The position numbers were made by a program, and so were the translations under genes. This document shows, piece by piece, positions 1-64,000 of a stretch of 64,000 bases of DNA; the first letter of the stretch is position 1, and every line of letters starts with the position of its first letter. The notes beneath the pieces are model-generated. The model had not been told where the DNA came from, did not search any database, and saw only the letters and a program-made list of their open reading frames with translations. The stretch covers positions 78,150-142,149 of the forward strand of contig JAUWMR010000002.1 in assembly GCA_030613055.1 (NCBI GenBank). Reading direction: 5' to 3'. This stretch comes from Desulfobacteraceae bacterium. Its GTDB lineage: Bacteria; Desulfobacterota; DSM-4660; Desulfatiglandales; Desulfatiglandaceae.

Positions 1-2
1 CA

Positions 3-659
3 AATATGAAATACTTCCCTGTTCCTCTTGGCCGAACGGAGGAAACATGTTCATTTTATGAAACAGTTCATCCAATGTGCAGTTCTCTGTATAAACCCAA
101 TGAAGAACTAATAAATCTTTACAACAACATGATGGAAGCAGCAAAGCTGAAATCGGTTAATTACATAAATACAGAAAGCATGGATTTTTTTACGAAAAAT
201 AATGATATCAAGGTTGTTGATTTCATAAAAATTGATATCCAGGGGGCTGAGCTAGATGTATTTATGGGAGGGATTGATACTCTTGCAGATGTAGTTGCTA
301 TTGTCAGTGAAGTTGAATTTATTCCTCACTATATAGATCAACCGTTGTTTGGAGATGTGTGTGCATTTCTTGCAGAACACGAATTCATGTTCCATAAATT
401 TCTCGGCCTTTGCGGTCGTTCTCTTAAACCAATCGTTTTGAACAATAACCCTAACGTTGGATCTCAGCATATTTGGTCAGATGCAGTATTTATCAGGGAT
501 ATTACGAAAATAGACGAACTTTCATCGGATCAATTACTAAAAATGGGTATTTTAACCTTTATTTATGATAGTCCGGATATACTATTTTACTGTGTCAGGA
601 AATATGATGAAAGGAACCGTACCAATATTTATCAAGAACTCCTGAATTTAATGACCTGA
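3..659 (+). CDS. FkbM-family methyltransferase, 5' end cut by the window
   Basis: The reading frame is open from the first bases of the window to the stop at 657-659, so the true start lies outside. The motif DFIKIDIQGAELDVF is the family hallmark (an acidic SAM-domain segment, usually DVEGAE), followed by an EVEF strand and the family's typical C-terminal half. FkbM enzymes are SAM-dependent O-methyltransferases often found in glycan and flagellin-glycosylation loci. The glycine-rich SAM loop is not visible and should be upstream. The gene converges on the glycosyltransferase at 693-4643 with a 33-bp gap. The family is fairly sure; the substrate, probably a sugar hydroxyl, is inferred from context. 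Confidence 0.8.
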   Translation, partial: NMKYFPVPLGRTEETCSFYETVHPMCSSLYKPNEELINLYNNMMEAAKLKSVNYINTESMDFFTKNNDIKVVDFIKIDIQGAELDVFMGGIDTLADVVAIVSEVEFIPHYIDQPLFGDVCAFLAEHEFMFHKFLGLCGRSLKPIVLNNNPNVGSQHIWSDAVFIRDITKIDELSSDQLLKMGILTFIYDSPDILFYCVRKYDERNRTNIYQELLNLMT

Positions 660-692
660 AACCCGAAATTTAGTCAGATCTCGTAAGAAAAT

Positions 693-3600
693 CTATTTTT
701 TTAGACTCCGGCACTCATCAAGCAAAGAAAAAACCGCATTATCCGCATTCCCGCTTTCAACAGCAGCCTCAAGCAGCAAAATGGCCGATTCAATTCTATT
801 TGATGAAACCAGCCTCTCAGCCAGGTCAACCACATAATTTCCACATTCAAATCCCATATCCTTTATTCGGCCCATTATTCCAAAGGCTTTTTCCTTGTTT
901 CTCTCTATGCAGTATCCACCGGACAGCAGGGCCATGGCTACGGGATGGTCGGGCACATGCTTCAGCAGGCCTTCAAGGACCAAAATAGCGGTTCCGGGTT
1001 CCCCTGCGCAAAGGGCGCAGGTCGAATAATTCAGTGCGGCCTCCTTTAGTCCCGGGTCGAGATTCAGGGCCTTTTTTGACGCTTCAAGTCCGGCAGTATA
1101 GTTTCCAAGCTCCATGTATGCGGTGGACATGTTCAGGTAGGCAACCGGCATATCACTATTAAGCCTAATCACCTGTTGCCATAACTCGACAGCCTCATGG
1201 TGCCTCTTCAACTCGGCGGCCTGTGTTGCGAGCTCAACCAGTGAATACACATCCACGCCCCTCTCCTCGATCTTTTTTTTCCCAAAAAGATAATATTCCT
1301 CACCTTTGGAAGCGTTTTCAGCATCAACCAGCTTTCCATAATGATGCACAGGGACCGGACATGGAGTAGGTTTTACCCCTGTCTGTTTCAAGCTCGGTTC
1401 AACCAGTTCATGAACCCGACCTTCAAACCGCATGGCCGGGTTATTGGTAAAGAGCCGGATCTTGGTGCTTGGGTACCATCCTGTGCCGGCCTCTTCCTCG
1501 CGGTATTTTCCGTCATTGGCAACCCATCCCGGCACATTTACAGGCTTGACATAATTTCTGGTGGTGATTGCATAGGCCACAGGCTCGCTGTTGCCGCGTT
1601 TTACCGCATCTGCCAGATTCTCGTAGTCAATTGGAGAGATCACCTCGTCCGCGTCAAGAACAAGGATCCAGTCCCCTGATGCCTTTGAAAGAGAATCGTT
1701 CCTTGCCGCCGAAAAATCACCGGTCCAGTTAAAATCGTAAACTTTCGCTCCAAATACCTTTGCTATGTCCCTGGTCCTGTCGGTTGAACCGGTATCTTTG
1801 ATGATTATTTCATCGACCACGGGTTTTGCGCTGCCAAGGCATCGGGCTAAATGTTGCGCTTCGTCTTTAACTATCATGCACAGAGAAATCGTCTGCTGTT
1901 TTTCAGAGTTCGGCAGTATATTCACGGGGCCGATCTTTTCCCGGATTTCGAGCGCGGCCGAAATAAGCCCGTCGTCTATACCGAAGGAGATCATCGCATC
2001 TTCTATCTGTTTCAGGGCAAGGTCATATTTTTCCTGTCTGATAAAAAGATCGACAAGCAGGTATTTAAGGTTCCTGTTATTGGGCATTAAGAGAACAGCA
2101 TCCGTAAACCGCCTTTCAGCCCTTTCAAACGCTCCGATGGCTGTCACAGCCGAATGGAAGGTCACTGCAATATCATTAACGCCCGGGGACAGAACAAATC
2201 CTTTTTCCAAAAAATCGATGGCCCCGTCCGTCTGTTCCCTGGAAAGTTTCACTAAGCCAAGATTTGTATACGGCTCTCCATATCCGGGATCAGACTTGAC
2301 AGCCCTGTGAAAAAAGCCTTCAGCCGTGCTGTTATCCCCTTCCCTGTATGCCAGTACCCCTTTTAGATTCAGGGCCGGCGCGCAATCTCCATTCAGCGCC
2401 AGCGCGCGGTCGGCACACTCGTCTGCCTCATTGATTCGATGAAGTCCTTCCAGGCAATAGCCTGCGAGATTAAGTCTTTGAATGTCCGGTTCATCGGCCT
2501 TTTCCGCTGCTTTGTTCTCCTCTATTTTTTTCCCTTCGGTATCGGGCATGGTTTCGAGGACTTCATGGGCGTCCTTGAATCTGCCCGCGTTTATCAGGAT
2601 CTGTGAAAGATAATAATAGATACGTTTGGTGTCCGGATAATGACCAATCCCATTGATAAGCGTTTTAACGGCATCATCAATTTTCCCATTTTGATTTAAT
2701 TCATCAGCAGTCTCCAGCAGATTCATTATGTAAAGATTCCTACCCATTAAGCTTCCGGCATCAATGCCGCGCCATTTTACGTCAAACGATTTTCGATCTT
2801 TATTCCCGGCGCCGGGATCGGGAGGATGAAGGTCGTAATGGTGCACAAACGCGTCAGAGGCGATGATATTTTTAAAACCCTCCAGGCCTGAACGTATACA
2901 AAAATCTTTCACCATGAGGCCCGGGGTTTCAAACGATTCATCGAACAGCCCGATCTTTTCCACGAGCGCTCCATTGAACATGATACAGCAATCAGACAGG
3001 ATTTGGACAGGTGTCCGCCTGTAATGATTGGTATCCCTGAATTTACTGGCATACTTATCAAATCGTTCAATTTCGCCGTAATCGGCCCGGAATTCCTTTT
3101 GTATACCCACGGCCGCGTTTGTCATGGGACCGACAACCCCTATCAGGGGGGCACTGTTAAGCGATCTTTTCATGTCTTCAAACCAGCCGTTGGAAACGAT
3201 CACGTCATCATGCATAATGACAATCGGATCTCCTGTGGAGGCTTTTATGCCTGAATTGACTGACAGGCCTTTTTCACACCAGATAAGACGACAATTTTTC
3301 GTTTCCCGTGCAGTGTCTTCCAAAAAATCCTTAGTATCTTTTTGTGCACTGTCGGCTAATAAAATAATCTCATGTGGTTCAGGAGTATTTCTTGTAATGC
3401 CATCGACACATTGGTCTAAATATTTGCGCGGATCTGAAACCATAATAAGAATAGATGCATTCGCTGTAACAGGTGTTTTCTTTTGACCAGGTCCGGACCG
3501 CACGGTCGCCAACACTCCGGCCTCAATGCCTCTACCCTTTTTAGCGGATTTCACCACAGGATGGTTTGGCTGGTTGATATGCATCTGCGTGTCGTCGAGG

Positions 3601-4643
3601 TTCCCGCAGGAACGTTCAAGAGTTTGAAAAAGTGCAAGGGATTTTATGGAATTTTGACCGGCTTTTTTTAGCATGCCCATCCCTTTATCCAGATGGCCTG
3701 AATCGATGTAAGCAATGGACAGATTGTGCATCAGCACGGGAATCTTTCCCAATATATCGATTGCCTGTTGATAATAGCCCGCTGCCCTACCGGATTCCCG
3801 TTTTAATGTGGCAAGCATGCAGTTATTCCCAAGTTCCCAAAGGGCGGATCCCTTTGCGAGCCTATCGTCTGGAAAGTCTGACAAAAGGGGGAAGAATACT
3901 TCAAGGGGAATGCTGTTATAAAACTTGTTCCGCAAGCGTGAAAACTCATTTCTTGTCAGTTCCGGGTGGGAATATTCAATTCCTGATTGATTTTCCAGGT
4001 AAAGCCCTAACGGTTCTCGAATATGCAAGGCCCCGAGTTTAACAGCCAGGCGGTAGAAAAACTCATAGTCTCCGGCAACAGTATAACTCTCATCGAAAAA
4101 ACCGACGATATCGTGTGCACTTCGACGCCACATCGGTTGAGGACTGAAGTTGGAACCGGACAATCCCGATAAAGGCGTAAAATCAGGGTAACGATACAGG
4201 TGAAGCCGGTCTGTATCCTCTGTGTCAAACATATCGTTTTCAATATCTGTTCCCCAGATATCTGAGTATACCAGTCCGACATCAGGGAACACATCAAGGG
4301 CCGTGGCCTTTATTTCGAGTGAACGCAGCAGGTGGCGATCATCAGTGTTTGCGTTTGTTATGTACCTGCCATTAGCCGACCGGACTCCGCGATTCCAGCT
4401 TGCATATAATCCCTCACGCTCGTCAGTACGTATGTATAATATGTTTTCGTATGTTTTTTGAAATTCTTCCACAATTGAGCGTTCATTCTCCAGGGAGTTG
4501 CTGTCGATGACAATAATCTCTAAACGGTCGGCAATGCTCTGAGCTTCAAGGTTTTCAAGGCAGCCCCGGATAAATCGCTCTGAATTATAGGTGGAAACAA
4601 TTGCAGATACATCGTATCCGTGTGTGTCAATTATTCTGTTCAT
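693..4643 (-). CDS. Triple-domain family 2 glycosyltransferase with TPR repeats
   Basis: This 1316-residue protein has three GT-A fold segments separated by TPR arrays. Segment 1 (about residues 10-235) opens with VSAIVSTYNSERFI and has an unusual NANTDD in place of the usual DXD. Segment 2 (about 395-640) contains IVIMHDDVIV. Segment 3 (about 945-1150) starts with SLCMIVKDEAQHLARCL and carries the canonical LVLDADE. TPR units occupy about 260-345, 655-930 and 1150-1316. Such TPR-GT2 fusions often glycosylate proteins or build glycans; an acceptor cannot be named. It is the last gene of the minus-strand sugar operon, 6 bp after its upstream neighbour. The start is an ATG at 4641-4643. Confidence 0.88.
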   Translation of the reverse strand: MNRIIDTHGYDVSAIVSTYNSERFIRGCLENLEAQSIADRLEIIVIDSNSLENERSIVEEFQKTYENILYIRTDEREGLYASWNRGVRSANGRYITNANTDDRHLLRSLEIKATALDVFPDVGLVYSDIWGTDIENDMFDTEDTDRLHLYRYPDFTPLSGLSGSNFSPQPMWRRSAHDIVGFFDESYTVAGDYEFFYRLAVKLGALHIREPLGLYLENQSGIEYSHPELTRNEFSRLRNKFYNSIPLEVFFPLLSDFPDDRLAKGSALWELGNNCMLATLKRESGRAAGYYQQAIDILGKIPVLMHNLSIAYIDSGHLDKGMGMLKKAGQNSIKSLALFQTLERSCGNLDDTQMHINQPNHPVVKSAKKGRGIEAGVLATVRSGPGQKKTPVTANASILIMVSDPRKYLDQCVDGITRNTPEPHEIILLADSAQKDTKDFLEDTARETKNCRLIWCEKGLSVNSGIKASTGDPIVIMHDDVIVSNGWFEDMKRSLNSAPLIGVVGPMTNAAVGIQKEFRADYGEIERFDKYASKFRDTNHYRRTPVQILSDCCIMFNGALVEKIGLFDESFETPGLMVKDFCIRSGLEGFKNIIASDAFVHHYDLHPPDPGAGNKDRKSFDVKWRGIDAGSLMGRNLYIMNLLETADELNQNGKIDDAVKTLINGIGHYPDTKRIYYYLSQILINAGRFKDAHEVLETMPDTEGKKIEENKAAEKADEPDIQRLNLAGYCLEGLHRINEADECADRALALNGDCAPALNLKGVLAYREGDNSTAEGFFHRAVKSDPGYGEPYTNLGLVKLSREQTDGAIDFLEKGFVLSPGVNDIAVTFHSAVTAIGAFERAERRFTDAVLLMPNNRNLKYLLVDLFIRQEKYDLALKQIEDAMISFGIDDGLISAALEIREKIGPVNILPNSEKQQTISLCMIVKDEAQHLARCLGSAKPVVDEIIIKDTGSTDRTRDIAKVFGAKVYDFNWTGDFSAARNDSLSKASGDWILVLDADEVISPIDYENLADAVKRGNSEPVAYAITTRNYVKPVNVPGWVANDGKYREEEAGTGWYPSTKIRLFTNNPAMRFEGRVHELVEPSLKQTGVKPTPCPVPVHHYGKLVDAENASKGEEYYLFGKKKIEERGVDVYSLVELATQAAELKRHHEAVELWQQVIRLNSDMPVAYLNMSTAYMELGNYTAGLEASKKALNLDPGLKEAALNYSTCALCAGEPGTAILVLEGLLKHVPDHPVAMALLSGGYCIERNKEKAFGIMGRIKDMGFECGNYVVDLAERLVSSNRIESAILLLEAAVESGNADNAVFSLLDECRSLKK

Positions 4644-4649
4644 GATTGT

Positions 4650-7259
4650 TCAATTCGCATCTTCACTGAGATTTCGCGCCCTCTCAAGACCTTGCATAAC
4701 ATCCGGGTTTTCAGGATCAATCTCAAGTGCCCTTTTGTAAAAGGTTTTCGAACTGTCATACTGTTTGAGCGAAATACAAATATGGCCCATAATCAGCAGG
4801 CTTTCGATATCCTCAGGATCGGCTGCCAAAACCTTTGTGTAAATTTGCAGGGCTTCTTCAATACGACCCAATACAAAATAATAGAAGTCAGCAATGTTTT
4901 TCTGAAATGTGATATTTTCCGGTTCAAGACGGGCAGCATTTTTATAGTGCTTTAAAGCTTTTTCTTTGTTACCTCTTTTGTAAAAGAGTACTCCAAGATC
5001 GTTATGTGCCAGGGCGCAATCAGGATATTTATCAATTAATTGTTCAAGAGCATTGATTGCCTCGTCAGTCCGGCCGCGGGCTATCATAGATTGAATGATC
5101 TGATATATTTTTTCAGGAGATTTGGTTTTATAATCAACACTCGGGGCTGTTTTATTGACCTTCTTTTTTAAAATATTCTCCGGAATGCCTTTTGCCAGTA
5201 TATTCTTCTGGGCCTGATGCCGCTCTGCAATATGTGATATTATCCTTTTATTTAGAAAAATCGCATGCCCCTGAGTATCATTTGTATTAGATATCGGAGC
5301 AAACCCAAAATACTCAAAATGTTCTTCAAATAATCGATGGAATGAAACATTTGATCTATCCCTGTGACAAAAAACCTCCTTGTTTGTCATAAAATAGTTT
5401 ATCTTGATTTTAGACAAAAACTCGGGGGATATTGATGAATAAAACTGATGTTCCATTCCATGAATATTAAAGATAAGCATATCCGGTAATGGAAGGTCAT
5501 GGGATGAAACGAAATTTTCGAGGCTTCTGCATTCAGCGGAAATAGCTTTCCCTGATATTAAATTATATTGTTTCCCCATATGCATGCTCAAATTTGAATT
5601 TGAAATATCCATCACAAGAAGATCATAGCCATTTGTATCTGTTAATGCATATGGGAAAACCTCTACTCGTGTATCCTTATGAACTGCCTTTTTCAATTGG
5701 TCATAAACTTCCGTAACCGGCATAAAAAGGTATATCTTCTTTAAATTCATGAATAGATCAAAATATAATCTGCATTTATTTAAATCATAGACACCTACAG
5801 CATATAGAGTTTCAATTTTACCGGTTATCTCTTTTCCTCTATATTTTAATTCAAGCAACAAATCATCTTCATCATATACAAACTTTCCTTCCGGCCACCA
5901 TAAATCGCTATATTCGTATTTTGTATGTGTTCCATTCGGCTTCTTTTCCTGGCTATTATTCAATCCTTCTTGATGTTCAACGAGCTTACTCTCCCAGAGA
6001 TGTTTGTAATATTCTATCCGGAAAGACTGGAAGGGGAATCTAAGATTAACATCTTCAGCATTTTGTAAAAGATTGAGCGCCAGACCATAGTTGCCTCTGT
6101 TTGCTTCGATGAGCGCAAACCAGAAATAGATTATCCCATAACCAAAATTGACGCCGCCGGTGTGCAAATGGATGATTTCCTTAAAATGCATGTACATATC
6201 GTCATGTATTTCAGCAATGCGCGAATCGGCCAAAAGAGTTTCGGAATTTCTAATCTTATCCTCAGTATCTGGTGAAAGGGTTTCAAAGAAATCATTTTTT
6301 GTAATGGGCTTGTTTTTGAATATAAATTCGCTTAATTTTTCCACAGTTATCAATTCTCTGATGTTAACATTGAAATTTATTGCATCACCAACAAGTCCGT
6401 TAGCAAATGTGTAAATTTCAACTAAATCTACTGACCTTAGTTTATTGTTGTGATTATAATCCGTATCCCTCTCAAGGCTTATATCGATACCCTTTTTAGC
6501 CAGAAGATCAGATATAAATTCGACTGATTTATCTTCAAACTCTTTTCTGCTACCATATGGCAACTTTGTCTGATCCCATAAAAGGCCCAATTCATCGGCA
6601 ACTAATAAAGATAATGATTCCGGTTCAGTCTCGGCATGAAGCACATTTTCCAGGGATTGTGTGCGCGGCACAAAGACCAGGTCTTCAGCGGTTTTATTAC
6701 TTATTTCTTCGATATAATATTCAATCGCCGTGTCATTTAAGTGTATGCCGTCAATTTGAAGTAATTCATCCTTTGGAAGATTGTTCCTACCGAGAATATT
6801 ATTTAGAGGATTGATAACAACGATACCCTTTTCGACGCACCAGTCTGTTAACTTCTTGATGAATTTCCTGGAAAAATCGAAAACCATATCTTCAGGTATG
6901 CCATAAGTTTCAGAGCCATTTAATTGCTGGGGCGAAATAAGCCATCCGAAATTTCCCTTTGAATTCAATTCAAGGAAAATACTTTTATAAAGACCGATTA
7001 GTTCACCAAATGTCTGTTCATACCGATTTTCAGCATATGCTTTGCATAGCAAAAAAATATCATGCATGCCGATTGAAAGCATTTTCCAATCATCTGTTTT
7101 AAAAAACAGGGATCTGATTTCCCGGGCTGAAGAATGGTTTTTTAAAAAATGACCGGCGGTAATTGCACCTACCCATTTAACTTTAACCGGCTTATCTAAT
7201 TTTTCATATTTGAGCCGGGCCCTGAATATCGAAACATGGCTGTTTCCAGCTATAATCAT
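4650..7259 (-). CDS. SGNH-hydrolase / carrier-like / FkbM-like / TPR fusion protein
   Basis: The 869-residue protein appears to combine four modules. Residues 1-190 resemble an SGNH hydrolase: GNSH at 5-8, IGMHD at 63-67 and DGIHLN at 170-175, where Asp170 and His173 would be the catalytic pair. Residues about 235-318 look like an acyl/peptidyl carrier domain, with SVDLVEIY around Ser276. Residues about 455-675 resemble an FkbM methyltransferase core (CRSLENF..., LIFNIHGMEHQ) without a clear SAM glycine loop. Residues about 720-869 are TPRs. The ATG overlaps the stop of the DUF115 gene as ATGA, so the two are translationally coupled. Module calls are from motif reading; the carrier domain is the least certain. 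Function unknown, probably glycan modification. Confidence 0.7.
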   Translation of the reverse strand: MIIAGNSHVSIFRARLKYEKLDKPVKVKWVGAITAGHFLKNHSSAREIRSLFFKTDDWKMLSIGMHDIFLLCKAYAENRYEQTFGELIGLYKSIFLELNSKGNFGWLISPQQLNGSETYGIPEDMVFDFSRKFIKKLTDWCVEKGIVVINPLNNILGRNNLPKDELLQIDGIHLNDTAIEYYIEEISNKTAEDLVFVPRTQSLENVLHAETEPESLSLLVADELGLLWDQTKLPYGSRKEFEDKSVEFISDLLAKKGIDISLERDTDYNHNNKLRSVDLVEIYTFANGLVGDAINFNVNIRELITVEKLSEFIFKNKPITKNDFFETLSPDTEDKIRNSETLLADSRIAEIHDDMYMHFKEIIHLHTGGVNFGYGIIYFWFALIEANRGNYGLALNLLQNAEDVNLRFPFQSFRIEYYKHLWESKLVEHQEGLNNSQEKKPNGTHTKYEYSDLWWPEGKFVYDEDDLLLELKYRGKEITGKIETLYAVGVYDLNKCRLYFDLFMNLKKIYLFMPVTEVYDQLKKAVHKDTRVEVFPYALTDTNGYDLLVMDISNSNLSMHMGKQYNLISGKAISAECRSLENFVSSHDLPLPDMLIFNIHGMEHQFYSSISPEFLSKIKINYFMTNKEVFCHRDRSNVSFHRLFEEHFEYFGFAPISNTNDTQGHAIFLNKRIISHIAERHQAQKNILAKGIPENILKKKVNKTAPSVDYKTKSPEKIYQIIQSMIARGRTDEAINALEQLIDKYPDCALAHNDLGVLFYKRGNKEKALKHYKNAARLEPENITFQKNIADFYYFVLGRIEEALQIYTKVLAADPEDIESLLIMGHICISLKQYDSSKTFYKRALEIDPENPDVMQGLERARNLSEDAN

Positions 7260-8347
7260 ATTGATTCACCATTCTCACGAAACTCCTCATCCCCTAATGC
7301 TTGCAATATGGCTAATGAGTTTTCGCGATTAGAAGAATTATATAAATAATCCTGGCGGGCCGCCTTTATGGCCTCACGGTGTTCCCCCAAACCCGTCAAG
7401 CAAATGGAGCGCATATAATCCAATCCTTCCACCCTGTACTCTTTTCCAATATTCTGTGAAATTGCCTCATTAAGCAGAACAAGAGCGGATACAAATTCCC
7501 TTTCATTTATCAATTTGACTGCGGACGATCCCAGAACAGATGAAATATCAGGTATCGCTGACAAAATACCCTCTATATTGATTTCTCGTATTCCATGTTC
7601 GAATAAATCTTCATATTTTACGCGTGGAAAATGTTCTAGCGATCCACCCCGCGTAGCATTGTAAACATTAAAGCCCCAGAGAGTTGCGTACTGTTTGATC
7701 TGATCGTACTCATAGTTCATTCTTGCCATGGCCGCCTGCCACTGGTCCCACGTCAGGTGTTCACTGCATTTGTTCTGGTTCGGATTGGCGTAAAAATGGT
7801 CGACCCTAATATTTTCATATTCTTCCTTGGTGACCTTCATAAAATCATGATCACAGCCGATAAAATATATCGGATTACAGCCCAGATAAAAGGCAAGCAT
7901 GAGTGCAACAATAATCACATTTTGACCAAACGGCGGCACGCCGGATGATAAATCAATTCTGCTTTGGATATCCTTTGTCCCGTCATAGTGATAATAATGG
8001 AGATCTATTAGTGATCCAAAATTGATACTGCTGAAAAAAGGAAATCCGCCCGTCGGGACGAAAAGTTTTGATGTAATGGCTTTATCCTTCGTCAATTTAA
8101 GCAGGGGCGAGAAAAATATCTCCGGCTTCAGCCAAAAATTGGGATCAGCCAGAATCCAATAGTCGGGATTGACTATTTTGGCGTCGGGGTGGTTGAAGAA
8201 GGAACTGACAGTTATCTTGACGTCACTGCTTAATCGTGTAATGTCTTGGGTGTTAACGGACGGCCCGTTGCCGATAATGAAACAGCGCTTCCCCGCATGG
8301 ATATTGCGCAGCGTTTTATTCTTCCTTAGAACATCTTCGAGATTCAT
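7256..8347 (-). CDS. DUF115 / Maf-like (MptE-like) glycosyltransferase-family protein
   Basis: The protein (363 residues) begins with RCFIIGNGPSVNTQDITRL, the nucleotide-binding signature of the DUF115/MptE-like family, and continues with the family's FIGCDHDF segment. Members include the Maf proteins, which in flagellated bacteria transfer nonulosonic acids to flagellin. The C-terminal about 90 residues are helical and TPR-like (residues about 270-355). It sits within the nonulosonate operon and its stop overlaps the next ATG by 4 bp. A role in transferring the CMP-activated sugar is therefore plausible, but this is an inference. The start is an ATG 84 bp downstream of the preceding methyltransferase. 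Confidence 0.8.
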   Translation of the reverse strand: MNLEDVLRKNKTLRNIHAGKRCFIIGNGPSVNTQDITRLSSDVKITVSSFFNHPDAKIVNPDYWILADPNFWLKPEIFFSPLLKLTKDKAITSKLFVPTGGFPFFSSINFGSLIDLHYYHYDGTKDIQSRIDLSSGVPPFGQNVIIVALMLAFYLGCNPIYFIGCDHDFMKVTKEEYENIRVDHFYANPNQNKCSEHLTWDQWQAAMARMNYEYDQIKQYATLWGFNVYNATRGGSLEHFPRVKYEDLFEHGIREINIEGILSAIPDISSVLGSSAVKLINEREFVSALVLLNEAISQNIGKEYRVEGLDYMRSICLTGLGEHREAIKAARQDYLYNSSNRENSLAILQALGDEEFRENGESI

Positions 8348-8431
8348 AGATACCTTTCAAAGATACTAATGCTCCTTGCTCATTACTATTCCTTATTGGT
8401 GTGGGAACATTCGTCATCCAGTTTTTTCAAC

Positions 8432-9328
8432 CTATCCGATATGCCTCGCAGTTGGTTTCATGACCACCATAAACAGGTCAGTCGTTTTCTGCCGGATCAT
8501 ATCCTGATTATATGAGTGCAGGGTATTGGGAGATAATTGACTGGTGATATCTGAAAAATCACGAGGTTGGCGATATCTGAGCCAGGAGAGGTGATTATCG
8601 AGACTCCATACCTGCATGTAAGTGAAATGGTCAATTACATAGCCGCATTGCTTTGCCAGAATGTGCAGAGATTCTTCAGTATAGGTATAATAATGCTGCT
8701 TCATGTATGCAAATTTACGAAATTCAGGCAGATTGTACATGTAGACTAATGGATTCATTTTATTGGGAATTGTGAGAGCAAGTACACCGTCTTGGCTAAT
8801 CATGGGGCGAATTCTGCGTAGAAAAGACTTTCCGTCACGCAAATGTTCGAATACCCCGAAACCGGCTACAAGGTCAAACAGATGGCCCTTACAGTGATCT
8901 TCGTCCCGGAAAAAAATGACATCCATGAGAGTTGTCTGTACAAATCTCCGATTCTCTTGATCCCTCTCAATGGCGAATAGGGCCGTTAAAGGAGCCTCTT
9001 GCTGAGCAAAACGGAGGAATCCGCCGCTTCCACAACCGATCTCTAAAATGGATTGACGGTTCTCCAGAAGATGAGTATAAATTTCTTGGTAATCGTTATA
9101 ATGAGTTATGGCCCGATTCTGGATATCAACCATGCTCATCGACCGAAAGTGTCGCGAAGCTTGCTTTGCATAATAGTTCCTATAATAGTCCTCTTCTCCT
9201 GTCATGAGCGGCTCGAGAAACTGCATACCACAGTTGCCACACTCCAGTACGTTTGTTTGCTCACAATCAAAGATGCCCTGCATGAAGAGTTTGACATCAG
9301 TGGTCAGGCACACGGGACACGCTTTCAT
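8432..9328 (-). CDS. Class I SAM methyltransferase with N-terminal zinc ribbon
   Basis: Residues 1-45 contain two cysteine pairs (CPVC near the start and CGNCG about residue 30), a zinc-ribbon arrangement common in sugar-pathway methyltransferases. ILEIGCGSGGFLRF (about residues 95-108) is SAM motif I, and LVAGFGVFEHLRD is the post-motif with the acidic/His segment. The length (298 residues) suits the Methyltransf_23-type family. It probably methylates a sugar nucleotide or glycan in the surrounding pathway; the acceptor is unknown. It follows the LmbE gene with a gap of 130 bp, so it may be co-transcribed without overlap. Confidence 0.82.
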   Translation of the reverse strand: MKACPVCLTTDVKLFMQGIFDCEQTNVLECGNCGMQFLEPLMTGEEDYYRNYYAKQASRHFRSMSMVDIQNRAITHYNDYQEIYTHLLENRQSILEIGCGSGGFLRFAQQEAPLTALFAIERDQENRRFVQTTLMDVIFFRDEDHCKGHLFDLVAGFGVFEHLRDGKSFLRRIRPMISQDGVLALTIPNKMNPLVYMYNLPEFRKFAYMKQHYYTYTEESLHILAKQCGYVIDHFTYMQVWSLDNHLSWLRYRQPRDFSDITSQLSPNTLHSYNQDMIRQKTTDLFMVVMKPTARHIG

Positions 9329-9458
9329 TATTTTTTCACCTCACATGCCAAATACAGTGTCAGGCCAAAGGGCACTAATGGTCAGATGCTGGCTGTCCGA
9401 AGATTAGAAATCTCGCTCATGCATCTCCATCTCGGCCACGATTGTTCTATTCACTGAC

Positions 9459-10088
9459 TTACTCATCTAACCATTTTACCAGTTCAAATACTTCCGCATA
9501 TTTAACGCCAATCTTCTGGCCTGCATTCTCCGCCTCATGAGTAAAAAAATCGATCCACTTCTCCCGCGTTCTGTCCATCTCGGATTTATGTACTCGGAGG
9601 GAATCCATTTTTCTATTGAGATAATTAGTGATGTCCACATAAAAGGCGCCGTGGAAATCAACCGTTGAATGATACCAGTTGCTCCGATACATGAGCATCC
9701 TCGGCACATGTCTGCAGGAATGAAGGGAAGCTTTTGCCACTGCCTGATGATCGTGGTGTATGTCACCAACCCAGTGGGTATAGACTTTTTCAATCTTTTG
9801 GTCCTGAACAATTCTGACAATCTGAGCATTAAGGGATTCATTAAACTCAATCTCAAGAGTGCGGAAATAGCCACAGGTAAGCGCTACTCCCAGTATCTCC
9901 ATGGCTTTCCGCCCTTCTTCGAGAGCGATCTCATTCTCCCGAACCACCTGATTTTCAGAATTCATAAAGCCAGAGACGGTCGCCACGTATGCATAAACAT
10001 TGTCACCCGATGCCACATGTTTGGCTAATGCCCCGCCGCAACCAAGTTCTATATCGTCGAAATGCGCGCCTATCGCCAAAACGTTCAT
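9459..10088 (-). CDS. LmbE/PIG-L family N-deacetylase
   Basis: MNVLAIGAHFDDIELGCGG at the N-terminus is the zinc-binding AHPDDxE-type motif of LmbE/PIG-L amidohydrolases, and THWVGDIHHDHQAV (about residues 105-118) supplies the downstream histidines and aspartate. These enzymes remove N-acetyl groups from amino sugars. I chose the ATG at 10086-10088 because GGAGAGGAGAAAGT lies directly upstream, although an in-frame GTG exists at 10137-10139. Here it could deacetylate an intermediate or product of the nonulosonate pathway so that another acyl group can be added; that is inference from neighbours. Confidence 0.85.
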   Translation of the reverse strand: MNVLAIGAHFDDIELGCGGALAKHVASGDNVYAYVATVSGFMNSENQVVRENEIALEEGRKAMEILGVALTCGYFRTLEIEFNESLNAQIVRIVQDQKIEKVYTHWVGDIHHDHQAVAKASLHSCRHVPRMLMYRSNWYHSTVDFHGAFYVDITNYLNRKMDSLRVHKSEMDRTREKWIDFFTHEAENAGQKIGVKYAEVFELVKWLDE

Positions 10089-10108
10089 ACTTTCTCCTCT
10101 CCTGTACT

Positions 10109-11068
10109 TTAATTTGATAGCAACATTAATTCGCGACACACCCGCACTGCACCGTCAATGCCAACCCCAGCGAGTGCCGCCTGACTCATCCTCTCGATAT
10201 CCAGTGGTGTATCAAGAAGGCTCAAATCCATTTCGTCATGTGGCCCCGCAAAAACAGAACAGCCCAAAAGCTCTAAGTGTCGGCAATGTGCCACCTCCCA
10301 CGGTTCGTTCGCCACAGTCACACTGGGCAATCCGGAAGCAGCCGCTTCAAAGGCAGTCATGCCCCCCCCGGTAATAGCTAGGTCGTATAAGGAAAACTCA
10401 GCAGCCAAAGATGGCACCGACCTTTTCAATGTTATGCACTCTCCTAGCACTTTGGCCAGTGCTTCGTCATGTCTAAAACCCGGTCCCAGAATCAGGGTGG
10501 CGGATTGTTGTCTGGTGCGCAGCCATTTAGCCACCTTCACGGTCACACCATGCGTATCACTTCCACCAAGGTTAACTACCAAACTGCTGCACTGGGATCG
10601 CTGTCGGCGATAAAAGGCGATTTCCAGCGCGAGTATCAAATAATCAAGCCCTATCAGTACCTTTTCACCCGACGGAGTTTCTCTACGTACCCCTGCCAGT
10701 GCCGCCACGTTTATATCCGCCAGCGCTGCCCCACTGCCCAGATCATCAAACGTCACAAGCGGCAAGCCAAGGTCTTTGATGCGGGCGGCATGGACGGCAT
10801 CTGTCTGCAACCGGTCGTTAACCCAAATCTTTGCCTCGTAACGCAACGCTATAATGGCCTCCCAACCGGACAGCCCATAATCCTGTTCGACCACGACTTC
10901 GAAGGGGATGCTTACTCTCTTCAGCCACGCGCTGGACGGGGGGTGATCGCCCAGCAACACTACAACCGCATCGGCCCCATTTTGACGCAAAACCCCATGC
11001 AGGTTGATCATGCGGAACAGGTGACCCATGCCCATGGCATGGGATGATTTCACGCAAAGGATGAACAT
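10109..11068 (-). CDS. PseG/SpsG-type UDP-sugar hydrolase
   Basis: The N-terminal HAMGMGHLFRM matches the GxGHxxR signature of PseG/SpsG proteins, and ITGGGMTAFEAAASGLPSV (about residues 228-246) is the GT-B-like donor-site loop. PseG hydrolyses the UDP-sugar after dehydration, amination and acetylation, giving the free 2,4-diacetamido hexose that the NeuB-type synthase uses. At 319 residues it has the expected length. The start overlaps the end of the cytidylyltransferase gene by 19 bp. Presence of a PseG-type rather than a LegG-type hydrolysing epimerase alongside a LegB-like dehydratase is notable. Confidence 0.82.
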   Translation of the reverse strand: MFILCVKSSHAMGMGHLFRMINLHGVLRQNGADAVVVLLGDHPPSSAWLKRVSIPFEVVVEQDYGLSGWEAIIALRYEAKIWVNDRLQTDAVHAARIKDLGLPLVTFDDLGSGAALADINVAALAGVRRETPSGEKVLIGLDYLILALEIAFYRRQRSQCSSLVVNLGGSDTHGVTVKVAKWLRTRQQSATLILGPGFRHDEALAKVLGECITLKRSVPSLAAEFSLYDLAITGGGMTAFEAAASGLPSVTVANEPWEVAHCRHLELLGCSVFAGPHDEMDLSLLDTPLDIERMSQAALAGVGIDGAVRVCRELMLLSN

Positions 11069-11739
11069 TGCCGGATCAGCGCCTCCGTACCGATGTGCAC
11101 ATTTGTACCAACGTTCAAGTATCCAGAAATACGCTGGTAGTCTTCTTGTGTATCAATGGTGAACCGTAAATCCGGCGCATGCTTGCTGGCCGGTATATCC
11201 AACCTGACTGTACGAAAGCGCGTTGGCCGCTCAAGGATGAACTCGTTCACGTGTTCACGATGATGTGCGGCTTGCCCCTCGCGCCAAGACACTTCCAGCG
11301 CTTCAAACTTAATAATCTCTGCCCCCATGCCGATAGGCAATTCACCAAAGCTGTGTGTGTAATCCGCTACAGACGAAAGGTGCAGTGCCACCAACTGCTG
11401 CAATGCTTCGATGTCCGGGCAGGGATTATCCCCCGTCAGTCGTATCACATGTGCAAAACAGTAAGCCGCTGCGCATTGATAGTAGCGATCCAGGACATCC
11501 TGCTCGCTGCCACGAAAACAGTACACACCCGTCTGTTCACACTGGCATGCTATTGCATCATCCTGCATCTGATCGCTGGTCGCTATCACCAAGGGCCAGG
11601 GCAAATCGCGCAGACGCTGGACAATCCAGCCCAGCAACGTGGTGCCGCCCAGCGGCATTAGCACCTTACCGGGAAGTCGGGTCGAGCCCATGCGGGCCTG
11701 TATCACAATGCCAATCTGTGTTTTTACCGCCTCAGCCAT
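11050..11739 (-). CDS. SpsF/NeuA-type cytidylyltransferase
   Basis: IGIVIQARMGSTRLPGKVL (about residues 9-27) is the diagnostic nucleotide-binding N-terminus of SpsF-like members of the CMP-Kdo/CMP-sialate synthetase family. The downstream VIRLTGDNPCPD segment (about 119-130) carries the metal-binding aspartate. The enzyme should activate the nonulosonic acid made by the upstream synthase by transferring CMP from CTP. The length of 229 residues is normal. It overlaps both neighbours by a few bases (8 bp with WbqC, 19 bp with PseG), indicating one mRNA. Confidence 0.85.
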   Translation of the reverse strand: MAEAVKTQIGIVIQARMGSTRLPGKVLMPLGGTTLLGWIVQRLRDLPWPLVIATSDQMQDDAIACQCEQTGVYCFRGSEQDVLDRYYQCAAAYCFAHVIRLTGDNPCPDIEALQQLVALHLSSVADYTHSFGELPIGMGAEIIKFEALEVSWREGQAAHHREHVNEFILERPTRFRTVRLDIPASKHAPDLRFTIDTQEDYQRISGYLNVGTNVHIGTEALIRQCSSFA

Positions 11740-12430
11740 TCAATGTTGACCTCAACACGCCTGCGGCGTCGCGTCCGCAATTGAAGAGTACGTCGATGCA
11801 CGAGAGCATGGGCTCAAAATCGCCATGCAACTGCGGGTAAGCCGGGTGCTTGAAATCCTGCCACTTCACCTGCACCCCAGCTGTCCGGAACATTTCCTCA
11901 TCCAGATAATCACGCGAACCTGTACCTGTCAGGTAAGCATCGCCCTGCTTGGCTTGTACAAGTGCCAGCAAACGGGCACTGCCCGTGGCATTAATATCAT
12001 ATTCCGAGGCACGCGATATCGGAATGGCGATGTCGAAATATTCCATGACCAAATTGAGCAGCGCGCAGTTAAATTCGATCATGCGGCGATGGCCTGCACG
12101 ATATATCCCTTCCACCTGCGGAAATATCTCAGAAAAATGTACAGCTTTGCCATAGCACTCGCGTAACAGGTTGAGATTATCGTCGATCCAATTCGTGTCT
12201 TCCGACAATTCCACCTCTGTAATGAGTTGGCGATAATCCCCCTTGCGTAGCGAAAGTGTAAGCCAAACCGATCCATTCCGCCCCTTGATGCGGTCGCGAT
12301 GCTGCCAGCCGCGGCGGATAAATTGCACATCGTCCAACAGAATAAAATGCTGCGACACCAGCAGGCGTTGAAAGAAGCCGAGGTAAGGCACAAAATCCGG
12401 CTGATGTATGTAAACAGTTACATAACTCAC
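11732..12430 (-). CDS. WbqC-family protein
   Basis: The start VYIHQPDFVPYLGFFQRLL followed by LDDVQFIRRGWQHRDRIKG is the hallmark of the WbqC family, found in O-antigen and nonulosonate loci; its biochemistry is poorly known. A further family block, YLTGTGSRDYLDE, lies near residue 168. At 232 residues it is full-length. The start is a GTG at 12428-12430 with no strong ribosome-binding site visible. Its end overlaps the SpsF-type gene by 8 bp. I name the family but do not assign a reaction. Confidence 0.85.
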   Translation of the reverse strand: MSYVTVYIHQPDFVPYLGFFQRLLVSQHFILLDDVQFIRRGWQHRDRIKGRNGSVWLTLSLRKGDYRQLITEVELSEDTNWIDDNLNLLRECYGKAVHFSEIFPQVEGIYRAGHRRMIEFNCALLNLVMEYFDIAIPISRASEYDINATGSARLLALVQAKQGDAYLTGTGSRDYLDEEMFRTAGVQVKWQDFKHPAYPQLHGDFEPMLSCIDVLFNCGRDAAGVLRSTLNG

Positions 12431-12453
12431 GTTAAGTATCGAATCGTGATAAA

Positions 12454-13383
12454 TTATTTTTCAAGAATATAACAATGAAAGGCTGGCTCTGCCCCTTGGC
12501 ATAGTTCGCCATCCATTTCTAATAATGGTCCAATGAATTGTTGGACCAAATCTATCCACTCATTTTTTATCTCAACATAGCTGTCTCTCGATATCTGATC
12601 AGTCATTTTCTTGAGTACTGGAAAGATTGGACGCAAACCGATATCCCAAATTTGCACTGCAGTTTTCGACAAATGTGTTTCGTGTTCATATACTTTCAGG
12701 TTTGCTTTTAAAAAAAGCGACTCCCATTCTCTATCTGATCTTGCCTGTCGAATATTGTCTTTAAAACGGCCTCTGTCCAGTTTCTCCAAAAATTTCCACT
12801 TTGGGTTCTCTGTTTTCACATATAGCTGGTTATAGAAACTAAATTCAGGAAGCGTTTGATTCGGCAGCATCAAGCATGCCTTTCCACCTGGCCGAAGAAT
12901 GCGACTTATCTCTTTCAGCACTGATTGTGGATCATCAAGCCAGTAAACAATATTTGAAAAGATTGAATTGAAACTTTCTTCAGGAAACGGCAGCGTCTGA
13001 TTCGCATCGCCAACCTTGAATTCACGATAAAGATTAAGCTGCGTGCTTTTCTTTAATAAATTTGCTTTGTGATCAAAGGCAACATCTATCTTATAGTCTG
13101 AGGGTTTTTCGACAATTGAGGATTCATTCTTTTCATAAGCGTCGTAAATATCAATATTTTCAAAATATTGATCTAAATTAGTCAAAGAACGAAAAGCGTC
13201 AAATTGTTTATTTACTGTCCCTCCCCCACGAATAAATGAGAACATTCCATCCCCGCATCCGAGATCAAGCGAAGGAGAGCAAAAAGAGAATTGATGCATT
13301 GCTCTAATATCCAATTCTCTCCATAGAGCTGTCTCAGGCCTCAGCCAGTAGACATTCAATAATTGTTCAAACGATGAGGTCAT
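12454..13383 (-). CDS. Class I SAM-dependent methyltransferase
   Basis: SLDLGCGDGMFSFI (about residues 38-51) is SAM motif I, and FNSIFSNIVYWLDDP followed by EISRILRPGGKACLMLP is the Methyltransf_11-type post-motif and strand block. The protein is 309 residues long. It lies between the NeuB-type synthase (14-bp gap) and WbqC (24-bp gap) and is presumably part of the same operon, methylating the sugar or an intermediate. The gene is visibly more AT-rich than its immediate neighbours at 10-12 kb and 13.4-16 kb, which may reflect modular assembly of the cluster. Confidence 0.82.
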   Translation of the reverse strand: MTSSFEQLLNVYWLRPETALWRELDIRAMHQFSFCSPSLDLGCGDGMFSFIRGGGTVNKQFDAFRSLTNLDQYFENIDIYDAYEKNESSIVEKPSDYKIDVAFDHKANLLKKSTQLNLYREFKVGDANQTLPFPEESFNSIFSNIVYWLDDPQSVLKEISRILRPGGKACLMLPNQTLPEFSFYNQLYVKTENPKWKFLEKLDRGRFKDNIRQARSDREWESLFLKANLKVYEHETHLSKTAVQIWDIGLRPIFPVLKKMTDQISRDSYVEIKNEWIDLVQQFIGPLLEMDGELCQGAEPAFHCYILEK

Positions 13384-13396
13384 TTTTGTACCTTAT

Positions 13397-14422
13397 TCAA
13401 ACCATATCCCATTGAATCAATGTCCCTGCGGGAATGAATACCTTCGCAACTCGTCCCACCACCAGCGGCAAGTGATGAGGATGTAAGCCATCGGACGGCC
13501 GGCGAATGGCAATATGCTGCTCAGTAATCACAGTCCCCGCAGGGATATCTATCGCTGCAAACAATGATTTTCGCGCGGCCTTTAGCCATTTCTCCTCAGT
13601 GGGCAGAACACGTTTAATACCGTCGCCCAGTGCTTTGTTGACCAGCTTAACGCGTTCTACCAAGCGACTGAACTGCATAGGGTCGAGTGATGCCTCATGG
13701 TCTGGTAACTTGAGGGCATGATCCAGAGTAAAATGTTTTTCAATAACCACGGCGCCCATTTGCGTTGCCAGTATGCTGGTGAACTCATCTTGCGTGTGGT
13801 CTGATAGCCCAATCGGCAGCCCGAAAGCTTTTTGCAGGGTCTCGATCACCTTCAGATTGGCATCTGCAGGGCGTGAAGGGTACGACACCACGCAGTGTAG
13901 CAGCACCAGCTGCTGGTTGCCGGTGGCCAGCACCATTTTGACAGCCGCCTCGATTTCCCCAAGTGAACTCATGCCTGTGGAAACCAGCATCGGCCTGCCT
14001 TTTTCTGCAATCGCGCGCAGGAACGGCAAGTTCGTTAGATCGTCAGAGCCGGTCTTGTAGAACGGCAGATTGTATTTTTTCAGTAACTCCAGGTCATTTA
14101 TATGGCTGGGAGTGGAAAGCCACCGGATGCCAAGTTCATTGCATAATGCATCCAGCGCCTCATGGTCATCCTCGCTGAGTTCATATGCCTTGAAGAAATC
14201 GGACTGTGAGACGCGACTGCCATCTTCGAAGGTAAAATAACTACCCGGCGTAGCGATAGTTTCAGCACGATAGGTCTGAAATTTGACCATATCCGCGCCA
14301 CATCCAACCGCTGAACGCACCATGTCCTTGACGACATTCATGCCACCGTAATTAGCGCCGATTTCAGCAATGATCAGCGGATAACCACGTAGGCTGTATG
14401 CTTCCAAAAAACTATTGGACAC
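13397..14422 (-). CDS. NeuB/SpsE-type nonulosonic acid synthase
   Basis: PLIIAEIGANYGG near the N-terminus and ADMVKFQTY are classical NeuB motifs. GLSDHT and VIEKHFTLD give metal- and PEP-site residues. The C-terminal about 60 residues (RRPSDGLHPHHLP...) form the SAF antifreeze-like domain. The enzyme condenses PEP with a 6-deoxy-diacetamido hexose to give a nonulosonate (pseudaminate, legionaminate or relative). I chose the GTG at 14420-14422 because AGAGGGGG lies about 7 bp upstream; a longer frame from 14464 would add 14 residues that do not fit the family. It overlaps the acetyltransferase by 11 bp. Confidence 0.9.
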   Translation of the reverse strand: MSNSFLEAYSLRGYPLIIAEIGANYGGMNVVKDMVRSAVGCGADMVKFQTYRAETIATPGSYFTFEDGSRVSQSDFFKAYELSEDDHEALDALCNELGIRWLSTPSHINDLELLKKYNLPFYKTGSDDLTNLPFLRAIAEKGRPMLVSTGMSSLGEIEAAVKMVLATGNQQLVLLHCVVSYPSRPADANLKVIETLQKAFGLPIGLSDHTQDEFTSILATQMGAVVIEKHFTLDHALKLPDHEASLDPMQFSRLVERVKLVNKALGDGIKRVLPTEEKWLKAARKSLFAAIDIPAGTVITEQHIAIRRPSDGLHPHHLPLVVGRVAKVFIPAGTLIQWDMV

Positions 14423-15113
14423 CCTGCGCCCCCTCTTGCCAACGATGCATAATGATTTCGCCACCTTCTACCAAAAAATTGTGCCTTATATAAAAATTGA
14501 ACCCGCGAACATTGCTGGTCATAACGCTTGTGCTAAGCAACAAGTTTCGTTCACACGCAAGTGTTGCCGCATCACTTAGCAGCGCCCCACCTAGTCCACT
14601 ACCCTGATGTGCTGGTTGCACGGCAACCATAAACAACTCAAGGTGCGCCGGACGCATCAAACAAGAAATAAAACCTGTCAGATGATTATTTGTATCAACT
14701 GCACAAATTACGGTATCGGCGAATTCCGTGCAATGTTCATAAGCTAGACGATCCCAAAAATCCACTGGTAATCGATCGCGACAAGCGGGGTCAAGCATCA
14801 GGCGACTGTCCTCAATGTGGAATCCGTTGATCTGGAAATTCGGCACACAATGACTGACCCGTCGCATCTGCCAGCTCGTATCGTCGGTATGCACTAGCTC
14901 ATCCGGTTTAGCCACTAAACACAGATCGAGTCCAATGTATCGAAAGCCCCAAGTTTGCAGTCTTGCGACGACTTTCTTATTCTGTTGCGGCACGCGCGCA
15001 AACACCAGCCTGTAATCATCCATTGACTGATCAATACAATCAGCAGTAAAATCATCCAGTCTGCCAACCGGCAATCCAAGCTGTCGGCTATCCCACTGCA
15101 TAGGCAGAATCAT
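14412..15113 (-). CDS. GNAT acetyltransferase (sugar N-acetyltransferase, PseH/SpsD-like position)
   Basis: The C-terminal half has the GNAT acetyl-CoA loop VQPAHQGSGLGGALLSDA followed by a GFNFYIRHNF segment typical of motif B. The N-terminal half resembles WecD-like dTDP-amino-sugar acetyltransferases. It probably acetylates the 4-amino group produced by the neighbouring aminotransferase. The ATG at 15111-15113 overlaps the aminotransferase stop as ATGA, which favours this start over the in-frame GTG 6 bp upstream. Family certain; exact substrate inferred from gene order (aminotransferase, acetyltransferase, synthase). Confidence 0.85.
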   Translation of the reverse strand: MILPMQWDSRQLGLPVGRLDDFTADCIDQSMDDYRLVFARVPQQNKKVVARLQTWGFRYIGLDLCLVAKPDELVHTDDTSWQMRRVSHCVPNFQINGFHIEDSRLMLDPACRDRLPVDFWDRLAYEHCTEFADTVICAVDTNNHLTGFISCLMRPAHLELFMVAVQPAHQGSGLGGALLSDAATLACERNLLLSTSVMTSNVRGFNFYIRHNFLVEGGEIIMHRWQEGAQGVQ

Positions 15114-16240
15114 AGGCACCCACCCAAAACATCAACCACCATGTCCATCTGCGCGTCGGTTAAACTCGGGAACAGGGGCAAGGTAAGAATAGAACCCGCA
15201 ATGCGGTCAGTAACCGGCACAGTGGCAATCACTCCCTGGTAGGCCGAGAACATGTGAATCGGCCGATAGTGAATGCTGCACTGAACGCCTCGATCCGCCA
15301 TGTCGCGTATGGCGTTATCTCGTACATCCTGATCACCCGGCAGCAATACCGGAAAAATGTGATAGCTTGAATCTGTGTGGTACTTTGCAAAAGGCACGCT
15401 TACCTGAGGTAACCTTTCTGCAATTAGGCAACGGTAACGTTCAACGCGTTCTTTGCGTTGGGCATTGAAAAATAGCAACTTGCGCAGTTGCACGATACCG
15501 ATAGCTGCGCGCATCTCATCAAGACGGTAGTTGTAGCCAAGCTCGGCAACATCGTATCCATAAGCGTGACCCTTGAAGCGTTGATAAGTTGATGTAGTAA
15601 TGCCATGTGTACGAAGAATACGGAACCGCTCTATCAGTTGTTGGTTGCGGCTGATGATCATACCGCCTTCACCAGTGGTCATGTTTTTGTTACTGAAAAA
15701 GCTAAAACATCCTGTATCACCAAATGTACCAAGCGGTTGCCCCTTCCAGGTACCCAAGGGGGCATGCGAGCAATCCTCGATCAATGCAAGCCCGTATTTT
15801 TGTGAGATGGTTAGCAATTTGTCCATGTTACAGGGATATCCAGCGTAATGTACAACCATGATGGCACGGGTACGCGATGTGATCTTGGCTGCCACATCGG
15901 TAGGCGAGATGTTCCAGTCGAGTTCACTCGTCACATCGGCGAATACCGGCGTCGCGCCTACATAGCGTATGACATTAGCACAAGCCACGAATGTCAGCGA
16001 AGGTACGATCACTTCATCGTCCGACCCAATACCCAATGCCAATAGAGAAAGATGAAGTGCTGCGGTAGCACTGGAAACGGCAACAGATTGTACATCAGCA
16101 CCTGTCGCGGTAGAAAAAGCAGATTCGAAATCAGCAATCATCGGACCTGAAGTCATCCAGTTGGATTCCATGACGCTGAGAACCGCCTGCTTTTCTTCAT
16201 CACCGAGTACGAGATCAAAAAATGGAACTTTCCAGTTCAT
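15110..16240 (-). CDS. DegT/DnrJ/EryC1 PLP sugar aminotransferase
   Basis: This 376-residue protein begins MNWKVPFFDLVLGDEEKQ, typical of the DegT family. ALIEDCSHAPLG contains the PLP-phenol-binding aspartate, and FSFFSNKNMTTGEGGMI contains the Schiff-base lysine in a SxKxxxxGEGG context. It would install an amino group at C4 of the NDP-4-keto-6-deoxy sugar made by the LegB-type dehydratase. It is coupled on both sides by 4-bp ATGA overlaps with the radical SAM gene and the GNAT gene. PseC, LegC and SpsC are the closest functional counterparts; I cannot choose between them from sequence alone. Confidence 0.9.
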   Translation of the reverse strand: MNWKVPFFDLVLGDEEKQAVLSVMESNWMTSGPMIADFESAFSTATGADVQSVAVSSATAALHLSLLALGIGSDDEVIVPSLTFVACANVIRYVGATPVFADVTSELDWNISPTDVAAKITSRTRAIMVVHYAGYPCNMDKLLTISQKYGLALIEDCSHAPLGTWKGQPLGTFGDTGCFSFFSNKNMTTGEGGMIISRNQQLIERFRILRTHGITTSTYQRFKGHAYGYDVAELGYNYRLDEMRAAIGIVQLRKLLFFNAQRKERVERYRCLIAERLPQVSVPFAKYHTDSSYHIFPVLLPGDQDVRDNAIRDMADRGVQCSIHYRPIHMFSAYQGVIATVPVTDRIAGSILTLPLFPSLTDAQMDMVVDVLGGCL

Positions 16241-17361
16241 ACTTTGAGTTCCTTTCGCCTGAACTTGTCAGGGGTCTTTAGCTCAAACACTTTTTGCGTG
16301 CCGGAAACGTATTTTTCAGCGGCTACCGTGCGATCACCGATGACTACAGTTGCCTGAAAAGTCTTGAGCGGGAGATAACATTCGGCGCAGGTGCTAAGTT
16401 CGAAAGCACCAGCACAACGCCTATGAATCCCTCGCACACGGGTCATTTCGGTGCCATGCCAGATTTCATGGACGCTTTGTTTGTTAGCATCTCCGGTGAT
16501 GATCTTGTTTTCCTCATCGTTGGCGCACATCACACACAAGCCGTCGGCACCGACGGTCAATCGCTGATAGATTTGCGGGCAGGAGAAATTTTCAATCTTG
16601 GGCATATCGCGCTTACTCTGCATGAAATCGATCAGCGGATTGGCACTCACCATATCAGAGATCGGGGCAAAGACATCGTAGAAGGCTTGAGGATCTTGTG
16701 CAATAGCAGGCAGGATGCTCTGAATCTTGATAACTGGTTTGACCCGCCCCTCAGCCTGCTTGATTTTGGCGTAGTTGGAGATTTTTTCGATAGCACGATC
16801 GTACTTGATTGGACGGCGGATCTGTTCATAAATCTCACTAAGACCATCAAAAGAAATAGTAATCCAATCAAGGCCAGCCTCCATGATCTTACGAAACATA
16901 TCTTCATCCAGCCTTAAACCATTAGTAAGTGTGGAAACCTCCTTGATGCCCTTTTGCTTTGCATAGCGCACACAGTCCAAAATACGCTCGTGAAGGAAGG
17001 ATTCTCCACGTAAGCTGAGCCGAATTGAGTATACGCCACCGTCTACGCACTCGTCGACCAGCTTGGTGAACAGCTCATAATCCATCAGCTTTGTATTCAC
17101 CTTTTTCTTGAACTCTGGCGTAATCGTATAACACATTGGGCACTGCAAGTTGCACAATGATGACAATTCGATATCCACATGCAGAGGGTAATCGGAGACA
17201 TGCTGGTGTTGGGCATACTCCGTCCATAGCTTACGGTTTTCCATATAATCCTCTTCGACACCAAATCCGCGATTGGCCTCGAAACGTGCTATACGATCTG
17301 GCGTCTCCAATGAGAACTGGCCCTTGTTAATCGGTATAAACGGGTTATTCTGATCACTCAT
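16237..17361 (-). CDS. Radical SAM/SPASM-type enzyme in the sugar operon
   Basis: CNLQCPMCY (about residues 72-80) is the CX3CX2C cluster motif of radical SAM enzymes. It is followed by RLSLRGESFLH and WITISFDG blocks. The C-terminal part has further cysteines (FSCPQIYQRL, GLCVMCAND, STCAECYLP) consistent with an auxiliary iron-sulfur SPASM-type domain. Its genes on each side overlap by 4 bp (ATGA), so it is an integral pathway step. The reaction is unknown; possibilities are dehydrogenation, epimerisation or deoxygenation of the sugar. A radical SAM enzyme is not needed by the textbook pseudaminate or legionaminate routes. Confidence 0.85.
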   Translation of the reverse strand: MSDQNNPFIPINKGQFSLETPDRIARFEANRGFGVEEDYMENRKLWTEYAQHQHVSDYPLHVDIELSSLCNLQCPMCYTITPEFKKKVNTKLMDYELFTKLVDECVDGGVYSIRLSLRGESFLHERILDCVRYAKQKGIKEVSTLTNGLRLDEDMFRKIMEAGLDWITISFDGLSEIYEQIRRPIKYDRAIEKISNYAKIKQAEGRVKPVIKIQSILPAIAQDPQAFYDVFAPISDMVSANPLIDFMQSKRDMPKIENFSCPQIYQRLTVGADGLCVMCANDEENKIITGDANKQSVHEIWHGTEMTRVRGIHRRCAGAFELSTCAECYLPLKTFQATVVIGDRTVAAEKYVSGTQKVFELKTPDKFRRKELKV

Positions 17362-18080
17362 GCTGGTTGCCCTTTCAGGAAAATTGCTCTCCTTTTCTCG
17401 AAAATATCGATGGCTTCAACATAATCGTCTGATCTTCCGATATCCAGCCAGTAGCCGCCATACCTCATCACCGATGCCGGAGTGGCATCCGCCAGTAAAT
17501 CCAACATCAGGTGGTCAAAACCATAGGGTTGGTCCTCGGGGATATATTGCAATACGGCACGGTTGAGTGCGTAGATTCCCATACTAACATCGAACCGAAA
17601 CTCAGGTTTTTCCTCGAATCCAGAGAGTTTGTTGTCTTCATTGATCTTAAGGACACCGTATTCCGACTTAAGTATCCGTTGAAAAGAGGCAATCGTGAAA
17701 TTGTTGCTACAGTCCACGTGATGTGTAAGAAAATCTCGATAGTTTAGATCGGTAAGAATATCTCCATTCATAACAAGAAAGTTTTCAGGCAGGTCTTTAA
17801 GCAGTTGCAATGGCCCCATTGTGCTGAGTGACTTCGTTTCAATTGAATAATCAATTTTCACTCCCCATCTGCTACCGTTTCCAAAAAAAGCCTTGATGAT
17901 ATCAGCCTGATGATTCACAGCCATAGTGATATGACTGAACCCAAAATAGACAAGCTGTCTGACGATAACCTCAAGTATGGGGTATTCGCCGACGGGCATC
18001 AGCGGCTTGGGCAAAACCACTGTGTATGGATGAAGCCGGGTTCCTCTACCTCCAGCTAACATTACTGCTCTTTTAGACAT
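17358..18080 (-). CDS. Sugar-phosphate nucleotidyltransferase (PtmE/RmlA-like)
   Basis: AVMLAGGRGTRLHPYTVVLPKPLMPVG is spread over residues 5-31: the GGRGTRL nucleotide loop and the KPLMP motif of NTP_transferases. FLVMNGDILTDL supplies the metal-binding aspartate. At 240 residues it has no extra C-terminal acyltransferase domain. In the Campylobacter legionaminate route a similar enzyme (PtmE) makes GDP-glucosamine, so a role in preparing the NDP-amino sugar for the adjacent dehydratase is reasonable. The base (GTP, UTP, dTTP) cannot be read from the sequence. It overlaps LegB by 8 bp and the radical SAM gene by 4 bp. Confidence 0.85.
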   Translation of the reverse strand: MSKRAVMLAGGRGTRLHPYTVVLPKPLMPVGEYPILEVIVRQLVYFGFSHITMAVNHQADIIKAFFGNGSRWGVKIDYSIETKSLSTMGPLQLLKDLPENFLVMNGDILTDLNYRDFLTHHVDCSNNFTIASFQRILKSEYGVLKINEDNKLSGFEEKPEFRFDVSMGIYALNRAVLQYIPEDQPYGFDHLMLDLLADATPASVMRYGGYWLDIGRSDDYVEAIDIFEKRRAIFLKGQPA

Positions 18081-19059
18081 TGTAGATATCCACCTTGTAT
18101 TTGGCTAAATTTGATGAAATTTTAAACCACTCAATGGTTTCTGCTAATCCTGCTTCAAGGCTGAATTCCGGTTCGAAATCGGTTAACGATTTTAATTTTG
18201 TATTATCACACCAAAGCCGGAAGACTTCAGATTGTTTGGGCCGGGTTCGTTTTTCTTCCATAACTAATTCCACATCACTGTTCATGAGCGTTTTGATGAG
18301 CATTAGTGTATCTTTAATCGAGATTTCATAGTTTGAACCGATATTAACAGTTTCCCCCACTGCTTTTATATTTTCGGCCAGGGCGATTAACCCCCGGCAA
18401 GTATCCGCCACATAAGTAAAGTCCCGGGTAGGGTTTACTTCGCCAAGCTTGATTTCCTTTTTGCCACTGGCTATCTGGGTGATAATGGTTGGGATTACCG
18501 CCCTGGCAGACTGCCGAGGACCATATGTATTGAAAGGCCGGGCAATGATAAGGGGTAACTTGAAAGAATGATAGAAACTCATTGCGATTGCATCTGCTCC
18601 GATTTTGCTGGAGCTATAAGGAGATTGAGGTTGAAGCGGGTGTTTTTCGTCAATAGGCACATACTGCGCTGTCCCATAGACTTCGCTGGTGGAGGTATGG
18701 ATAACCCGCCCACAATTGTTTTCCAGCGCGGCCTGGCAAATGTTCAAAGTTCCTTGAATATTGGTCTCAACATAGCTATAGGGAGCAATATAGGAATAAG
18801 GGATAGCAATGAGAGCGGCTAAGTGAAAAATGATTTCCGCGTCTTTAGTAATTTTTTTGCAGAAATGAGGGTCCCTCACATCTCCGGTTAATACTTCAAT
18901 ATCGTTAAGACAGTCTATATCCTCAAGCCACCCCCAATAGTTAAGGGAATTATAATAACTAAGAGCCTTGACTTTTGCTCCCTGCTTTACAAGATATTCT
19001 GTAAGGTGAGAGCCGATAAAGCCATCCGCGCCAGTTACTAAAATGCTTTTATTTTTCAT
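18073..19059 (-). CDS. LegB-type NDP-sugar 4,6-dehydratase (extended SDR)
   Basis: ILVTGADGFIGSHLTEYL carries the GxxGxxG NAD-binding loop. STSEVYG and YSSSKIGAD give the Ser/Tyr-x3-Lys catalytic set of extended SDRs, and RPFNTYGPRQS is the substrate-binding block. The 328-residue protein resembles LegB-type 4,6-dehydratases that keep the C5 configuration, rather than the inverting PseB type. It is the first gene of the long minus-strand sugar operon. A sigma-54 promoter lies about 210 bp upstream (19267-19282), giving a leader of about 195 bases. The ATG is at 19057-19059. Confidence 0.85.
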   Translation of the reverse strand: MKNKSILVTGADGFIGSHLTEYLVKQGAKVKALSYYNSLNYWGWLEDIDCLNDIEVLTGDVRDPHFCKKITKDAEIIFHLAALIAIPYSYIAPYSYVETNIQGTLNICQAALENNCGRVIHTSTSEVYGTAQYVPIDEKHPLQPQSPYSSSKIGADAIAMSFYHSFKLPLIIARPFNTYGPRQSARAVIPTIITQIASGKKEIKLGEVNPTRDFTYVADTCRGLIALAENIKAVGETVNIGSNYEISIKDTLMLIKTLMNSDVELVMEEKRTRPKQSEVFRLWCDNTKLKSLTDFEPEFSLEAGLAETIEWFKISSNLAKYKVDIYNV

Positions 19060-19266
19060 TTACGAAGCACAAGCAGAATGCCATGCGTTTCAACACGGGC
19101 AGGAGTGAACCTTTGAACTTTGAACCTGAGTTTCGGTTTAGATACAGCTCCGCCCCTTCGGTTACATCCCGTATCGTTCAATAACAAGCTGATATATTTG
19201 AGTTTTTTTAATTTTTTTGAACTTTACCTTTGTAGGTCAGCAAAAAACATGCGTAATAGAGATTAT

Positions 19267-19282
19267 AGCAAAGGCCATGCCA
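19267..19282 (-). promoter_or_regulatory. Sigma-54 promoter for the sugar operon
   Basis: On the minus strand the sequence TGGCATGGCCTTTGCT matches the -24/-12 consensus TGGCAY-N5-TTGCW, with exactly ten bases between GG and GC. It points to the LegB-type gene, with transcription expected near 19256. The otherwise empty 354-bp gap 19060-19413 contains nothing else I can identify. A palindrome at 19422-19437 lies about 173 bp upstream of the predicted start, where a sigma-54 activator would bind. Confidence 0.7.
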
Positions 19283-19413
19283 CCTTTTTCTGTTTGGAAT
19301 TTATTAATTATTTCAAGGAGATATATTTAAAAGTGCGGGATTGAACCCGGGAGAAAAGACAATTTTTTGACTCTTAAAGGCGAAAATTTGACATATTTCA
19401 TTTGAGTAGAACT

Positions 19414-20328
19414 TCAAGGAATGTCAATATTTTGACACATACCTCTCTTATCTAACGTCTGGTCACAAACATCAGGAATAATATAGTCATCGTCTTCATA
19501 AGGAACTGTGTCTTTAATTTTTATTACTCTGTTAAGTACATCTTCCTCTTTTACCGGTTTATTTTCAGAGGCAGGCAGGTAAATTTTAAAAGAAGTTCCC
19601 TTCGTTTTCTCCGAATAGACATCTATATATCCGTTGTGGGCTTTTATGACACCGTAGACAAAAGACAATCCGAGACCGGTGCCTTTACCCACGTCCTTTG
19701 TTGTGTAAAACGGATCAAATATCCATTCCATGGTCTCTTTGTGCATGCCTATGCCTGTGTCTTTAACGGACAATAGTACATAGTTTCCAGGCTTCGGTTC
19801 GTAAGGTCTGCCGGTCATGTCTTTGTGCGTTACGTTCTCCATCTTTAAAAAAAGATCGCCTCCCCGGGGCATCGCATCCGTGGCATTAATACAGAGGTTA
19901 TGCAGGGCCTGCTCAATTTGATCCCGGTCTGCCAGGATCTCGTGTAAGTTATCAGCAATATCTCTATGAACCCTGATGCCTTTTCCGTTCCCGGCAGGGG
20001 ATTCAAATGCCTTTTCCACCAACTGACCCAGATCAATGGGCTTGAATTCATTTATCCCCTCCCTGGCATATCCTAAGAGCTGGTTGTTCAGTTCAGAGCC
20101 GGATTGAACTAATTTTTCAATAGTTTTTAGCCTTTTATAATGGGGATGCGCAGAGTGAATCTCCAGCGCCATCAAAGAGACGTTTGCCTGAATACCCATA
20201 AGCAGGTTATTGAAGTTATGCGCCATGCCGCCTGCCAATGTGTTAAGGGCCGCCATCTTTCGTTCTTGCCTGATCCTGGCATTGCGTTTTTTTTCCTTGA
20301 AGTCAATGTATGCGGTATTTTCAGCCAT
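19414..20328 (-). CDS. Soluble sensor histidine kinase without sensor or receiver domain
   Basis: Starting at the ATG 20326-20328 (preceded by AAAGGAAAT) the protein is 304 residues. It has a dimerisation/phosphoacceptor segment with NTLAGGMAHNFNNLL (His is the phosphorylation site) and a complete HATPase_c domain: NLCINATDAM (N box), DTGIGM (G1), FDPFYTTK (F box) and GKGTGLGLSFVYG (G2). No transmembrane or PAS segment precedes it, and the about 45-residue tail is not a receiver domain. Kinases of this shape partner sigma-54 activators such as FlrC. The gene has its own sigma-54 promoter, and its 3' end contains an operator-like palindrome. Role in a flagellar cascade is inferred. Confidence 0.88.
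   Translation of the reverse strand: MAENTAYIDFKEKKRNARIRQERKMAALNTLAGGMAHNFNNLLMGIQANVSLMALEIHSAHPHYKRLKTIEKLVQSGSELNNQLLGYAREGINEFKPIDLGQLVEKAFESPAGNGKGIRVHRDIADNLHEILADRDQIEQALHNLCINATDAMPRGGDLFLKMENVTHKDMTGRPYEPKPGNYVLLSVKDTGIGMHKETMEWIFDPFYTTKDVGKGTGLGLSFVYGVIKAHNGYIDVYSEKTKGTSFKIYLPASENKPVKEEDVLNRVIKIKDTVPYEDDDYIIPDVCDQTLDKRGMCQNIDIP
19422..19437. promoter_or_regulatory. Candidate activator-binding palindrome (TGTCA-N6-TGACA), copy 1
   Basis: TGTCAATATTTTGACA is a perfect inverted repeat. A 17-bp stretch here matches the site at 25869-25885 at 15 of 17 positions. It overlaps the last codons of the histidine kinase gene (encoding C-Q-N-I-D-I-P) and lies upstream of the sigma-54 promoter at 19267-19282. 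This spacing fits an upstream activating sequence for an enhancer-binding protein, but the regulator is not in the window. Confidence 0.5.
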
Positions 20329-20384
20329 ATTGGATTTCCTTTGTACTGTAATAAAAACATAAAACTTCAATATTCAGTAAATTC

Positions 20385-20400
20385 TGCAGGAATTATGCCA
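20385..20400 (-). promoter_or_regulatory. Sigma-54 promoter for the histidine kinase gene
   Basis: The minus-strand sequence TGGCATAATTCCTGCA has the GG-N10-GC spacing of sigma-54 promoters; the -12 box is CTGCA instead of TTGCA. Transcription would start near 20374, about 45 bases before the kinase ATG. Confidence 0.55.
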
Positions 20401-20433
20401 TTTGTGGGATTTAATCTCTTTTCGGGTCTAATT

Positions 20434-20453
20434 CCCCGCAGCTTGCTGCGGGG
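20434..20453. repeat. Perfect hairpin CCCCGCAGC-TT-GCTGCGGGG
   Basis: A 9-bp perfect inverted repeat with a 2-base centre in the gap between the divergent kinase and 361-aa genes. It lacks a T-run, so it is more likely an interspersed palindromic repeat (REP-like) than a terminator. Nothing else besides the two sigma-54 promoters is seen between 20401 and 20761. Confidence 0.5.
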
Positions 20454-20683
20454 TAATTCATTAATGTTATTCATGTTGTTTATGCAACAGTAGGGTCTAT
20501 AGAGGTGCTATTGCTGTTGCTGAGAGAAACTGAAAATTTGAAACTTGAAACTGGATGATCATATATGAAACAGGAAAAAATTTCCTACTTTGGTAAGAAA
20601 ATGCCGGTATCCGGATAAAGATCTGGCAGGATAACTTATTGCATCAATTAGATAATCAGAAAGGAAAGAGAAACAATAAGGCA

Positions 20684-20699
20684 TGGCATTGGTCTTGCA
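20684..20699 (+). promoter_or_regulatory. Sigma-54 promoter for the 361-aa protein gene
   Basis: TGGCATTGGTCTTGCA is an almost perfect -24/-12 element: TGGCAT, five bases, TTGCA, with GG-N10-GC spacing. Transcription would start near 20710, about 50 bases before the ATG at 20762. No TGTCA-N6-TGACA site was found upstream of this one. Confidence 0.7.
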
Positions 20700-20761
20700 A
20701 ATATATGTGGAGAGCATTTTTGTAATAAAGGACAAAGGACCCTTTTTGTGTCCCTGATAAT

Positions 20762-21847
20762 ATGATGGAATTCCAATACATAACACCTATGAGCCCCGCC
20801 AGAAACACTTGTCCGGGCTTGTGTAAAACATATCAAGAAAACGATATAAGTTTTCAATCCATGCTCGATAGGGAGCCCATTACCTACTTCGATCACGGGA
20901 CAGGAGTAAGTCCCGCTGTCAGATCATTTGAACCTGCCATCGTGCAGGAAATGACATTCAATAGCGCGCCAAAAGCAGAAGCATTTGCCGCCTATCAAAA
21001 ACAGCTAAGCCAAACAGCTCAGGTCGATGATTGGGAGAAATACAAAGACGACCAACTTCTCAGCAATCCCGGAGGAGATCATTACTATCTGGACGAAAAG
21101 AAAGTAGTCTCCAACCCTGAGGATCAGAAATCCTTCTGGGGCCGGATAAAAAAGGATCTTTCAGACGCTTTCAGCAATGTAAAGAACTTTTTCAAAAACC
21201 TCTTTTTCGGCGCAACGAAATTATACAGGGATGAAAACAACCAGATCCAGGAGGCTAAGCAAAGAGGACTTATTGGTTCAGTTGTTGATTTCTTTAAGGA
21301 TTTGGGGAGTGCCTTGAGTTTTGGCGCATGGCGCCCGGATGGCGAGGAGGAGCCCCAGGGAGTTGTTAAAAGGATAGGATTCTTTTTTTCTAAGATGAAG
21401 GAAGCTATATTTGGGGACCTCGTCCAGGGGGTGTCAGGAAGTGTTATACACATGGGAGAGGATCTTTTACTTGCGGGTTGGAATCTTTTGGAAGTGGTGC
21501 CGGATGCTACTATTGGAAATTTTGAGGCCGGCAGGAAATTGACCACAGTCATTTTTGACAACGGGCAGGTGGCAATAGACTACCTGACGGACATTTTGCC
21601 CACGGGTGAGGCATGGCTCAGGGTACATGCATTCGACCTTAAGGATTTGAGTGCCCCCATATTATATAATATCAAGATGCCCGAGCATTATAAGAAAGAT
21701 GTCAGATGGCAGCATGTGAGAAATACCCCGTTTAGAAAAACCATAGAGACTATTGGTTCACTTTTGGCTGATGTTTTTGTGTTCAAGCTCTTTGGTGAAT
21801 CAACAAGCTTGAGTCAAGAACGTCATGAAAGAAATTACAATAATTAA
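20762..21847 (+). CDS. Unrecognised 361-aa protein under sigma-54 control
   Basis: I do not recognise a family. The N-terminal about 110 residues look disordered. Residues about 120-215 hold repeated Phe/Lys-rich amphipathic helices (FWGRIKKDLSDAF, VKNFFKNLFFGA, VVDFFKDLGSALSFGAW, IGFFFSKMKEAIFGD), followed by a more globular C-terminal part. No signal peptide or clear transmembrane segment is seen. The start is uncertain: there is a double ATG at 20762 and 20765 and another at 20789, all without a strong ribosome-binding site. A sigma-54 promoter 60 bp upstream suggests coordinated expression with the kinase and sugar operon. A membrane-surface or envelope role is a guess. Confidence 0.6.
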   Translation: MMEFQYITPMSPARNTCPGLCKTYQENDISFQSMLDREPITYFDHGTGVSPAVRSFEPAIVQEMTFNSAPKAEAFAAYQKQLSQTAQVDDWEKYKDDQLLSNPGGDHYYLDEKKVVSNPEDQKSFWGRIKKDLSDAFSNVKNFFKNLFFGATKLYRDENNQIQEAKQRGLIGSVVDFFKDLGSALSFGAWRPDGEEEPQGVVKRIGFFFSKMKEAIFGDLVQGVSGSVIHMGEDLLLAGWNLLEVVPDATIGNFEAGRKLTTVIFDNGQVAIDYLTDILPTGEAWLRVHAFDLKDLSAPILYNIKMPEHYKKDVRWQHVRNTPFRKTIETIGSLLADVFVFKLFGESTSLSQERHERNYNN

Positions 21848-21918
21848 CCTCCGGCTGGAGCTTGACTCGAATAACAAATAGCAAAAAAACCAACCGCCTT
21901 TTGTCATAGTATCCCCTT

Positions 21919-22035
21919 TACCTCCCATAAGAGCTAAGTTATTTTGTAAATATTCTCAGGTTGTATTTATGCCGTACGGGGGTGTTTTAAAAGATGTTCG
22001 ATGTTCATTTTTTCAGTACCTCCCATAAGAGCTAA
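21919..22035. repeat. 19-bp direct repeat pair
   Basis: TACCTCCCATAAGAGCTAA occurs at 21919-21937 and again at 22017-22035, 98 bp apart, in the 459-bp gap between two plus-strand genes. No coding frame covers them. The function is unknown; they could be regulator sites or leftovers of a small mobile element. Confidence 0.6.
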
Positions 22036-22049
22036 TCTAAAGATTTCCA

Positions 22050-22080
22050 CCCCAAATGAGCATTTTTTGCTCAATTGGGG
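22050..22080. terminator. Hairpin, possible terminator or REP-type palindrome
   Basis: A 13-bp stem (12 pairs matching) runs from CCCCAAATGAGCA to TGCTCAATTGGGG around a 5-T loop. There is no downstream T-run, so termination for the 20762-21847 gene is only possible, not certain. Confidence 0.4.
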
Positions 22081-22152
22081 CGTTACCAAAATCACGTCTT
22101 GTGTGCATGAGCTTTTTCTGCGTGTTATCAAACAGAAAAACAAGGCAGGATC

Positions 22153-22179
22153 TCAAGTTTTATTACAAAAGGCCGATAT
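22153..22179 (+). promoter_or_regulatory. Sigma-28 (FliA-type) promoter
   Basis: TCAAGTTT, an 11-base spacer and GCCGATAT match the enterobacterial flagellar consensus TAAAGTTT-N11-GCCGATAA at 7 of 8 positions in each box and exactly in spacing. It lies 128 bp upstream of the ATG at 22307 on the same strand. Confidence 0.6.
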
Positions 22180-22306
22180 GAATATCATAGGTTCCAGGTG
22201 AAAAACAGACCTTAATCACACAGTAAGCGTGTTTGCCATATCTAAAACCTGTCAGGAAATCTTATGATAACTAACCCAATGCAGGCCAGGCCAGAGGAGA
22301 AAATTT

Positions 22307-22633
22307 ATGTCACACATTAAGCAGCAGATCAGCGAATGGTTTAATGTAGACCGAGACTGCCTGAACGAAATTGAGATTGAGGATGTTGAATTCGCAGAAT
22401 TTGCACAGCAAAATATTAACAGGGCAGTAGCCCAAATGTTGTCTTTTGATAGTAACATAAACCCAAGCGGTGGGCAATCCGTGCCCAGGACAGGGGGAGG
22501 TATCCCCTGCAAAGGTTTCTGGGTGGAAGATTCAAAAGATTTGATTCTGTACGTATTGAATGGGAATCAATCGAGAGCAATTGTGGTGCCACAGAACGGG
22601 TGGATGATCAAGGATGATATTACGTTTAATTAG
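22307..22633 (+). CDS. Unrecognised 108-aa protein with sigma-28-type promoter
   Basis: A soluble acidic protein with no signal peptide and no membrane segment. The first about 45 residues are helical and acid-rich (EIEIEDVEFAEFAQQNINRAV); the rest contains a Gly/Pro-rich linker and beta-like strands (LILYVLNGNQSRAIVVPQNGW). The ATG at 22307 is preceded by AGGAGAAAATTT, a good ribosome-binding site. The near-consensus FliA promoter upstream and two strong hairpins downstream make it a well-bounded single-gene unit. By regulation it may be a late flagellar or chemotaxis-related protein, but no family is recognised. Confidence 0.65.
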   Translation: MSHIKQQISEWFNVDRDCLNEIEIEDVEFAEFAQQNINRAVAQMLSFDSNINPSGGQSVPRTGGGIPCKGFWVEDSKDLILYVLNGNQSRAIVVPQNGWMIKDDITFN

Positions 22634-22690
22634 GCACAGCTAAGAATTCAGGCTGGCCTTTAAGCAATCCGCATATTGAAATGATGCTCA

Positions 22691-22720
22691 GCCCCCCTGC
22701 CTGCGGCAGGCGGGCTTTTA
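22691..22720 (+). terminator. GC-rich hairpin with T-run after the 108-aa gene
   Basis: The stem CCTGCC-TGC-GGCAGG is nested in CCC...GGG and followed by CTTTTA, a plausible rho-independent terminator 58 bp after the stop codon. Confidence 0.6.
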
Positions 22721-22748
22721 TAACTAAATTGGAGAAAAACCGACAAAA

Positions 22749-22782
22749 AAAGACCCATGGATCGAATAATCCATGGGTCTTT
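22749..22782. terminator. Perfect 14-bp hairpin, bidirectional terminator
   Basis: AAAGACCCATGGAT and ATCCATGGGTCTTT form a perfect 14-bp stem with a 6-base loop. An A-run on the left and a short T-run on the right would allow termination in both directions. Confidence 0.65.
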
Positions 22783-22869
22783 ACGTTTGGTTTGAAATGT
22801 ACAATCCTACGAGGGTCGAAAATCGATTTCTGGCTTATGGTTGACTGCTCAACAGGGCTGTCTTCTTAA

Positions 22870-23049
22870 TGCTTTCAGAGATGCCGTTTTTTTCAGCAAA
22901 AAATCCTTCCTGTTTTACCAGGAGAAATCCCGCGGAAAAGATACGCGAACATCCGAGAAGCATGTTTAAGTGCCACCACAGACTCCCTTTTTTTAGGTAT
23001 AACCGCCGGAGGCTTTTTTGCCATCACATGGTTTATTGTTATCTGTTGA
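22870..23049 (+). pseudogene. Possible decayed coding fragment in a gene-poor stretch
   Basis: The 484-bp gap 22783-23266 holds no convincing intact gene. One frame is open from 22870 to the TGA at 23047-23049 and ends with a protein-like hydrophobic stretch (TDSLFLGITAGGFFAITWF), but no start codon is present. It may be the 3' remnant of a membrane-protein gene; it could also be chance. Confidence 0.2.
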
Positions 23050-23266
23050 AGTTGGGAGGCACTAAACAGGCGCTATTTAAAAATTTTCAAAGATCCTGAT
23101 CCTGACATGCAGCTTTAAGCATTTACTAATGATTAATGCAAAAGCCCTGCCATTTATTCCGGCCAAAGCCGCGTACACGATTTTATTTTCATAGGTATTA
23201 TCGGCAGGAAATGGAAATTACTTGAGTATTTTTTTTAGTAATTCCCGATATCTTAATAATCTCCCG

Positions 23267-24079
23267 TCAGGCCATCTGTTCTGAAAGTCTGAGCACCCTG
23301 TCCACAAATGAGGCCGTCTCTCGATACGGGGGGATACCCTTATGATGCCTTACTGAACCGGGTCCTGCATTATAGGCGGCTAAGGCCAGTTGAACATCAT
23401 CTCCAAAAAGATCTAACATTTTCCTCAGATACAGGGTTCCTCCCTCAATATTCTGGTCAATATCAAAAGGGTTTTTTACACCGAGGTATTTTGCAGTTTT
23501 TGGCATAAGTTGCATCAACCCCTGTGCTCCAGCGGGAGATACCGCCCTTACCCGGAAGTTCGACTCCGTTTTGACGATCGCCCTTATAAGATTAGGCTCT
23601 ATACCGTATTTAGAAGAGGCTTTTTTTATGCTTTGTTCAATTTTTTGATGTATGGAGATATTAACAGGCTCGCTTAAAGAATTTTTGTCAGGATTATGGA
23701 TACTTTGAGAGCCTTCGGTTTGATAAGTTGTAGCCGGTGTTATGTTTTTAAAAGGAACCGTGTATCTTGATGACCTGTAAGTACCGAAAGATTGGTCCAG
23801 ATGTATCGTTTTGACCTTGCGTGAAGGCGAGGAATTATTGATTGTTCCAGGAAATTTAACATGGACAGGATTTGCCAGGTAATCGGAAATCTTCAACCCC
23901 GTGGATTTATTCTTTTCCATTTTCCCCCGTGCTATTCTACAGGACGAAAGAATTCCCTCAAACTTTTTAGATGGCGATAATGCCGTCCTTCTGTCTGAAT
24001 TTGGATTCCTGGTCCCGAAAAGGCTGGATCCCAGTCTTTTGAGATAATCTTCTATTCCGGAAAAAAAACCATGTTCCAT
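23267..24079 (-). CDS. Lytic transglycosylase (SLT domain)
   Basis: The C-terminal about 115 residues are a standard soluble lytic transglycosylase domain: IRAIVKTESNFRVRAVSP with the catalytic Glu, GAQGLMQLMPKTAKYLGV, and ALAAYNAGPGSVRHH. These enzymes cleave peptidoglycan. The N-terminal about 150 residues are Ser/Pro/Lys-rich and low in complexity, with no recognisable signal peptide, which is odd for an enzyme acting in the periplasm. Export by another route, such as the flagellar rod pathway, is possible. It is downstream of the 158-aa gene on the same strand but separated by an IS66-like mini-element that begins 13 bp before its ATG, so its native promoter may have been displaced. Confidence 0.88.
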   Translation of the reverse strand: MEHGFFSGIEDYLKRLGSSLFGTRNPNSDRRTALSPSKKFEGILSSCRIARGKMEKNKSTGLKISDYLANPVHVKFPGTINNSSPSRKVKTIHLDQSFGTYRSSRYTVPFKNITPATTYQTEGSQSIHNPDKNSLSEPVNISIHQKIEQSIKKASSKYGIEPNLIRAIVKTESNFRVRAVSPAGAQGLMQLMPKTAKYLGVKNPFDIDQNIEGGTLYLRKMLDLFGDDVQLALAAYNAGPGSVRHHKGIPPYRETASFVDRVLRLSEQMA

Positions 24080-24092
24080 TATTTCTCCATTT

Positions 24093-24418
24093 GTAACATT
24101 TTAGCTCTTTGAAAAAATCGATCATGGATTATAGGGTCGTGGGGATCTCATTTTTAAAAACCGCAAATGCTTACATCATTACATGGCACGGCAGTTCGGC
24201 CTTTCAATTCAAGCAAAGGACAGCCCCCTACGGGAATCTTCATAATTAAGACCGCCATCCCTGCCTGTCGGAGCGTAGCGTAGATCCCGCTATCGGGGCT
24301 CGAAGCCCATGGTCAAAGCCCAGGGGGCGTGTTGCTGGCATCAGGTGAATTTGTGATGCGGCTTTTAAAAAAGAGATCCCCATGTCCCGCTCCTGTTTTC
24401 AAAGTGATAAACTATTAC
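24093..24418. mobile_element. IS66-like non-autonomous element (MITE), copy 1
   Basis: This 326-bp intergenic block is homologous to 63022-63348 over its full length. Its ends are inverted: GTAACATTTTAGCTCTTTG on the left against GTAATAGTTTATCACTTTG on the reverse complement of the right. A second, better conserved inverted pair lies inside (GGGGATCTC...AAACCGCA against TGCGGCTTTT...GAGATCCCC). It encodes nothing. No clear target duplication remains here. Terminal GTAA and the 8-bp duplication of copy 2 are IS66-family features. Confidence 0.75.
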
Positions 24419-24453
24419 CCAATTTTAATTTTTAGGGAGAGTATCGGTCCTTT

Positions 24454-24930
24454 TCACTCATGATCGGGAAGATAGTCATCCCTTGTAAACTTAATTATCT
24501 CAAGTGAAGAGATGATAAGGGCCTGATTAAGGATATCCTTTAGCCCGTCTCCATCAGGAAGGGAGTTGAGCACAGGAACCAGGCTTTCTCTTTCCTCTTT
24601 CATTTTATTAACCAGGGGATAGATGTCTTTTATGTCAACCTGTGTATTTTCCAGGTCCTGGCGGTATTTTGACATGATATCTAAAAAACTATCTACCCGG
24701 CTAATTATGAGGGCCTTCTCATCCGGGGCGAGGATATTGGGCCGTATTTCAGGCACGACATTTATTGTCCATGTCTTTTGCGTTGTATGGTCTAACCCTG
24801 AATGGGATTCAATACTTTCTTTGAAGATAGTCCCGAATTCCTTATCCACGGGATTTTTGTTATTCACATCTTTTTGTGGACTTACATAACTTATTATTTC
24901 GTTGCCTGGGTCTATTTTCATCTTTTTCAC
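24454..24930 (-). CDS. Unrecognised 158-aa helical protein
   Basis: An acidic, mostly helical cytoplasmic protein without signal peptide or membrane segment. The first about 60 residues look flexible. The rest (VDSFLDIMSKYRQDLENTQ..., LVNKMKEERESLVPVLNSL) looks like a helical bundle or coiled coil of chaperone-like size. The ATG at 24928-24930 is preceded by an AAAGGTG-type site on the minus strand. Its setting between a DUF3135-like gene and a lytic transglycosylase suggests an envelope or flagellar accessory role, but I cannot assign a family. Confidence 0.6.
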   Translation of the reverse strand: MKKMKIDPGNEIISYVSPQKDVNNKNPVDKEFGTIFKESIESHSGLDHTTQKTWTINVVPEIRPNILAPDEKALIISRVDSFLDIMSKYRQDLENTQVDIKDIYPLVNKMKEERESLVPVLNSLPDGDGLKDILNQALIISSLEIIKFTRDDYLPDHE

Positions 24931-25005
24931 CTTTTATGATATGGATTTTTTAAAACGGCTGTAAAACCTCTTTTGTAATATCTCAATATTTAGGGGTATC
25001 ACTCG

Positions 25006-25103
25006 TGGATTCCCGCCGTAGTTTATTCCCGCCCCATAGGGACGGGAGCTCGGAATGACGTTGTGAGATAAGTGCCTGTCATTCCCGCGAAAGCGGGAAT
25101 CCA
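25006..25103. repeat. Interspersed palindromic repeat (TGGATTCCCGC / GCGGGAATCCA)
   Basis: A perfect 11-bp inverted repeat about 75 bp apart encloses a second hairpin (CCCGCCCCATAGGGACGGGAG region). Similar pieces occur at 49560-49605 and inside 58932-59075. The remainder of the 448-bp gap 24931-25378 shows no gene; short frames through it are translations of the repeat. Confidence 0.6.
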
Positions 25104-25378
25104 GTAGGTTAGTATGCAAAGGCACTTACCCCGATTTATTGAGCAGATACCCTATTTTTGTGTATTGAAAGGCGTGAACCTGATTAATAATTCATGCAAG
25201 AATCGTGCAATATTGTGGTATTTTAATTTCGATAGAGATTCTGAATGGTTAACTTGATACCCTCAAAAAACAGGGTTTTTGTGTGTGATGGAGACAGGAA
25301 AAAAATTCCCTTTTGGGGAGCAGGGCAGGCGGGGTGTTCATATTTGAAAGGATGCCCGGAGGGGCAGAAAACAGATAT

Positions 25379-25747
25379 TCACGCAGGATTTTCATCCACT
25401 CGAAATTGCGATCCCCTCCGGTTTCCGTTTAGGACAAGATTAAGTTGTTGTATGGCAGGATTCCAGGTCTCGTAAAAATGGCTCCAGAAAAAGGTCTGAG
25501 CCAGGACAAACCGGTTGTGTTCTGAGCCGGCATGTCTCATTTTTTTGTCCCAGGAATGCTGGGAAGCCTGAAGTTTATCCCTCATCTTATCATCTTCTAT
25601 ACTATCTAAAAATTCATCAATGGTCCTTTTCCGCTCACGTTCAAAGGCCAGCCTGTCATTAACGAACAACTCATGAAGCCGGGCATGCCTGTCCAATGCC
25701 TCTTTTTCCCTTTTCTCTTTTTCTGCTCGCCACTTCAGCCTGTCCAT
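25379..25747 (-). CDS. DUF3135-like protein
   Basis: A 122-residue, highly charged helical protein. The block LFVNDRLAFERERKRTIDEFLDS followed by KMRDKLQASQHSWDKKMRHAG and a hydrophobic ending fits the pattern of the DUF3135 family (DPEAFERLRxELIEEFI...LRGLQFxIDMERRRA) as I recall it. The function of that family is unknown. The ATG at 25745-25747 is preceded by GGAGAAGTT. It is on the same strand as the 158-aa gene, about 450 bp upstream of it. Confidence 0.6.
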   Translation of the reverse strand: MDRLKWRAEKEKREKEALDRHARLHELFVNDRLAFERERKRTIDEFLDSIEDDKMRDKLQASQHSWDKKMRHAGSEHNRFVLAQTFFWSHFYETWNPAIQQLNLVLNGNRRGSQFRVDENPA

Positions 25748-25867
25748 AACTTCTCCATATTAAAAAATGAAAGTCGCTTCGGGGTTGTGCAATAAAATAA
25801 GAATAGCATTTGTGGAGAGTAAGATCAAGAAGAAACAAATATGAACCTACAGGAAATTATCAAAATG

Positions 25868-25885
25868 GTGTCATTCTTTTGACAC
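25868..25885. promoter_or_regulatory. Candidate activator-binding palindrome (TGTCA-N6-TGACA), copy 2
   Basis: GTGTCATTCTTTTGACAC is a perfect 6-bp inverted repeat with a 6-base centre. It matches the site at 19422-19437 closely and lies about 113 bp upstream of the start predicted for the sigma-54 promoter at 25964-25979, a typical enhancer position. Confidence 0.55.
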
Positions 25886-25963
25886 GTTATGGGATTTCCT
25901 GTCATGAACGGGCGCGTTTTATAAATACCTGGAATACAAAATGATCTCTGAAAGGCAGGCATA

Positions 25964-25979
25964 TGGCAGGAATCTTGCT
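25964..25979 (+). promoter_or_regulatory. Sigma-54 promoter for the small gene at 26063
   Basis: TGGCAGGAATCTTGCT gives TGGCAG, five bases, TTGCT with GG-N10-GC spacing. Transcription would begin near 25990. The 315-bp gap 25748-26062 otherwise contains only the palindrome at 25868-25885. Confidence 0.65.
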
Positions 25980-26062
25980 TACTTTTCAACATAAAGGGTA
26001 TTTCAGAATTTATGTATGATTATTTTAAGCATAAAACGGTCATCATGAAAAAAGGGGTCATT

Positions 26063-26299
26063 ATGACGGATCTTACTCTTAATGAATATCAGGGCGTGCC
26101 TGAAGATGAGCTAAAGGCAATTCTCAGGGAAGAGAGGCAAAAAATGTTTGGCGTTGATCATGTTGAAATCATAGAGCCTGGCCTTGAAAGTGATGCCTTG
26201 TGTTGTGAATTGCCACATGTTACATGGATAGAATCCGGCATAAAATGTCTGAATAAAATGTTATGGAAAAAGAAGATTAGGGAGGCCCGGGCAGGATAA
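26063..26299 (+). CDS. Unrecognised 78-aa protein under sigma-54 control
   Basis: The ATG at 26063 is chosen because AAAAAAGGGG lies 5-6 bases upstream; in-frame ATGs at 26012 and 26045 would add 17 or 6 residues. The product starts MTDLTLNEYQGVPEDELK, is acidic and helical in its first half (AILREERQKMFGVDHVEI), and has a cysteine pair (ALCCELPHV) and a basic end. No family is recognised. It has its own sigma-54 promoter and upstream palindrome, so it belongs to the same predicted regulon as the sugar operon. Its 3' end is antisense to the C-terminal part of the gene at 26158-26658. Confidence 0.6.
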   Translation: MTDLTLNEYQGVPEDELKAILREERQKMFGVDHVEIIEPGLESDALCCELPHVTWIESGIKCLNKMLWKKKIREARAG

Positions 26300-26658
26300 A
26301 ATCCGGCACCGGTGGCCTGAGACCTGAAAACGCAATCAATTGTTGCCACATACTTCCGGATTCTTTCCCATATGTCTGTGTGAACAATTTCATGTCCCTC
26401 GAAAGTATTTTTTCCGGTTTTTAATTCAATCCTCTCGGAAATCGAATGAATTTCATGCCCCTTGATGTCACGAAATGAGATTGTAAGATCGCAGGCATCC
26501 CAGTTCTTATCCGAATACACCGTAGCCTTCCAGGAGAAAGTCACTAATAACTTGTGCTGGGTGATTTTTTCTATCGTACATTTTGCCGTGATCTTAGCGC
26601 TGACGGCAACGGGTGTAAGAAAAAGCAGTAATATCAAAAAGATAAATATCTTTTTCAT
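26158..26658 (-). CDS. Secreted protein of unknown function
   Basis: MKKIFIFLILLLFLTPVAVSA is split here only for description: a classic signal peptide with cleavage after AVSA. The mature part to about residue 120 looks like a beta-rich domain (KCTIEKITQHKLLVTFSWKA, CDLTISFRDIKGHEIHSI). The last about 45 residues lie antisense to the plus-strand gene at 26063-26299 and look less protein-like, so the original stop may have been lost by a frameshift near 26300. The first two thirds are convincing; the end is doubtful. Confidence 0.6.
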   Translation of the reverse strand: MKKIFIFLILLLFLTPVAVSAKITAKCTIEKITQHKLLVTFSWKATVYSDKNWDACDLTISFRDIKGHEIHSISERIELKTGKNTFEGHEIVHTDIWERIRKYVATIDCVFRSQATGAGFYPARASLIFFFHNILFRHFMPDSIHVTCGNSQHKASLSRPGSMIST

Positions 26659-26681
26659 CTGTAACTATTCAGGTTGGTTAG

Positions 26682-26720
26682 GCTGCCTGCCTGTGCAGGC
26701 ACGGCAGACAGGTAGGCAGT
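26682..26720. repeat. Imperfect palindromic repeat CTGCCTGCCTG...CAGACAGGTAGGCAG
   Basis: An interspersed GC-rich hairpin between the secreted-protein gene and the FecR gene, rich in CCTGC/GCAGG words. The hairpin at 22691-22720 uses the same words, so they may be one repeat family. Confidence 0.45.
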
Positions 26721-26779
26721 CTATCTACCTGAGGTGTTGCAAGACATCAAATCAAAGGGTATCAGTCCCCTGAAAATCC

Positions 26780-27715
26780 TTAATGACTGCTGCAACTTGC
26801 ACCGCTAGGTGCTGCACCTGCAGCAGGAGAGGCTCCAGAATCAGCAGCAGCACCCGGCCCGGCGTCCATGCCGCCTGCTACACCACCGATAAATCCTGCT
26901 ACTGCTTCGGGATCGTTTGTCACATTCAGCCCTGCAGATGTGCATGAAGCCACATCGTTATCCAACAATGCTGCATCTTGGTTAGTTGGTTTACAATGGC
27001 AATCAACTGGATCCTTCGTGAATACATTTGTTTCAATAGAATTCGTAGTATCCGGACCTATAGCGAACTGTTGCAGGCTCGTACTTGCAATCATGCGATT
27101 CAACATGTCGGCTCGTCCTCGTCCCTTTTTGGTTTTTTTGACTTCCACACCGAATGTTGTCCCCCTGACACCTATAACGGCATTGGGCGTATCAAGTTGT
27201 ACTTTTGCGTTTCTGAAGTGAAAAATTTTCTTAATATAAAAAACCGCTTTCCCTTTCGACATCCCGAAGATAGTTCGCTTTACACCTCGAAAAAGCTTAG
27301 ACTGCATTTCTTTAATCTCTAAATGGCTGTTGGCCGCCATAACGATTTCGTCATTGTCAAAAAATGTGATTCTGCACTTGCAATCAGAAAGTGTGTAGAG
27401 CCTATCATGTTCATAAACGGAATCATTTTCATCAGCATAAAAGCCTTTATTAGATGGTTCACGGACAACGATTAGTTTGCCATCACCTTTTAGTACACTG
27501 ATAATGCCAACTCTGTCATTAGGAGATTTTATGAATTCATCAGTTATTTGAATACCTTTTAGTTCGTCTGGAAGTTCGATGGTTTCGGTGGCATATGATG
27601 TAAAGGCAAATAGAAGTACAATTGAAAGAAAAATCGTACATAAAATACCTTTTTCCATAATTGCCCTAAAGAGCGATTTCCCCTTTTCACACATTAATAA
27701 ACCTTGAAATGTCAT
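26780..27715 (-). CDS. FecR-domain secreted protein
   Basis: From the ATG at 27713-27715 (preceded by GGGAGGTGG) the protein is 311 residues. A hydrophobic stretch (ILCTIFLSIVLLFAFTSYA) serves as signal peptide or anchor. GVISVLKGDGKLIV opens the FecR fold, and TPNAVIGVRGTTFGVEV is its most conserved block. The C-terminal about 60 residues are Cys/Gly/Ala/Ser-rich and probably disordered (AADSGASPAAGAAPSGASC). FecR domains in this setting usually act in the envelope and not as anti-sigma factors; no fecI-like sigma gene is nearby. The 294 bases between it and tatC contain no gene or clear promoter. Confidence 0.85.
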   Translation of the reverse strand: MTFQGLLMCEKGKSLFRAIMEKGILCTIFLSIVLLFAFTSYATETIELPDELKGIQITDEFIKSPNDRVGIISVLKGDGKLIVVREPSNKGFYADENDSVYEHDRLYTLSDCKCRITFFDNDEIVMAANSHLEIKEMQSKLFRGVKRTIFGMSKGKAVFYIKKIFHFRNAKVQLDTPNAVIGVRGTTFGVEVKKTKKGRGRADMLNRMIASTSLQQFAIGPDTTNSIETNVFTKDPVDCHCKPTNQDAALLDNDVASCTSAGLNVTNDPEAVAGFIGGVAGGMDAGPGAAADSGASPAAGAAPSGASCSSH

Positions 27716-28009
27716 GAGTTCCACCTCCCTTATCTATTCGTTTATGTTAAACATAATCCCAGAACTCGAAAAATGGTTAAATGCGGTTTTGATTGAATGT
27801 TTCATTCCACGATACCTCCGTTTACATTATAAAAAACGGCTGCGATATTATCTGAACTTTTGTTAAAAAAATCATAAAAAGCGCGTATAAAAATGTCAAG
27901 CTCTTTTTCGGTCCCTTTGTCGTATCAAGTTGGGCGACAGATTCAATCAAACGCTGCTTTAAAGCAGGTTTTTTTAGTTCTTCAGGTATTGAACTGTGCT
28001 TTAAAAGGG

Positions 28010-28807
28010 CTAATCAGCCGGATCGGTTTCTGCCTTTTCCTCTGTTGTATCTTCTTTCTCGGTTTCTTCTTCTTCTTCGCCCTCCTCTTTCTTTTTACGG
28101 GCGAGTCTGGAAACGAATATCCCTATTTCATAGAGTATAATCAAGGGGCCGGCCATCATACACTGGGTGATGACATCCGGAGGTGTAAGTATGGCTGCCA
28201 GTACAAAGGTGAGAAGTATGGCGTATTTGCGTTTTCGTTTTAAAATTTCGGGGGTCACAAGCCCGATCTTGGTAAGAAAAAAGATGACGACAGGGAGTTC
28301 AAATACAACACCGAAGGCAAAAAGCAATTTTATGGCGAAGGAGAAGTACTGTTTGACCGATGGGAGGGCCTTTACGTATTCATTGGCAAACCCGATAAAA
28401 AATTTAAACCCGAAAGGAAAGACCACAAAGTAGCCAAACAGCGCGCCTCCCACGAAAAGGATAGTCGAGGATATGACGAAAGGGGTTACAAATCTCTTTT
28501 CTTTTTTGTACAGGCCAGGTGCCACGAACATCCACAACTCGTAAAATATAACAGGGGCCATAAGCATGATTCCGGTGATAAGGGCTACCTTGAGATATGT
28601 GAGAAACATCTCCGGAAGGTTGGTAAAAATCAGTTGGTCCCCTTCGGGCATCACCTCCTTTAGCGGTAAGATCAGCAGCTGGAAAAGCCTATCGGAAAAA
28701 AAATAGGAAACGATAAAACCTATCCCAATGGCAATGGCACATTTAATTAACCTTTTACGCAGTTCCTCAAGGTGACTCATAAAGGGCTGCTTGTTATCGT
28801 TATCCAT
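28010..28807 (-). CDS. tatC: Sec-independent translocase TatC
   Basis: [23 protein letters not shown] is the canonical TatC N-terminus (residues SHLEELRxR contact the twin-arginine signal). Six transmembrane helices follow, including the FxPF-type loop [17 protein letters not shown] and the conserved PPDVITQ near the last helix. TatC recognises folded precursor proteins for export. The 265-residue protein ends with a very acidic tail ([13 protein letters not shown]). The start overlaps the tatA/B gene by 8 bp. Confidence 0.97.
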
Positions 28808-29180
28808 CTTCGTTTTTCTCCCCGGCTTCAGCAGCGTTGTCCGGTTTTTCTGGTTCTTTTGAGGAATCGGTTTTCATTTTTTCGTAGTCATCTATCACCT
28901 GGTCAAAGTCTTCATACTTCGGCTTTTCCTCATCCGGAGTATCCGACGGCGTGAGTTCATGCGGTTTGTCCAATCCGCTGACAGCATCAACAAGGTCATC
29001 TTTGGCCTCTCTGAATTCATCATCCACATCCAGGCTTTCCTTGATCTCCTGTGTGGCTTTTTTAAATTCCGACATGCCTTTTCCGAGTGCCCTGGCAAGG
29101 TCGGGCAGCTTGTTCGGTCCTATAACGATCAGAGCGATGACCAGAATAATAATCAATTCCGGCATACCGATGCCAAACAT
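28800..29180 (-). CDS. Twin-arginine translocase subunit TatA/TatB
   Basis: [42 protein letters not shown] is the single transmembrane helix, FGP-like hinge (IGPNKLP) and amphipathic helix of the TatA/B family. The long acidic tail (126 residues in total) is closer to TatB or to bifunctional TatA proteins. It forms the translocation pore or receptor with TatC, whose gene overlaps it by 8 bp. Which of TatA or TatB it is cannot be settled from sequence here, since only one such gene is present. Confidence 0.93.
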
Positions 29181-29406
29181 GTCATCCTCCCATTAAGCAG
29201 TAGATAAATGGTTGATTGGTCAAATGGTTGAGTCGCAATATAAATATATACAAGTATTAGTTCACGGGGGTCGGGGATCAGGGCTCAGCAGCGATTTCAC
29301 AACTTGCTTAAGTATGCCGGAAGCCCTAAGGACAACCGTTGCCTTTCCCTGTTCCCCGGCCCCTGAACCCTGTGTGAACTGTTACAGAAAAACACTATCT
29401 TAAATA

Positions 29407-29868
29407 CTATAGTTCAATCATCAGGGCTGTCTCGTCGCAGTCCGGGAACTTGGGGCAATTCAGACAATCGGCCCATATTTTGTGGGGAAGGGACGATTTA
29501 TCGATCTTATTAAACCCGAATCTCAAAAAGAAATCGGGTATATAGGTCAGCGTGAAGACCTTTTTGAGTCCAAAAGAGCGGGCATCTTCAAGACACTCCT
29601 CAACAAGCTGTATGCCGTAGCCTTTACCCTGTTGTTTTTCAGAAATGGCTAACGATTTGATTTCAGCAAGGTCTTCCCAGCAGATGCGCAGCCCGCAGAC
29701 ACCGCGGACTGGACGTCCCTGATTACTCTCCTGAAGCACAAAAAAGTCCCTCAAGTGATCATACAGTTCACTCAACGATCTTGGCAGCAGAAGCCCTTGA
29801 TCCGCGTAATGGTTCAGAATCGTGTGAATATCCTTAACGTCTTCTATGACGGCTTTTCTGATGTGCAT
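29407..29868 (-). CDS. GNAT acetyltransferase, short N-acetylglutamate synthase type
   Basis: MHIRKAVIEDVKDIHTILNHYADQGLLLPRSLSELYDHLRDFFV opens the protein, and IKSLAISEKQQGKGYGIQLVEECL is the acetyl-CoA loop. The C-terminus has a cysteine motif (WADCLNCPKFPDCDE) that is typical of the stand-alone ArgA-type acetyltransferases of deltaproteobacteria and Clostridia. It likely makes N-acetylglutamate at the first step of arginine synthesis. The 153-residue length fits. Named argA-like, without certainty on in vivo role. Confidence 0.8.
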   Translation of the reverse strand: MHIRKAVIEDVKDIHTILNHYADQGLLLPRSLSELYDHLRDFFVLQESNQGRPVRGVCGLRICWEDLAEIKSLAISEKQQGKGYGIQLVEECLEDARSFGLKKVFTLTYIPDFFLRFGFNKIDKSSLPHKIWADCLNCPKFPDCDETALMIEL

Positions 29869-29956
29869 TATAATTGCTTCCTGTTTTTCGTGTTCTTCGT
29901 GGTGATTAATTTCCTTTCATTTTAAGTAGGGCATTGTTATAGACATAAAGCCCCTA

Positions 29957-30625
29957 TTAATTTACCAGAGTTACAAAACCCTTTCCATTTCCCTTTTTTA
30001 TTAGCAGTAGTTTGAAAGTATCGGCCTCTTTTTTGGTCTTGAATTTGCCGCACCTCACCCGAAAGTAGGTCCTTCCCTTTACGTCTGCTTTAGTATAGAA
30101 GGCCGGATGGCCGCGGGCAAGCATTTGATTAACCATTCTGATTGCATTGTATTCACTGTCCAGAGAGGCTATCTGAACGGTGTATCTCGGACCGGTTTCA
30201 TGAGATTGTTTTTTTTTGACCGGCGTTTTTGCCAACTCCTTTTTTTTGGCAACCGGTTCGGTTTTTTTTGCTGTCTTCTTTTCCGGCTCTTTTTTTATTG
30301 TTGGGATATTTTTTTTTGGAACCTCATCCTGTTTTTTGGAAAGTTCGTCATAAAAAGTAAATTCAGGGTCTTTGCCCAACTCCTTTATATGATCCAGATC
30401 GGATTTTTTTTTGTCGCTGATCATTTCCTGGAGTCGGGTAACCTTGGACTTCAGTTCCGTAAAGTTCTTGACTTCGTCGGACAGAAAGCCTCGACCCACA
30501 AGTATTCCTAACACAAAGATCCAGCCTAAGACAAAAAAAATACCTAAAGACCAGAAAAAGATAGATGTGAGAGATAACTCCAGGTGATATTTCTTGCCCG
30601 TTTTATTGGCTTTTTCATGGGCCAT
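29957..30625 (-). CDS. SPOR-domain membrane protein
   Basis: One transmembrane helix (SIFFWSLGIFFVLGWIFVLGILVGRGF, about residues 17-43) anchors a short coiled coil, a Lys/Pro-rich linker (about 95-145) and a C-terminal SPOR domain: GPRYTVQIASLDSEYNAIRMV, then YFRVRCGKFKTKKEADTF. SPOR domains bind septal peptidoglycan stripped of stem peptides, so the protein probably acts at division sites. It lies 7 bp downstream of argS and is likely co-transcribed. Confidence 0.88.
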   Translation of the reverse strand: MAHEKANKTGKKYHLELSLTSIFFWSLGIFFVLGWIFVLGILVGRGFLSDEVKNFTELKSKVTRLQEMISDKKKSDLDHIKELGKDPEFTFYDELSKKQDEVPKKNIPTIKKEPEKKTAKKTEPVAKKKELAKTPVKKKQSHETGPRYTVQIASLDSEYNAIRMVNQMLARGHPAFYTKADVKGRTYFRVRCGKFKTKKEADTFKLLLIKKGNGKGFVTLVN

Positions 30626-30632
30626 ATTATTT

Positions 30633-32309
30633 TTACATTTTTTCCGGGGCGCTTATGCCTAAAAGCCCAAGCCCGTTGGAGATGACAAACCTTACGGCCT
30701 GTACGAGGAAAAGCCTTGCCTGGCTTTGGGCCACGTCATTAGTAACAATCCTGTGAGCCGGGGTTTTCGTTCCTGAGTTAAAATACCTGTGAAAAGTGGC
30801 GGCCAGGTCCGTGAGATAATAAGTCAACCGATGTGGCTCCAGGGCCCTGGATATGTCCGCGAGCAGGGACGGGAATCCTGCCATGGTTCTTATGAGTGCC
30901 ATCTCCTCGTCCAATATGAGGCGTTCAAGGAGACCTTCAGGCCGGTCCGGTAAAGAAATCCCGTCCAAGGCAGCCTTCCTGAAAATACTGCATATCCTCG
31001 CGTGAGCGTACTGTACGTAATAAACAGGGTTGTCACTGTCCTGCTTTTTTACGAGATCTATATCAAAGTCAAGCGGTGAATCATTGCTCTTGGTAAGAAA
31101 GACAAACCGCGCTGCATCCACTCCGACTTCATCCACAAGTTCCTGAAGCGTGACAAAGTCCCCGGCCCTTTTTGACATCTTGATTTCCTGGCCGCCTTTC
31201 CAGAGCTTTACAAGCTGAATCAGGATAACAGAAAGCCAGTCCCCGGAAAAGCCGTGTGCCGAAAGAGCGGCTTTCATGCGGGGTATATATCCGTGGTGAT
31301 CTGCGCCCCAGATGTCGATGGCCCTGGTAAATCCCTTTTTCTGCTTTTCGAGATGATAGGATATGTCAGAGGCAAAATAGGTAAACTGGCCGTCCTTTTT
31401 CCGGATAACCCGGTCCTTGTCGTCTCCGAAATCAGAGGTCCTTATCCAGAGGGCGCCTTCGTTTTCATAAAGCTGTTTTTTCTCTTCAAGTTTTTTCAGG
31501 GTCTTGTCAAGCAGCCCGGAATTGAAAAGATCGCTTTCACAGTACCAGAAATCAAAGGACACCCTGAATTCATCTAAGTCCTTCCTGATTTCTTCAAGCA
31601 TGATCTCCTCGCCTTTTTGGGCGCAGAGTTCAATAGCCTCTTCGTCTTGCATATGGTTGAGTTCAATGTCTTCAGATATTTTTTTGGCCAGGTCCGAAAC
31701 ATAATCTCCATGATACCCGTTTTCCGGAAACGGGTAAGTGGAGTCATTTATTTGCTTGAACCGGCTTAAGATAGATTCGCCTAAGATCCTGACCTGCAGT
31801 CCCGCATCATTCACATAGAATTCCCGGGCCACGTCATATCCGCAAAAGGAAAGAATCCTGCATAGGGTATCCCCTAATGCGGCACCCCTGCCATGGCCGA
31901 GATGGAGGGGGCCTGTCGGGTTTGCGCTTACAAATTCCACCAGAACCTTCTGGTTATCTCCTGTAATGTTTCTGCCGTAATCTTCCTTAAGCCTGACAAT
32001 ACTTGATAAAACGCGATACCATTCATTCGGGCTGATCTTGAAGTTAATAAAGCCGGGAGCTGCCGCTTCAGCCTTTTCAAGGAGGTTTTCGTTGTCTATT
32101 AAGTGCTCAACGAGCACTGATGCGATTTCTAATGGGTTGCGTTTCTGGCCCGAGGCAAGTGTCAGGGGTAAGTTTGTTGCAAAATGACCATGCTCAGGAT
32201 TATTGGGGATTTCTATCACATAGTCCGGCATAGGGGTCTTTTTAAGAAATCCATATTCGAAACAGTGGTTGATTGTGGATTCAAGTACAGTACTGAGCTT
32301 GCTTTTCAT
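30633..32309 (-). CDS. argS: Arginyl-tRNA synthetase
   Basis: Class I synthetase of 558 residues. The N-terminal add-1 domain (NNPEHGHFATNLPL) precedes the HIGH-type motif ANPTGPLHLGHGRGAALGD. IKMSKRAGDFV is the KMSKS-type loop, and the C-terminal DALR anticodon-binding domain ends the protein. It charges tRNA-Arg, including the CCT isoacceptor at 53519-53595. The start overlaps the end of alr by 4 bp. Confidence 0.97.
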   Translation of the reverse strand: MKSKLSTVLESTINHCFEYGFLKKTPMPDYVIEIPNNPEHGHFATNLPLTLASGQKRNPLEIASVLVEHLIDNENLLEKAEAAAPGFINFKISPNEWYRVLSSIVRLKEDYGRNITGDNQKVLVEFVSANPTGPLHLGHGRGAALGDTLCRILSFCGYDVAREFYVNDAGLQVRILGESILSRFKQINDSTYPFPENGYHGDYVSDLAKKISEDIELNHMQDEEAIELCAQKGEEIMLEEIRKDLDEFRVSFDFWYCESDLFNSGLLDKTLKKLEEKKQLYENEGALWIRTSDFGDDKDRVIRKKDGQFTYFASDISYHLEKQKKGFTRAIDIWGADHHGYIPRMKAALSAHGFSGDWLSVILIQLVKLWKGGQEIKMSKRAGDFVTLQELVDEVGVDAARFVFLTKSNDSPLDFDIDLVKKQDSDNPVYYVQYAHARICSIFRKAALDGISLPDRPEGLLERLILDEEMALIRTMAGFPSLLADISRALEPHRLTYYLTDLAATFHRYFNSGTKTPAHRIVTNDVAQSQARLFLVQAVRFVISNGLGLLGISAPEKM

Positions 32310-33427
32310 AGTAAATAATCCTTAATATTTCGTCCGCCAATGGAGCAAAATACTTCATAGGATATGGTGCCTGCCCACCGGCCTATATCATCACCTGTAA
32401 TGGCTTCCTGCCCCTGGGAACCCAAAAATACGACCTCTTCTCCGGTTTTAATATCCTCAAAACCTGTTATATCGCACATGGTAAGATTCATACAGATGGT
32501 TCCAACGATGGGGGCCTTTCGTCCTTTGACAAGCACGTCTCCCCGGTTTGACATGGCCCGGGGAAGGCCGTCCCCGTAGCCCGCAGAAAGAACTGCTATT
32601 CGGCGGCGGCCTTCTGTATAATAGGTCCTTCCATAGCTGACAGGCGTTTTATCCGGAAGATCCCTTATCTGCATGACCCTGCCTTTGAAATGCATCGCTG
32701 GTTTTAACGGGACAGGACTTTTATATTCCGGTGAAGGAAGACCGCCGTACAACATAATGCCCGGCCGGACCATGTTAAAACGGGCATCCTTATATCCCAT
32801 AATCCCGGCGCTGTTGGCCAGGTTGTTGAAAGGCAGGTCCAGGCCAAAAGAAATTCCCGTATCAACAGCTTTTTTAAAATTATTAATCTGGGTTTTTGTA
32901 AAATCGCCTTTGTTTTCATCGGCAGATGATAGGTGCGATGTAAGTGCTTGAACATTAAGGCTTTTGAGTGCCGCGATCCTGCCGATAAACTGCCCGACCT
33001 CCTCATAAGGAATGCCGAGCCTCCCCATACCCGTGTCCACCTTAAGGTGGATGGGTGTTCTTTTACCCAGTTTCGCACTTTCCTGGTCCAGGGCTTCAGC
33101 GATTGAGAGGTCAAACACAACAGGGGTCAGGTCGTTTTCCGCAACTTCACGGGATTCGTCCCTCGTTAAAATACCGCACAGGATTACGATAGGTAACCTG
33201 GTTCCGGCTTTCCTCAATTCAAGCGCCTCATAGAGGTGGGCCACGCCGAGACAGTCTATTCCAGCTTCTTCCAGCTTTCGCGATACAGGCAGCATCCCAT
33301 GCCCATATGCATCTGACTTGACAACTCCCATGATTTTGGTTTCCTGGCCCACCAGGCGTCTAACCTGGTTTAGATTGTGAAGCAGGGCAGGGAGGTCTAT
33401 TTTTAATTGGTTTGGCATATTGTTCAT
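32306..33427 (-). CDS. alr: Alanine racemase
   Basis: LKIDLPALLHNLNQVRRLV opens the TIM barrel and VVKSDAYGHG carries the PLP-binding lysine. LKVDTGMGRLG, GIMLYGGLP and the C-terminal ISYEVFCSIGGR are family blocks. It supplies D-alanine for peptidoglycan. I chose the ATG at 33425-33427; an upstream in-frame TTG (33464-33466) would add 13 residues that do not look conserved, and a second ATG lies 9 bp downstream. It probably shares a transcript with argS. Confidence 0.96.
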   Translation of the reverse strand: MNNMPNQLKIDLPALLHNLNQVRRLVGQETKIMGVVKSDAYGHGMLPVSRKLEEAGIDCLGVAHLYEALELRKAGTRLPIVILCGILTRDESREVAENDLTPVVFDLSIAEALDQESAKLGKRTPIHLKVDTGMGRLGIPYEEVGQFIGRIAALKSLNVQALTSHLSSADENKGDFTKTQINNFKKAVDTGISFGLDLPFNNLANSAGIMGYKDARFNMVRPGIMLYGGLPSPEYKSPVPLKPAMHFKGRVMQIRDLPDKTPVSYGRTYYTEGRRRIAVLSAGYGDGLPRAMSNRGDVLVKGRKAPIVGTICMNLTMCDITGFEDIKTGEEVVFLGSQGQEAITGDDIGRWAGTISYEVFCSIGGRNIKDYLL

Positions 33428-33490
33428 TATGCTGTAGAAGCTAACCGATCTTTTTTCATAGATCAAGAATTATATATCTGTTACGTCAGC

Positions 33491-33519
33491 TTGACACACA
33501 AATAAGGTGGCACTATGGT
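33491..33519 (+). promoter_or_regulatory. Sigma-70-type promoter before the DUF2065/queA genes
   Basis: TTGACA, a 17-base spacer and TATGGT. It sits in the divergent gap between alr and the DUF2065 gene and would start transcription near 33526. Confidence 0.5.
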
Positions 33520-33577
33520 AGAAAAAACATTTTGATTAGGAGCCGATTAAATCGTTTTCCGGTCACGGCTCTATTTT

Positions 33578-33781
33578 ATGTTAAATGGCTTGAAAATGAA
33601 ACTGCTGATCTGCGTATTAGGACTCGTACTTATAGTAGAAGGTCTTCCTTATTTTGCCTTTCCTGGAAAGATGAAGAAGTGGATGTCGAGCATTCAGGAA
33701 ATCCCTGATTCGTATCTCAGAGTTATGGGATTTTTTGCAATGGGTTTGGGGTTGCTTTTGGCATATTTCTTCAAGGAGTAA
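33578..33781 (+). CDS. DUF2065 (YjeT-like) small membrane protein
   Basis: The 61-67-residue product has two hydrophobic helices: LLICVLGLVLIVEGLPYFAFP and LRVMGFFAMGLGLLLAYFF, with the LVLIxEGLPYF and LRxxGFxxMxxGLLLxY pattern of the DUF2065/YjeT family. The function is unknown; in other bacteria it often lies near hflC or tRNA-modification genes. An internal ATG at 33596 gives a start that fits the family better than the first ATG at 33578. Confidence 0.75.
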   Translation: MLNGLKMKLLICVLGLVLIVEGLPYFAFPGKMKKWMSSIQEIPDSYLRVMGFFAMGLGLLLAYFFKE

Positions 33782-33836
33782 AATAGTTTGACTTTAAAAC
33801 TGATCTTGTTTATTCTAATTAGTTTAAAGTATTTGG

Positions 33837-34892
33837 ATGTTTAATATTGAAGACTATAATTACGAATTGCCTCCAGGGTTGATCGCCCAGGTGCCGGTTT
33901 CAAGACGGGACCATTCCCGTCTACTTGTAGTGGATCGTTTGAGCAGGGCATTTTCGCACAACCGTTTTTTTGATCTTCCAAAACTGATCCGGCCCGGCGA
34001 TCTTTTAGTCATAAATGATACCAGGGTTGTTCCTGCAAGGCTTTTTGGCCGTAAGGAAAGCGGGGGTCGCGTTGAGATACTGGTTTTAGAACATCCTGAT
34101 TCATTGGAAACAGGCCCCACGTCGCGCATTTGCCTCCTGAAATCCTCCAAGCGACCCAGAAACGGGATTATCCTGTTCTTTGATTCAGGTATTTCAGGGC
34201 AGGTCACAGAAGTCCTGGGAAACGGCTTTGTTAAAATTGCTTTTAAGGGTAACGGATCTATTGATTCACTTCTTGAAGAAAAAGGTCATCTTCCCTTGCC
34301 GCCATATATCAAGAGAGAGCAGGAAGACAGGTACAAAGATCTTGACAAGGTGCGTTACCAGACTATCTTTTCCGAAAGGAAAGGCGCTGTTGCCGCGCCC
34401 ACGGCAGGCCTTCACTTTACGCGGGATTTGATAGAAAAGCTGGAGGAAGCAGGCATTTCCTTAGTTAGCCTGACCCTTCATGTAGGATACGGGACGTTCG
34501 GTCCTGTCCGCACAAAGGATATCAGGAAACATCAATTGGGAGAGGAGACCTACTGTCTTGAACAAGAGACAGTGGAGGCAATCGCATGTACTAAAGAAGA
34601 AGGCGGCCGTGTAGTTGCTGTGGGGACTACCGTGGTAAGGGCCTTGGAAACTGCTGCCCGTCCGCACGGCTCAATAATGCCGGGAACGGGAAAGACTGAT
34701 CTTCTAATAACTCCCGGGTTTTCTTTTAACGTCGTGGATGCCTTGATTACGAACTTTCATTTGCCAAAAAGTTCGTTGCTTTTCATGGTATCCGCCTTTG
34801 CAGGCTTAAAGTTAATTAGAGATACCTATGCACTGGCCATTGAAAGAGGATACCGGTTTTACAGTTATGGCGACGCAATGCTGATTTTGTGA
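33837..34892 (+). CDS. queA: S-adenosylmethionine:tRNA ribosyltransferase-isomerase
   Basis: MFNIEDYNYELPPGLIAQVPVSRRDHSRLLVVDR is the conserved QueA beginning (described here in two halves: DYNYELPPGLIAQ, then RDHSRLLV). Later blocks are GAVAAPTAGLHFT and LTLHVGYGTFGPV. The enzyme makes epoxyqueuosine in tRNA and works directly after Tgt in the queuosine pathway; the tgt gene follows 40 bp downstream. The length of 351 residues is normal. Confidence 0.97.
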   Translation: MFNIEDYNYELPPGLIAQVPVSRRDHSRLLVVDRLSRAFSHNRFFDLPKLIRPGDLLVINDTRVVPARLFGRKESGGRVEILVLEHPDSLETGPTSRICLLKSSKRPRNGIILFFDSGISGQVTEVLGNGFVKIAFKGNGSIDSLLEEKGHLPLPPYIKREQEDRYKDLDKVRYQTIFSERKGAVAAPTAGLHFTRDLIEKLEEAGISLVSLTLHVGYGTFGPVRTKDIRKHQLGEETYCLEQETVEAIACTKEEGGRVVAVGTTVVRALETAARPHGSIMPGTGKTDLLITPGFSFNVVDALITNFHLPKSSLLFMVSAFAGLKLIRDTYALAIERGYRFYSYGDAMLIL

Positions 34893-34920
34893 AGCCCGAT
34901 CACATGATATTCATATTTGA

Positions 34921-36060
<1,140 letters not shown>

Positions 36061-36116
36061 GTAGGAGATTCAGGTGAAAGGGTCACCATTTAATCAAATC
36101 AAAGGGAGGTTTTATA

Positions 36117-36431
36117 ATGAATTTTTTGGCTTATGCTATGGGAGGACAGGGAGCGGGTGGACAGGGGGGAGGTTTTGGTGCCTTCGTCCCCCTGATACTT
36201 ATGTTCGGGATTTTCTATTTTCTCTTAATAAGGCCCCAGCAAAAAAAGGCCAAGCAACATAGAGCGTTGCTCTCGGCCTTAAAGAAGGGTGATCGAGTTG
36301 TCAGTTCAGGTGGGTTGAATGGTGTGGTTACGGGCCTGACGGATGATCTTGTCACTATGGAGGTCGCTCCCAAGGTGAGAGTAAAGGTCTCCAGGGGATC
36401 CATTTCGGGAGTGGCAGGTAAGGCGTCTTAA
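36117..36431 (+). CDS. yajC: Preprotein translocase subunit YajC
   Basis: A 104-residue protein with one transmembrane helix (FVPLILMFGIFYFLLIRPQQKKAK, including the conserved RPQQK) and a cytoplasmic beta domain with KGDRVVSSGGLNGVV. It is an auxiliary of SecDF. The ATG has an AAAGGGAGG ribosome-binding site 9 bp upstream. A Gly-rich segment precedes the helix. Confidence 0.95.
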   Translation: MNFLAYAMGGQGAGGQGGGFGAFVPLILMFGIFYFLLIRPQQKKAKQHRALLSALKKGDRVVSSGGLNGVVTGLTDDLVTMEVAPKVRVKVSRGSISGVAGKAS

Positions 36432-36495
36432 ATAATTTTCCCGCCATGGCGGGATAGAATTTCCAATACATTTCAATCGTGAAAGGGAGCAGCAA

Positions 36496-38097
36496 GTGTC
36501 AAAGAGTTTGGGCTGGCGCAGCGGAATTGTCTTATTTGTAATATTGATTGGGTTCACCTATCTTATGCCTACTTTTACCGGTGATCTTCCCGGCTGGTGG
36601 TCGAATGTTTTGCCAAGAGATAAGATACATCTGGGTCTTGACCTCCAGGGGGGGATGCATCTCGTCCTGGAAGTTCAAGCATTAAAGGCCGTTGAAAGCC
36701 ATTTAGAGAGGGTTATTGAGGAACTGAAACTTGATTTGCGAAAAAAGAAGATCAGGTATATAGAACTTAGCCGCCATGGAAACGAACGGGTTTCCGTGGC
36801 GCTTATGCGGGCAAGGGATGCAGGTGCTTTTGAGAAAATGGCAGAAGACAGTTATCCTGATTTTGAAATAAAACCGGTACAGGGTGATGAAAATCTGCCG
36901 GCCTTTGATTTTGTTCTAATTGCCAAGGCCAAGACCCGTATCATGAAAATGGCAGTGGACCAGGCCCTTGAGACAATAAGAAACAGGATTGATCAGTTCG
37001 GGGTAAGTGAACCGGATATCAGGCCCCAGGAAGGCAGCAGGATTCTGATACAGTTGCCAGGTGTCAAAGATCCCAAAAGGGCGATAGAGCTTATTGGAAA
37101 GACGGCCCTTTTAGAATTCAAACTGGTAGATGAGGAGCATAGTGTTGATGAAGCCCTGAAAGGAAATATACCTCCTGGAGATGAGATTCTCTACCAGGTT
37201 AAAATAGATCCAAAGACGGGCCGTAAGACAAAGGTTCCCTTTCTGCTGAAAAAGCGGACGCTTATTACGGGTGAATATTTAACCGACGCAAGGGTCCAGA
37301 TAGACAGCCAGTATAATGAACCTCACGTATCTATTTCATTTGATGCCAGGGGGGCCAGGCTTTTTGAGCAGATTACAGGACAGAACATCAAGAAAAGGCT
37401 GGCCATTGTCCTTGACAAAAAGGTCTATTCTGCCCCTGTCATACAGGACAGGATTTCAGGCGGAAAGGCACAGATTACAGGGCGTTTTTCTACGGATGAA
37501 GCGCGGGATCTGGCAATTGTGCTGAGGGCAGGCGCACTTCCTGCGCCCGTTAAGATTATTGAGGAACGGACCGTAGGGCCTTCCCTGGGTAAGGATTCGA
37601 TTGAAAAAGGCTTCAAATCCATGCTCATCGGTGGCGCGATAGTGATCATTTTTATGGTTTTCTACTACGGTCTTTCCGGTGTTATTGCAGATTTGGCCCT
37701 TGTGTTGAATATCTTTTTTATCATGGCGGGTCTGGCCTTTTTCGGGGCCACTTTGACCCTTCCCGGGATTGCCGGTATTATCCTCACCATCGGTATGTCT
37801 GTTGACGCCAATGTATTGGTTTTTGAGCGCATCCGGGAAGAGACGAGACTCGGGAAGACGCCTCGGGCCTCCATAGAGGGGGGATATGGAAAGGCCCTTG
37901 TGACGATCCTTGACGCCCAGGTCACAACACTAATTGCTGCACTTGTCCTGTTCCAGTTTGGGACCGGGCCGGTCAGGGGCTTTGCGGTTACGCTCAGTAT
38001 CGGTATAATCGCCAGTCTGTTCACTGCAATATTCGTGACACGTATTGTTTTTGACTATCTTCATGTGCAGTTGAGGATGAAAAAGATTTATATATAG
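36496..38097 (+). CDS. secD: Protein translocase subunit SecD
   Basis: The GTG start at 36496 follows GGGAGC. After the first helix comes LGLDLQGGMHLVLEV, the SecD signature; the periplasmic P1 domain spans about residues 50-345. Five further transmembrane helices carry TLPGIAGIILTIGMSVDANVLVFERIREE across residues about 420-448. SecDF uses the proton gradient to pull proteins out of the translocon. The 533-residue length is typical. secF follows 67 bp downstream. Confidence 0.97.
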   Translation: MSKSLGWRSGIVLFVILIGFTYLMPTFTGDLPGWWSNVLPRDKIHLGLDLQGGMHLVLEVQALKAVESHLERVIEELKLDLRKKKIRYIELSRHGNERVSVALMRARDAGAFEKMAEDSYPDFEIKPVQGDENLPAFDFVLIAKAKTRIMKMAVDQALETIRNRIDQFGVSEPDIRPQEGSRILIQLPGVKDPKRAIELIGKTALLEFKLVDEEHSVDEALKGNIPPGDEILYQVKIDPKTGRKTKVPFLLKKRTLITGEYLTDARVQIDSQYNEPHVSISFDARGARLFEQITGQNIKKRLAIVLDKKVYSAPVIQDRISGGKAQITGRFSTDEARDLAIVLRAGALPAPVKIIEERTVGPSLGKDSIEKGFKSMLIGGAIVIIFMVFYYGLSGVIADLALVLNIFFIMAGLAFFGATLTLPGIAGIILTIGMSVDANVLVFERIREETRLGKTPRASIEGGYGKALVTILDAQVTTLIAALVLFQFGTGPVRGFAVTLSIGIIASLFTAIFVTRIVFDYLHVQLRMKKIYI

Positions 38098-38164
38098 CTG
38101 TGCCCATGACAACCGGAAAGACGTTGACAACTGACGACTGACTATTAGCCAAGGACTAAATGAT

Positions 38165-39232
38165 ATGGAATTCATAAAACCGGGGATTAATCTTGATTTT
38201 ATAGGAAAAAGAAAAATTGCATTTGTGATTTCTGCTGCAATGATTATTGCGACTGTGTTGCTTCTCATATGGCGGGGAGGCCCCAATTACGGCGTGGATT
38301 TTACAGGAGGTATTTTGGCCCAGGTCAAACTGGATCAGAATCGGACTCCTTCTGAATTGAAATCGGCACTTAGATCGATTGGGCTGGGAGATAGCCTTAT
38401 CCAGGAATTCGGGGAAAAGGGCCAGTTCGAATACCTGATACGGGTCCGCAAGGCAGATATCGAATTAACGGGCCTCAGCGACAGGGTAAGAGATGCGCTC
38501 GGCTTTAAATTCGGCCAGGGAATTGAAATAAGGCGCGTGGAAATGGTGGGCCCGAAAGTGGGTAAAGACCTGCGACAGAAGGCCCTGTTTGCAATTTTTT
38601 ACTCCCTTTTGTTTATCGCGGTTTATATTTCCGGCAGATTCGAAATGAAATGGTTTATGAGTATCATAATGGCTATCTCCCTTGCCTTCGTTGTTTACGT
38701 CACTTCAAGTTTTGGCATGAGTGTTACCTGGCTTATCGTGATAGCCTTGATTGTGACCCTCGGGCTCTGCTGGTTCCTGCAGTTGAAATATGCCTTAGGC
38801 GCTATTGTTGCTATTATTCATGACGTGGTCATTACGGTCGGAGCCTTTGCGCTGACGGAAAGGGAGATATCCCTGTCCATCATTGCTGCAATACTTACCA
38901 TTGTTGGGTATTCCCTAAATGATACCATTGTTGTTTTTGACAGGATCCGCGAGAATCTGAGGCGTTTTCGGAGGCGTCCCTTTGAAGAGATTATGAATGC
39001 CAGCATCAATGAAACCCTGAGCCGGACTATTCTTACGTCTACAACCACCCTGGTTGTTGTTATCGCTCTTTTTGTCTTAGGCGGTGGCGTGATTCATGAT
39101 TTTGCCTTTGCTATTTTAGTAGGTATCATTGTGGGGACCTATTCGTCCATTTTTGTGGCGAGCCCGGTCCTTTTGATCTGGGAAGGCAGCTACAAAAAAA
39201 AGAGGCATAAATTAATTCCCAAAAAAGAATAA
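38165..39232 (+). CDS. secF: Protein translocase subunit SecF
   Basis: Six transmembrane helices with the family blocks NYGVDFTGGILAQVKL, a small periplasmic domain, SIIAAILTIVGYSLNDTIVVFDRIREN (residues about 237-263) and NETLSRTILTS. It pairs with SecD. Inside helix 4, VTLGLCWFLQLKYALGAIVA is a somewhat longer than usual hydrophobic insert. The length is 355 residues against about 310-320 in many SecFs. Confidence 0.97.
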   Translation: MEFIKPGINLDFIGKRKIAFVISAAMIIATVLLLIWRGGPNYGVDFTGGILAQVKLDQNRTPSELKSALRSIGLGDSLIQEFGEKGQFEYLIRVRKADIELTGLSDRVRDALGFKFGQGIEIRRVEMVGPKVGKDLRQKALFAIFYSLLFIAVYISGRFEMKWFMSIIMAISLAFVVYVTSSFGMSVTWLIVIALIVTLGLCWFLQLKYALGAIVAIIHDVVITVGAFALTEREISLSIIAAILTIVGYSLNDTIVVFDRIRENLRRFRRRPFEEIMNASINETLSRTILTSTTTLVVVIALFVLGGGVIHDFAFAILVGIIVGTYSSIFVASPVLLIWEGSYKKKRHKLIPKKE

Positions 39233-39259
39233 TCCAACCTCATCCGTCAAGCAGTTATT

Positions 39260-41071
39260 TTGGCAAAGAAGAGAAAAAAAAAGTCAATATTTGGCCGTCC
39301 AGCTTTTTGGGTAATAAGCCTGCTTATTCTGGCAGCCTTCATTTCATGGTGGTGGCTCTGGCGCGGCATATATGTTACAACCCACCGTTTTGATTATGTC
39401 CTGATAACCGTGGATAATGAACCACGGAAGATCCTTTCGGGGGAAACATTCCACCTACACCCGAAAAACAAGGTTAAAATCCTCAAGATCTACACAAACG
39501 TCCCCTTCAATTATACTATTCGTCTTGTAGCTAAGGAAATGGATATCAATGCGCTTCGATATAACGAGAAGAGTATTTCTGCCTTGCTGCCGGACAATGA
39601 GGTGTTTGATCATTACAGTATCCGGATTTATGTAAAGGACCGCAATCAGGATTTAGGTTTTATTGATCTGGGTATCCGGCCCCATGCAGAGGATTGGCTG
39701 GACAAGGCCAACCGGATTATTGACAAGAAAAGACGACTGGCCCTGCTTGAGCGTGCTTCTCGGCTTCTGCCGGAAGAAGAAGATATCAGACTGAGGCTCC
39801 TTGAGGAATATAGATCTCAGAAGTTGTGGAAAAAGGTCGCTCCGATGCTTGAGGATCTGGCTAAGGAGAAATCGGATCGTGACACGCTCTTAAAGATTTT
39901 AGACGTTTACGCGGCCATGAACAGCGGGAAAGGTGTCATTTCTGTTTTACAAAGGCTGATCGATCTGAACCCGGGTGATCTTGAGCTACGTAACGAACTT
40001 GCGGAGTTTTTTCAGAAACGGGGAGATCTGAAAGCTGCTATTAGGGAGTATGAAGCACTTGTAAAGCGTATGGATAAAGAAGACAGGCTACCGGTTTACA
40101 AACGCTTAGGGTATTTATGCGCGAAGGCCGGTATGGTTAAAAAAGCGATTTCTTTTTATCTTAACGCAGTAAAATTAGAAAAAAGAGATGCAAATCTTTA
40201 TTATAATCTGTCATATCTATATGAAAAAATTAAACAAAAAGAAAAGGCGGATTTTTATTTAAACAAGGCAGTGAGTCTTAAATCGGAAGATGTGGAAAGC
40301 CGTCTCAAGCTGGCTAGGCGATTAATCGACAAGCAGGATTTTGAAAATGCCGAAATGCATCTCAGGACGATATTAAAGGAAAAGCCCGGAACACTTAGCG
40401 CCCTTCTGATGATGGCCCTGGTTATGGAAAAACAGGGCAAAAAGGACGAGTTGAAGCAGGTTTATGAAAAGATCCTTTCCCTGGACCCTGAAAATGATAC
40501 AGTGATATATAATTTAGGGGCACTCGAATACGGTGCGGGGAATCTGACCGAAAGCCTCGATTATTTCAAACGCTATTTAAAATCACATCCAGGGGATACA
40601 GCGGTCCACAAAATTGTATTTGATATATACCAGAAACTGAACGACGACGAAATGGCATTTTATGAAGCACGGATTCTTATCGATTTAAAGCCGCAGGAAA
40701 TAGAACCCTACCATTATGTATTTAGTTATTTGAGTGGCGTGAGTGACTATGAAAAAATAGTCCCTGTCATGGAAAAGGGAGTAAATGCCAATCCCGACCG
40801 TCAGGATCTCAGGGAGTATCTTGTGTTGGCCTATGTGAAGACAGGGGAGGAGGGCCTGGCTATTCAACAGATCGAGGAAATCCTCAAAGCCAGGCCGAAT
40901 GATATTGGGCTATTGCTCCACTCGGCGAGGCTCCTGGAGAAAAAGGGGAGGATTGGAGATGCCTTGAACGCCTACAAGAAGATCATTGACATATCACCTG
41001 ACCATGAAGAAGCCGAGGAGGGATATCTCAGGTTGAGGATGAAAGGAGTGCGGGGTGAAGGGGCAGGATAG
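39260..41071 (+). CDS. TPR protein with one N-terminal transmembrane helix
   Basis: From a TTG at 39260 the 603-residue protein begins with a basic stretch (MAKKRKKK) and one helix (PAFWVISLLILAAFISWWWLW). A beta-rich domain follows (about residues 38-125), then TPR repeats from about 140 to the end (for example NLYYNLSYLYEKIKQKEKADFYLNKAVSL). It is probably an inner-membrane protein with a periplasmic TPR scaffold. It follows secF by 27 bp and overlaps the next gene by 17 bp, so it belongs to the same operon. Function unknown. Confidence 0.85.
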   Translation: MAKKRKKKSIFGRPAFWVISLLILAAFISWWWLWRGIYVTTHRFDYVLITVDNEPRKILSGETFHLHPKNKVKILKIYTNVPFNYTIRLVAKEMDINALRYNEKSISALLPDNEVFDHYSIRIYVKDRNQDLGFIDLGIRPHAEDWLDKANRIIDKKRRLALLERASRLLPEEEDIRLRLLEEYRSQKLWKKVAPMLEDLAKEKSDRDTLLKILDVYAAMNSGKGVISVLQRLIDLNPGDLELRNELAEFFQKRGDLKAAIREYEALVKRMDKEDRLPVYKRLGYLCAKAGMVKKAISFYLNAVKLEKRDANLYYNLSYLYEKIKQKEKADFYLNKAVSLKSEDVESRLKLARRLIDKQDFENAEMHLRTILKEKPGTLSALLMMALVMEKQGKKDELKQVYEKILSLDPENDTVIYNLGALEYGAGNLTESLDYFKRYLKSHPGDTAVHKIVFDIYQKLNDDEMAFYEARILIDLKPQEIEPYHYVFSYLSGVSDYEKIVPVMEKGVNANPDRQDLREYLVLAYVKTGEEGLAIQQIEEILKARPNDIGLLLHSARLLEKKGRIGDALNAYKKIIDISPDHEEAEEGYLRLRMKGVRGEGAG

Positions 41072-41540
41072 AAGACCCCGCTTTCATGTCACCGCTGCGT
41101 TGATCTGGAAGGACAGAAGAGTTCTGATAGCAAAGTGGTTATTCGCACCCGTTTTAGCCCCGCTGGTACGCAATCGCTTGATTATATTTGTCCTAACAGG
41201 CGTGGCAGTAGCCCAGGTGTGGCTGACGGCCGTGGGTTTGCCTGCCTGGCAGTGCCCGTTCAGGTCAGCATTAGGCATACCCTGCCCGGGCTGTGGGTTG
41301 AGTACAGCCATTGTGTTTTTGATTCACGGCGAGTGGAGAGCAGCCATGACCACTCATGCATTTGCGCCTTTTTTTTTAGCAGGGTTCGCCCTTATGGCGG
41401 TTGTGGGTGTGATGCCGGGTCGTCTTCACATAGTTGCTGTGCACCGGATCGCCGTGCTGGAACGTAGTACGGGATTCGTAGCTTTCCTGCTGATGAGCAT
41501 GGTTGTATATTGGCTGCTGCGGCTGCCGGGGTGGTTGTAG
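41055..41540 (+). CDS. DUF2752 membrane protein with a Nudix-like N-terminal stub
   Basis: Residues about 40-161 form a DUF2752 protein: three hydrophobic helices and the motif ALGIPCPGCGLSTAIVFL, whose CPxCG core defines the family (function unknown). The first 26 residues (RFHVTAALIWKDRRVLIAKW) read like the start of a MutT/Nudix hydrolase, not like DUF2752. This looks like a fusion created when a mutT gene lost everything after its first strand. The ATG overlaps the TPR gene by 17 bp. Translation could also begin internally at an alternative codon. Confidence 0.75.
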   Translation: MKGQDRRPRFHVTAALIWKDRRVLIAKWLFAPVLAPLVRNRLIIFVLTGVAVAQVWLTAVGLPAWQCPFRSALGIPCPGCGLSTAIVFLIHGEWRAAMTTHAFAPFFLAGFALMAVVGVMPGRLHIVAVHRIAVLERSTGFVAFLLMSMVVYWLLRLPGWL

Positions 41541-41735
41541 GCCCGGTCGCCGGTTTTAGTTTTTGATCCTAACCCATAAAAAGCCAAAAAAAGGATTGCC
41601 ATACACCGCAGGTTGTTGTTGCGGTAAAGGCGGATTAATATTATAATAGTAAATATTCCTTGCTTTTGGAGCTTTCCTTTTTTCGGGAAATCGACTGTTA
41701 AGGGAGTTTGGGTTATCGAGTAAAAGGAGGAATCC

Positions 41736-43151
41736 ATGACTGTTATCTTTATCGCGTTAGGGTTATTTTTGCTGTGTGCATTCCTTAGTTTCATCTTTTA
41801 TATAATTGTTCTTATTAAGCTTTTCAAAACTGACGGGCCTATCATGGGGATCCTGGGCATCTTTTGCGGGATCTGGGTCTATATCTGGGGATGGATCAAG
41901 CACAAGCAGCTTAGACTTGCCAGGATTATGTTGCTATGGACGATTACAATTCTTCTCCCGCCCCTTGTCGCATTCGGCTTACCTTTTTTTGTCGCCGGGG
42001 ATATGCAGAGCATTGCAGAGCAGATTGCAAGGCTTTCGGGAATCTCTATTAAAAAGTCCGCTGAGAAGTCACATAAGAAAAGAGTTATCCTCAGGCCCTA
42101 TAAGACGGCGTCAAAGAGGGTGCCCGGGAAAAAGGGAGTGACAAGGAAACCTCCATCCTATGATTATGAAATAAAAAAGCTGGACAGCCTGATCAGCAGG
42201 GACGGCAACAATGCCACTGCCTTTTATAACCGGGGCTGGCTGTATGCGTCAAAAGGCAATGACCAGCAGGCAATAAAGGACTATACGCAGGTCATCAGGA
42301 TTAGTAGAAGTTATGGGGACGCCTATTACAACCGGGGGCTTTTGTATGTGAAGATGAAAAAGTATGATCTGGCTATCAAGGATTTCAGCCAGGCCATGAA
42401 ATATAGTCCCCGTTTGATTGATGCCTATTGTAACAGGGCAAATGCCTACTATGAACAGGGCAATAGTAAAATGGCCATTAGGGATTACACGGCGGCATTG
42501 AAAATACGACCTAATGATGGGGACCTGTATTATAACAGGAGCATTGCGTACCTTTCTAAAGGTGATAAGCTAAAGGCCGCGGCCGATTCCAAACAAGCCG
42601 CCCGGTTAGGGAAAAAGAAAGCCGTAACACCGGCAATACAGAAAGGGAAAAAGCAGGCTGCCCGGAAAATCCCGTCCGCGACACCATTATCAGTTATATG
42701 GAGAAAAGACCTCCGGAAGGTGAAGATACCGGATATGACTGCAAGGGGGATGATTCATGGTGAGGAATTTGTAGCGGAGTCAGCTAAAATAGAAAACGGC
42801 ATCCTGACGATTCGCGACGGAGAGGGAATTTTCCCGAATCATGCCGTGACGATTTTTCTCTTTTTGAAGAAAGGTGAATCACTGGAAAACAAATCTTATA
42901 ATGTAGTGAGCACCAGTGGTTTCGGATCGCCGCATGTTCATATGAAATGGAAACCCGCAAACAGCAAGATTCCGAAATCAGATGTTTTTATGAAAAATTA
43001 TTCCATGCGCCTTGATTTTGCTAAAATACAGAACGGAAAGTTGCCCGGGAAGATATATCTCTGCATGCCGGATAAAATGAAGAGTTTCGTGGTTGGGAGT
43101 TTTGGGGCTGCAGTCAAAGGGCAGGGAAAGAGGACAAGGCCAAAGGAGTAA
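41736..43151 (+). CDS. Membrane-anchored TPR protein with C-terminal beta domain
   Basis: Strong ribosome-binding site AAAGGAGG before the ATG. Two or three transmembrane helices occupy residues 1-90 (FIALGLFLLCAFLSFIFYIIV and others). TPR repeats with the NxAxFYNRGxxY pattern span about 155-285 (three to four units). A Lys-rich linker leads to a C-terminal domain of about 135 residues (WRKDLRKVKIPDMTARGMIHGEEF..., NHAVTIFLFLKKGESLENKSY) that looks like a beta-sandwich. I do not recognise the latter. It is separated from the preceding operon by about 195 bp. Confidence 0.8.
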   Translation: MTVIFIALGLFLLCAFLSFIFYIIVLIKLFKTDGPIMGILGIFCGIWVYIWGWIKHKQLRLARIMLLWTITILLPPLVAFGLPFFVAGDMQSIAEQIARLSGISIKKSAEKSHKKRVILRPYKTASKRVPGKKGVTRKPPSYDYEIKKLDSLISRDGNNATAFYNRGWLYASKGNDQQAIKDYTQVIRISRSYGDAYYNRGLLYVKMKKYDLAIKDFSQAMKYSPRLIDAYCNRANAYYEQGNSKMAIRDYTAALKIRPNDGDLYYNRSIAYLSKGDKLKAAADSKQAARLGKKKAVTPAIQKGKKQAARKIPSATPLSVIWRKDLRKVKIPDMTARGMIHGEEFVAESAKIENGILTIRDGEGIFPNHAVTIFLFLKKGESLENKSYNVVSTSGFGSPHVHMKWKPANSKIPKSDVFMKNYSMRLDFAKIQNGKLPGKIYLCMPDKMKSFVVGSFGAAVKGQGKRTRPKE

Positions 43152-43166
43152 AGAGAAACGTTATGA

Positions 43167-44573
43167 TCAAAGAAGGCCCTGTTTTGCTCGATATATCTTT
43201 TTTTTCAGCGAGGGGTTGTTGCCTGAAAGTTCTTCTGATTTCCGGAAATGAAACTTAGCTTTTCGGATTTGCCCCAGGTTTTTGAAGTAAAGGCCAAAGT
43301 TGAAATGGGCTAACGCCAGTCTGTTTTGCCTCCCGTACGAGATGCCCAAATGGTAATAGACGTCATTTTTGACATAGTTGAATGAGGCTAATCTCTCAAA
43401 CAGCCGGATGGTTTTATTATATTGCTCGAGATTTTCGTAGGACAATCCAAGAAAAAACAGGGCTGATTTGTCATTTTCATCTATTTTCAAGGCCTTTTCA
43501 AGAATTGATATAGCTTCCCTGTCCTGTCCATTCATTTGATAGATATCTCCAAGGCTCGTCAATATAGGAACAAAATCAGGGTCAAGTTCCAGGGCCTTTT
43601 TCAGGTAACGAATGGCCGGCTCATACTCTGATTTTTCTGCTTGTATTACGCCCAGCCCAAAGTAGGGTAGTGATGAATCCGGGGATTTTTTCAGATCACG
43701 ATTAAACAGCCGTTCCGCATCACGGAAATCCATGGATTTTGCTATAACAACAGTTTTGAAAAAGGGGAAAAGCACCCTGAATCGTTCCGCCTTTTTCTTG
43801 GGAGGATCGGGTTTGAAATCACTCAACATGGAATCAAGGTTGGCCATCCTTTCGGGACCGGTCGGGTGCGTCAGAAGGTATGCGGGGATTTTTTCTGTGC
43901 CGAACCAGCTACCCTGTTCAATTTTATTCAGGGTGATGATCATCCCTTTGGGGTCAAACCCTCCTGCCTTCATGTATTTGAAACCTAATTGATCTGCCTG
44001 CCGTTCATCCTTTCGGCTGTAATATAACTGGCTCTGAATCCCGGCCGCTATTGATCCGATTGCCAGACCACTCCCGGCCTCTCCACCGACAAATATTGCT
44101 GCAAGGACACCGGCTAAGGTGGCCATCCCTATTTTTTTGTTTTGTTCAATCCGCTTGGCAAGATGCCTTGCCGAGATATGACCGATCTCATGACACATGA
44201 CCGCGGCTAACTCATCAACCTCGTCCATTCCGGCTATCAGTCCGGAAAAGAAAAAGATATGTCCTCCAGGGCCTGCAAAGGCGTTCAGGGAATTGTCCTT
44301 AATTAAGTGGAAATTGAAAGGAAAGTATTTCGGTTCCATGGGCCTGATGAGATATTGGCCAATGTCAAACATATACTGATTGGCAAAATCGTTATCAATC
44401 AGATGAAAATGATTTCTAATCTGGGTAAAAAATTTCTGCCCCATGATTTTTTCATCCTCGATTGAGAGCGCATATGCCTTATGCGTTGGAAGATGATATG
44501 TTGAGAATAAAAGGCATAGAGTAATTATCAACATAATCGGGTTGATGACTATGTTGTTTTTGGCCCTCAACAT
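43167..44573 (-). CDS. M48 metalloprotease with TPR domain (BepA/YfgC-like)
   Basis: A signal peptide or anchor (LIITLCLLFSTYHLPTHKAYA) precedes a peptidase M48 domain: LAAVMCHEIGHISARHLAKR carries the HExxH zinc motif (His128, Glu129, His132), with the third ligand in the DERQADQLG block. TPR repeats fill about residues 285-450 (PYFGLGVIQAEKSEYEPAIRYLKKAL). BepA-like proteases act in the periplasm on outer-membrane protein assembly. Convergent with the TPR gene before it (15-bp gap). It overlaps rsfS by 7 bp. Confidence 0.9.
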   Translation of the reverse strand: MLRAKNNIVINPIMLIITLCLLFSTYHLPTHKAYALSIEDEKIMGQKFFTQIRNHFHLIDNDFANQYMFDIGQYLIRPMEPKYFPFNFHLIKDNSLNAFAGPGGHIFFFSGLIAGMDEVDELAAVMCHEIGHISARHLAKRIEQNKKIGMATLAGVLAAIFVGGEAGSGLAIGSIAAGIQSQLYYSRKDERQADQLGFKYMKAGGFDPKGMIITLNKIEQGSWFGTEKIPAYLLTHPTGPERMANLDSMLSDFKPDPPKKKAERFRVLFPFFKTVVIAKSMDFRDAERLFNRDLKKSPDSSLPYFGLGVIQAEKSEYEPAIRYLKKALELDPDFVPILTSLGDIYQMNGQDREAISILEKALKIDENDKSALFFLGLSYENLEQYNKTIRLFERLASFNYVKNDVYYHLGISYGRQNRLALAHFNFGLYFKNLGQIRKAKFHFRKSEELSGNNPSLKKKIYRAKQGLL

Positions 44574-44926
44574 TTGGTCTCCTTCTCCTCAATATTGATC
44601 TGCGGCGCTTCGATCCAGAGACCTTCCAGATCGTAAATATCTCTAAAGGGCTGGTAAAACAGGTGGACAACCACGTCCCCGTAATCCATCAGGACCCAGT
44701 GCCATTCCTGTCCTCCTTCAATTCCGTAAGGCCTGAATCCCTCCTCACGCATTTTTTTCTGCAGGTGCTGCATCATGGCCTGAACCTGCCTGCTTGAGTT
44801 TCCGCTGGCAATGAGGAAATAGTCGGTAATGGATGTAAGTTTATCCACTTCTAACAGGAGTGGATCAATGGCCTTTCGTTCCTTGATTATCTTAAGGCAC
44901 AGTTTTGCTTTATCGAGAGTTTGCAT
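44567..44926 (-). CDS. rsfS: Ribosomal silencing factor RsfS
   Basis: The 119-residue protein has the family blocks ITDYFLIASGNSSRQVQAM and EWHWVLMDYGDVVVHLF. RsfS binds L14 and blocks subunit joining when nutrients are short. It overlaps nadD by 17 bp, which is the conserved bacterial order nadD-rsfS. Confidence 0.95.
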   Translation of the reverse strand: MQTLDKAKLCLKIIKERKAIDPLLLEVDKLTSITDYFLIASGNSSRQVQAMMQHLQKKMREEGFRPYGIEGGQEWHWVLMDYGDVVVHLFYQPFRDIYDLEGLWIEAPQINIEEKETKC

Positions 44927-45569
44927 ATTTTCCGTACAGGTCCTTTTCGATTATGTAATCTCTAACCGACCCGGGGACCAGAAACCGGATGGATTTGCCA
45001 TCCTTTATTATTTGTCTTATGCGTGTAGATGAAATATCTAAAAGCGTGGGTGACTTAAAGATTAATGTTTTTCCCGATGGCGCTGTGAAAACATCAGGTT
45101 TGGATGTTTTTTTTGTTTTAAGAGAAATGTCAGCAAGAACAGCTTCCTGCTTTTCAGGTTGAAACCCGGCACGCCGGATAATGACGAAATGAGCATAATC
45201 GAACAGGCTTGTGTATTCTCTCCATGTCATAATCTCCGTGAATGCATCCGTGCCCAGGATAAAAAACAGTTCGGAGTCCTGGAAGGAGTTGTGTATCTCT
45301 TTTAGTGTTTCAATTGAATATGAAAGACCGGGTCTTTTCCCCTCGAGGTCAAGAACATCCAAAATGGGTGAGTGGGCGGACGCAAGAAGGACCATGTTGA
45401 GCCGGTGCTGAAATGGGGCGACCGGTTTTCCTTTCTTGTGAGGGGGGTAAGCGGATGGGATAAGATACACTTTATCCAGATCCAGGTCCTGGCCTATTTC
45501 TTCTGCCGTGCGCAGGTGGCCAAGATGGATCGGATCAAATGTGCCGCCTAAGATGCCTAACCTCTGCAA
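44910..45569 (-). CDS. nadD: Nicotinate-nucleotide adenylyltransferase
   Basis: LGILGGTFDPIHLGHLRTAEE is the nucleotidyltransferase signature with the HxGH motif; LIPSAYPPHK and the C-terminal ISSTRIRQIIKDGKSIRFLVP (ISSTxIR) confirm NadD. It converts nicotinate mononucleotide to its adenine dinucleotide in NAD synthesis. The start is a TTG at 45567-45569 preceded by AAAGGAAG. 219 residues. Confidence 0.96.
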   Translation of the reverse strand: MQRLGILGGTFDPIHLGHLRTAEEIGQDLDLDKVYLIPSAYPPHKKGKPVAPFQHRLNMVLLASAHSPILDVLDLEGKRPGLSYSIETLKEIHNSFQDSELFFILGTDAFTEIMTWREYTSLFDYAHFVIIRRAGFQPEKQEAVLADISLKTKKTSKPDVFTAPSGKTLIFKSPTLLDISSTRIRQIIKDGKSIRFLVPGSVRDYIIEKDLYGKYANSR

Positions 45570-45581
45570 AAGAACTTCCTT

Positions 45582-46736
45582 TCAGCCGTCGCCTTGCTCC
45601 AATTGCTTGCTCAGCACGAGATTATCCCGGTGTATAACTTCATCGTCGTGTTTAAATCCCAATTGTGATTCTATCTCGTTGGAGTTCAGGCCCATGATTT
45701 TCCTTATGTCGCCCGAATGGTAATTGACCATACCAACCGCAATTTCCTTTCCGGTTTTATTGATTAATAGAACAGAATTGCCCTGGCTGAACCTGCCCCT
45801 TACTTCTCTAATTCCCGATGGGAGGAGGCTTTTTCCATGTTCCATCAGGGCCTTTTCCGCTCCCCGGTCAATAATGATTTCTCCTTTAGGAGACTTTGTA
45901 AACGCTATCCAGTGTTTTCGAGTGCAAAGTGCCACATCCTTGGGCAAAAACAGAGTTCCTTCTTCTTTTCCTGCAAATATTCTCTCTAAAACCCCTGGTT
46001 TCAGCCCATTCGCGATGATGGTCGGGACACCTGCAAGTGCCACTTTCTGAGCGGCTTTTATCTTGCTCGCCATGCCTCCTGTTCCTAAAAAACCAGGAAT
46101 CGAACTGGCAAATTCCATTACTTCTCGGTCCACTTTTTCCACAACCCTGATAAGCCTCGCATCTTCATGTAAGCGCGGGTCTTTATCAAATAGACCATCA
46201 ATATCAGTAAGATTTACCAGAAGCTGGGATTCAGTGACATTGGTTATCATGGCACTCAGGTTGTCATTGTCGCCAAATTTGATTTCATCCACTACCACAG
46301 TGTCATTTTCATTGATGATGGGAATGACATTCCAGGAGAGAAGAGTAAAAACGGTATTACGCGCATTCAGGTATCGGCGCCTGTGTGTGAGATCGTCCCG
46401 TGTGGTTAAGATCTGGGCCACATTCAGCCCAAGACGGCCAAAGGCTTCCTCATAGGCCCTCATAAGGCTGGTCTGACCAATGGCGGCCATGGCCTGTTGT
46501 TGGGACACGGACTGAGGCCTTTTTAGCCTATTGACTTTCTTTAGACCGGATGCGATGGCGCCTGAAGAAACTACAATAATCTCAATCTTTTTTTTTCTGA
46601 TCGCGAAAATGTCCGCTGTGATTTCATCTATTACGGACATGTTCAGGCCATTTTTTTCCGTCAGAACGCCGCTTCCCACCTTAATGACGGCTCTTTTGAC
46701 TGGTTTTAGCAGGTATTTTCTCGAACTGCTTTCCAT
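45582..46736 (-). CDS. proB: Glutamate 5-kinase with PUA domain
   Basis: AVIKVGSGVLTEKNG opens the amino-acid kinase fold; IINENDTVVVDEIKFGDNDNLSA and GTGGMASKIKAA are substrate and ATP blocks. The C-terminal about 100 residues form a PUA domain. The enzyme starts proline synthesis; proA is not in the window. It overlaps obgE by 31 bp. 384 residues, full-length. Confidence 0.96.
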   Translation of the reverse strand: MESSSRKYLLKPVKRAVIKVGSGVLTEKNGLNMSVIDEITADIFAIRKKKIEIIVVSSGAIASGLKKVNRLKRPQSVSQQQAMAAIGQTSLMRAYEEAFGRLGLNVAQILTTRDDLTHRRRYLNARNTVFTLLSWNVIPIINENDTVVVDEIKFGDNDNLSAMITNVTESQLLVNLTDIDGLFDKDPRLHEDARLIRVVEKVDREVMEFASSIPGFLGTGGMASKIKAAQKVALAGVPTIIANGLKPGVLERIFAGKEEGTLFLPKDVALCTRKHWIAFTKSPKGEIIIDRGAEKALMEHGKSLLPSGIREVRGRFSQGNSVLLINKTGKEIAVGMVNYHSGDIRKIMGLNSNEIESQLGFKHDDEVIHRDNLVLSKQLEQGDG

Positions 46737-47725
46737 TTTTGAAAAATAATCCTTTTCAGTTCTTCAAGACCCTCACCGGTCAATGCCGAGATGGGTAAGG
46801 AATCGATACCCTTCTCCTCAAGGGCCTTTTGCGTTTTTACCAGATTCCTGTGGTCGTTTCTATAAAGATCCATCTTATTTATCAGCACCATTTGGGGCTT
46901 TTCGGCTAATCCGGGATTATAGGCAATCATTTCGCTTCTGAGGGTTTGAAAATCATCTAAAATATTATTTTCAGGTTTAAAAGTAATGTCTATGAGATGC
47001 AGCAGGAGTTTTGTTCGCTCAATATGCCTCAGAAATCTATGACCGAGGCCACGACCCTGGCTGGCCCCTTCAATAAGACCCGGAATGTCGGCGATAACCA
47101 CAAACATTTCGTCGTCAAGGGCCATGACACCGAGATTGGGAAAAATGGTAGTGAAAGGGTAGCTATCCACCTTGGGAGTGGCAGAGCTGAGGCGAGAGAG
47201 AAGCGTTGATTTTCCTGCGTTGGGTAGTCCGATCAGCCCGATATCGGCAATAAGTTTAAGTGAAAGCCTTAATTTTTTTTCAACTCCGGGAAGACCAGGC
47301 TGGGCGAACCTTGGCGATCTGTTGGTTGAAGTGGCGAAGTGCTGGTTTCCCTTTCCTCCTCTTCCCCCGGGGAGAAGAAGGATTTCCTGGTTGTCATGAA
47401 TTAAATCCGCAAGCAGCTCGCCCGTATTGTAATCTTCGATAACAGTTCCTAAAGGTGTCGAAAGTATTAGGTCTGCACCATTCTTGCCGGATTGATTTTT
47501 TCCCCTTCCGTGTCCACCTTTGAGTGCCTTGAAAAACTTGCGTGAACCGTAGTCAGTTAAGGTATAGAGCGTCCGGGTTGACTTCGCAATGATGCTTCCG
47601 CCGTTTCCGCCATTTCCGCCATCCGGACCGCCTTTTGGTATGAATTTTTCTCGTCTGAAACTGACACAACCTTTTCCACCGTCTCCTGATCTGGCCGTAA
47701 TTATTGCTTCATCCAAAAAGCCCAT
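46706..47725 (-). CDS. obgE: GTPase ObgE/CgtA
   Basis: The Obg glycine-rich domain (ARSGDGGKGCVSFRREKF, PDGGNGGNGGS) is followed by the GTPase domain: GLPNAGKSTLL (G1), DIPGLIEGAS (G3), NKMD (G4). No C-terminal OCT domain, as usual in proteobacteria. Obg acts in 50S ribosome maturation. The order rplU-rpmA-obgE-proB is widely conserved. 339 residues. Confidence 0.97.
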   Translation of the reverse strand: MGFLDEAIITARSGDGGKGCVSFRREKFIPKGGPDGGNGGNGGSIIAKSTRTLYTLTDYGSRKFFKALKGGHGRGKNQSGKNGADLILSTPLGTVIEDYNTGELLADLIHDNQEILLLPGGRGGKGNQHFATSTNRSPRFAQPGLPGVEKKLRLSLKLIADIGLIGLPNAGKSTLLSRLSSATPKVDSYPFTTIFPNLGVMALDDEMFVVIADIPGLIEGASQGRGLGHRFLRHIERTKLLLHLIDITFKPENNILDDFQTLRSEMIAYNPGLAEKPQMVLINKMDLYRNDHRNLVKTQKALEEKGIDSLPISALTGEGLEELKRIIFQKWKAVRENTC

Positions 47726-47776
47726 TTAATACCTGTAGGCGTTCACAGGTTCAGATCTGCTAAACCCTGAACCTGT

Positions 47777-48031
47777 TTACTCGGCGTAAACACTTACCCT
47801 TTTTCGCGTCTTGCCGAAACGTTCAAAGGTGACGATTCCATCAATTTTGGCGAAAACGGTATAGTCCTTGCCGAGACCGACGTTAATACCCGGGTGTATT
47901 TTGGTGCCCTTCTGCCGGATAAGGATGTTTCCAGCGCGCACCTTCTGCCCGCCGAACCTTTTTACGCCGTATCTCTGCCCTGCGCTGTCCCTGCCGTTTT
48001 TGGAACTGCCGCCTGCTTTTTTATGTGCCAT
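47777..48031 (-). CDS. rpmA: Ribosomal protein L27
   Basis: [28 protein letters not shown] covers residues 2-29 (AHKKAGGSS is the start) and [14 protein letters not shown] follows. 84 residues. There is no N-terminal extension of the Firmicutes cleaved type. 12 bp downstream of rplU. Confidence 0.98.
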
Positions 48032-48043
48032 CCTGCTTACCTC

Positions 48044-48355
48044 TTATCCTTCAATATTTTCGATCCTGACAAGAGTAAAATATTGCCTGTGGCCCTGTTT
48101 TTTACGATAGCCTTTTCTCCGCTTGTACTTGAAGACCACTATTTTCCTGTTCTTGCCCTGACGGGTGATTTTTCCAACAACTTTCGACTTCTCAAGATAG
48201 GGCTTGCCGATCTTGATTTTTTCGCCGTCAGATGTTAAAAGTACCCTCTCAAATGTAACACTGTCTCCCACGTCTCCGTCAAGTTTTTCGAGCCTTACCT
48301 CGTCCCCCTGGGCGACACTGTACTGTTTTCCGCCGGTTTTAATTACCGCATACAT
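48044..48355 (-). CDS. rplU: Ribosomal protein L21
   Basis: MYAVIKTGGKQYSVAQGD is the L21 start, and FKYKRRKGYRKKQGHRQ is the conserved RNA-binding C-terminal segment. 103 residues. It is the first gene of the rplU-rpmA-obgE-proB-nadD-rsfS set and has its own promoter at 48390-48418. Confidence 0.98.
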   Translation of the reverse strand: MYAVIKTGGKQYSVAQGDEVRLEKLDGDVGDSVTFERVLLTSDGEKIKIGKPYLEKSKVVGKITRQGKNRKIVVFKYKRRKGYRKKQGHRQYFTLVRIENIEG

Positions 48356-48389
48356 TATTTTCCGCTCCTTGAAAAGAAATGAACTTTAA

Positions 48390-48418
48390 ATTCTAAATAT
48401 ATATTTTTGTCAAGTCAA
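48390..48418 (-). promoter_or_regulatory. Sigma-70-type promoter for rplU
   Basis: On the minus strand: TTGACT, 17-base spacer, TAGAAT (each 5 of 6 to consensus). The transcript would begin about 48383, giving a short leader of about 28 bases. Confidence 0.65.
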
Positions 48419-48492
48419 GATAAAAAATAATCCTGAATCCTGGGACGCCCCTAAAGACTAAAAGGTGACAATAAATGGAAGATGAGAGAAGG

Positions 48493-49503
48493 TCATTTCA
48501 GAAAATGTACTCCGAATTTCCGGCAGTGCCTTATAATGTCGGATCTCAGGAGTCTAAAGGGATAGAACCACAACTGCATTTTAAAACGTGGTTTATCGAA
48601 TACTGTTTTTTGACCCAGTTCACGGTAGGCCGAAAGTCTTTTGTTGGGCGGCGCGCCAAATCGGGGACATCGGTTTTTAAGGCTCTCTTTCAAGACGGCG
48701 TGCAGTTTCTGGTTTCGTGGGCAATAATCCTGCGGATAAGAAGGTGTCCAGAAAAGGGGTGTCTTTATCCCGCGCCAGAGTGTTTCCAGCTTCCATATCT
48801 TTCTTAGCAAGGCGTCGTCATCTGCAACTTCGGCCAAAGGCCTTTTGAACAATACCTGTCTATATACATCAACAAAATAAACATCTTGCCCTTTTCTGAT
48901 TTCCGCTATGGTATGCGGCGATGTTTTTGTAGTATTGTCCCATAGATAGACTACCTGGGTTTCCCATCCCATCTGGTAAGCAAGTTCACAGAACACCCAC
49001 GCCTGCCTGTCGCAAACGCCATATCCTCTTTGCCAGATAACATAAGGCCAGGGAATATCCTTGAATCCTTTTTCATCGGGCTTAACTTTCTTAACTACCG
49101 TTTGAAACAGTGCCTTGATGTTGTTCGGGTCATCATTAGTGATGTCCCGAGATATGTGATGGAAAAAACATGCGTATCGCCATAATTCGAAATCCCAGAA
49201 ATTGAATGGTGCGGTAAAAAACGGGCCTTTGATGCCTTCATGTTCAGCTAACTTTAGATGCTGCTGCGGTATGGAACCGGGTACGGTTTCAGGCACCAGT
49301 TTACGGGCCAGGGAAATGGCAGTATCAAGATCATTTCCGGTAACCGAGGAAAGCCACTGTTCCGACACCATAATGCGTGTTTCCTTGCCCGGCGCGTCTG
49401 CGGCCAGGGCACACTCGTTATGCCCTGACAGGGGTACGACTGCAATAAATGCAATTGCAATTAGTCCTGTCTTCCATGTCATTTGATATTTTCGTGGTAA
49501 CAT
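48493..49503 (-). CDS. Secreted transglutaminase-like protein
   Basis: A signal peptide (TGLIAIAFIAVVPLSGHNECALAA) starts this 336-residue protein. The centre has a papain-like Cys-His-Asp arrangement typical of transglutaminase-like domains: GYGVCDRQAWVFCELAYQMG, then PHTIAEI, then YFVDVYRQ. Such domains act as cysteine proteases or crosslinkers; the substrate is unknown. A second in-frame ATG is 21 bp downstream of the first (49501-49503). It lies next to the island boundary but on the chromosomal side. Confidence 0.75.
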   Translation of the reverse strand: MLPRKYQMTWKTGLIAIAFIAVVPLSGHNECALAADAPGKETRIMVSEQWLSSVTGNDLDTAISLARKLVPETVPGSIPQQHLKLAEHEGIKGPFFTAPFNFWDFELWRYACFFHHISRDITNDDPNNIKALFQTVVKKVKPDEKGFKDIPWPYVIWQRGYGVCDRQAWVFCELAYQMGWETQVVYLWDNTTKTSPHTIAEIRKGQDVYFVDVYRQVLFKRPLAEVADDDALLRKIWKLETLWRGIKTPLFWTPSYPQDYCPRNQKLHAVLKESLKNRCPRFGAPPNKRLSAYRELGQKTVFDKPRFKMQLWFYPFRLLRSDIIRHCRKFGVHFLK

Positions 49504-49780
49504 CTTCCCGTGTCTTCTCTAAGTCGGGTTAAGCGTCTTAGCAAACTAACATTCTGAATTCCCGCCCCTACCTTCGATGGGGCAGGCTTTTTGAGGGAAT
49601 GACAGGCTGAAATATCGACAGATGGTGAAATTGGGTGCGTTAATTGTTATCTTACGGGATTTTTTCGATTCCTTGGTAGCTGATGCTGAGATCTGAACGC
49701 TTTGCCGGGTGATTCCTGATCCGGTTTCGTGGCCCCTTTCAGGGGCAAATGGAAGCCATGTCTTTTGGATACGGATTTTT
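49504..49780. other. Intergenic stretch before the island
   Basis: No gene is visible. It contains a degenerate palindromic repeat (GAATTCCCGCCCC... near 49555-49605) and a small hairpin GCCCCT-TTC-AGGGGC near 49733-49747. Both could be transcription-end structures or REP-type repeats. Confidence 0.4.
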
Positions 49781-49828
49781 TACTGGTGCCCCCGGCATGA
49801 CTCGAACATGCGGCACCCAGATTAGGAA
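49781..49828. repeat. Left direct repeat of tRNA-Arg 3' part (att site)
   Basis: These 48 bp are identical to 53516-53563, which cover the 3' end of tRNA-Arg(CCT) up to the anticodon loop, plus 3 bp outside. The copy here does not continue into a full tRNA: after base 49828 the sequence diverges. It marks the far end of a 3.7-kb insertion. Confidence 0.85.
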
Positions 49829-49937
49829 ACAGTTCCAGGGGGTGCCGCTAAAATGGGGGAGTCACTTAACTTATTGATTTTATTATGTCGGGGTAGTATA
49901 AACAATATAACGAAAATAGGCAAAAAAAATAATTACT

Positions 49938-49967
49938 GTCACATTTTGTCACATTTTGTCACATTTT
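49938..49967. repeat. Three tandem copies of GTCACATTTT
   Basis: Perfect decamers at 49938, 49948 and 49958, just inside the left att repeat. One more copy (53466-53475) lies in the last codons of the integrase remnant beside the right att repeat. Helically phased direct repeats near both ends look like arm-type recombinase sites, which is an inference. Confidence 0.6.
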
Positions 49968-50092
49968 TGGGGATATGCTGTTATTTCATGATGTAAAATA
50001 AAAAACGCAAAAACACACTTTTTCCTTGATATTATAAAAAAAAAGACGATAATAGTATCAATCATCCCATTGAGCGCCTGTGCCTCAGTGGC

Positions 50093-50122
50093 CCCGAATC
50101 CCAGAGGGTTCGGGTTTTTTTT
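50093..50122 (+). terminator. Rho-independent terminator upstream of the NYN gene
   Basis: CCCGAA-T-CCC, loop AGA, GGG-TTCGGG, then eight Ts: a 9-bp stem with one bulge. It ends 17 bp before the NYN start codon, so it may close a short leader transcript (attenuator-like) or insulate the gene from upstream reading. No gene is seen between 49829 and 50139. Confidence 0.7.
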
Positions 50123-50139
50123 GCTAAAAGGAGCGAGGT

Positions 50140-50778
50140 ATGATGAGGACAATATTTTTCTTTGATGGATTTAATGTATATCACTCCTTAAATATTTATT
50201 CTAAAATCAATGGAAAGAGGAAAAAATCCTATAATAAATATAAATGGCTGAACTTATACCGCTTGGCGCAATTATTTATTAGAAAAGATGATATCCTTGC
50301 TGATGTATACTATTTCACTGCCTATGCTACTTGGCTGCCTGATTCAATGAAAAGACACAGGGTACTTGTTAAAGCCCTTCAATATGCAGGGGTAAAAGTT
50401 GTTTTAGGGGTATTCAAAGATAAAGACAAGTTTTGTCCACTATGTAAGAGGCCATATCGGACAAAAGAAGAAAAACAGACCGATGTAAATATAGCTCTTT
50501 ACCTCTTTAGAGAAGCTTTTTTAGATAGGTATGATAAAGCGTTCCTGGTAACTGTTGACAGCGATTTAGTACCAGCAATTGAATTAGTCAAAAAAACATT
50601 TCCTGAAAAGGAGATTATTCTCCTTACTCCAATAGGAAGAAACTCTTTTGCACTAAAACAGGTTTGTGATTTCAGGATGAAAATAAAAGAGAAACACTTA
50701 ATAACCAGCCAGTTCCCTGACACAATTTCTCTCAGCGATGGTGCAAAGCTTCAGCGACCTTCTGAATGGAATCAATAA
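50140..50778 (+). CDS. NYN-domain (PIN-like) nuclease family protein
   Basis: FFFDGFNVYHSL near the N-terminus, KQTDVNIALYLFREAF in the middle and FLVTVDSDLVPAIELVKK give the conserved aspartates of NYN/LabA-like PIN-fold ribonucleases. An inserted CPLCKRPY segment suggests a small zinc-binding knuckle. The ATG has a strong AAAGGAGCGAGGT site. 212 residues, no signal peptide. It is the first gene of the tRNA-Arg island and AT-rich compared with the flanking core genes. Families of this type act in RNA decay and in phage defence; role here unproven. Confidence 0.85.
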   Translation: MMRTIFFFDGFNVYHSLNIYSKINGKRKKSYNKYKWLNLYRLAQLFIRKDDILADVYYFTAYATWLPDSMKRHRVLVKALQYAGVKVVLGVFKDKDKFCPLCKRPYRTKEEKQTDVNIALYLFREAFLDRYDKAFLVTVDSDLVPAIELVKKTFPEKEIILLTPIGRNSFALKQVCDFRMKIKEKHLITSQFPDTISLSDGAKLQRPSEWNQ

Positions 50779-51009
50779 AAACTGTTATTGTTCAAACTAA
50801 ATTTTGTCAAGCCTACAAGATTTTTCCACATCCCCATCACATGATCTGTTATCCCCGCGTTCATTGATAGAGTTTTTTCCCGTCCAAACGAAAACAATCT
50901 GAGCTAACAATTTCCTTTTAAAACAAATACTTGACAAAGATTTGAAAATGCAATTGAACTCTGAGGATCGGGCTGGCCTGCGCTTTTATTTGCTCTTTCA
51001 AAACTGAAT

Positions 51010-51146
51010 ACCCGTAAGGAAGCCGAGGTTAGCACCCTGGCAGAAAAGGCGTGTAAGTCACTCAAGACAACAAATCCCGAAAGGGAGGGATGAAATAGAG
51101 TGTCCCGTCAAGGCGGGTCGCAAGCCTAAGCGAAAAATGGCATTTT
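51010..51146 (+). ncRNA. Candidate structured RNA in the island (omega-RNA/HEARO-like architecture)
   Basis: A non-coding stretch with nested helices that can be read directly: GCCGAGG/CCCTGGC (51022-51041), an outer AGGC/GCCT pair (51047-51050 with 51124-51127), CACTC/GAGTG (51059-51063 with 51098-51102), a GNRA hairpin TCCC-GAAA-GGGA (51075-51086) and CCCG/CGGG (51104-51117). A TTGACA box lies at 50931-50936, with no clear -10. The layout just upstream of a mobile gene recalls the guide-RNA scaffolds of IscB elements (HEARO RNAs), but no IscB gene is present. The type is a recollection-based guess; the structure itself is seen. The rest of 50779-51199 has no gene. Confidence 0.5.
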
Positions 51147-51199
51147 AAAAATATAAAATAGATATTGAATGTTTTATTTCAGTAATATAAAATAAATTT

Positions 51200-52225
51200 A
51201 TGACTGTTTTAGTAGCGCTATCAACAAAAGATTCATTGGTAATGGGATGCGATAGTCTCGGTTCTGTAACAAGGGATTTGGTCGATCCATTTGATCTTCT
51301 TCCAGATTTTTTTGAGACGAAAGATGATTGGAGCCTCAAAGTTGATAAAGAAGGGAATCCCACCCTCAAAACATTCCAGGATATATATAAAAAAGCTCAA
51401 TCAGTGCCCTTCAACCACATGCCTCATGTTACTAAATTATTTCCTCTTGATCCTCTTGAGATGGGAGTTATGATCACTGGCATTGCATCAATTGGTGAAA
51501 GGACAATCAAAAGCCTAATAAACGAATTTAAAAATAATGATATCGCATTCAATAAAAATAAAAAACCTGCAAATTATGCGGTGAAGAAAGTAGCAGGAAG
51601 GTTGTTGAAATTTATTGATCCATTTTACCAAAAGGAGTATGAAAAATTGAGAGGGAAACCTCCTTTGGAATTCATGATTGGGGGATATGATAAGAGGGCT
51701 CAATTACCAAAGATTTTTAGAATTTTTTTCCATAAAGAAAAACAATCGGATAGATTGGAGCAAAACCTTACGGATTCTTTTGGAATCGCATTTGGGGGCC
51801 AAACGCAGGAGATCGAGAGAATTGTTTTTGGCACAGATAATGCAAATAGATTAAATATAATAAAAAGGATTGTCAGTCTCTTTGACGTATATAAACAAAT
51901 TCTACAGGATTTTCTAAAAGAAAAAGGAATAGATGAAGAATTACCCCCTTCATCCGACTACATTGACAAATTACATCCTTTTAAAGAATGGGGTTTATAT
52001 AGTTTCGATGCGAATTGGGGGGATTTTTCTGAACAAAATGCAATTGATTGTGTAAATTTTTTTGTTGAAATTATGATAAAATCACAGCAGTTTAGTACAA
52101 GCATGCCTACAGTCGGAGGCCCTGTTCATATTGGCCTAATAACTAAACAACATGGATTCAAATTCATATCAAAAGAAATGTATGAACATGAAGGGTTTGC
52201 AACCCCAATAAGGAGAGAAAAATGA
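51200..52225 (+). CDS. Proteasome-like Ntn-hydrolase
   Basis: MTVLVALSTKDSLVMGCDS starts the 341-residue protein with the beta-subunit pattern of proteasome/HslV hydrolases. After removal of Met1, Thr2 would be the catalytic N-terminal nucleophile, and Asp18 falls exactly at the Asp17 position of the family. HVTKLFPLDPLEMGVMITGIASIGERT carries Lys79 in the place of catalytic Lys33, after an insertion of about 45 residues. The total is longer than HslV (about 175) or Anbu (about 240). There is no partner ATPase nearby. No clear ribosome-binding site. It is coupled by a 4-bp overlap to the next gene. Fold assignment is by motif; substrate unknown. Confidence 0.7.
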   Translation: MTVLVALSTKDSLVMGCDSLGSVTRDLVDPFDLLPDFFETKDDWSLKVDKEGNPTLKTFQDIYKKAQSVPFNHMPHVTKLFPLDPLEMGVMITGIASIGERTIKSLINEFKNNDIAFNKNKKPANYAVKKVAGRLLKFIDPFYQKEYEKLRGKPPLEFMIGGYDKRAQLPKIFRIFFHKEKQSDRLEQNLTDSFGIAFGGQTQEIERIVFGTDNANRLNIIKRIVSLFDVYKQILQDFLKEKGIDEELPPSSDYIDKLHPFKEWGLYSFDANWGDFSEQNAIDCVNFFVEIMIKSQQFSTSMPTVGGPVHIGLITKQHGFKFISKEMYEHEGFATPIRREK

Positions 52226-52410
52226 GAGAATCAATGAAATATATTACGGTCGAGGAACGCAATTTATATGAGAGATTAGCGAAACAATATAATATTAAAG
52301 GTTATTCGGCTCCAGTATCCATTATATGTAATTCTAATAAAAATAAACTCCAAAAAGGGAAAATACCAAAAACAGAAACCCAAGAACTGAGTAAGTGGAT
52401 ATCGAAATAA
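52222..52410 (+). CDS. Small basic protein coupled to the Ntn-hydrolase
   Basis: The 62-residue product (MRESMKYITVEERNLYERL...) is basic and Lys/Asn-rich with a likely helical first third. Its ATG overlaps the Ntn-hydrolase stop as ATGA, so the two are made together. No family is recognised. It could be a regulator, substrate or adaptor of the hydrolase. A second ATG five codons in is an alternative start. Confidence 0.6.
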   Translation: MRESMKYITVEERNLYERLAKQYNIKGYSAPVSIICNSNKNKLQKGKIPKTETQELSKWISK

Positions 52411-52449
52411 TCTGTGATAGGCAAGATCCGATCTTACAATTAATCTTTT

Positions 52450-52727
52450 TTATTTGTTGCTCATTTTTCCTACGACAATTCCCACGCACCTGCTTCCATT
52501 GCGGGTGCTATCCTTAATATCCCAGGAAAGGCATTCAAGCAAATACCGTGTATATTTGGCCTCACTCTTAGCAATTTGCTCTTTAAGTTCCGCAATCATA
52601 AATCTGATCCCTTCGGAAGATAGTGGTCCTACACTTTCCAAGACAAAAATAGCAGCTTGGAGACCTTTATTGAAAACTTAGTTGCTTCCCTTTCCGTCAA
52701 TAAGTTTTGATATTTTTTGTTCTCCAT
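52450..52727 (-). pseudogene. Frameshifted small gene (about 92 codons)
   Basis: A good start (ATG at 52725-52727 after AAAGGGGGTATCATC) reads MENKKYQNLLTEREATKFS and then hits a stop after 32 codons. A second frame takes over near 52680 and continues AAIFVLESVGPLSSEGIRF... to the stop at 52450 (helical, Glu/Lys-rich, then ending in GRC..VGKM). One base shift would join them into one protein. It may be a pseudogene or, less likely, a programmed frameshift. Minus strand, opposite to the other island genes. Confidence 0.5.
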
Positions 52728-52941
52728 GATGATACCCCCTTTCTGAAATTGATACAAAAAGACCTCAGCAAATAATGTGCCAGGGATTGGGGGAAGGTCT
52801 CAATTTTATTAAAAGTGTGAAAACCATTATTCACGGGGGTTTTAAAGAGGCAAACAACTGAAGGATTGGCTTGAAAAGGCGGGGGGCTTGAAGGGCTGCG
52901 CAATTTTTAGGCTTCATTATTTAATTAGGAGGTTTTGCCCG

Positions 52942-53148
52942 ATGAATCCAGAACAAGATAAAAGACAAAGAAACGAAACAACCTTTTTTGTGTTTTGTGC
53001 CCTTATCGGATTGGTGGGAGTGTGGTTATGGACAGAAAGCGTGGGAGCTGTCCTTACATTATTTGGTTTAGCCACGTTGATTGGTGAATGTACTTCAGCT
53101 ATTACCCGCCGATTGGACGCTATAATTGGCAAGGAGAGAGTATTATGA
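52942..53148 (+). CDS. Small two-helix membrane protein
   Basis: The ATG at 52942 lies 10 bp after a perfect AGGAGG. The 68-residue product starts with a polar, charged stretch (MNPEQDKRQRNE), then two hydrophobic helices (TFFVFCALIGLVGVWLW and VGAVLTLFGLATLIGECTSA), and a basic end. No family is recognised. It precedes the integrase remnant. Between 52728 and 52941 nothing else is visible. Confidence 0.6.
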   Translation: MNPEQDKRQRNETTFFVFCALIGLVGVWLWTESVGAVLTLFGLATLIGECTSAITRRLDAIIGKERVL

Positions 53149-53213
53149 AAAACCAGAATTGAGGCTTACAATGAAAGGGGGAACGATATGAAAGACAGTT
53201 TAAAATGGATTGA

Positions 53214-53504
53214 AAAAATAGGGAACCCAAAAGAAAGGCTTATGCACATGGTTTTGGAATTGCCGGATTCCATGACCTGAGACACACCTTTGCAAGCCAT
53301 GCAATCATGAGAGGGGCAAGCTTAAAAGATGTTCAGGAGGTACTCGGTCACAAGACTATGACAATGACCCTCAGGTATTCTCACCTTACCCAGGAACACA
53401 AAAAGAAAGCGGTCAATCTCTTGAATGGATTGACCGCCTCTGCTGACGGTTTATGTCACAAAACTGTCACATTTTATCAAGTCACAATTTCGGCCACCAG
53501 CTAA
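53214..53504 (+). pseudogene. Tyrosine recombinase (integrase), C-terminal remnant
   Basis: The frame reads GFHDLRHTFASHAIMRGASL (the HxxR box), EVLGHKTMTMTLRYSHLTQEH (the H..., then the catalytic Tyr in RYSHL) and a tail ending CHKTVTF. The first catalytic Arg and the core N-terminal part are missing; the frame is closed by a TGA at 53211-53213. Just upstream a short frame (53188-53280, MKDSLKWIEKIG...) with its own GGGGG site overlaps it in another register, so the 5' part was replaced. It ends 14 bp before the tRNA-Arg 3' end, the usual place for an integrase gene. Confidence 0.8.
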
Positions 53505-53515
53505 CTTATTGAATA

Positions 53516-53563
53516 TACTGGTGCCCCCGGCATGACTCGAACATGCGGCACCCAGATTAGGAA
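53516..53563. repeat. Right direct repeat inside tRNA-Arg (att site)
   Basis: Identical over 48 bp to 49781-49828. It covers the CCA end, acceptor 3' strand, T-arm and anticodon 3' part of the intact tRNA gene. Recombination in the anticodon loop region keeps the tRNA intact, as is common for tRNA-targeting tyrosine integrases. Confidence 0.85.
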
Positions 53564-53595
53564 TCTGGCGCTCTATCCACCTGAGCTACGGGGGC
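53519..53595 (-). tRNA. tRNA-Arg (anticodon CCT)
   Basis: On the minus strand a 7-bp acceptor stem (GCCCCCG...CGGGGGC), D-arm GCTCAGGTGGATAGAGC, anticodon arm CCAGA-TTCCTAA-TCTGG with CCT, T-arm with TTCGAGT and an encoded CCA end. 77 bases including CCA. It hosts the 3.7-kb island at its 3' end. Confidence 0.95.
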
Positions 53596-53604
53596 ACGAA
53601 GGAA

Positions 53605-53633
53605 ATTCATAGCACAAATAAGTGAAAAGTCAA
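53605..53633 (-). promoter_or_regulatory. Likely promoter of tRNA-Arg
   Basis: Minus-strand TTGACT, then after 16 bases TATGAA in an extended TGC-TATGAAT context. It lies just upstream of the tRNA 5' end. Confidence 0.4.
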
Positions 53634-53766
53634 TATCTTCGTTTCAAGAAAAAGAATTTTGAGCTTTATACTGACAGGTGAAAGTATTGGCGAGGCTCTG
53701 TGGAATTATTCCAAAAACTTTTTCTTAAAGGCCATGGTTTTAATCAATTATTAGACCAAAAAGGCA

Positions 53767-53795
53767 TTGATTTAATATTATATAGTGCTTATACT
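53767..53795 (+). promoter_or_regulatory. Promoter of tRNA-Ala (and perhaps hisB)
   Basis: TTGATT, 17 bases, TATACT. The start would be near 53802, 34 bases before the tRNA. Confidence 0.55.
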
Positions 53796-53835
53796 TGAAA
53801 ATATGTAAAAAGATTGCAAGGGATGCCGTTTATGC

Positions 53836-53911
53836 GGGGATGTAGCTCAGGTGGGAGAGCGGTACGTTCGCAACGTACAGGTCAGGGGTTCGAGTCCCCT
53901 CATCTCCACCA
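53836..53911 (+). tRNA. tRNA-Ala (anticodon CGC)
   Basis: Acceptor GGGGATG/CATCTCC, D-arm GCTCAGGTGGGAGAGC, anticodon arm GTACG-TTCGCAA-CGTAC with CGC, T-arm GGGGTTCGAGTCCCC and encoded CCA; 76 bases. It ends 26 bp before hisB and may share its transcript. Confidence 0.95.
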
Positions 53912-53937
53912 GTTTTTCGTAAAATCGGTGATTATGT

Positions 53938-54528
53938 ATGGGACGGGAAGCAAAGATAGATAGAAAAACAAAAGAGACGGATATCCATCTCAAACTTAAT
54001 CTTGACGGCAATGGCCTGTCCGAAATGGATACCGGTATACCGTTCATGGACCATATGCTGGGCCTTATGGCGGCGCATGGTTTTTTTGATATAGAGCTAA
54101 TTGCCAGGGGCGACACAGAGATAGATGATCACCATACTGTTGAGGATCTCGGTATTTGCATGGGAATGGCATTAAAGGAATCCCTGGGTGATAAAAGGGG
54201 AATAGGAAGGTACGGCGAAGCGATAGTTCCTATGGATGAAGCATTAGTTAGGATCGTTATGGATATTTCCAACAGGCCGGTCCTGTGCTACAGGGTGATG
54301 TTGAAAAAGCGAACGACCGGGACGTTTGATGTTGGCCTGATTAAGGAGTTTTTTCGCGGCTTAGTGACGAATGCCGGCATAACAATGCACATCGATCTCC
54401 TCGCTGGCGAAGAGCCTCACCATATTTCAGAGGCCATCTTTAAGGCATTTGCCAGGGCTTTGGACAAAGCTGTCAGTCTGGAGAACCGGTTGAACGGTAA
54501 CGTGCCCTCCACAAAAGGGCTTTTATAA
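53938..54528 (+). CDS. hisB: Imidazoleglycerol-phosphate dehydratase
   Basis: The 196-residue monofunctional form. GIPFMDHMLGLMAAHG and DDHHTVEDLGICMG are the two metal-binding His blocks, repeated later as LVTNAGITMHIDLLAGEEPHHISEAIFKAFARAL (only partly quoted as EEPHHISEAIFKA). It catalyses a step of histidine synthesis. The gene is 5 bp from a lipoprotein gene and not from hisH, the usual neighbour. Confidence 0.96.
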   Translation: MGREAKIDRKTKETDIHLKLNLDGNGLSEMDTGIPFMDHMLGLMAAHGFFDIELIARGDTEIDDHHTVEDLGICMGMALKESLGDKRGIGRYGEAIVPMDEALVRIVMDISNRPVLCYRVMLKKRTTGTFDVGLIKEFFRGLVTNAGITMHIDLLAGEEPHHISEAIFKAFARALDKAVSLENRLNGNVPSTKGLL

Positions 54529-54532
54529 AAAG

Positions 54533-55261
54533 ATGGGGGTGCTTATGGGCGAGAATATATTAAAAAGGCATCAGCAGTTATTGTGGCTTTTGGCACTGGC
54601 CTTTCTCCTGCTGAGCTTGGGGTGCTACGGTCAAAGGGCCAGTGTTCCGGACGAAAAGTCGCCTGTCACAGGAATAACAAAAATTGCCGTTATCGGTTTT
54701 CGGCCGGCAGTGACCCAAGGTAAGAAGCCTGATGCGGTCAGGGAGCCTTTTTCCGGAAAGTTGATAATGGCTTCGCCGGTGTCTCCTGACGTGGCTGAAA
54801 AACTGAGTGATATTTTGTTCGACAGGCTGGTGGATGAAAAAAAATATGAGCTGATATCCCCTGATCAGGCTATGGGTGTCCTTTCACGCATTGTCGATTC
54901 GGATCAGAACGTGGGCATGGATACGGTCAAGATTTTTCAGGAAGTGGGAAAGGCTTTCGGGTGCGATGCCGTCTTAGCGGGCCTGATTTACAGATGGCGT
55001 GAACGGGAGGGTACTGCTATCGGTGTCAATCGTGCCGCTTCAGTCGCATTTGATCTCCGGCTTGTCAGGCCGAGCGATGGAGCGATCCTGTGGCGTGCGA
55101 AATTTGATAAGACCCAGCGATCATTGACAGAAAATCTTTTTGAGGCGGGAACCTTTTTTCAAGGCGGGGGGGTGTGGATGACCGCTGAAAAGTTAGGCAT
55201 GATCGGCCTTAATAAGATTTTGGCGGAAATGCCGGGAGGTATAAAGGGAAAAGAGGATTAA
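54533..55261 (+). CDS. Lipoprotein between hisB and hisA
   Basis: A lipoprotein signal (LLWLLALAFLLLSLGCYG, with lipobox LSLGC) starts the 242-residue protein. The mature part (ITKIAVIGFRP..., VAEKLSDILFDRLVDEKKYELI, AFGCDAVLAGLIYRWRER, VRPSDGAILWRAKF) resembles the CsgG/GNA1162-like envelope lipoprotein fold with an ATPase-TolB-like N-terminal alpha/beta part. It probably sits in the outer membrane or periplasm. A cell-envelope gene between two histidine genes is unusual; hisH may have been displaced. An in-frame ATG at 54545 (MGENILK) is an alternative start. Confidence 0.75.
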   Translation: MGVLMGENILKRHQQLLWLLALAFLLLSLGCYGQRASVPDEKSPVTGITKIAVIGFRPAVTQGKKPDAVREPFSGKLIMASPVSPDVAEKLSDILFDRLVDEKKYELISPDQAMGVLSRIVDSDQNVGMDTVKIFQEVGKAFGCDAVLAGLIYRWREREGTAIGVNRAASVAFDLRLVRPSDGAILWRAKFDKTQRSLTENLFEAGTFFQGGGVWMTAEKLGMIGLNKILAEMPGGIKGKED

Positions 55262-55265
55262 GATT

Positions 55266-55997
55266 TTGATAGTAATCCCCGCCATTGATATCAAGGAAGG
55301 TCGCTGTGTCAGGCTTAAGCAGGGCCGAATGAACGATGAAACGATTTTCTCAGAGTTCCCTGAAGAGATGGCAATAAAATGGTTTGAGCAGGGTGCGGAA
55401 AGACTTCATATGGTGGATCTGGATGGCGCGGTAAAGGGAAGACCCGTAAATCGCAAGGCCATAAAAAGAATCGTGGATTCTATTCCTATCCCTGTGCAGC
55501 TTGGCGGCGGTATAAGGGATATGGCTACCCTTAATGCCTATTTCGAACTGGGGCTCAGCTTTTTGATTTTAGGTACAGTGGCCTACAAAGATCCTGAATT
55601 TGTTAGAAGGGCGAGTGAAAAATATCCGGGGAAGATTATTTTAGGCATTGATGCTAAAAAGGACCGGGTGGCGATTGAAGGATGGATAGAAGAAACCGAT
55701 CTGACGCCGGTGGAATTAGCGAAGCAACATGAAGAGACAGGCATCGCTGCAATTGTTTATACTGATATTCAGCGGGATGGAATGAGGTCAGGCCCCAATG
55801 TGGATGCCACAAGGACAATGGCAAGAACTGTGCGGATTCCAGTGATTGCATCAGGGGGTATTTCCGGGATTTCTGATGTTGTAAAAATATTGTCTCTTTC
55901 GCAGGACGGCGTTACCGGTATGATTACGGGAAGGGCGCTGTATGATGGGAGCCTTGATCTGGCCGAGGCCATCAAGGCGAGCAAGGGTAAAAGCTGA
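55266..55997 (+). CDS. hisA: Phosphoribosylformimino-AICAR-P isomerase
   Basis: VIPAIDIKEGRCVRLKQG opens the barrel with the catalytic Asp, and VQLGGGIRDMATL and YTDIQRDGMRSGPN (second catalytic Asp) follow; VIASGGISGISDV is the phosphate-binding half. 243 residues. The start is a TTG at 55266, 5 bp after the lipoprotein stop. hisF and hisH are not in the window. Confidence 0.96.
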   Translation: MIVIPAIDIKEGRCVRLKQGRMNDETIFSEFPEEMAIKWFEQGAERLHMVDLDGAVKGRPVNRKAIKRIVDSIPIPVQLGGGIRDMATLNAYFELGLSFLILGTVAYKDPEFVRRASEKYPGKIILGIDAKKDRVAIEGWIEETDLTPVELAKQHEETGIAAIVYTDIQRDGMRSGPNVDATRTMARTVRIPVIASGGISGISDVVKILSLSQDGVTGMITGRALYDGSLDLAEAIKASKGKS

Positions 55998-56069
55998 ATA
56001 TGCTTTTATTGCTTGACTAAAATATTTTTATTAATATAATTAAAAGTTTACTATTGAATACCATAAAAT

Positions 56070-56513
56070 ATGTCACTGAAACAGAAAATAATTGAAGATC
56101 TTAAAGCTTCCCTTAAAGCACAGGATAAAATGCGGACTTCGTGCCTGAGGATGCTGAAGGCCTCTCTGAAAAACAAGGAGATTGAGTTAGGTCGTGAATT
56201 AGAGGATGCCGAGATTCACGCGCTCATATCCACCTTAATCAGGAAAGGCAAAGAGGCAATAAAGGAATTCAAAAAGGGAGATCGTGAGGACCTGGCTTTC
56301 AAGGAAGAGGAAGAGATTGAAATATTTTATGAATATCTACCGCAGCAGTTAACACCGGACGAAATTGAGAAGATACTGAGAGATGTTATTTCCGAGGTGT
56401 CTGCCGAGAGTCCCGGGGATTTAGGAAAGGTCATGAAATTGGCCATGGCCAGAATGGCAGGACAGGCACAGGGCAAAGAGGTAAACGAAATAGCCAAAAA
56501 GCTGCTGAGCTAA
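56070..56513 (+). CDS. GatB/YqeY-domain protein
   Basis: The 147-residue protein begins MSLKQKIIEDLKASLKAQDK, with TSCLRMLKASLKNKEIELGRE and FYEYLPQQLTPDEIEKI blocks of the YqeY family, which resembles the tRNA-binding tail of GatB. Its role (perhaps in tRNA handling) is not established. It is commonly found near rpsU, dnaG and rpoD, and here lies 2.6 kb before dnaG. Confidence 0.92.
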   Translation: MSLKQKIIEDLKASLKAQDKMRTSCLRMLKASLKNKEIELGRELEDAEIHALISTLIRKGKEAIKEFKKGDREDLAFKEEEEIEIFYEYLPQQLTPDEIEKILRDVISEVSAESPGDLGKVMKLAMARMAGQAQGKEVNEIAKKLLS

Positions 56514-56541
56514 AGACCAACATCTATTTTACAGTTCCTGC

Positions 56542-58923
56542 ATGATCGAACACACCTATCAGGTTCTTGGATATTATCGCCTGTTGGATTTCTTGTCCAG
56601 TTACGCCGACTGTTCACTGGGTCAATCAGATTGCCTATCACTCAAACCATCGAATGACATAAATTTCATTGACAACGAGTTGAGACTGGTTTCGGAGATG
56701 AGACTTGTTTTGAAAGTAAAGGGGTTTGTGTCTCTGTCAGATCTTTCCGACATATCGCCTGTTCTTAAAAGGTGCAGCGCCGAAGGTTCATACGTGCAAC
56801 CGGACGAACTGTTGAGGGTTCTCAGACTTTTGGAGGCATGTGAAGAATATAAAGATCGCCTTGCTTTCGATCGATCCCTTTATCCGAGATTGTGTTTTCT
56901 TGTGAAAGATATGCCTGGTTGTCATGACTTAATTAAAGCTATAAGGGACACGATTTCAATAGAGTGCACGGTCAGGGATTCAGCAAGCTCCGCTTTAAAA
57001 AAAATCAGGGCAAAAAAGATCAGGCTGAGGTCGGATCTTGAGAGAAAATTAGAATATATCACAAAATCGCACGGTTTGTCCGGCGGCGGGCTGGATCACC
57101 AGGTGACTGTTCGGGACGGCCGATATGTCATCGCGTTAAGGACTGACCAGAAATCGCGCATTGAGGGAATTATTCACGATTATTCCCGGACACGGGCCAC
57201 CTGTTTTTTTGAGCCGGTCATGGTAATTCAGGACAACAACCGGGTGGCAGAACTTGCTCAGGAAGAAAGGTCAGAAGAGGTTCGCATACTTACAAAGTTG
57301 ACCGGCATGGTAAGGGGTCTTGCGGCCGACATCGAATATTCCCAGTCCCTGATATCAAGGCTTGACGGCCTGCATGCCAGGGCGAGATTCGGCGAGACCC
57401 TGACATGTGTGATGCCGGAAGTCTGTGAGCAAAACAAGGTTGAGCTTAAGGGGGCCAAAAACCCGATCCTACTGGCCATTGCCCTGGATAGAAAGGATAT
57501 GGATGGAAAAAACGACCTTCCGGTTCCAGTTGATATAATAATAGATGGCAACCGTAATATACTGATCATTTCCGGTCCCAATAGGGGTGGAAAGACCGTA
57601 ACGCTAAAGACTCTTGGGTTGATTAACCTCATGGTTCAGGCCGGAATGCATATTCCTGCTGAGGAAGGAAGCAGGCTGTGTATTTTCAATGAGGTAATCG
57701 CGGATATCGGGGATGATCAGGATTTGCAGGCGGGTCTCAGCACTTTTTCGGCTCATGCGGCTCATCTCAGGTATATAATAGAACACGCTGATAAAAAGAG
57801 CCTTGTGATCATCGATGAACCGGGCATGGGAACCGACCCTGATGAAGGAGTGGCCCTGACCATGGCTGTTTTGGACGTTCTCTCCAGGCAGGGAGTGTTT
57901 GTGGCAGTATCCACTCACCTGAACCGGTTGAAAACCTATGGACTGTTGAACCAGCAGGCCGTAAATGCCTCTGTTGAGTTTGATACAGAAAAAAAATGTC
58001 CCACTTTCAGACTCAAATACGGGACACCTGGGATCAGCCACGCATTTGACATCGCACGAGATATGGGAGTGCCTGCCGGAATTCTTGACAGGGCCAGGGG
58101 ATACCTGGATAAGGACGAAGTTCATCTGAACAGGCTGATTGAAAAATTGAATCGCCTGATGACTGAAGCAGGCCAAGAGAAAAGGGAAGCGGAACATGCC
58201 AGGGAAGAGTATTATTCCTCCGTAAAAAAATATAAAGATAGCGTAGCTGCATTAGAGGCCGGAAAAAAGGCGGTAACCGAGGCCAAGAGGGCCGAGGCGG
58301 ACGCAGTTATAAGGGAGGCCAGGGAGGATTTGAAACAGGCGATTAATCTATTGAAAAGAAAGAAAGAAACCTCTCAAGCCTATGTTACGGATAAATATGC
58401 GGAAGTCAGTCGCCGATTGACGGGGCATTTTGAGCCGCAGGATATTGAGATGTATACTGCCGATATAAATGATATAGAAAAGGGCCTCCTGGTTTACCAC
58501 AAAAAACTTAGGCAGAAGGGAATCGTCGAGTCTGTGGACACAACAGGGGGGCGTGTCTTTGTGTTGTTTGGAAATGTTAAAATTGCTTCCGGGATTCAGG
58601 ATCTGGAAATTCTCAAACAGAGCAAAGAAGCCGGTTTGCGTGAAGGGATCACGCCTGTTTCCTGGAATATCGGAAAGGTATCTACAAAGGAATTGAATGT
58701 AATTGGATACAGGGTGAATGATGCGATCCCATTGATTGACAAAGCTATAGATCAGGCATTAGTGGAGGGTGAATTAAGCCTGAAGATAGTCCATGGATTT
58801 GGTACCGGAAGGCTGCGGGAGGCGATCCGTTCACATCTTAAAGAGGCCCCCTTTGTGAAAAAGGTTTTTAGTGCTGAGCAGGGGGATGGCGGTGATGCGA
58901 TAACGGTCGTAGAACTATCTTAA
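56542..58923 (+). CDS. mutS2: Endonuclease MutS2
   Basis: The 793-residue protein has a MutS core without the mismatch-recognition domain. ISGPNRGGKTVTLKTLGL is Walker A; VIIDEPGMGTDPDEGVAL is Walker B; VAVSTHLNRLKTYGL follows. The C-terminal Smr nuclease domain carries IVHGFGTGRLREAIRSHL (HGxGxGxL). Most MutS2 proteins read LVLLDEL at Walker B; here the sequence is LVIIDEP. MutS2 limits homologous recombination or rescues collided ribosomes, depending on the species. Confidence 0.94.
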   Translation: MIEHTYQVLGYYRLLDFLSSYADCSLGQSDCLSLKPSNDINFIDNELRLVSEMRLVLKVKGFVSLSDLSDISPVLKRCSAEGSYVQPDELLRVLRLLEACEEYKDRLAFDRSLYPRLCFLVKDMPGCHDLIKAIRDTISIECTVRDSASSALKKIRAKKIRLRSDLERKLEYITKSHGLSGGGLDHQVTVRDGRYVIALRTDQKSRIEGIIHDYSRTRATCFFEPVMVIQDNNRVAELAQEERSEEVRILTKLTGMVRGLAADIEYSQSLISRLDGLHARARFGETLTCVMPEVCEQNKVELKGAKNPILLAIALDRKDMDGKNDLPVPVDIIIDGNRNILIISGPNRGGKTVTLKTLGLINLMVQAGMHIPAEEGSRLCIFNEVIADIGDDQDLQAGLSTFSAHAAHLRYIIEHADKKSLVIIDEPGMGTDPDEGVALTMAVLDVLSRQGVFVAVSTHLNRLKTYGLLNQQAVNASVEFDTEKKCPTFRLKYGTPGISHAFDIARDMGVPAGILDRARGYLDKDEVHLNRLIEKLNRLMTEAGQEKREAEHAREEYYSSVKKYKDSVAALEAGKKAVTEAKRAEADAVIREAREDLKQAINLLKRKKETSQAYVTDKYAEVSRRLTGHFEPQDIEMYTADINDIEKGLLVYHKKLRQKGIVESVDTTGGRVFVLFGNVKIASGIQDLEILKQSKEAGLREGITPVSWNIGKVSTKELNVIGYRVNDAIPLIDKAIDQALVEGELSLKIVHGFGTGRLREAIRSHLKEAPFVKKVFSAEQGDGGDAITVVELS

Positions 58924-58931
58924 TTGACAGT

Positions 58932-59075
58932 CTCGTAAAAAGTCCAACTTACCGTCACTCCCGCGAAGAGCTTGCCCTAGCGAAGGGAGGGGCGGGAGTC
59001 CAAAACTGCCTGAAATGACTGGATTCCCGCCTCCGCGGGAATGACAAAAAAAGACAGATAAAGACTTTTTACGAG
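58932..59075. repeat. 144-bp palindromic mini-element
   Basis: Perfect 13-bp terminal inverted repeats (CTCGTAAAAAGTC and GACTTTTTACGAG) bound a non-coding block that contains GATTCCCGC...GCGGGAATGAC repeats like those at 25006-25103. It fills most of the gap between mutS2 and dnaG. Confidence 0.65.
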
Positions 59076-59151
59076 TTCATCTTAACTAATACTGATGATT
59101 TGGCATTCAATAACCAATGTCCAATAACAAACAATACCCGGTAATCAGGAC

Positions 59152-60906
59152 ATGGTTTATCAACAGTCTGCAAAAGAAGAAATAAAAAATGCGGCCGATA
59201 TTGTGGAACTTATCGGCCAGTTCGTGCAGCTCAAGAAAGCCGGACGAAACTATGTTGGGCTTTGCCCTTTTCATGCTGAAAAGGATCCATCCTTCACGGT
59301 GAGCCCTGAAAGGCAGACGTTCCATTGTTTTGGATGTAAAAAGGGCGGGGATATTTTCTCTTTCTGGATGGAATATCACAGTTCAACTTTTCCGGAGGCA
59401 CTTAAGGATCTGGCGGAAAGATATCAAGTAACGATTTCAGAGGGGTTTTCCGGCCATAAAGAGAGGGAGAGATCGGCACAGAGAGATGCTGTTTTTAAGA
59501 TCAATGAAAAGGCAGCTTTCTATTTTCAGGAGGCATTGAGCCATTCCAATGTGGGTAAGGCTGCCAGGGCGTATCTGGGCAGGAGATCACTTCCAAAAGA
59601 AGTGATTTCACAATTCCAATTAGGATATGCGCCGGATGAATGGGATGGTTTGATTGAGTTTATGCGGCGCGAGAAAATTGACCTGGATATGGTCGCCCGG
59701 GCTGGCCTGATTGTTCCAAAAAAGAACGGGGGATACTACGACCGGTTCAGGGGCCGGATAATCTTTCCGATTCTTGATTTAAGGCAGCAGGTGGTTGGCT
59801 TTGGCGGCAGGGTATTAGACGACTCTCTGCCCAAGTATCTGAACTCACCTGAAACCCCCGTATTCCACAAGGGGGAGGTTCTTTACGGATTGCATGCTTC
59901 CCATAAGGCGGTCAGGGAAACGGGAAGGGCCGTGCTTGTGGAAGGCTATATGGATCTCTTAGCCCTCAAAAAAAACGGTTTCCAGGAGGTCGTAGCAACC
60001 CTCGGGACAGCTCTGACCGCCACACATATCCGAAGACTTAAAGGGTACGCAAAAGAGGCGGTAATCGTGTTTGACTCTGATGAGGCAGGGAAAATGGCAG
60101 CCTTAAAAAGTCTTCCCATTTTTTCGAATGAAGGGCTTTCAGCTAAGGCCGTTGTTTTGCCTGAAGGTCATGACCCTGATACTTTCGTGAATGCATACGG
60201 ACTCGACCGGTTTTCAGAGCTTATAGATCGGGCCGCCCTAATATTTGATTTTTTTTTAGATCAAAAGCTGGCCAAAAAGGATCCGGACGTTGAGGAAAAG
60301 GTCCGTCTCTTAAAAGAAATTCTTCCGGTCTTATCAGGGCTTTCTAACAATTCTCACCGCTCATTATATGCGCGTCGCCTATCGGAAAGGATCGGTATTA
60401 AGGAAGAAGTGCTCTTGTCGGAGCTGAGGTCCTTTGAAAAAGATCGTTCGGGGAGGGCCTTTCAAACGCGTATGAAAGGGCGGTTGACCGATTCAAAGGT
60501 GGAAAAGAGATTCGACGATTTGCATTTACTCAATCTGTTGATTCATTACCCAGACGCCGCCTCGAGGTTAGTGGGTTGTGACTGGAAGATTCTCCTTTCA
60601 GATTCGGCGGTTATTGAGATTGTCGAAACATTTTTTAGAAAATACAGCCAGGAAGGACCCTTTTTGCCTCAGGATTTATTAGAGAGTCTGAAGAGCGATG
60701 TCGCCCGTGAACAGTTCAGGGAGGCACTTGTTGATGACGCCCATTATTCGGAGCAGGAGGTGGATTTAGCTGTGGCCGAAATTGAAGAAAAGGCACAGGA
60801 GAAAAAAATCACAGCATCTATTAAGATGGCAAAAGGGGACGTTGAGGCATTGAATCAACTTCTTGAGTTAAAAAGGAATAAAGATCGCAAGGTTCTTAAT
60901 GGATGA
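59152..60906 (+). CDS. dnaG: DNA primase
   Basis: The zinc domain has [11 protein letters not shown] and [15 protein letters not shown] (CHC2 type). [11 protein letters not shown] and GRIIFPILD belong to the catalytic core, and [12 protein letters not shown] and VVFDSDEAG-type residues ([10 protein letters not shown]) form the TOPRIM metal site. The C-terminal about 150 residues are the DnaB-binding helical part. 584 residues, full-length. It lies directly before rpoD, the macromolecular-synthesis operon order. Confidence 0.97.
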
Positions 60907-60980
60907 GGGCTCAGTCCTCATCATACAGAATAGCTGGAACTTTGCCGTATGGAAAAATTGCTTCCGGGAGGGAATCAATA

Positions 60981-62756
60981 ATGAGTAAAAAGACCGATGT
61001 TGGCCATCTGAAGCGGCTTATTCGTGTAGGCAAGGATAAGGGCTACATTACGTTTGAAGAGTTGAATGACGACCTGTCTGAGAATATTGTTGCTTCTGAT
61101 GAGGATATTGATGACCTTATGATAATGTTTGAAGAACTGGATATCATGGTTATTGATCAGGACTCCAAGGAGGCGATTGAAAAGGCGAAAGAGGAAAAGA
61201 AAAAGCGCGGAAAACTCGAGGCAAGAGAAAGTTCCCGCGCAGAAATTTCAGATAGATCTCGTGTTTCTGATCCTGTAAAGATGTATTTAAAGGAGATGGG
61301 CTGCATCTCCTTGCTGACCAGAGAAGGGGAAGTGGAAATCGCAAAAAGGATTGAGACCGGCGAGAAAAACGCCTTAAACGCGCTTATGGATTGTTATATT
61401 GGCGTCGAACATATTGTTGAATTAGGAAACAAACTCAGGGAGGACAAGATAAAGCTGAAAGAGGTGATCAATGACCTGGAAGACGACGACCATAATTCCA
61501 TACAATTGGGCGAGAGAAAAGAATCTCTGTTGAAACTGATCGATCAGATAAAGGAGTTGGACGAACATATCTGTCCTGGGAGACGAGAGATGGCAAAGAA
61601 GCGTTGTTCCGAGAAAATGAAAAAGGGACTCGCGGCCAAGATAAAAAGGAACAAAAAGAAAATCATGGAGGTGGTGGACACATTTACCCTGGAAAACGTG
61701 CAGCTTGAGCTGATGGAAATGAGATTCAAGATTATTGTGGACGAGATTGAAGAAGCGGAAAAAAAATTGGCCGAATGCATGTTGCAGGCTGGCGGCAAGT
61801 CGATTGCCTATATTAAAAAGTGCATCTCCAAGGTGCCGAAATCCGCCGAAGACGATAAAGTGATTCCCTCGATCGGTTTGACTAAAGCCGAACTCATTGC
61901 CCTGAAATTCAGAGCGGACGATGCCCAAAGAACCATCAGACAGGTCAAAGAACGAACGAATATGACTCCCCGTCAGCTAAAAGCGAGACTGAAAAAGGTG
62001 GAGGGAAGTATAAACAAGGCAAAAAAAGCCAAATCCGAGCTTATTCAAGCCAATCTGAGACTGGTTGTCAGTATAGCCAAGAAATATACGAACAGGGGGC
62101 TACAGTTTCTCGATCTTATTCAGGAGGGAAACATAGGATTGATGAAGGCCGTTGATAAATTTGAATACCAGCGGGGATATAAATTCAGCACATATGCCAC
62201 CTGGTGGATCAGGCAGGCGATTACAAGGGCCATTGCCGATCAGGCTAGGACTATCCGCATTCCCGTCCATATGATTGAAACCATAAATAAGCTGATAAGG
62301 ACTTCTCGTTATCTTGTCCAGGAACATGGGCGTGAGCCGACACCGGAGGAAATCGCTGAAAAAATGGAATTTCCATTAGACAGGGTACGAAAAGTGCTGA
62401 AGATCGCTAAGGAACCAATATCTCTTGAAACCCCCATCGGAGAAGAGGAAGATAGCCATCTTGGAGATTTTATAGAGGATAAAAAGGTCCTTTCGCCAGG
62501 GGATGCTGTGGTCAATTTCGGCCTGGCAGAGCAGACCAGGAGGGTGCTCAGGACGCTGACGCCCAGAGAGGAAAAAGTACTTAGAATGAGATTTGGCATT
62601 GGCGAAAAGGCGGACCATACATTGGAAGAAGTGGGTCGTGATTTTAGTGTGACCCGGGAGCGTATCAGGCAGATAGAAGCCAAGGCTCTTAGAAAACTGA
62701 GGCATCCCAGTAGAAGCAGGAAGTTAAAAGGCTTTGTTGAACACAAGGAACGCTGA
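60981..62756 (+). CDS. rpoD: Primary sigma factor RpoD (sigma-70)
   Basis: I chose the ATG at 60981 because GGGAGGGAA lies just upstream and the next residues ([28 protein letters not shown]) are region 1.1; this gives 591 residues. Region 1.2 is [21 protein letters not shown]. Region 2 has [23 protein letters not shown] and [15 protein letters not shown]. Region 3 has [13 protein letters not shown]. Region 4 has [32 protein letters not shown]. An intermediate-size non-conserved region sits at about 165-330. The window's sigma-54 promoters need a different factor, encoded elsewhere. Confidence 0.97.
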
Positions 62757-62820
62757 GGTGTTTTAGAGATTTTTCTTGACAATTTATTCTTAAGTGCGCA
62801 TTTTGTTTTAATTGATTTCA

Positions 62821-62896
62821 GGGCCCATAGCTCAGTTGGAAGAGCCACCGGCTCATAACCGGTAGGTCCCTGGTTCGAACCCAGGTGGGCCCACCA
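62821..62896 (+). tRNA. tRNA with CAT anticodon (Met, or Ile2)
   Basis: Acceptor GGGCCCA/TGGGCCC, D-arm GCTCAGTTGGAAGAGC, anticodon arm ACCGG-CTCATAA-CCGGT with CAT, T-arm CTGGTTCGAACCCAG and CCA; 76 bases. The first base pair is G-C, so it is not the initiator. Elongator Met and lysidine-modified Ile2 share this anticodon; the CTCATAA loop occurs in both, so the identity is open. A TTGACA box lies at 62776-62781, but the -10 is weak. Confidence 0.9.
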
Positions 62897-62971
62897 ACGG
62901 TCATAATAATATGATGCTTTTAAAAATTCCGTCAAAATTACTATATCCAGAACTTGAGATTCGGTTTTAAC

Positions 62972-63008
62972 AAGGGCGCACCTGCTTAAGAGTGCGCCCT
63001 TCATCTTT
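62972..63008 (+). terminator. Rho-independent terminator after rpoD/tRNA
   Basis: AAGGGCGCAC and GTGCGCCCTT form a perfect 10-bp stem with a 10-base loop, followed by CATCTTTTA. Confidence 0.75.
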
Positions 63009-63021
63009 TATCAGAATTAAA

Positions 63022-63348
63022 GTAATATTTCAGCTATTTGAAAAAATCGATCACGAATGGTCAGGACATGGGGATCTCTTTTTTAAAAGCCGCATATGCT
63101 TACATCATTACATGGCACGGCAGTTAGGACCTGAAATTCAAGCAACGGACAGCCCCGTGTAGAAATCTTCATGATTAAGGCCGCCATCACTGCCTTTTCC
63201 GAGCCCATGGTCAAAGCTCAGCCTCCGGCCCATAGGGCCTACGCCCCGGTGGGGGGGCGTGTTGCTGGCATTAGGTGAATTTGTGATGCGGCATTTAAAA
63301 AAGAGATCCCCGTGTCCCGGTTCTGTTTTTAATGAGCTAAAGTATTAC
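63022..63348. mobile_element. IS66-like non-autonomous element (MITE), copy 2
   Basis: A 327-bp non-coding element homologous to 24093-24418. Its ends are GTAATATTTCAGCTATTTG and, on the reverse complement of the right end, GTAATACTTTAGCTCATTA. The identical octamer GAATTAAA flanks it at 63014-63021 and 63349-63356, a perfect 8-bp target duplication. Eight-base duplications and ends starting GTAA are characteristic of IS66-family transposition. It encodes no protein and must have been moved by a transposase in trans. Confidence 0.85.
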
Positions 63349-63371
63349 GAATTAAAAGGTTTCGGCCGCAT

Positions 63372-64000
63372 ATGATCCCTCGAGTAAAAGATTTTATGGA
63401 CCTGCTGGAAGAGATGGCTCCCATACAGTTGGCAGAGCCATGGGACAATCCCGGTCTCCAGGTCGGCTCTTATTCTCAGGAGATTAGAAAAATATTTGTC
63501 GCACTCGATGCGACTTTAAAGGCACTGAGGTCTGCTTGCAGGCAGGATGCTCAACTTCTGTTTACCCATCACCCTCTGATTTTCAAGCCACTATCCCGGC
63601 TTGACGTAGCAGTGCATCCCGCAAATGTTGTTTTTGAGGCAATAAAAAGCGGGATTTCCATAGTTGCCGCCCATACAAACTTAGATGTTGCAAAGGAAGG
63701 CATAAACCATATCTTAGCGGATCTTCTGGGGCTTCAAAATGTTGAAGTTCTGCAGGAAATAGGCGGTAACGAGGGTGCGGGATTAGGAAGGGTCGGAGAC
63801 TTACCTGAACCAAAGGAATTGTCTATTATAGTAAAGAAATTAAGGAGAATCCTTGGCGTTGAAAGACTAAAGGTTGTTGGCAAAGAGGATATGCGGATTG
63901 GCCGGATTGCAGTTGTGGGAGGAAGCGGCGGGGCCCTTGTATCCCTTGCCTGCGAAAAAAAGGCGGATCTTTTCATTACAGGGGATGTCGGTTATCATCA
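63372..64000 (+). CDS. Nif3-family dinuclear metal-centre protein, 3' end cut by the window
   Basis: The ATG at 63372 begins MIPRVKDFMDLLEEMAPIQLAEPWDNPGLQVG, of which AEPWDNPGLQVG is the Nif3/YbgI signature. FTHHPLIF and VAAHTNLDVAKEG are the metal-binding His/Asp blocks. About 209 codons are visible and the frame is open at the end. The function is debated (GTP cyclohydrolase-like fold, metal-dependent). It often lies next to rpoD/dnaG in deltaproteobacteria, as it does here. The MITE inserted 24 bp upstream may have altered its promoter. Confidence 0.93.
   Translation, partial: MIPRVKDFMDLLEEMAPIQLAEPWDNPGLQVGSYSQEIRKIFVALDATLKALRSACRQDAQLLFTHHPLIFKPLSRLDVAVHPANVVFEAIKSGISIVAAHTNLDVAKEGINHILADLLGLQNVEVLQEIGGNEGAGLGRVGDLPEPKELSIIVKKLRRILGVERLKVVGKEDMRIGRIAVVGGSGGALVSLACEKKADLFITGDVGYH

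Follow-up and report, generated by a model that had tools for sequence, protein, structure and literature searches.

In 2021 Fuchs, Alva and Lupas described 22 new proteasome-like groups (PMC8665760). In that paper the PMI group was assigned no function, and no functionally suggestive genomic context was found for it; PMI-2 to PMI-6 have an H3/H4 insertion in common, PMI-5 and PMI-6 carry a further insertion between strands S3 and S4, that of PMI-6 was likened to the two-helix insertion of connectase, and PMI-4 was reported from phages (PMC8665760).

The window analysed here, a stretch of 64,000 nucleotides from a Desulfobacteraceae bacterium, encodes a hydrolase that belongs with this PMI group of proteasome homologues. 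The two have in common the proteasome-beta fold, the residues Thr/Ser1, Asp17 and Lys33, the lack of a propeptide, and the S3/S4 and H3/H4 insertions, and the present family, like PMI-4, has members in phages. With PMI-5 and PMI-6 (WP_179179973.1 or WP_103790100.1) the comparison is one of described architecture. The PMI paper (PMC8665760) contains no coupled small gene, which is the feature found here. A preliminary description of the locus had called it undescribed; this holds for the pair of hydrolase and small gene, apparently new to the literature, and fails for the enzyme group, known since 2021.

Three other relatives can be set beside it. HslV is an Ntn threonine hydrolase of the same superfamily and, like the present family, lacks the Ser169 motif, but it is followed by the ATPase HslU (in the window's own genome at locus L035), whereas the window hydrolase has two insertions and no ATPase. 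Anbu is matched by the hydrolase model (Foldseek match to 5nyw, E = 6e-6); it has a C-terminal coiled-coil helix, and the window hydrolase has instead the S3/S4 and H3/H4 insertions and a small partner. Connectase has a proteasome-beta fold and an insertion at the S3/S4 site, but it is an archaeal ligase without H1-H2, and the window hydrolase is likened to it by fold and insertion site alone.

The hydrolase gene and its island

The features of the locus are as follows.

49781..49828, no strand: left copy of a perfect direct repeat of 48 bp that resembles an attachment site and matches the 3' end of tRNA-Arg
50140..50778, plus strand: NYN-domain nuclease gene (PADLOC HEC-09), a co-passenger outside the hydrolase-partner unit
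50779..51199, plus strand: intergenic leader, RNA structure unsupported
51200..52225, plus strand: proteasome-beta-like Ntn hydrolase gene, 341 aa, PMI-5/PMI-6-like architecture
52222..52225, plus strand: ATGA stop/start overlap of the hydrolase and partner genes, translational coupling
52222..52410, plus strand: coupled partner gene, 62 aa, pI 9.76, predicted unfolded (charge-hydropathy), homologue in locus L022
53265..53504, plus strand: decayed tyrosine recombinase (integrase) gene, of which a C-terminal fragment with 44 of 172 Pfam positions is left
53516..53563, no strand: right copy of the same 48-bp repeat, in overlap with the intact tRNA-Arg gene
53519..53595, minus strand: tRNA-Arg (CCT), integration target of the island

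Both open reading frames of the preliminary description are real and present as it gave them, 341 aa at 51200-52225 and 62 aa at 52222-52410. The longer chain starts Met-Thr, and because an in-frame TAA lies four codons 5' of the ATG, a propeptide is impossible. The predicted nucleophile, Thr2, is Thr1 after removal of Met; Asp18 corresponds to Asp17 and Lys79 to Lys33. All three are invariant in the mid-length homologues (14/14). In an alignment of 33 divergent homologues Asp18, Ser19 and Lys79 never vary and only Thr or Ser occurs at position 2, so that the proteasome pattern of Thr, Asp and Lys that had been read from the single sequence is kept in all 33. The spacing from Asp to Lys is 61, compared with 16 in the canonical proteasome, and the proposed insertion of 45 residues is therefore correct. 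The S3/S4 insertion site falls between Asp17 and Lys33, and alignment and model place both insertions in the window hydrolase: the 45 residues between Asp18 and Lys79, where the model predicts two short helices (30-37 and 59-63), and a long H3 (214-241) with a loop before H4 (278-298). Proteasome Asp166 and Ser169 are not conserved, VGG replacing SGG, and the HslV of the window's own genome likewise lacks equivalents of both. The charge of the window hydrolase is near neutral. In one related record, OR188720.1 (L010, 6001-7020), the public annotation begins the hydrolase at 6163 instead of at the TTG at 6001, and the catalytic Thr and Asp are lost.

Searches with the window hydrolase as a single sequence gave no significant match in Pfam or NCBIfam and none in the PDB; the Pfam model PF00227 does not match it, and within the same genome matches HslV only. 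The significant PDB matches of a family profile of 33 sequences are proteasome subunits only, including 1fnt_H (yeast beta1, E = 1.3e-4) and 1pma_B (Thermoplasma beta subunit, E = 0.004); the single non-proteasome match is not significant. AlphaFold2 modelled the protein from the 33-sequence alignment with a pLDDT of 85.8 and a pTM of 0.81 (an earlier, poor model from 14 sequences, pLDDT 58, was set aside), and the best 50 PDB matches listed by Foldseek for this model are proteasome subunits or Anbu (top E = 1.9e-7, probability 1.00). Model, Foldseek and profile matches support the four-layer alpha-beta-beta-alpha fold of proteasome beta subunits. The preliminary description had proposed a proteasome-like Ntn fold, and had named its absence, or that of the three residues, as the result that would speak against it; this was looked for, and the fold, in the predicted structure and the PDB profile search, and Thr/Ser2, Asp18 and Lys79 were all found. 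By its residues, profile matches and model, the 341-aa protein is a proteasome-beta-type Ntn hydrolase, with predicted enzymatic activity.

The nearest relatives are found in a Desulfarculus genome (57% identity) and in four other genomes (48-52%), and 17 of 395 genomes of the window's phylum match the hydrolase profile, some with distant forms. Viral scans with the window hydrolase alone or with its close clade found no phage relatives. Pseudomonas phages encode relatives at about 24% identity, one record being annotated 'proteasome subunit beta', and 79 viral contigs carry forms of two sizes, about 280 aa or about 420 aa. The 420-aa form, with its Lys at position 34 in canonical spacing, is probably PMI-4.

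The stretch 49781-53563 is a decayed integrative island. Its 3.7 kb between the 48-bp repeats hold the NYN gene, the hydrolase-partner pair and the integrase remnant, and the mobile island that had been suggested is confirmed by the tRNA-Arg repeat, the integrase fragment, and a G+C content of 37% compared with 46% in the flanks. Just beyond the island, 48493-49503 encodes a protein with, by eye, a transglutaminase-like look (GVCDRQAW motif).

No PADLOC model matches the hydrolase or its partner; only the NYN neighbour is matched, by HEC-09 over its full length (E = 1.1e-53), HECs being Hma-embedded defence candidates (PMC12988326). Of 385 genomes examined from the phylum, 32 have the NYN gene, and several of its relatives contain one internal stop codon. 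The preliminary description had suggested it, with a structured RNA, as part of the module, and neither proposal stood. A PMI gene is absent from all 14 NYN flanks retrieved from other genomes, no NYN gene adjoins the closest hydrolase homologues, and no PMI locus outside the island has a close NYN relative. The NYN gene is therefore an independent passenger, and besides the pair the island thus contains a single listed defence candidate. The leader upstream of the hydrolase gene folds no more stably than its shuffles (z-score -0.56) and has no Rfam match, and we rejected the structured RNA; the best match of the leader in the phylum sample is a piece of 59 nt (51089-51147), which recurs with 81% identity in a second genome from the window's taxonomic order (L163, 1501-1559). 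That copy adjoins an apparent PEP-CTERM protein gene and has no Rfam match. A promoter-like match at 51165-51193, a consensus match alone, would yield a nearly leaderless mRNA.

The coupled small gene

The overlap of the two genes in ATGA, which had been noted from the sequence, is common to both reading frames at 52222-52225, and a clear Shine-Dalgarno sequence, AAGGAGAG, precedes the ATG of the 62-aa gene. In L022 the gene for the 57%-identical hydrolase is followed by one for a homologue of the 62-aa protein (E = 7e-7), so the small gene is real. A comparable overlapping frame follows the L025 hydrolase, and a conserved gene for a 66-aa protein overlaps phage hydrolase genes; of the five closest members of full length, two (L023 and L024) have no recognisable partner. 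At L002 (546-1491) a MazE/MazF pair and an 85-aa open reading frame precede the closest homologue, the latter frame stopping 9 nt before the hydrolase.

The preliminary description had proposed a neighbourhood survey for conserved pairing, and the pairing turns out to extend far wider than could be known from one sequence. An open reading frame counted as a qualifying partner if it encoded 35-95 aa, began no more than 25 nt from the stop codon of the hydrolase gene, and had either a Shine-Dalgarno sequence or an ATG in overlap with that gene. The 97 family members fall into 59 clusters at 60% identity, and 50 of these show such a frame, compared with 45 of 345 control clusters of other long genes from the same loci (odds ratio 37, p = 3.7e-28, the clusters not being fully independent). 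When the downstream DNA was shuffled, 15% still gave a qualifying frame. Two of the nine negative clusters contain a frame that falls outside the rule, one of 67 aa with a weak ribosome site (L041) and one that overlaps more deeply (L147), and the true pairing rate may therefore be higher.

As the rule was set after the first examples had been seen, we checked a second set of phage, satellite, plasmid and E. coli loci from annotated collections. Here the small frame is present in 11 of 12 loci, or 10 of 12 under a strict 35-aa floor, and several of these frames had been annotated by the depositors. In the twelfth locus (Mesorhizobium, L121) the hydrolase itself ends in some 50 residues of basic, low-complexity sequence, which may be a fused partner. 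PGAP annotation misses the small partner in several loci, including E. coli H3, whose prophage encodes the hydrolase WP_000123148.1 and an unannotated frame of 49 aa (within L181, 5957-7420). No qualifying partner was seen beside five proteasome-like genes that are more distant and encode 208-249 aa (L140, L142, L154, L156 and L158), so pairing is not general among proteasome homologues.

The small genes are protein-coding and evolve faster than the enzyme. In seven groups nearly every comparison gives a pN/pS of about 0.1-0.6, indicating purifying selection, and pN usually exceeds that of the adjacent hydrolase gene. The small proteins fall into 48 sequence families, whose members adjoin hydrolases of similar length, and no motif common to the 48 was found; a shared C-terminal amphipathic helix, plausible by eye, was no better than shuffles and was rejected. 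The partners are basic on average and the hydrolases acidic. By charge-hydropathy, a crude rule, 69% of the partners are predicted unfolded, compared with 17% of 41 annotated small phage proteins (Fisher p = 1.3e-7).

Genomic settings and possible function

The pairs recur in prophages, phage satellites, plasmids and bacterial genomes. In LESphi2 the pair is last and oriented against the structural genes, in the Streptococcus satellite phage Javan468 it lies near the distal end, and in a Providencia phage it stands between antiterminator Q and holin. A related gene is present in 22 of 5426 E. coli genomes, and the three E. coli loci examined are all in lambdoid prophages. Some of these prophage pairs abut the late operon, in the antiterminator-holin region, and one lies directly behind an HTH repressor-like gene, that is, in the rex position: in lambda, rexAB lies behind the repressor gene. 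The pair resembles rex-type prophage cargo in standing beside the repressor or against the late operon, and is presumably expressed in the lysogen, but RexA and RexB are proteins unrelated to it.

No third conserved neighbour was found among 95 neighbours scanned, and no linked ATPase; as had been claimed for the window, none is seen in the island either. Known defence genes, methyltransferases excepted, are not enriched in the neighbourhoods. The Pseudomonas small protein occurs, in the phage collection, in all 16 hydrolase-bearing records and in one more, CF34a (L161), where no hydrolase was found upstream and the small gene is a start-less remnant, suggesting that the cargo site is variable. 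On two rhizobial plasmids (L121 and L125), and on these only, genes for a multiubiquitin-domain protein and a ThiF-family E1 lie within a few kb of a long-form hydrolase.

The reading that we tentatively prefer, to which we give somewhat less than an even chance, is that the PMI hydrolase and a small partner of regulator type form a self-contained mobile module that interferes with competing phages as cargo. By the general rule, methionine aminopeptidase would expose Thr1 at once, and propeptide removal would be unnecessary. As no ATPase is linked, the hydrolase probably acts on unfolded peptides or on one specific protein, not on folded bulk substrate. The partner, coupled in translation, may bind the hydrolase as a trans-acting regulator, an inhibitor or an assembly factor replacing the missing propeptide. 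Carried by prophages, satellites and islands, the pair would interfere with competing phages once the partner is lost, displaced or cleaved. The hypothesis of a defence role is favoured by these locations. That the pairs amount to a widespread, unrecognised phage-conflict system, in which a hydrolase borne as mobile cargo is controlled by, or ligates, its own fast-evolving disordered micro-protein, is a broader proposal that we regard as possible but doubtful.

The small protein might instead be a dedicated substrate, either cleaved or ligated to targets in the manner of connectase, making the pair a one-enzyme tagging system. Such a role would suit a small, basic, fast-evolving partner that is mostly predicted to be disordered, as well as the S3/S4 insertion of the window hydrolase, which lies at the site of connectase's specificity insertion, has two short predicted helices, and recalls the connectase-like insertion reported for PMI-6 (PMC8665760). 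However, short and long family members have a partner without having the S3/S4 insertion, and the small proteins yielded no common recognition motif; we consider this reading unlikely. Equally unlikely, in our estimate, is an addiction or abortive-infection system of toxin-antitoxin type, with the free hydrolase toxic and the partner its antitoxin. The antitoxin comes first in most toxin-antitoxin operons, but here the enzyme gene does; moreover, a few homologues have no partner and the closest already has a MazEF pair next door, all of which tells against a resemblance that lies in tight two-gene coupling, mobile settings and a fast-evolving basic partner.

A shade less probable still is a role outside phage conflict, with the hydrolase as an accessory protease in the physiology of lysogen or host and the small protein as its assembly chaperone. 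No functional context was reported for PMI (PMC8665760), and the window's genome encodes a separate HslVU elsewhere, so that bulk proteolysis is covered, both of which fit such a role; for a physiological protease, however, it would be unusual to occur so sporadically and to sit at the cargo positions of prophages, satellites and islands. Finally, although the small proteins are too diverse for a family-wide alignment and several are unannotated by PGAP, it is highly improbable that the small frame is a chance or regulatory one with no protein partner, given that seven groups show purifying selection, that Shine-Dalgarno and overlap statistics greatly exceed those of shuffles and control genes, and that the L022 homologue is detectable (E = 7e-7).

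The PMI homologues were previously without known context or function, and the conserved partner provides the first experimental handle on them. Two genes are well suited to joint cloning, co-purification and deletion, and natural pairs are available, including those of E. coli prophages. If the phage-conflict reading is true, proteasome-type chemistry would be added to the means of bacterial defence, and the partner would reveal what controls an enzyme of this kind when it has neither ATPase nor propeptide.
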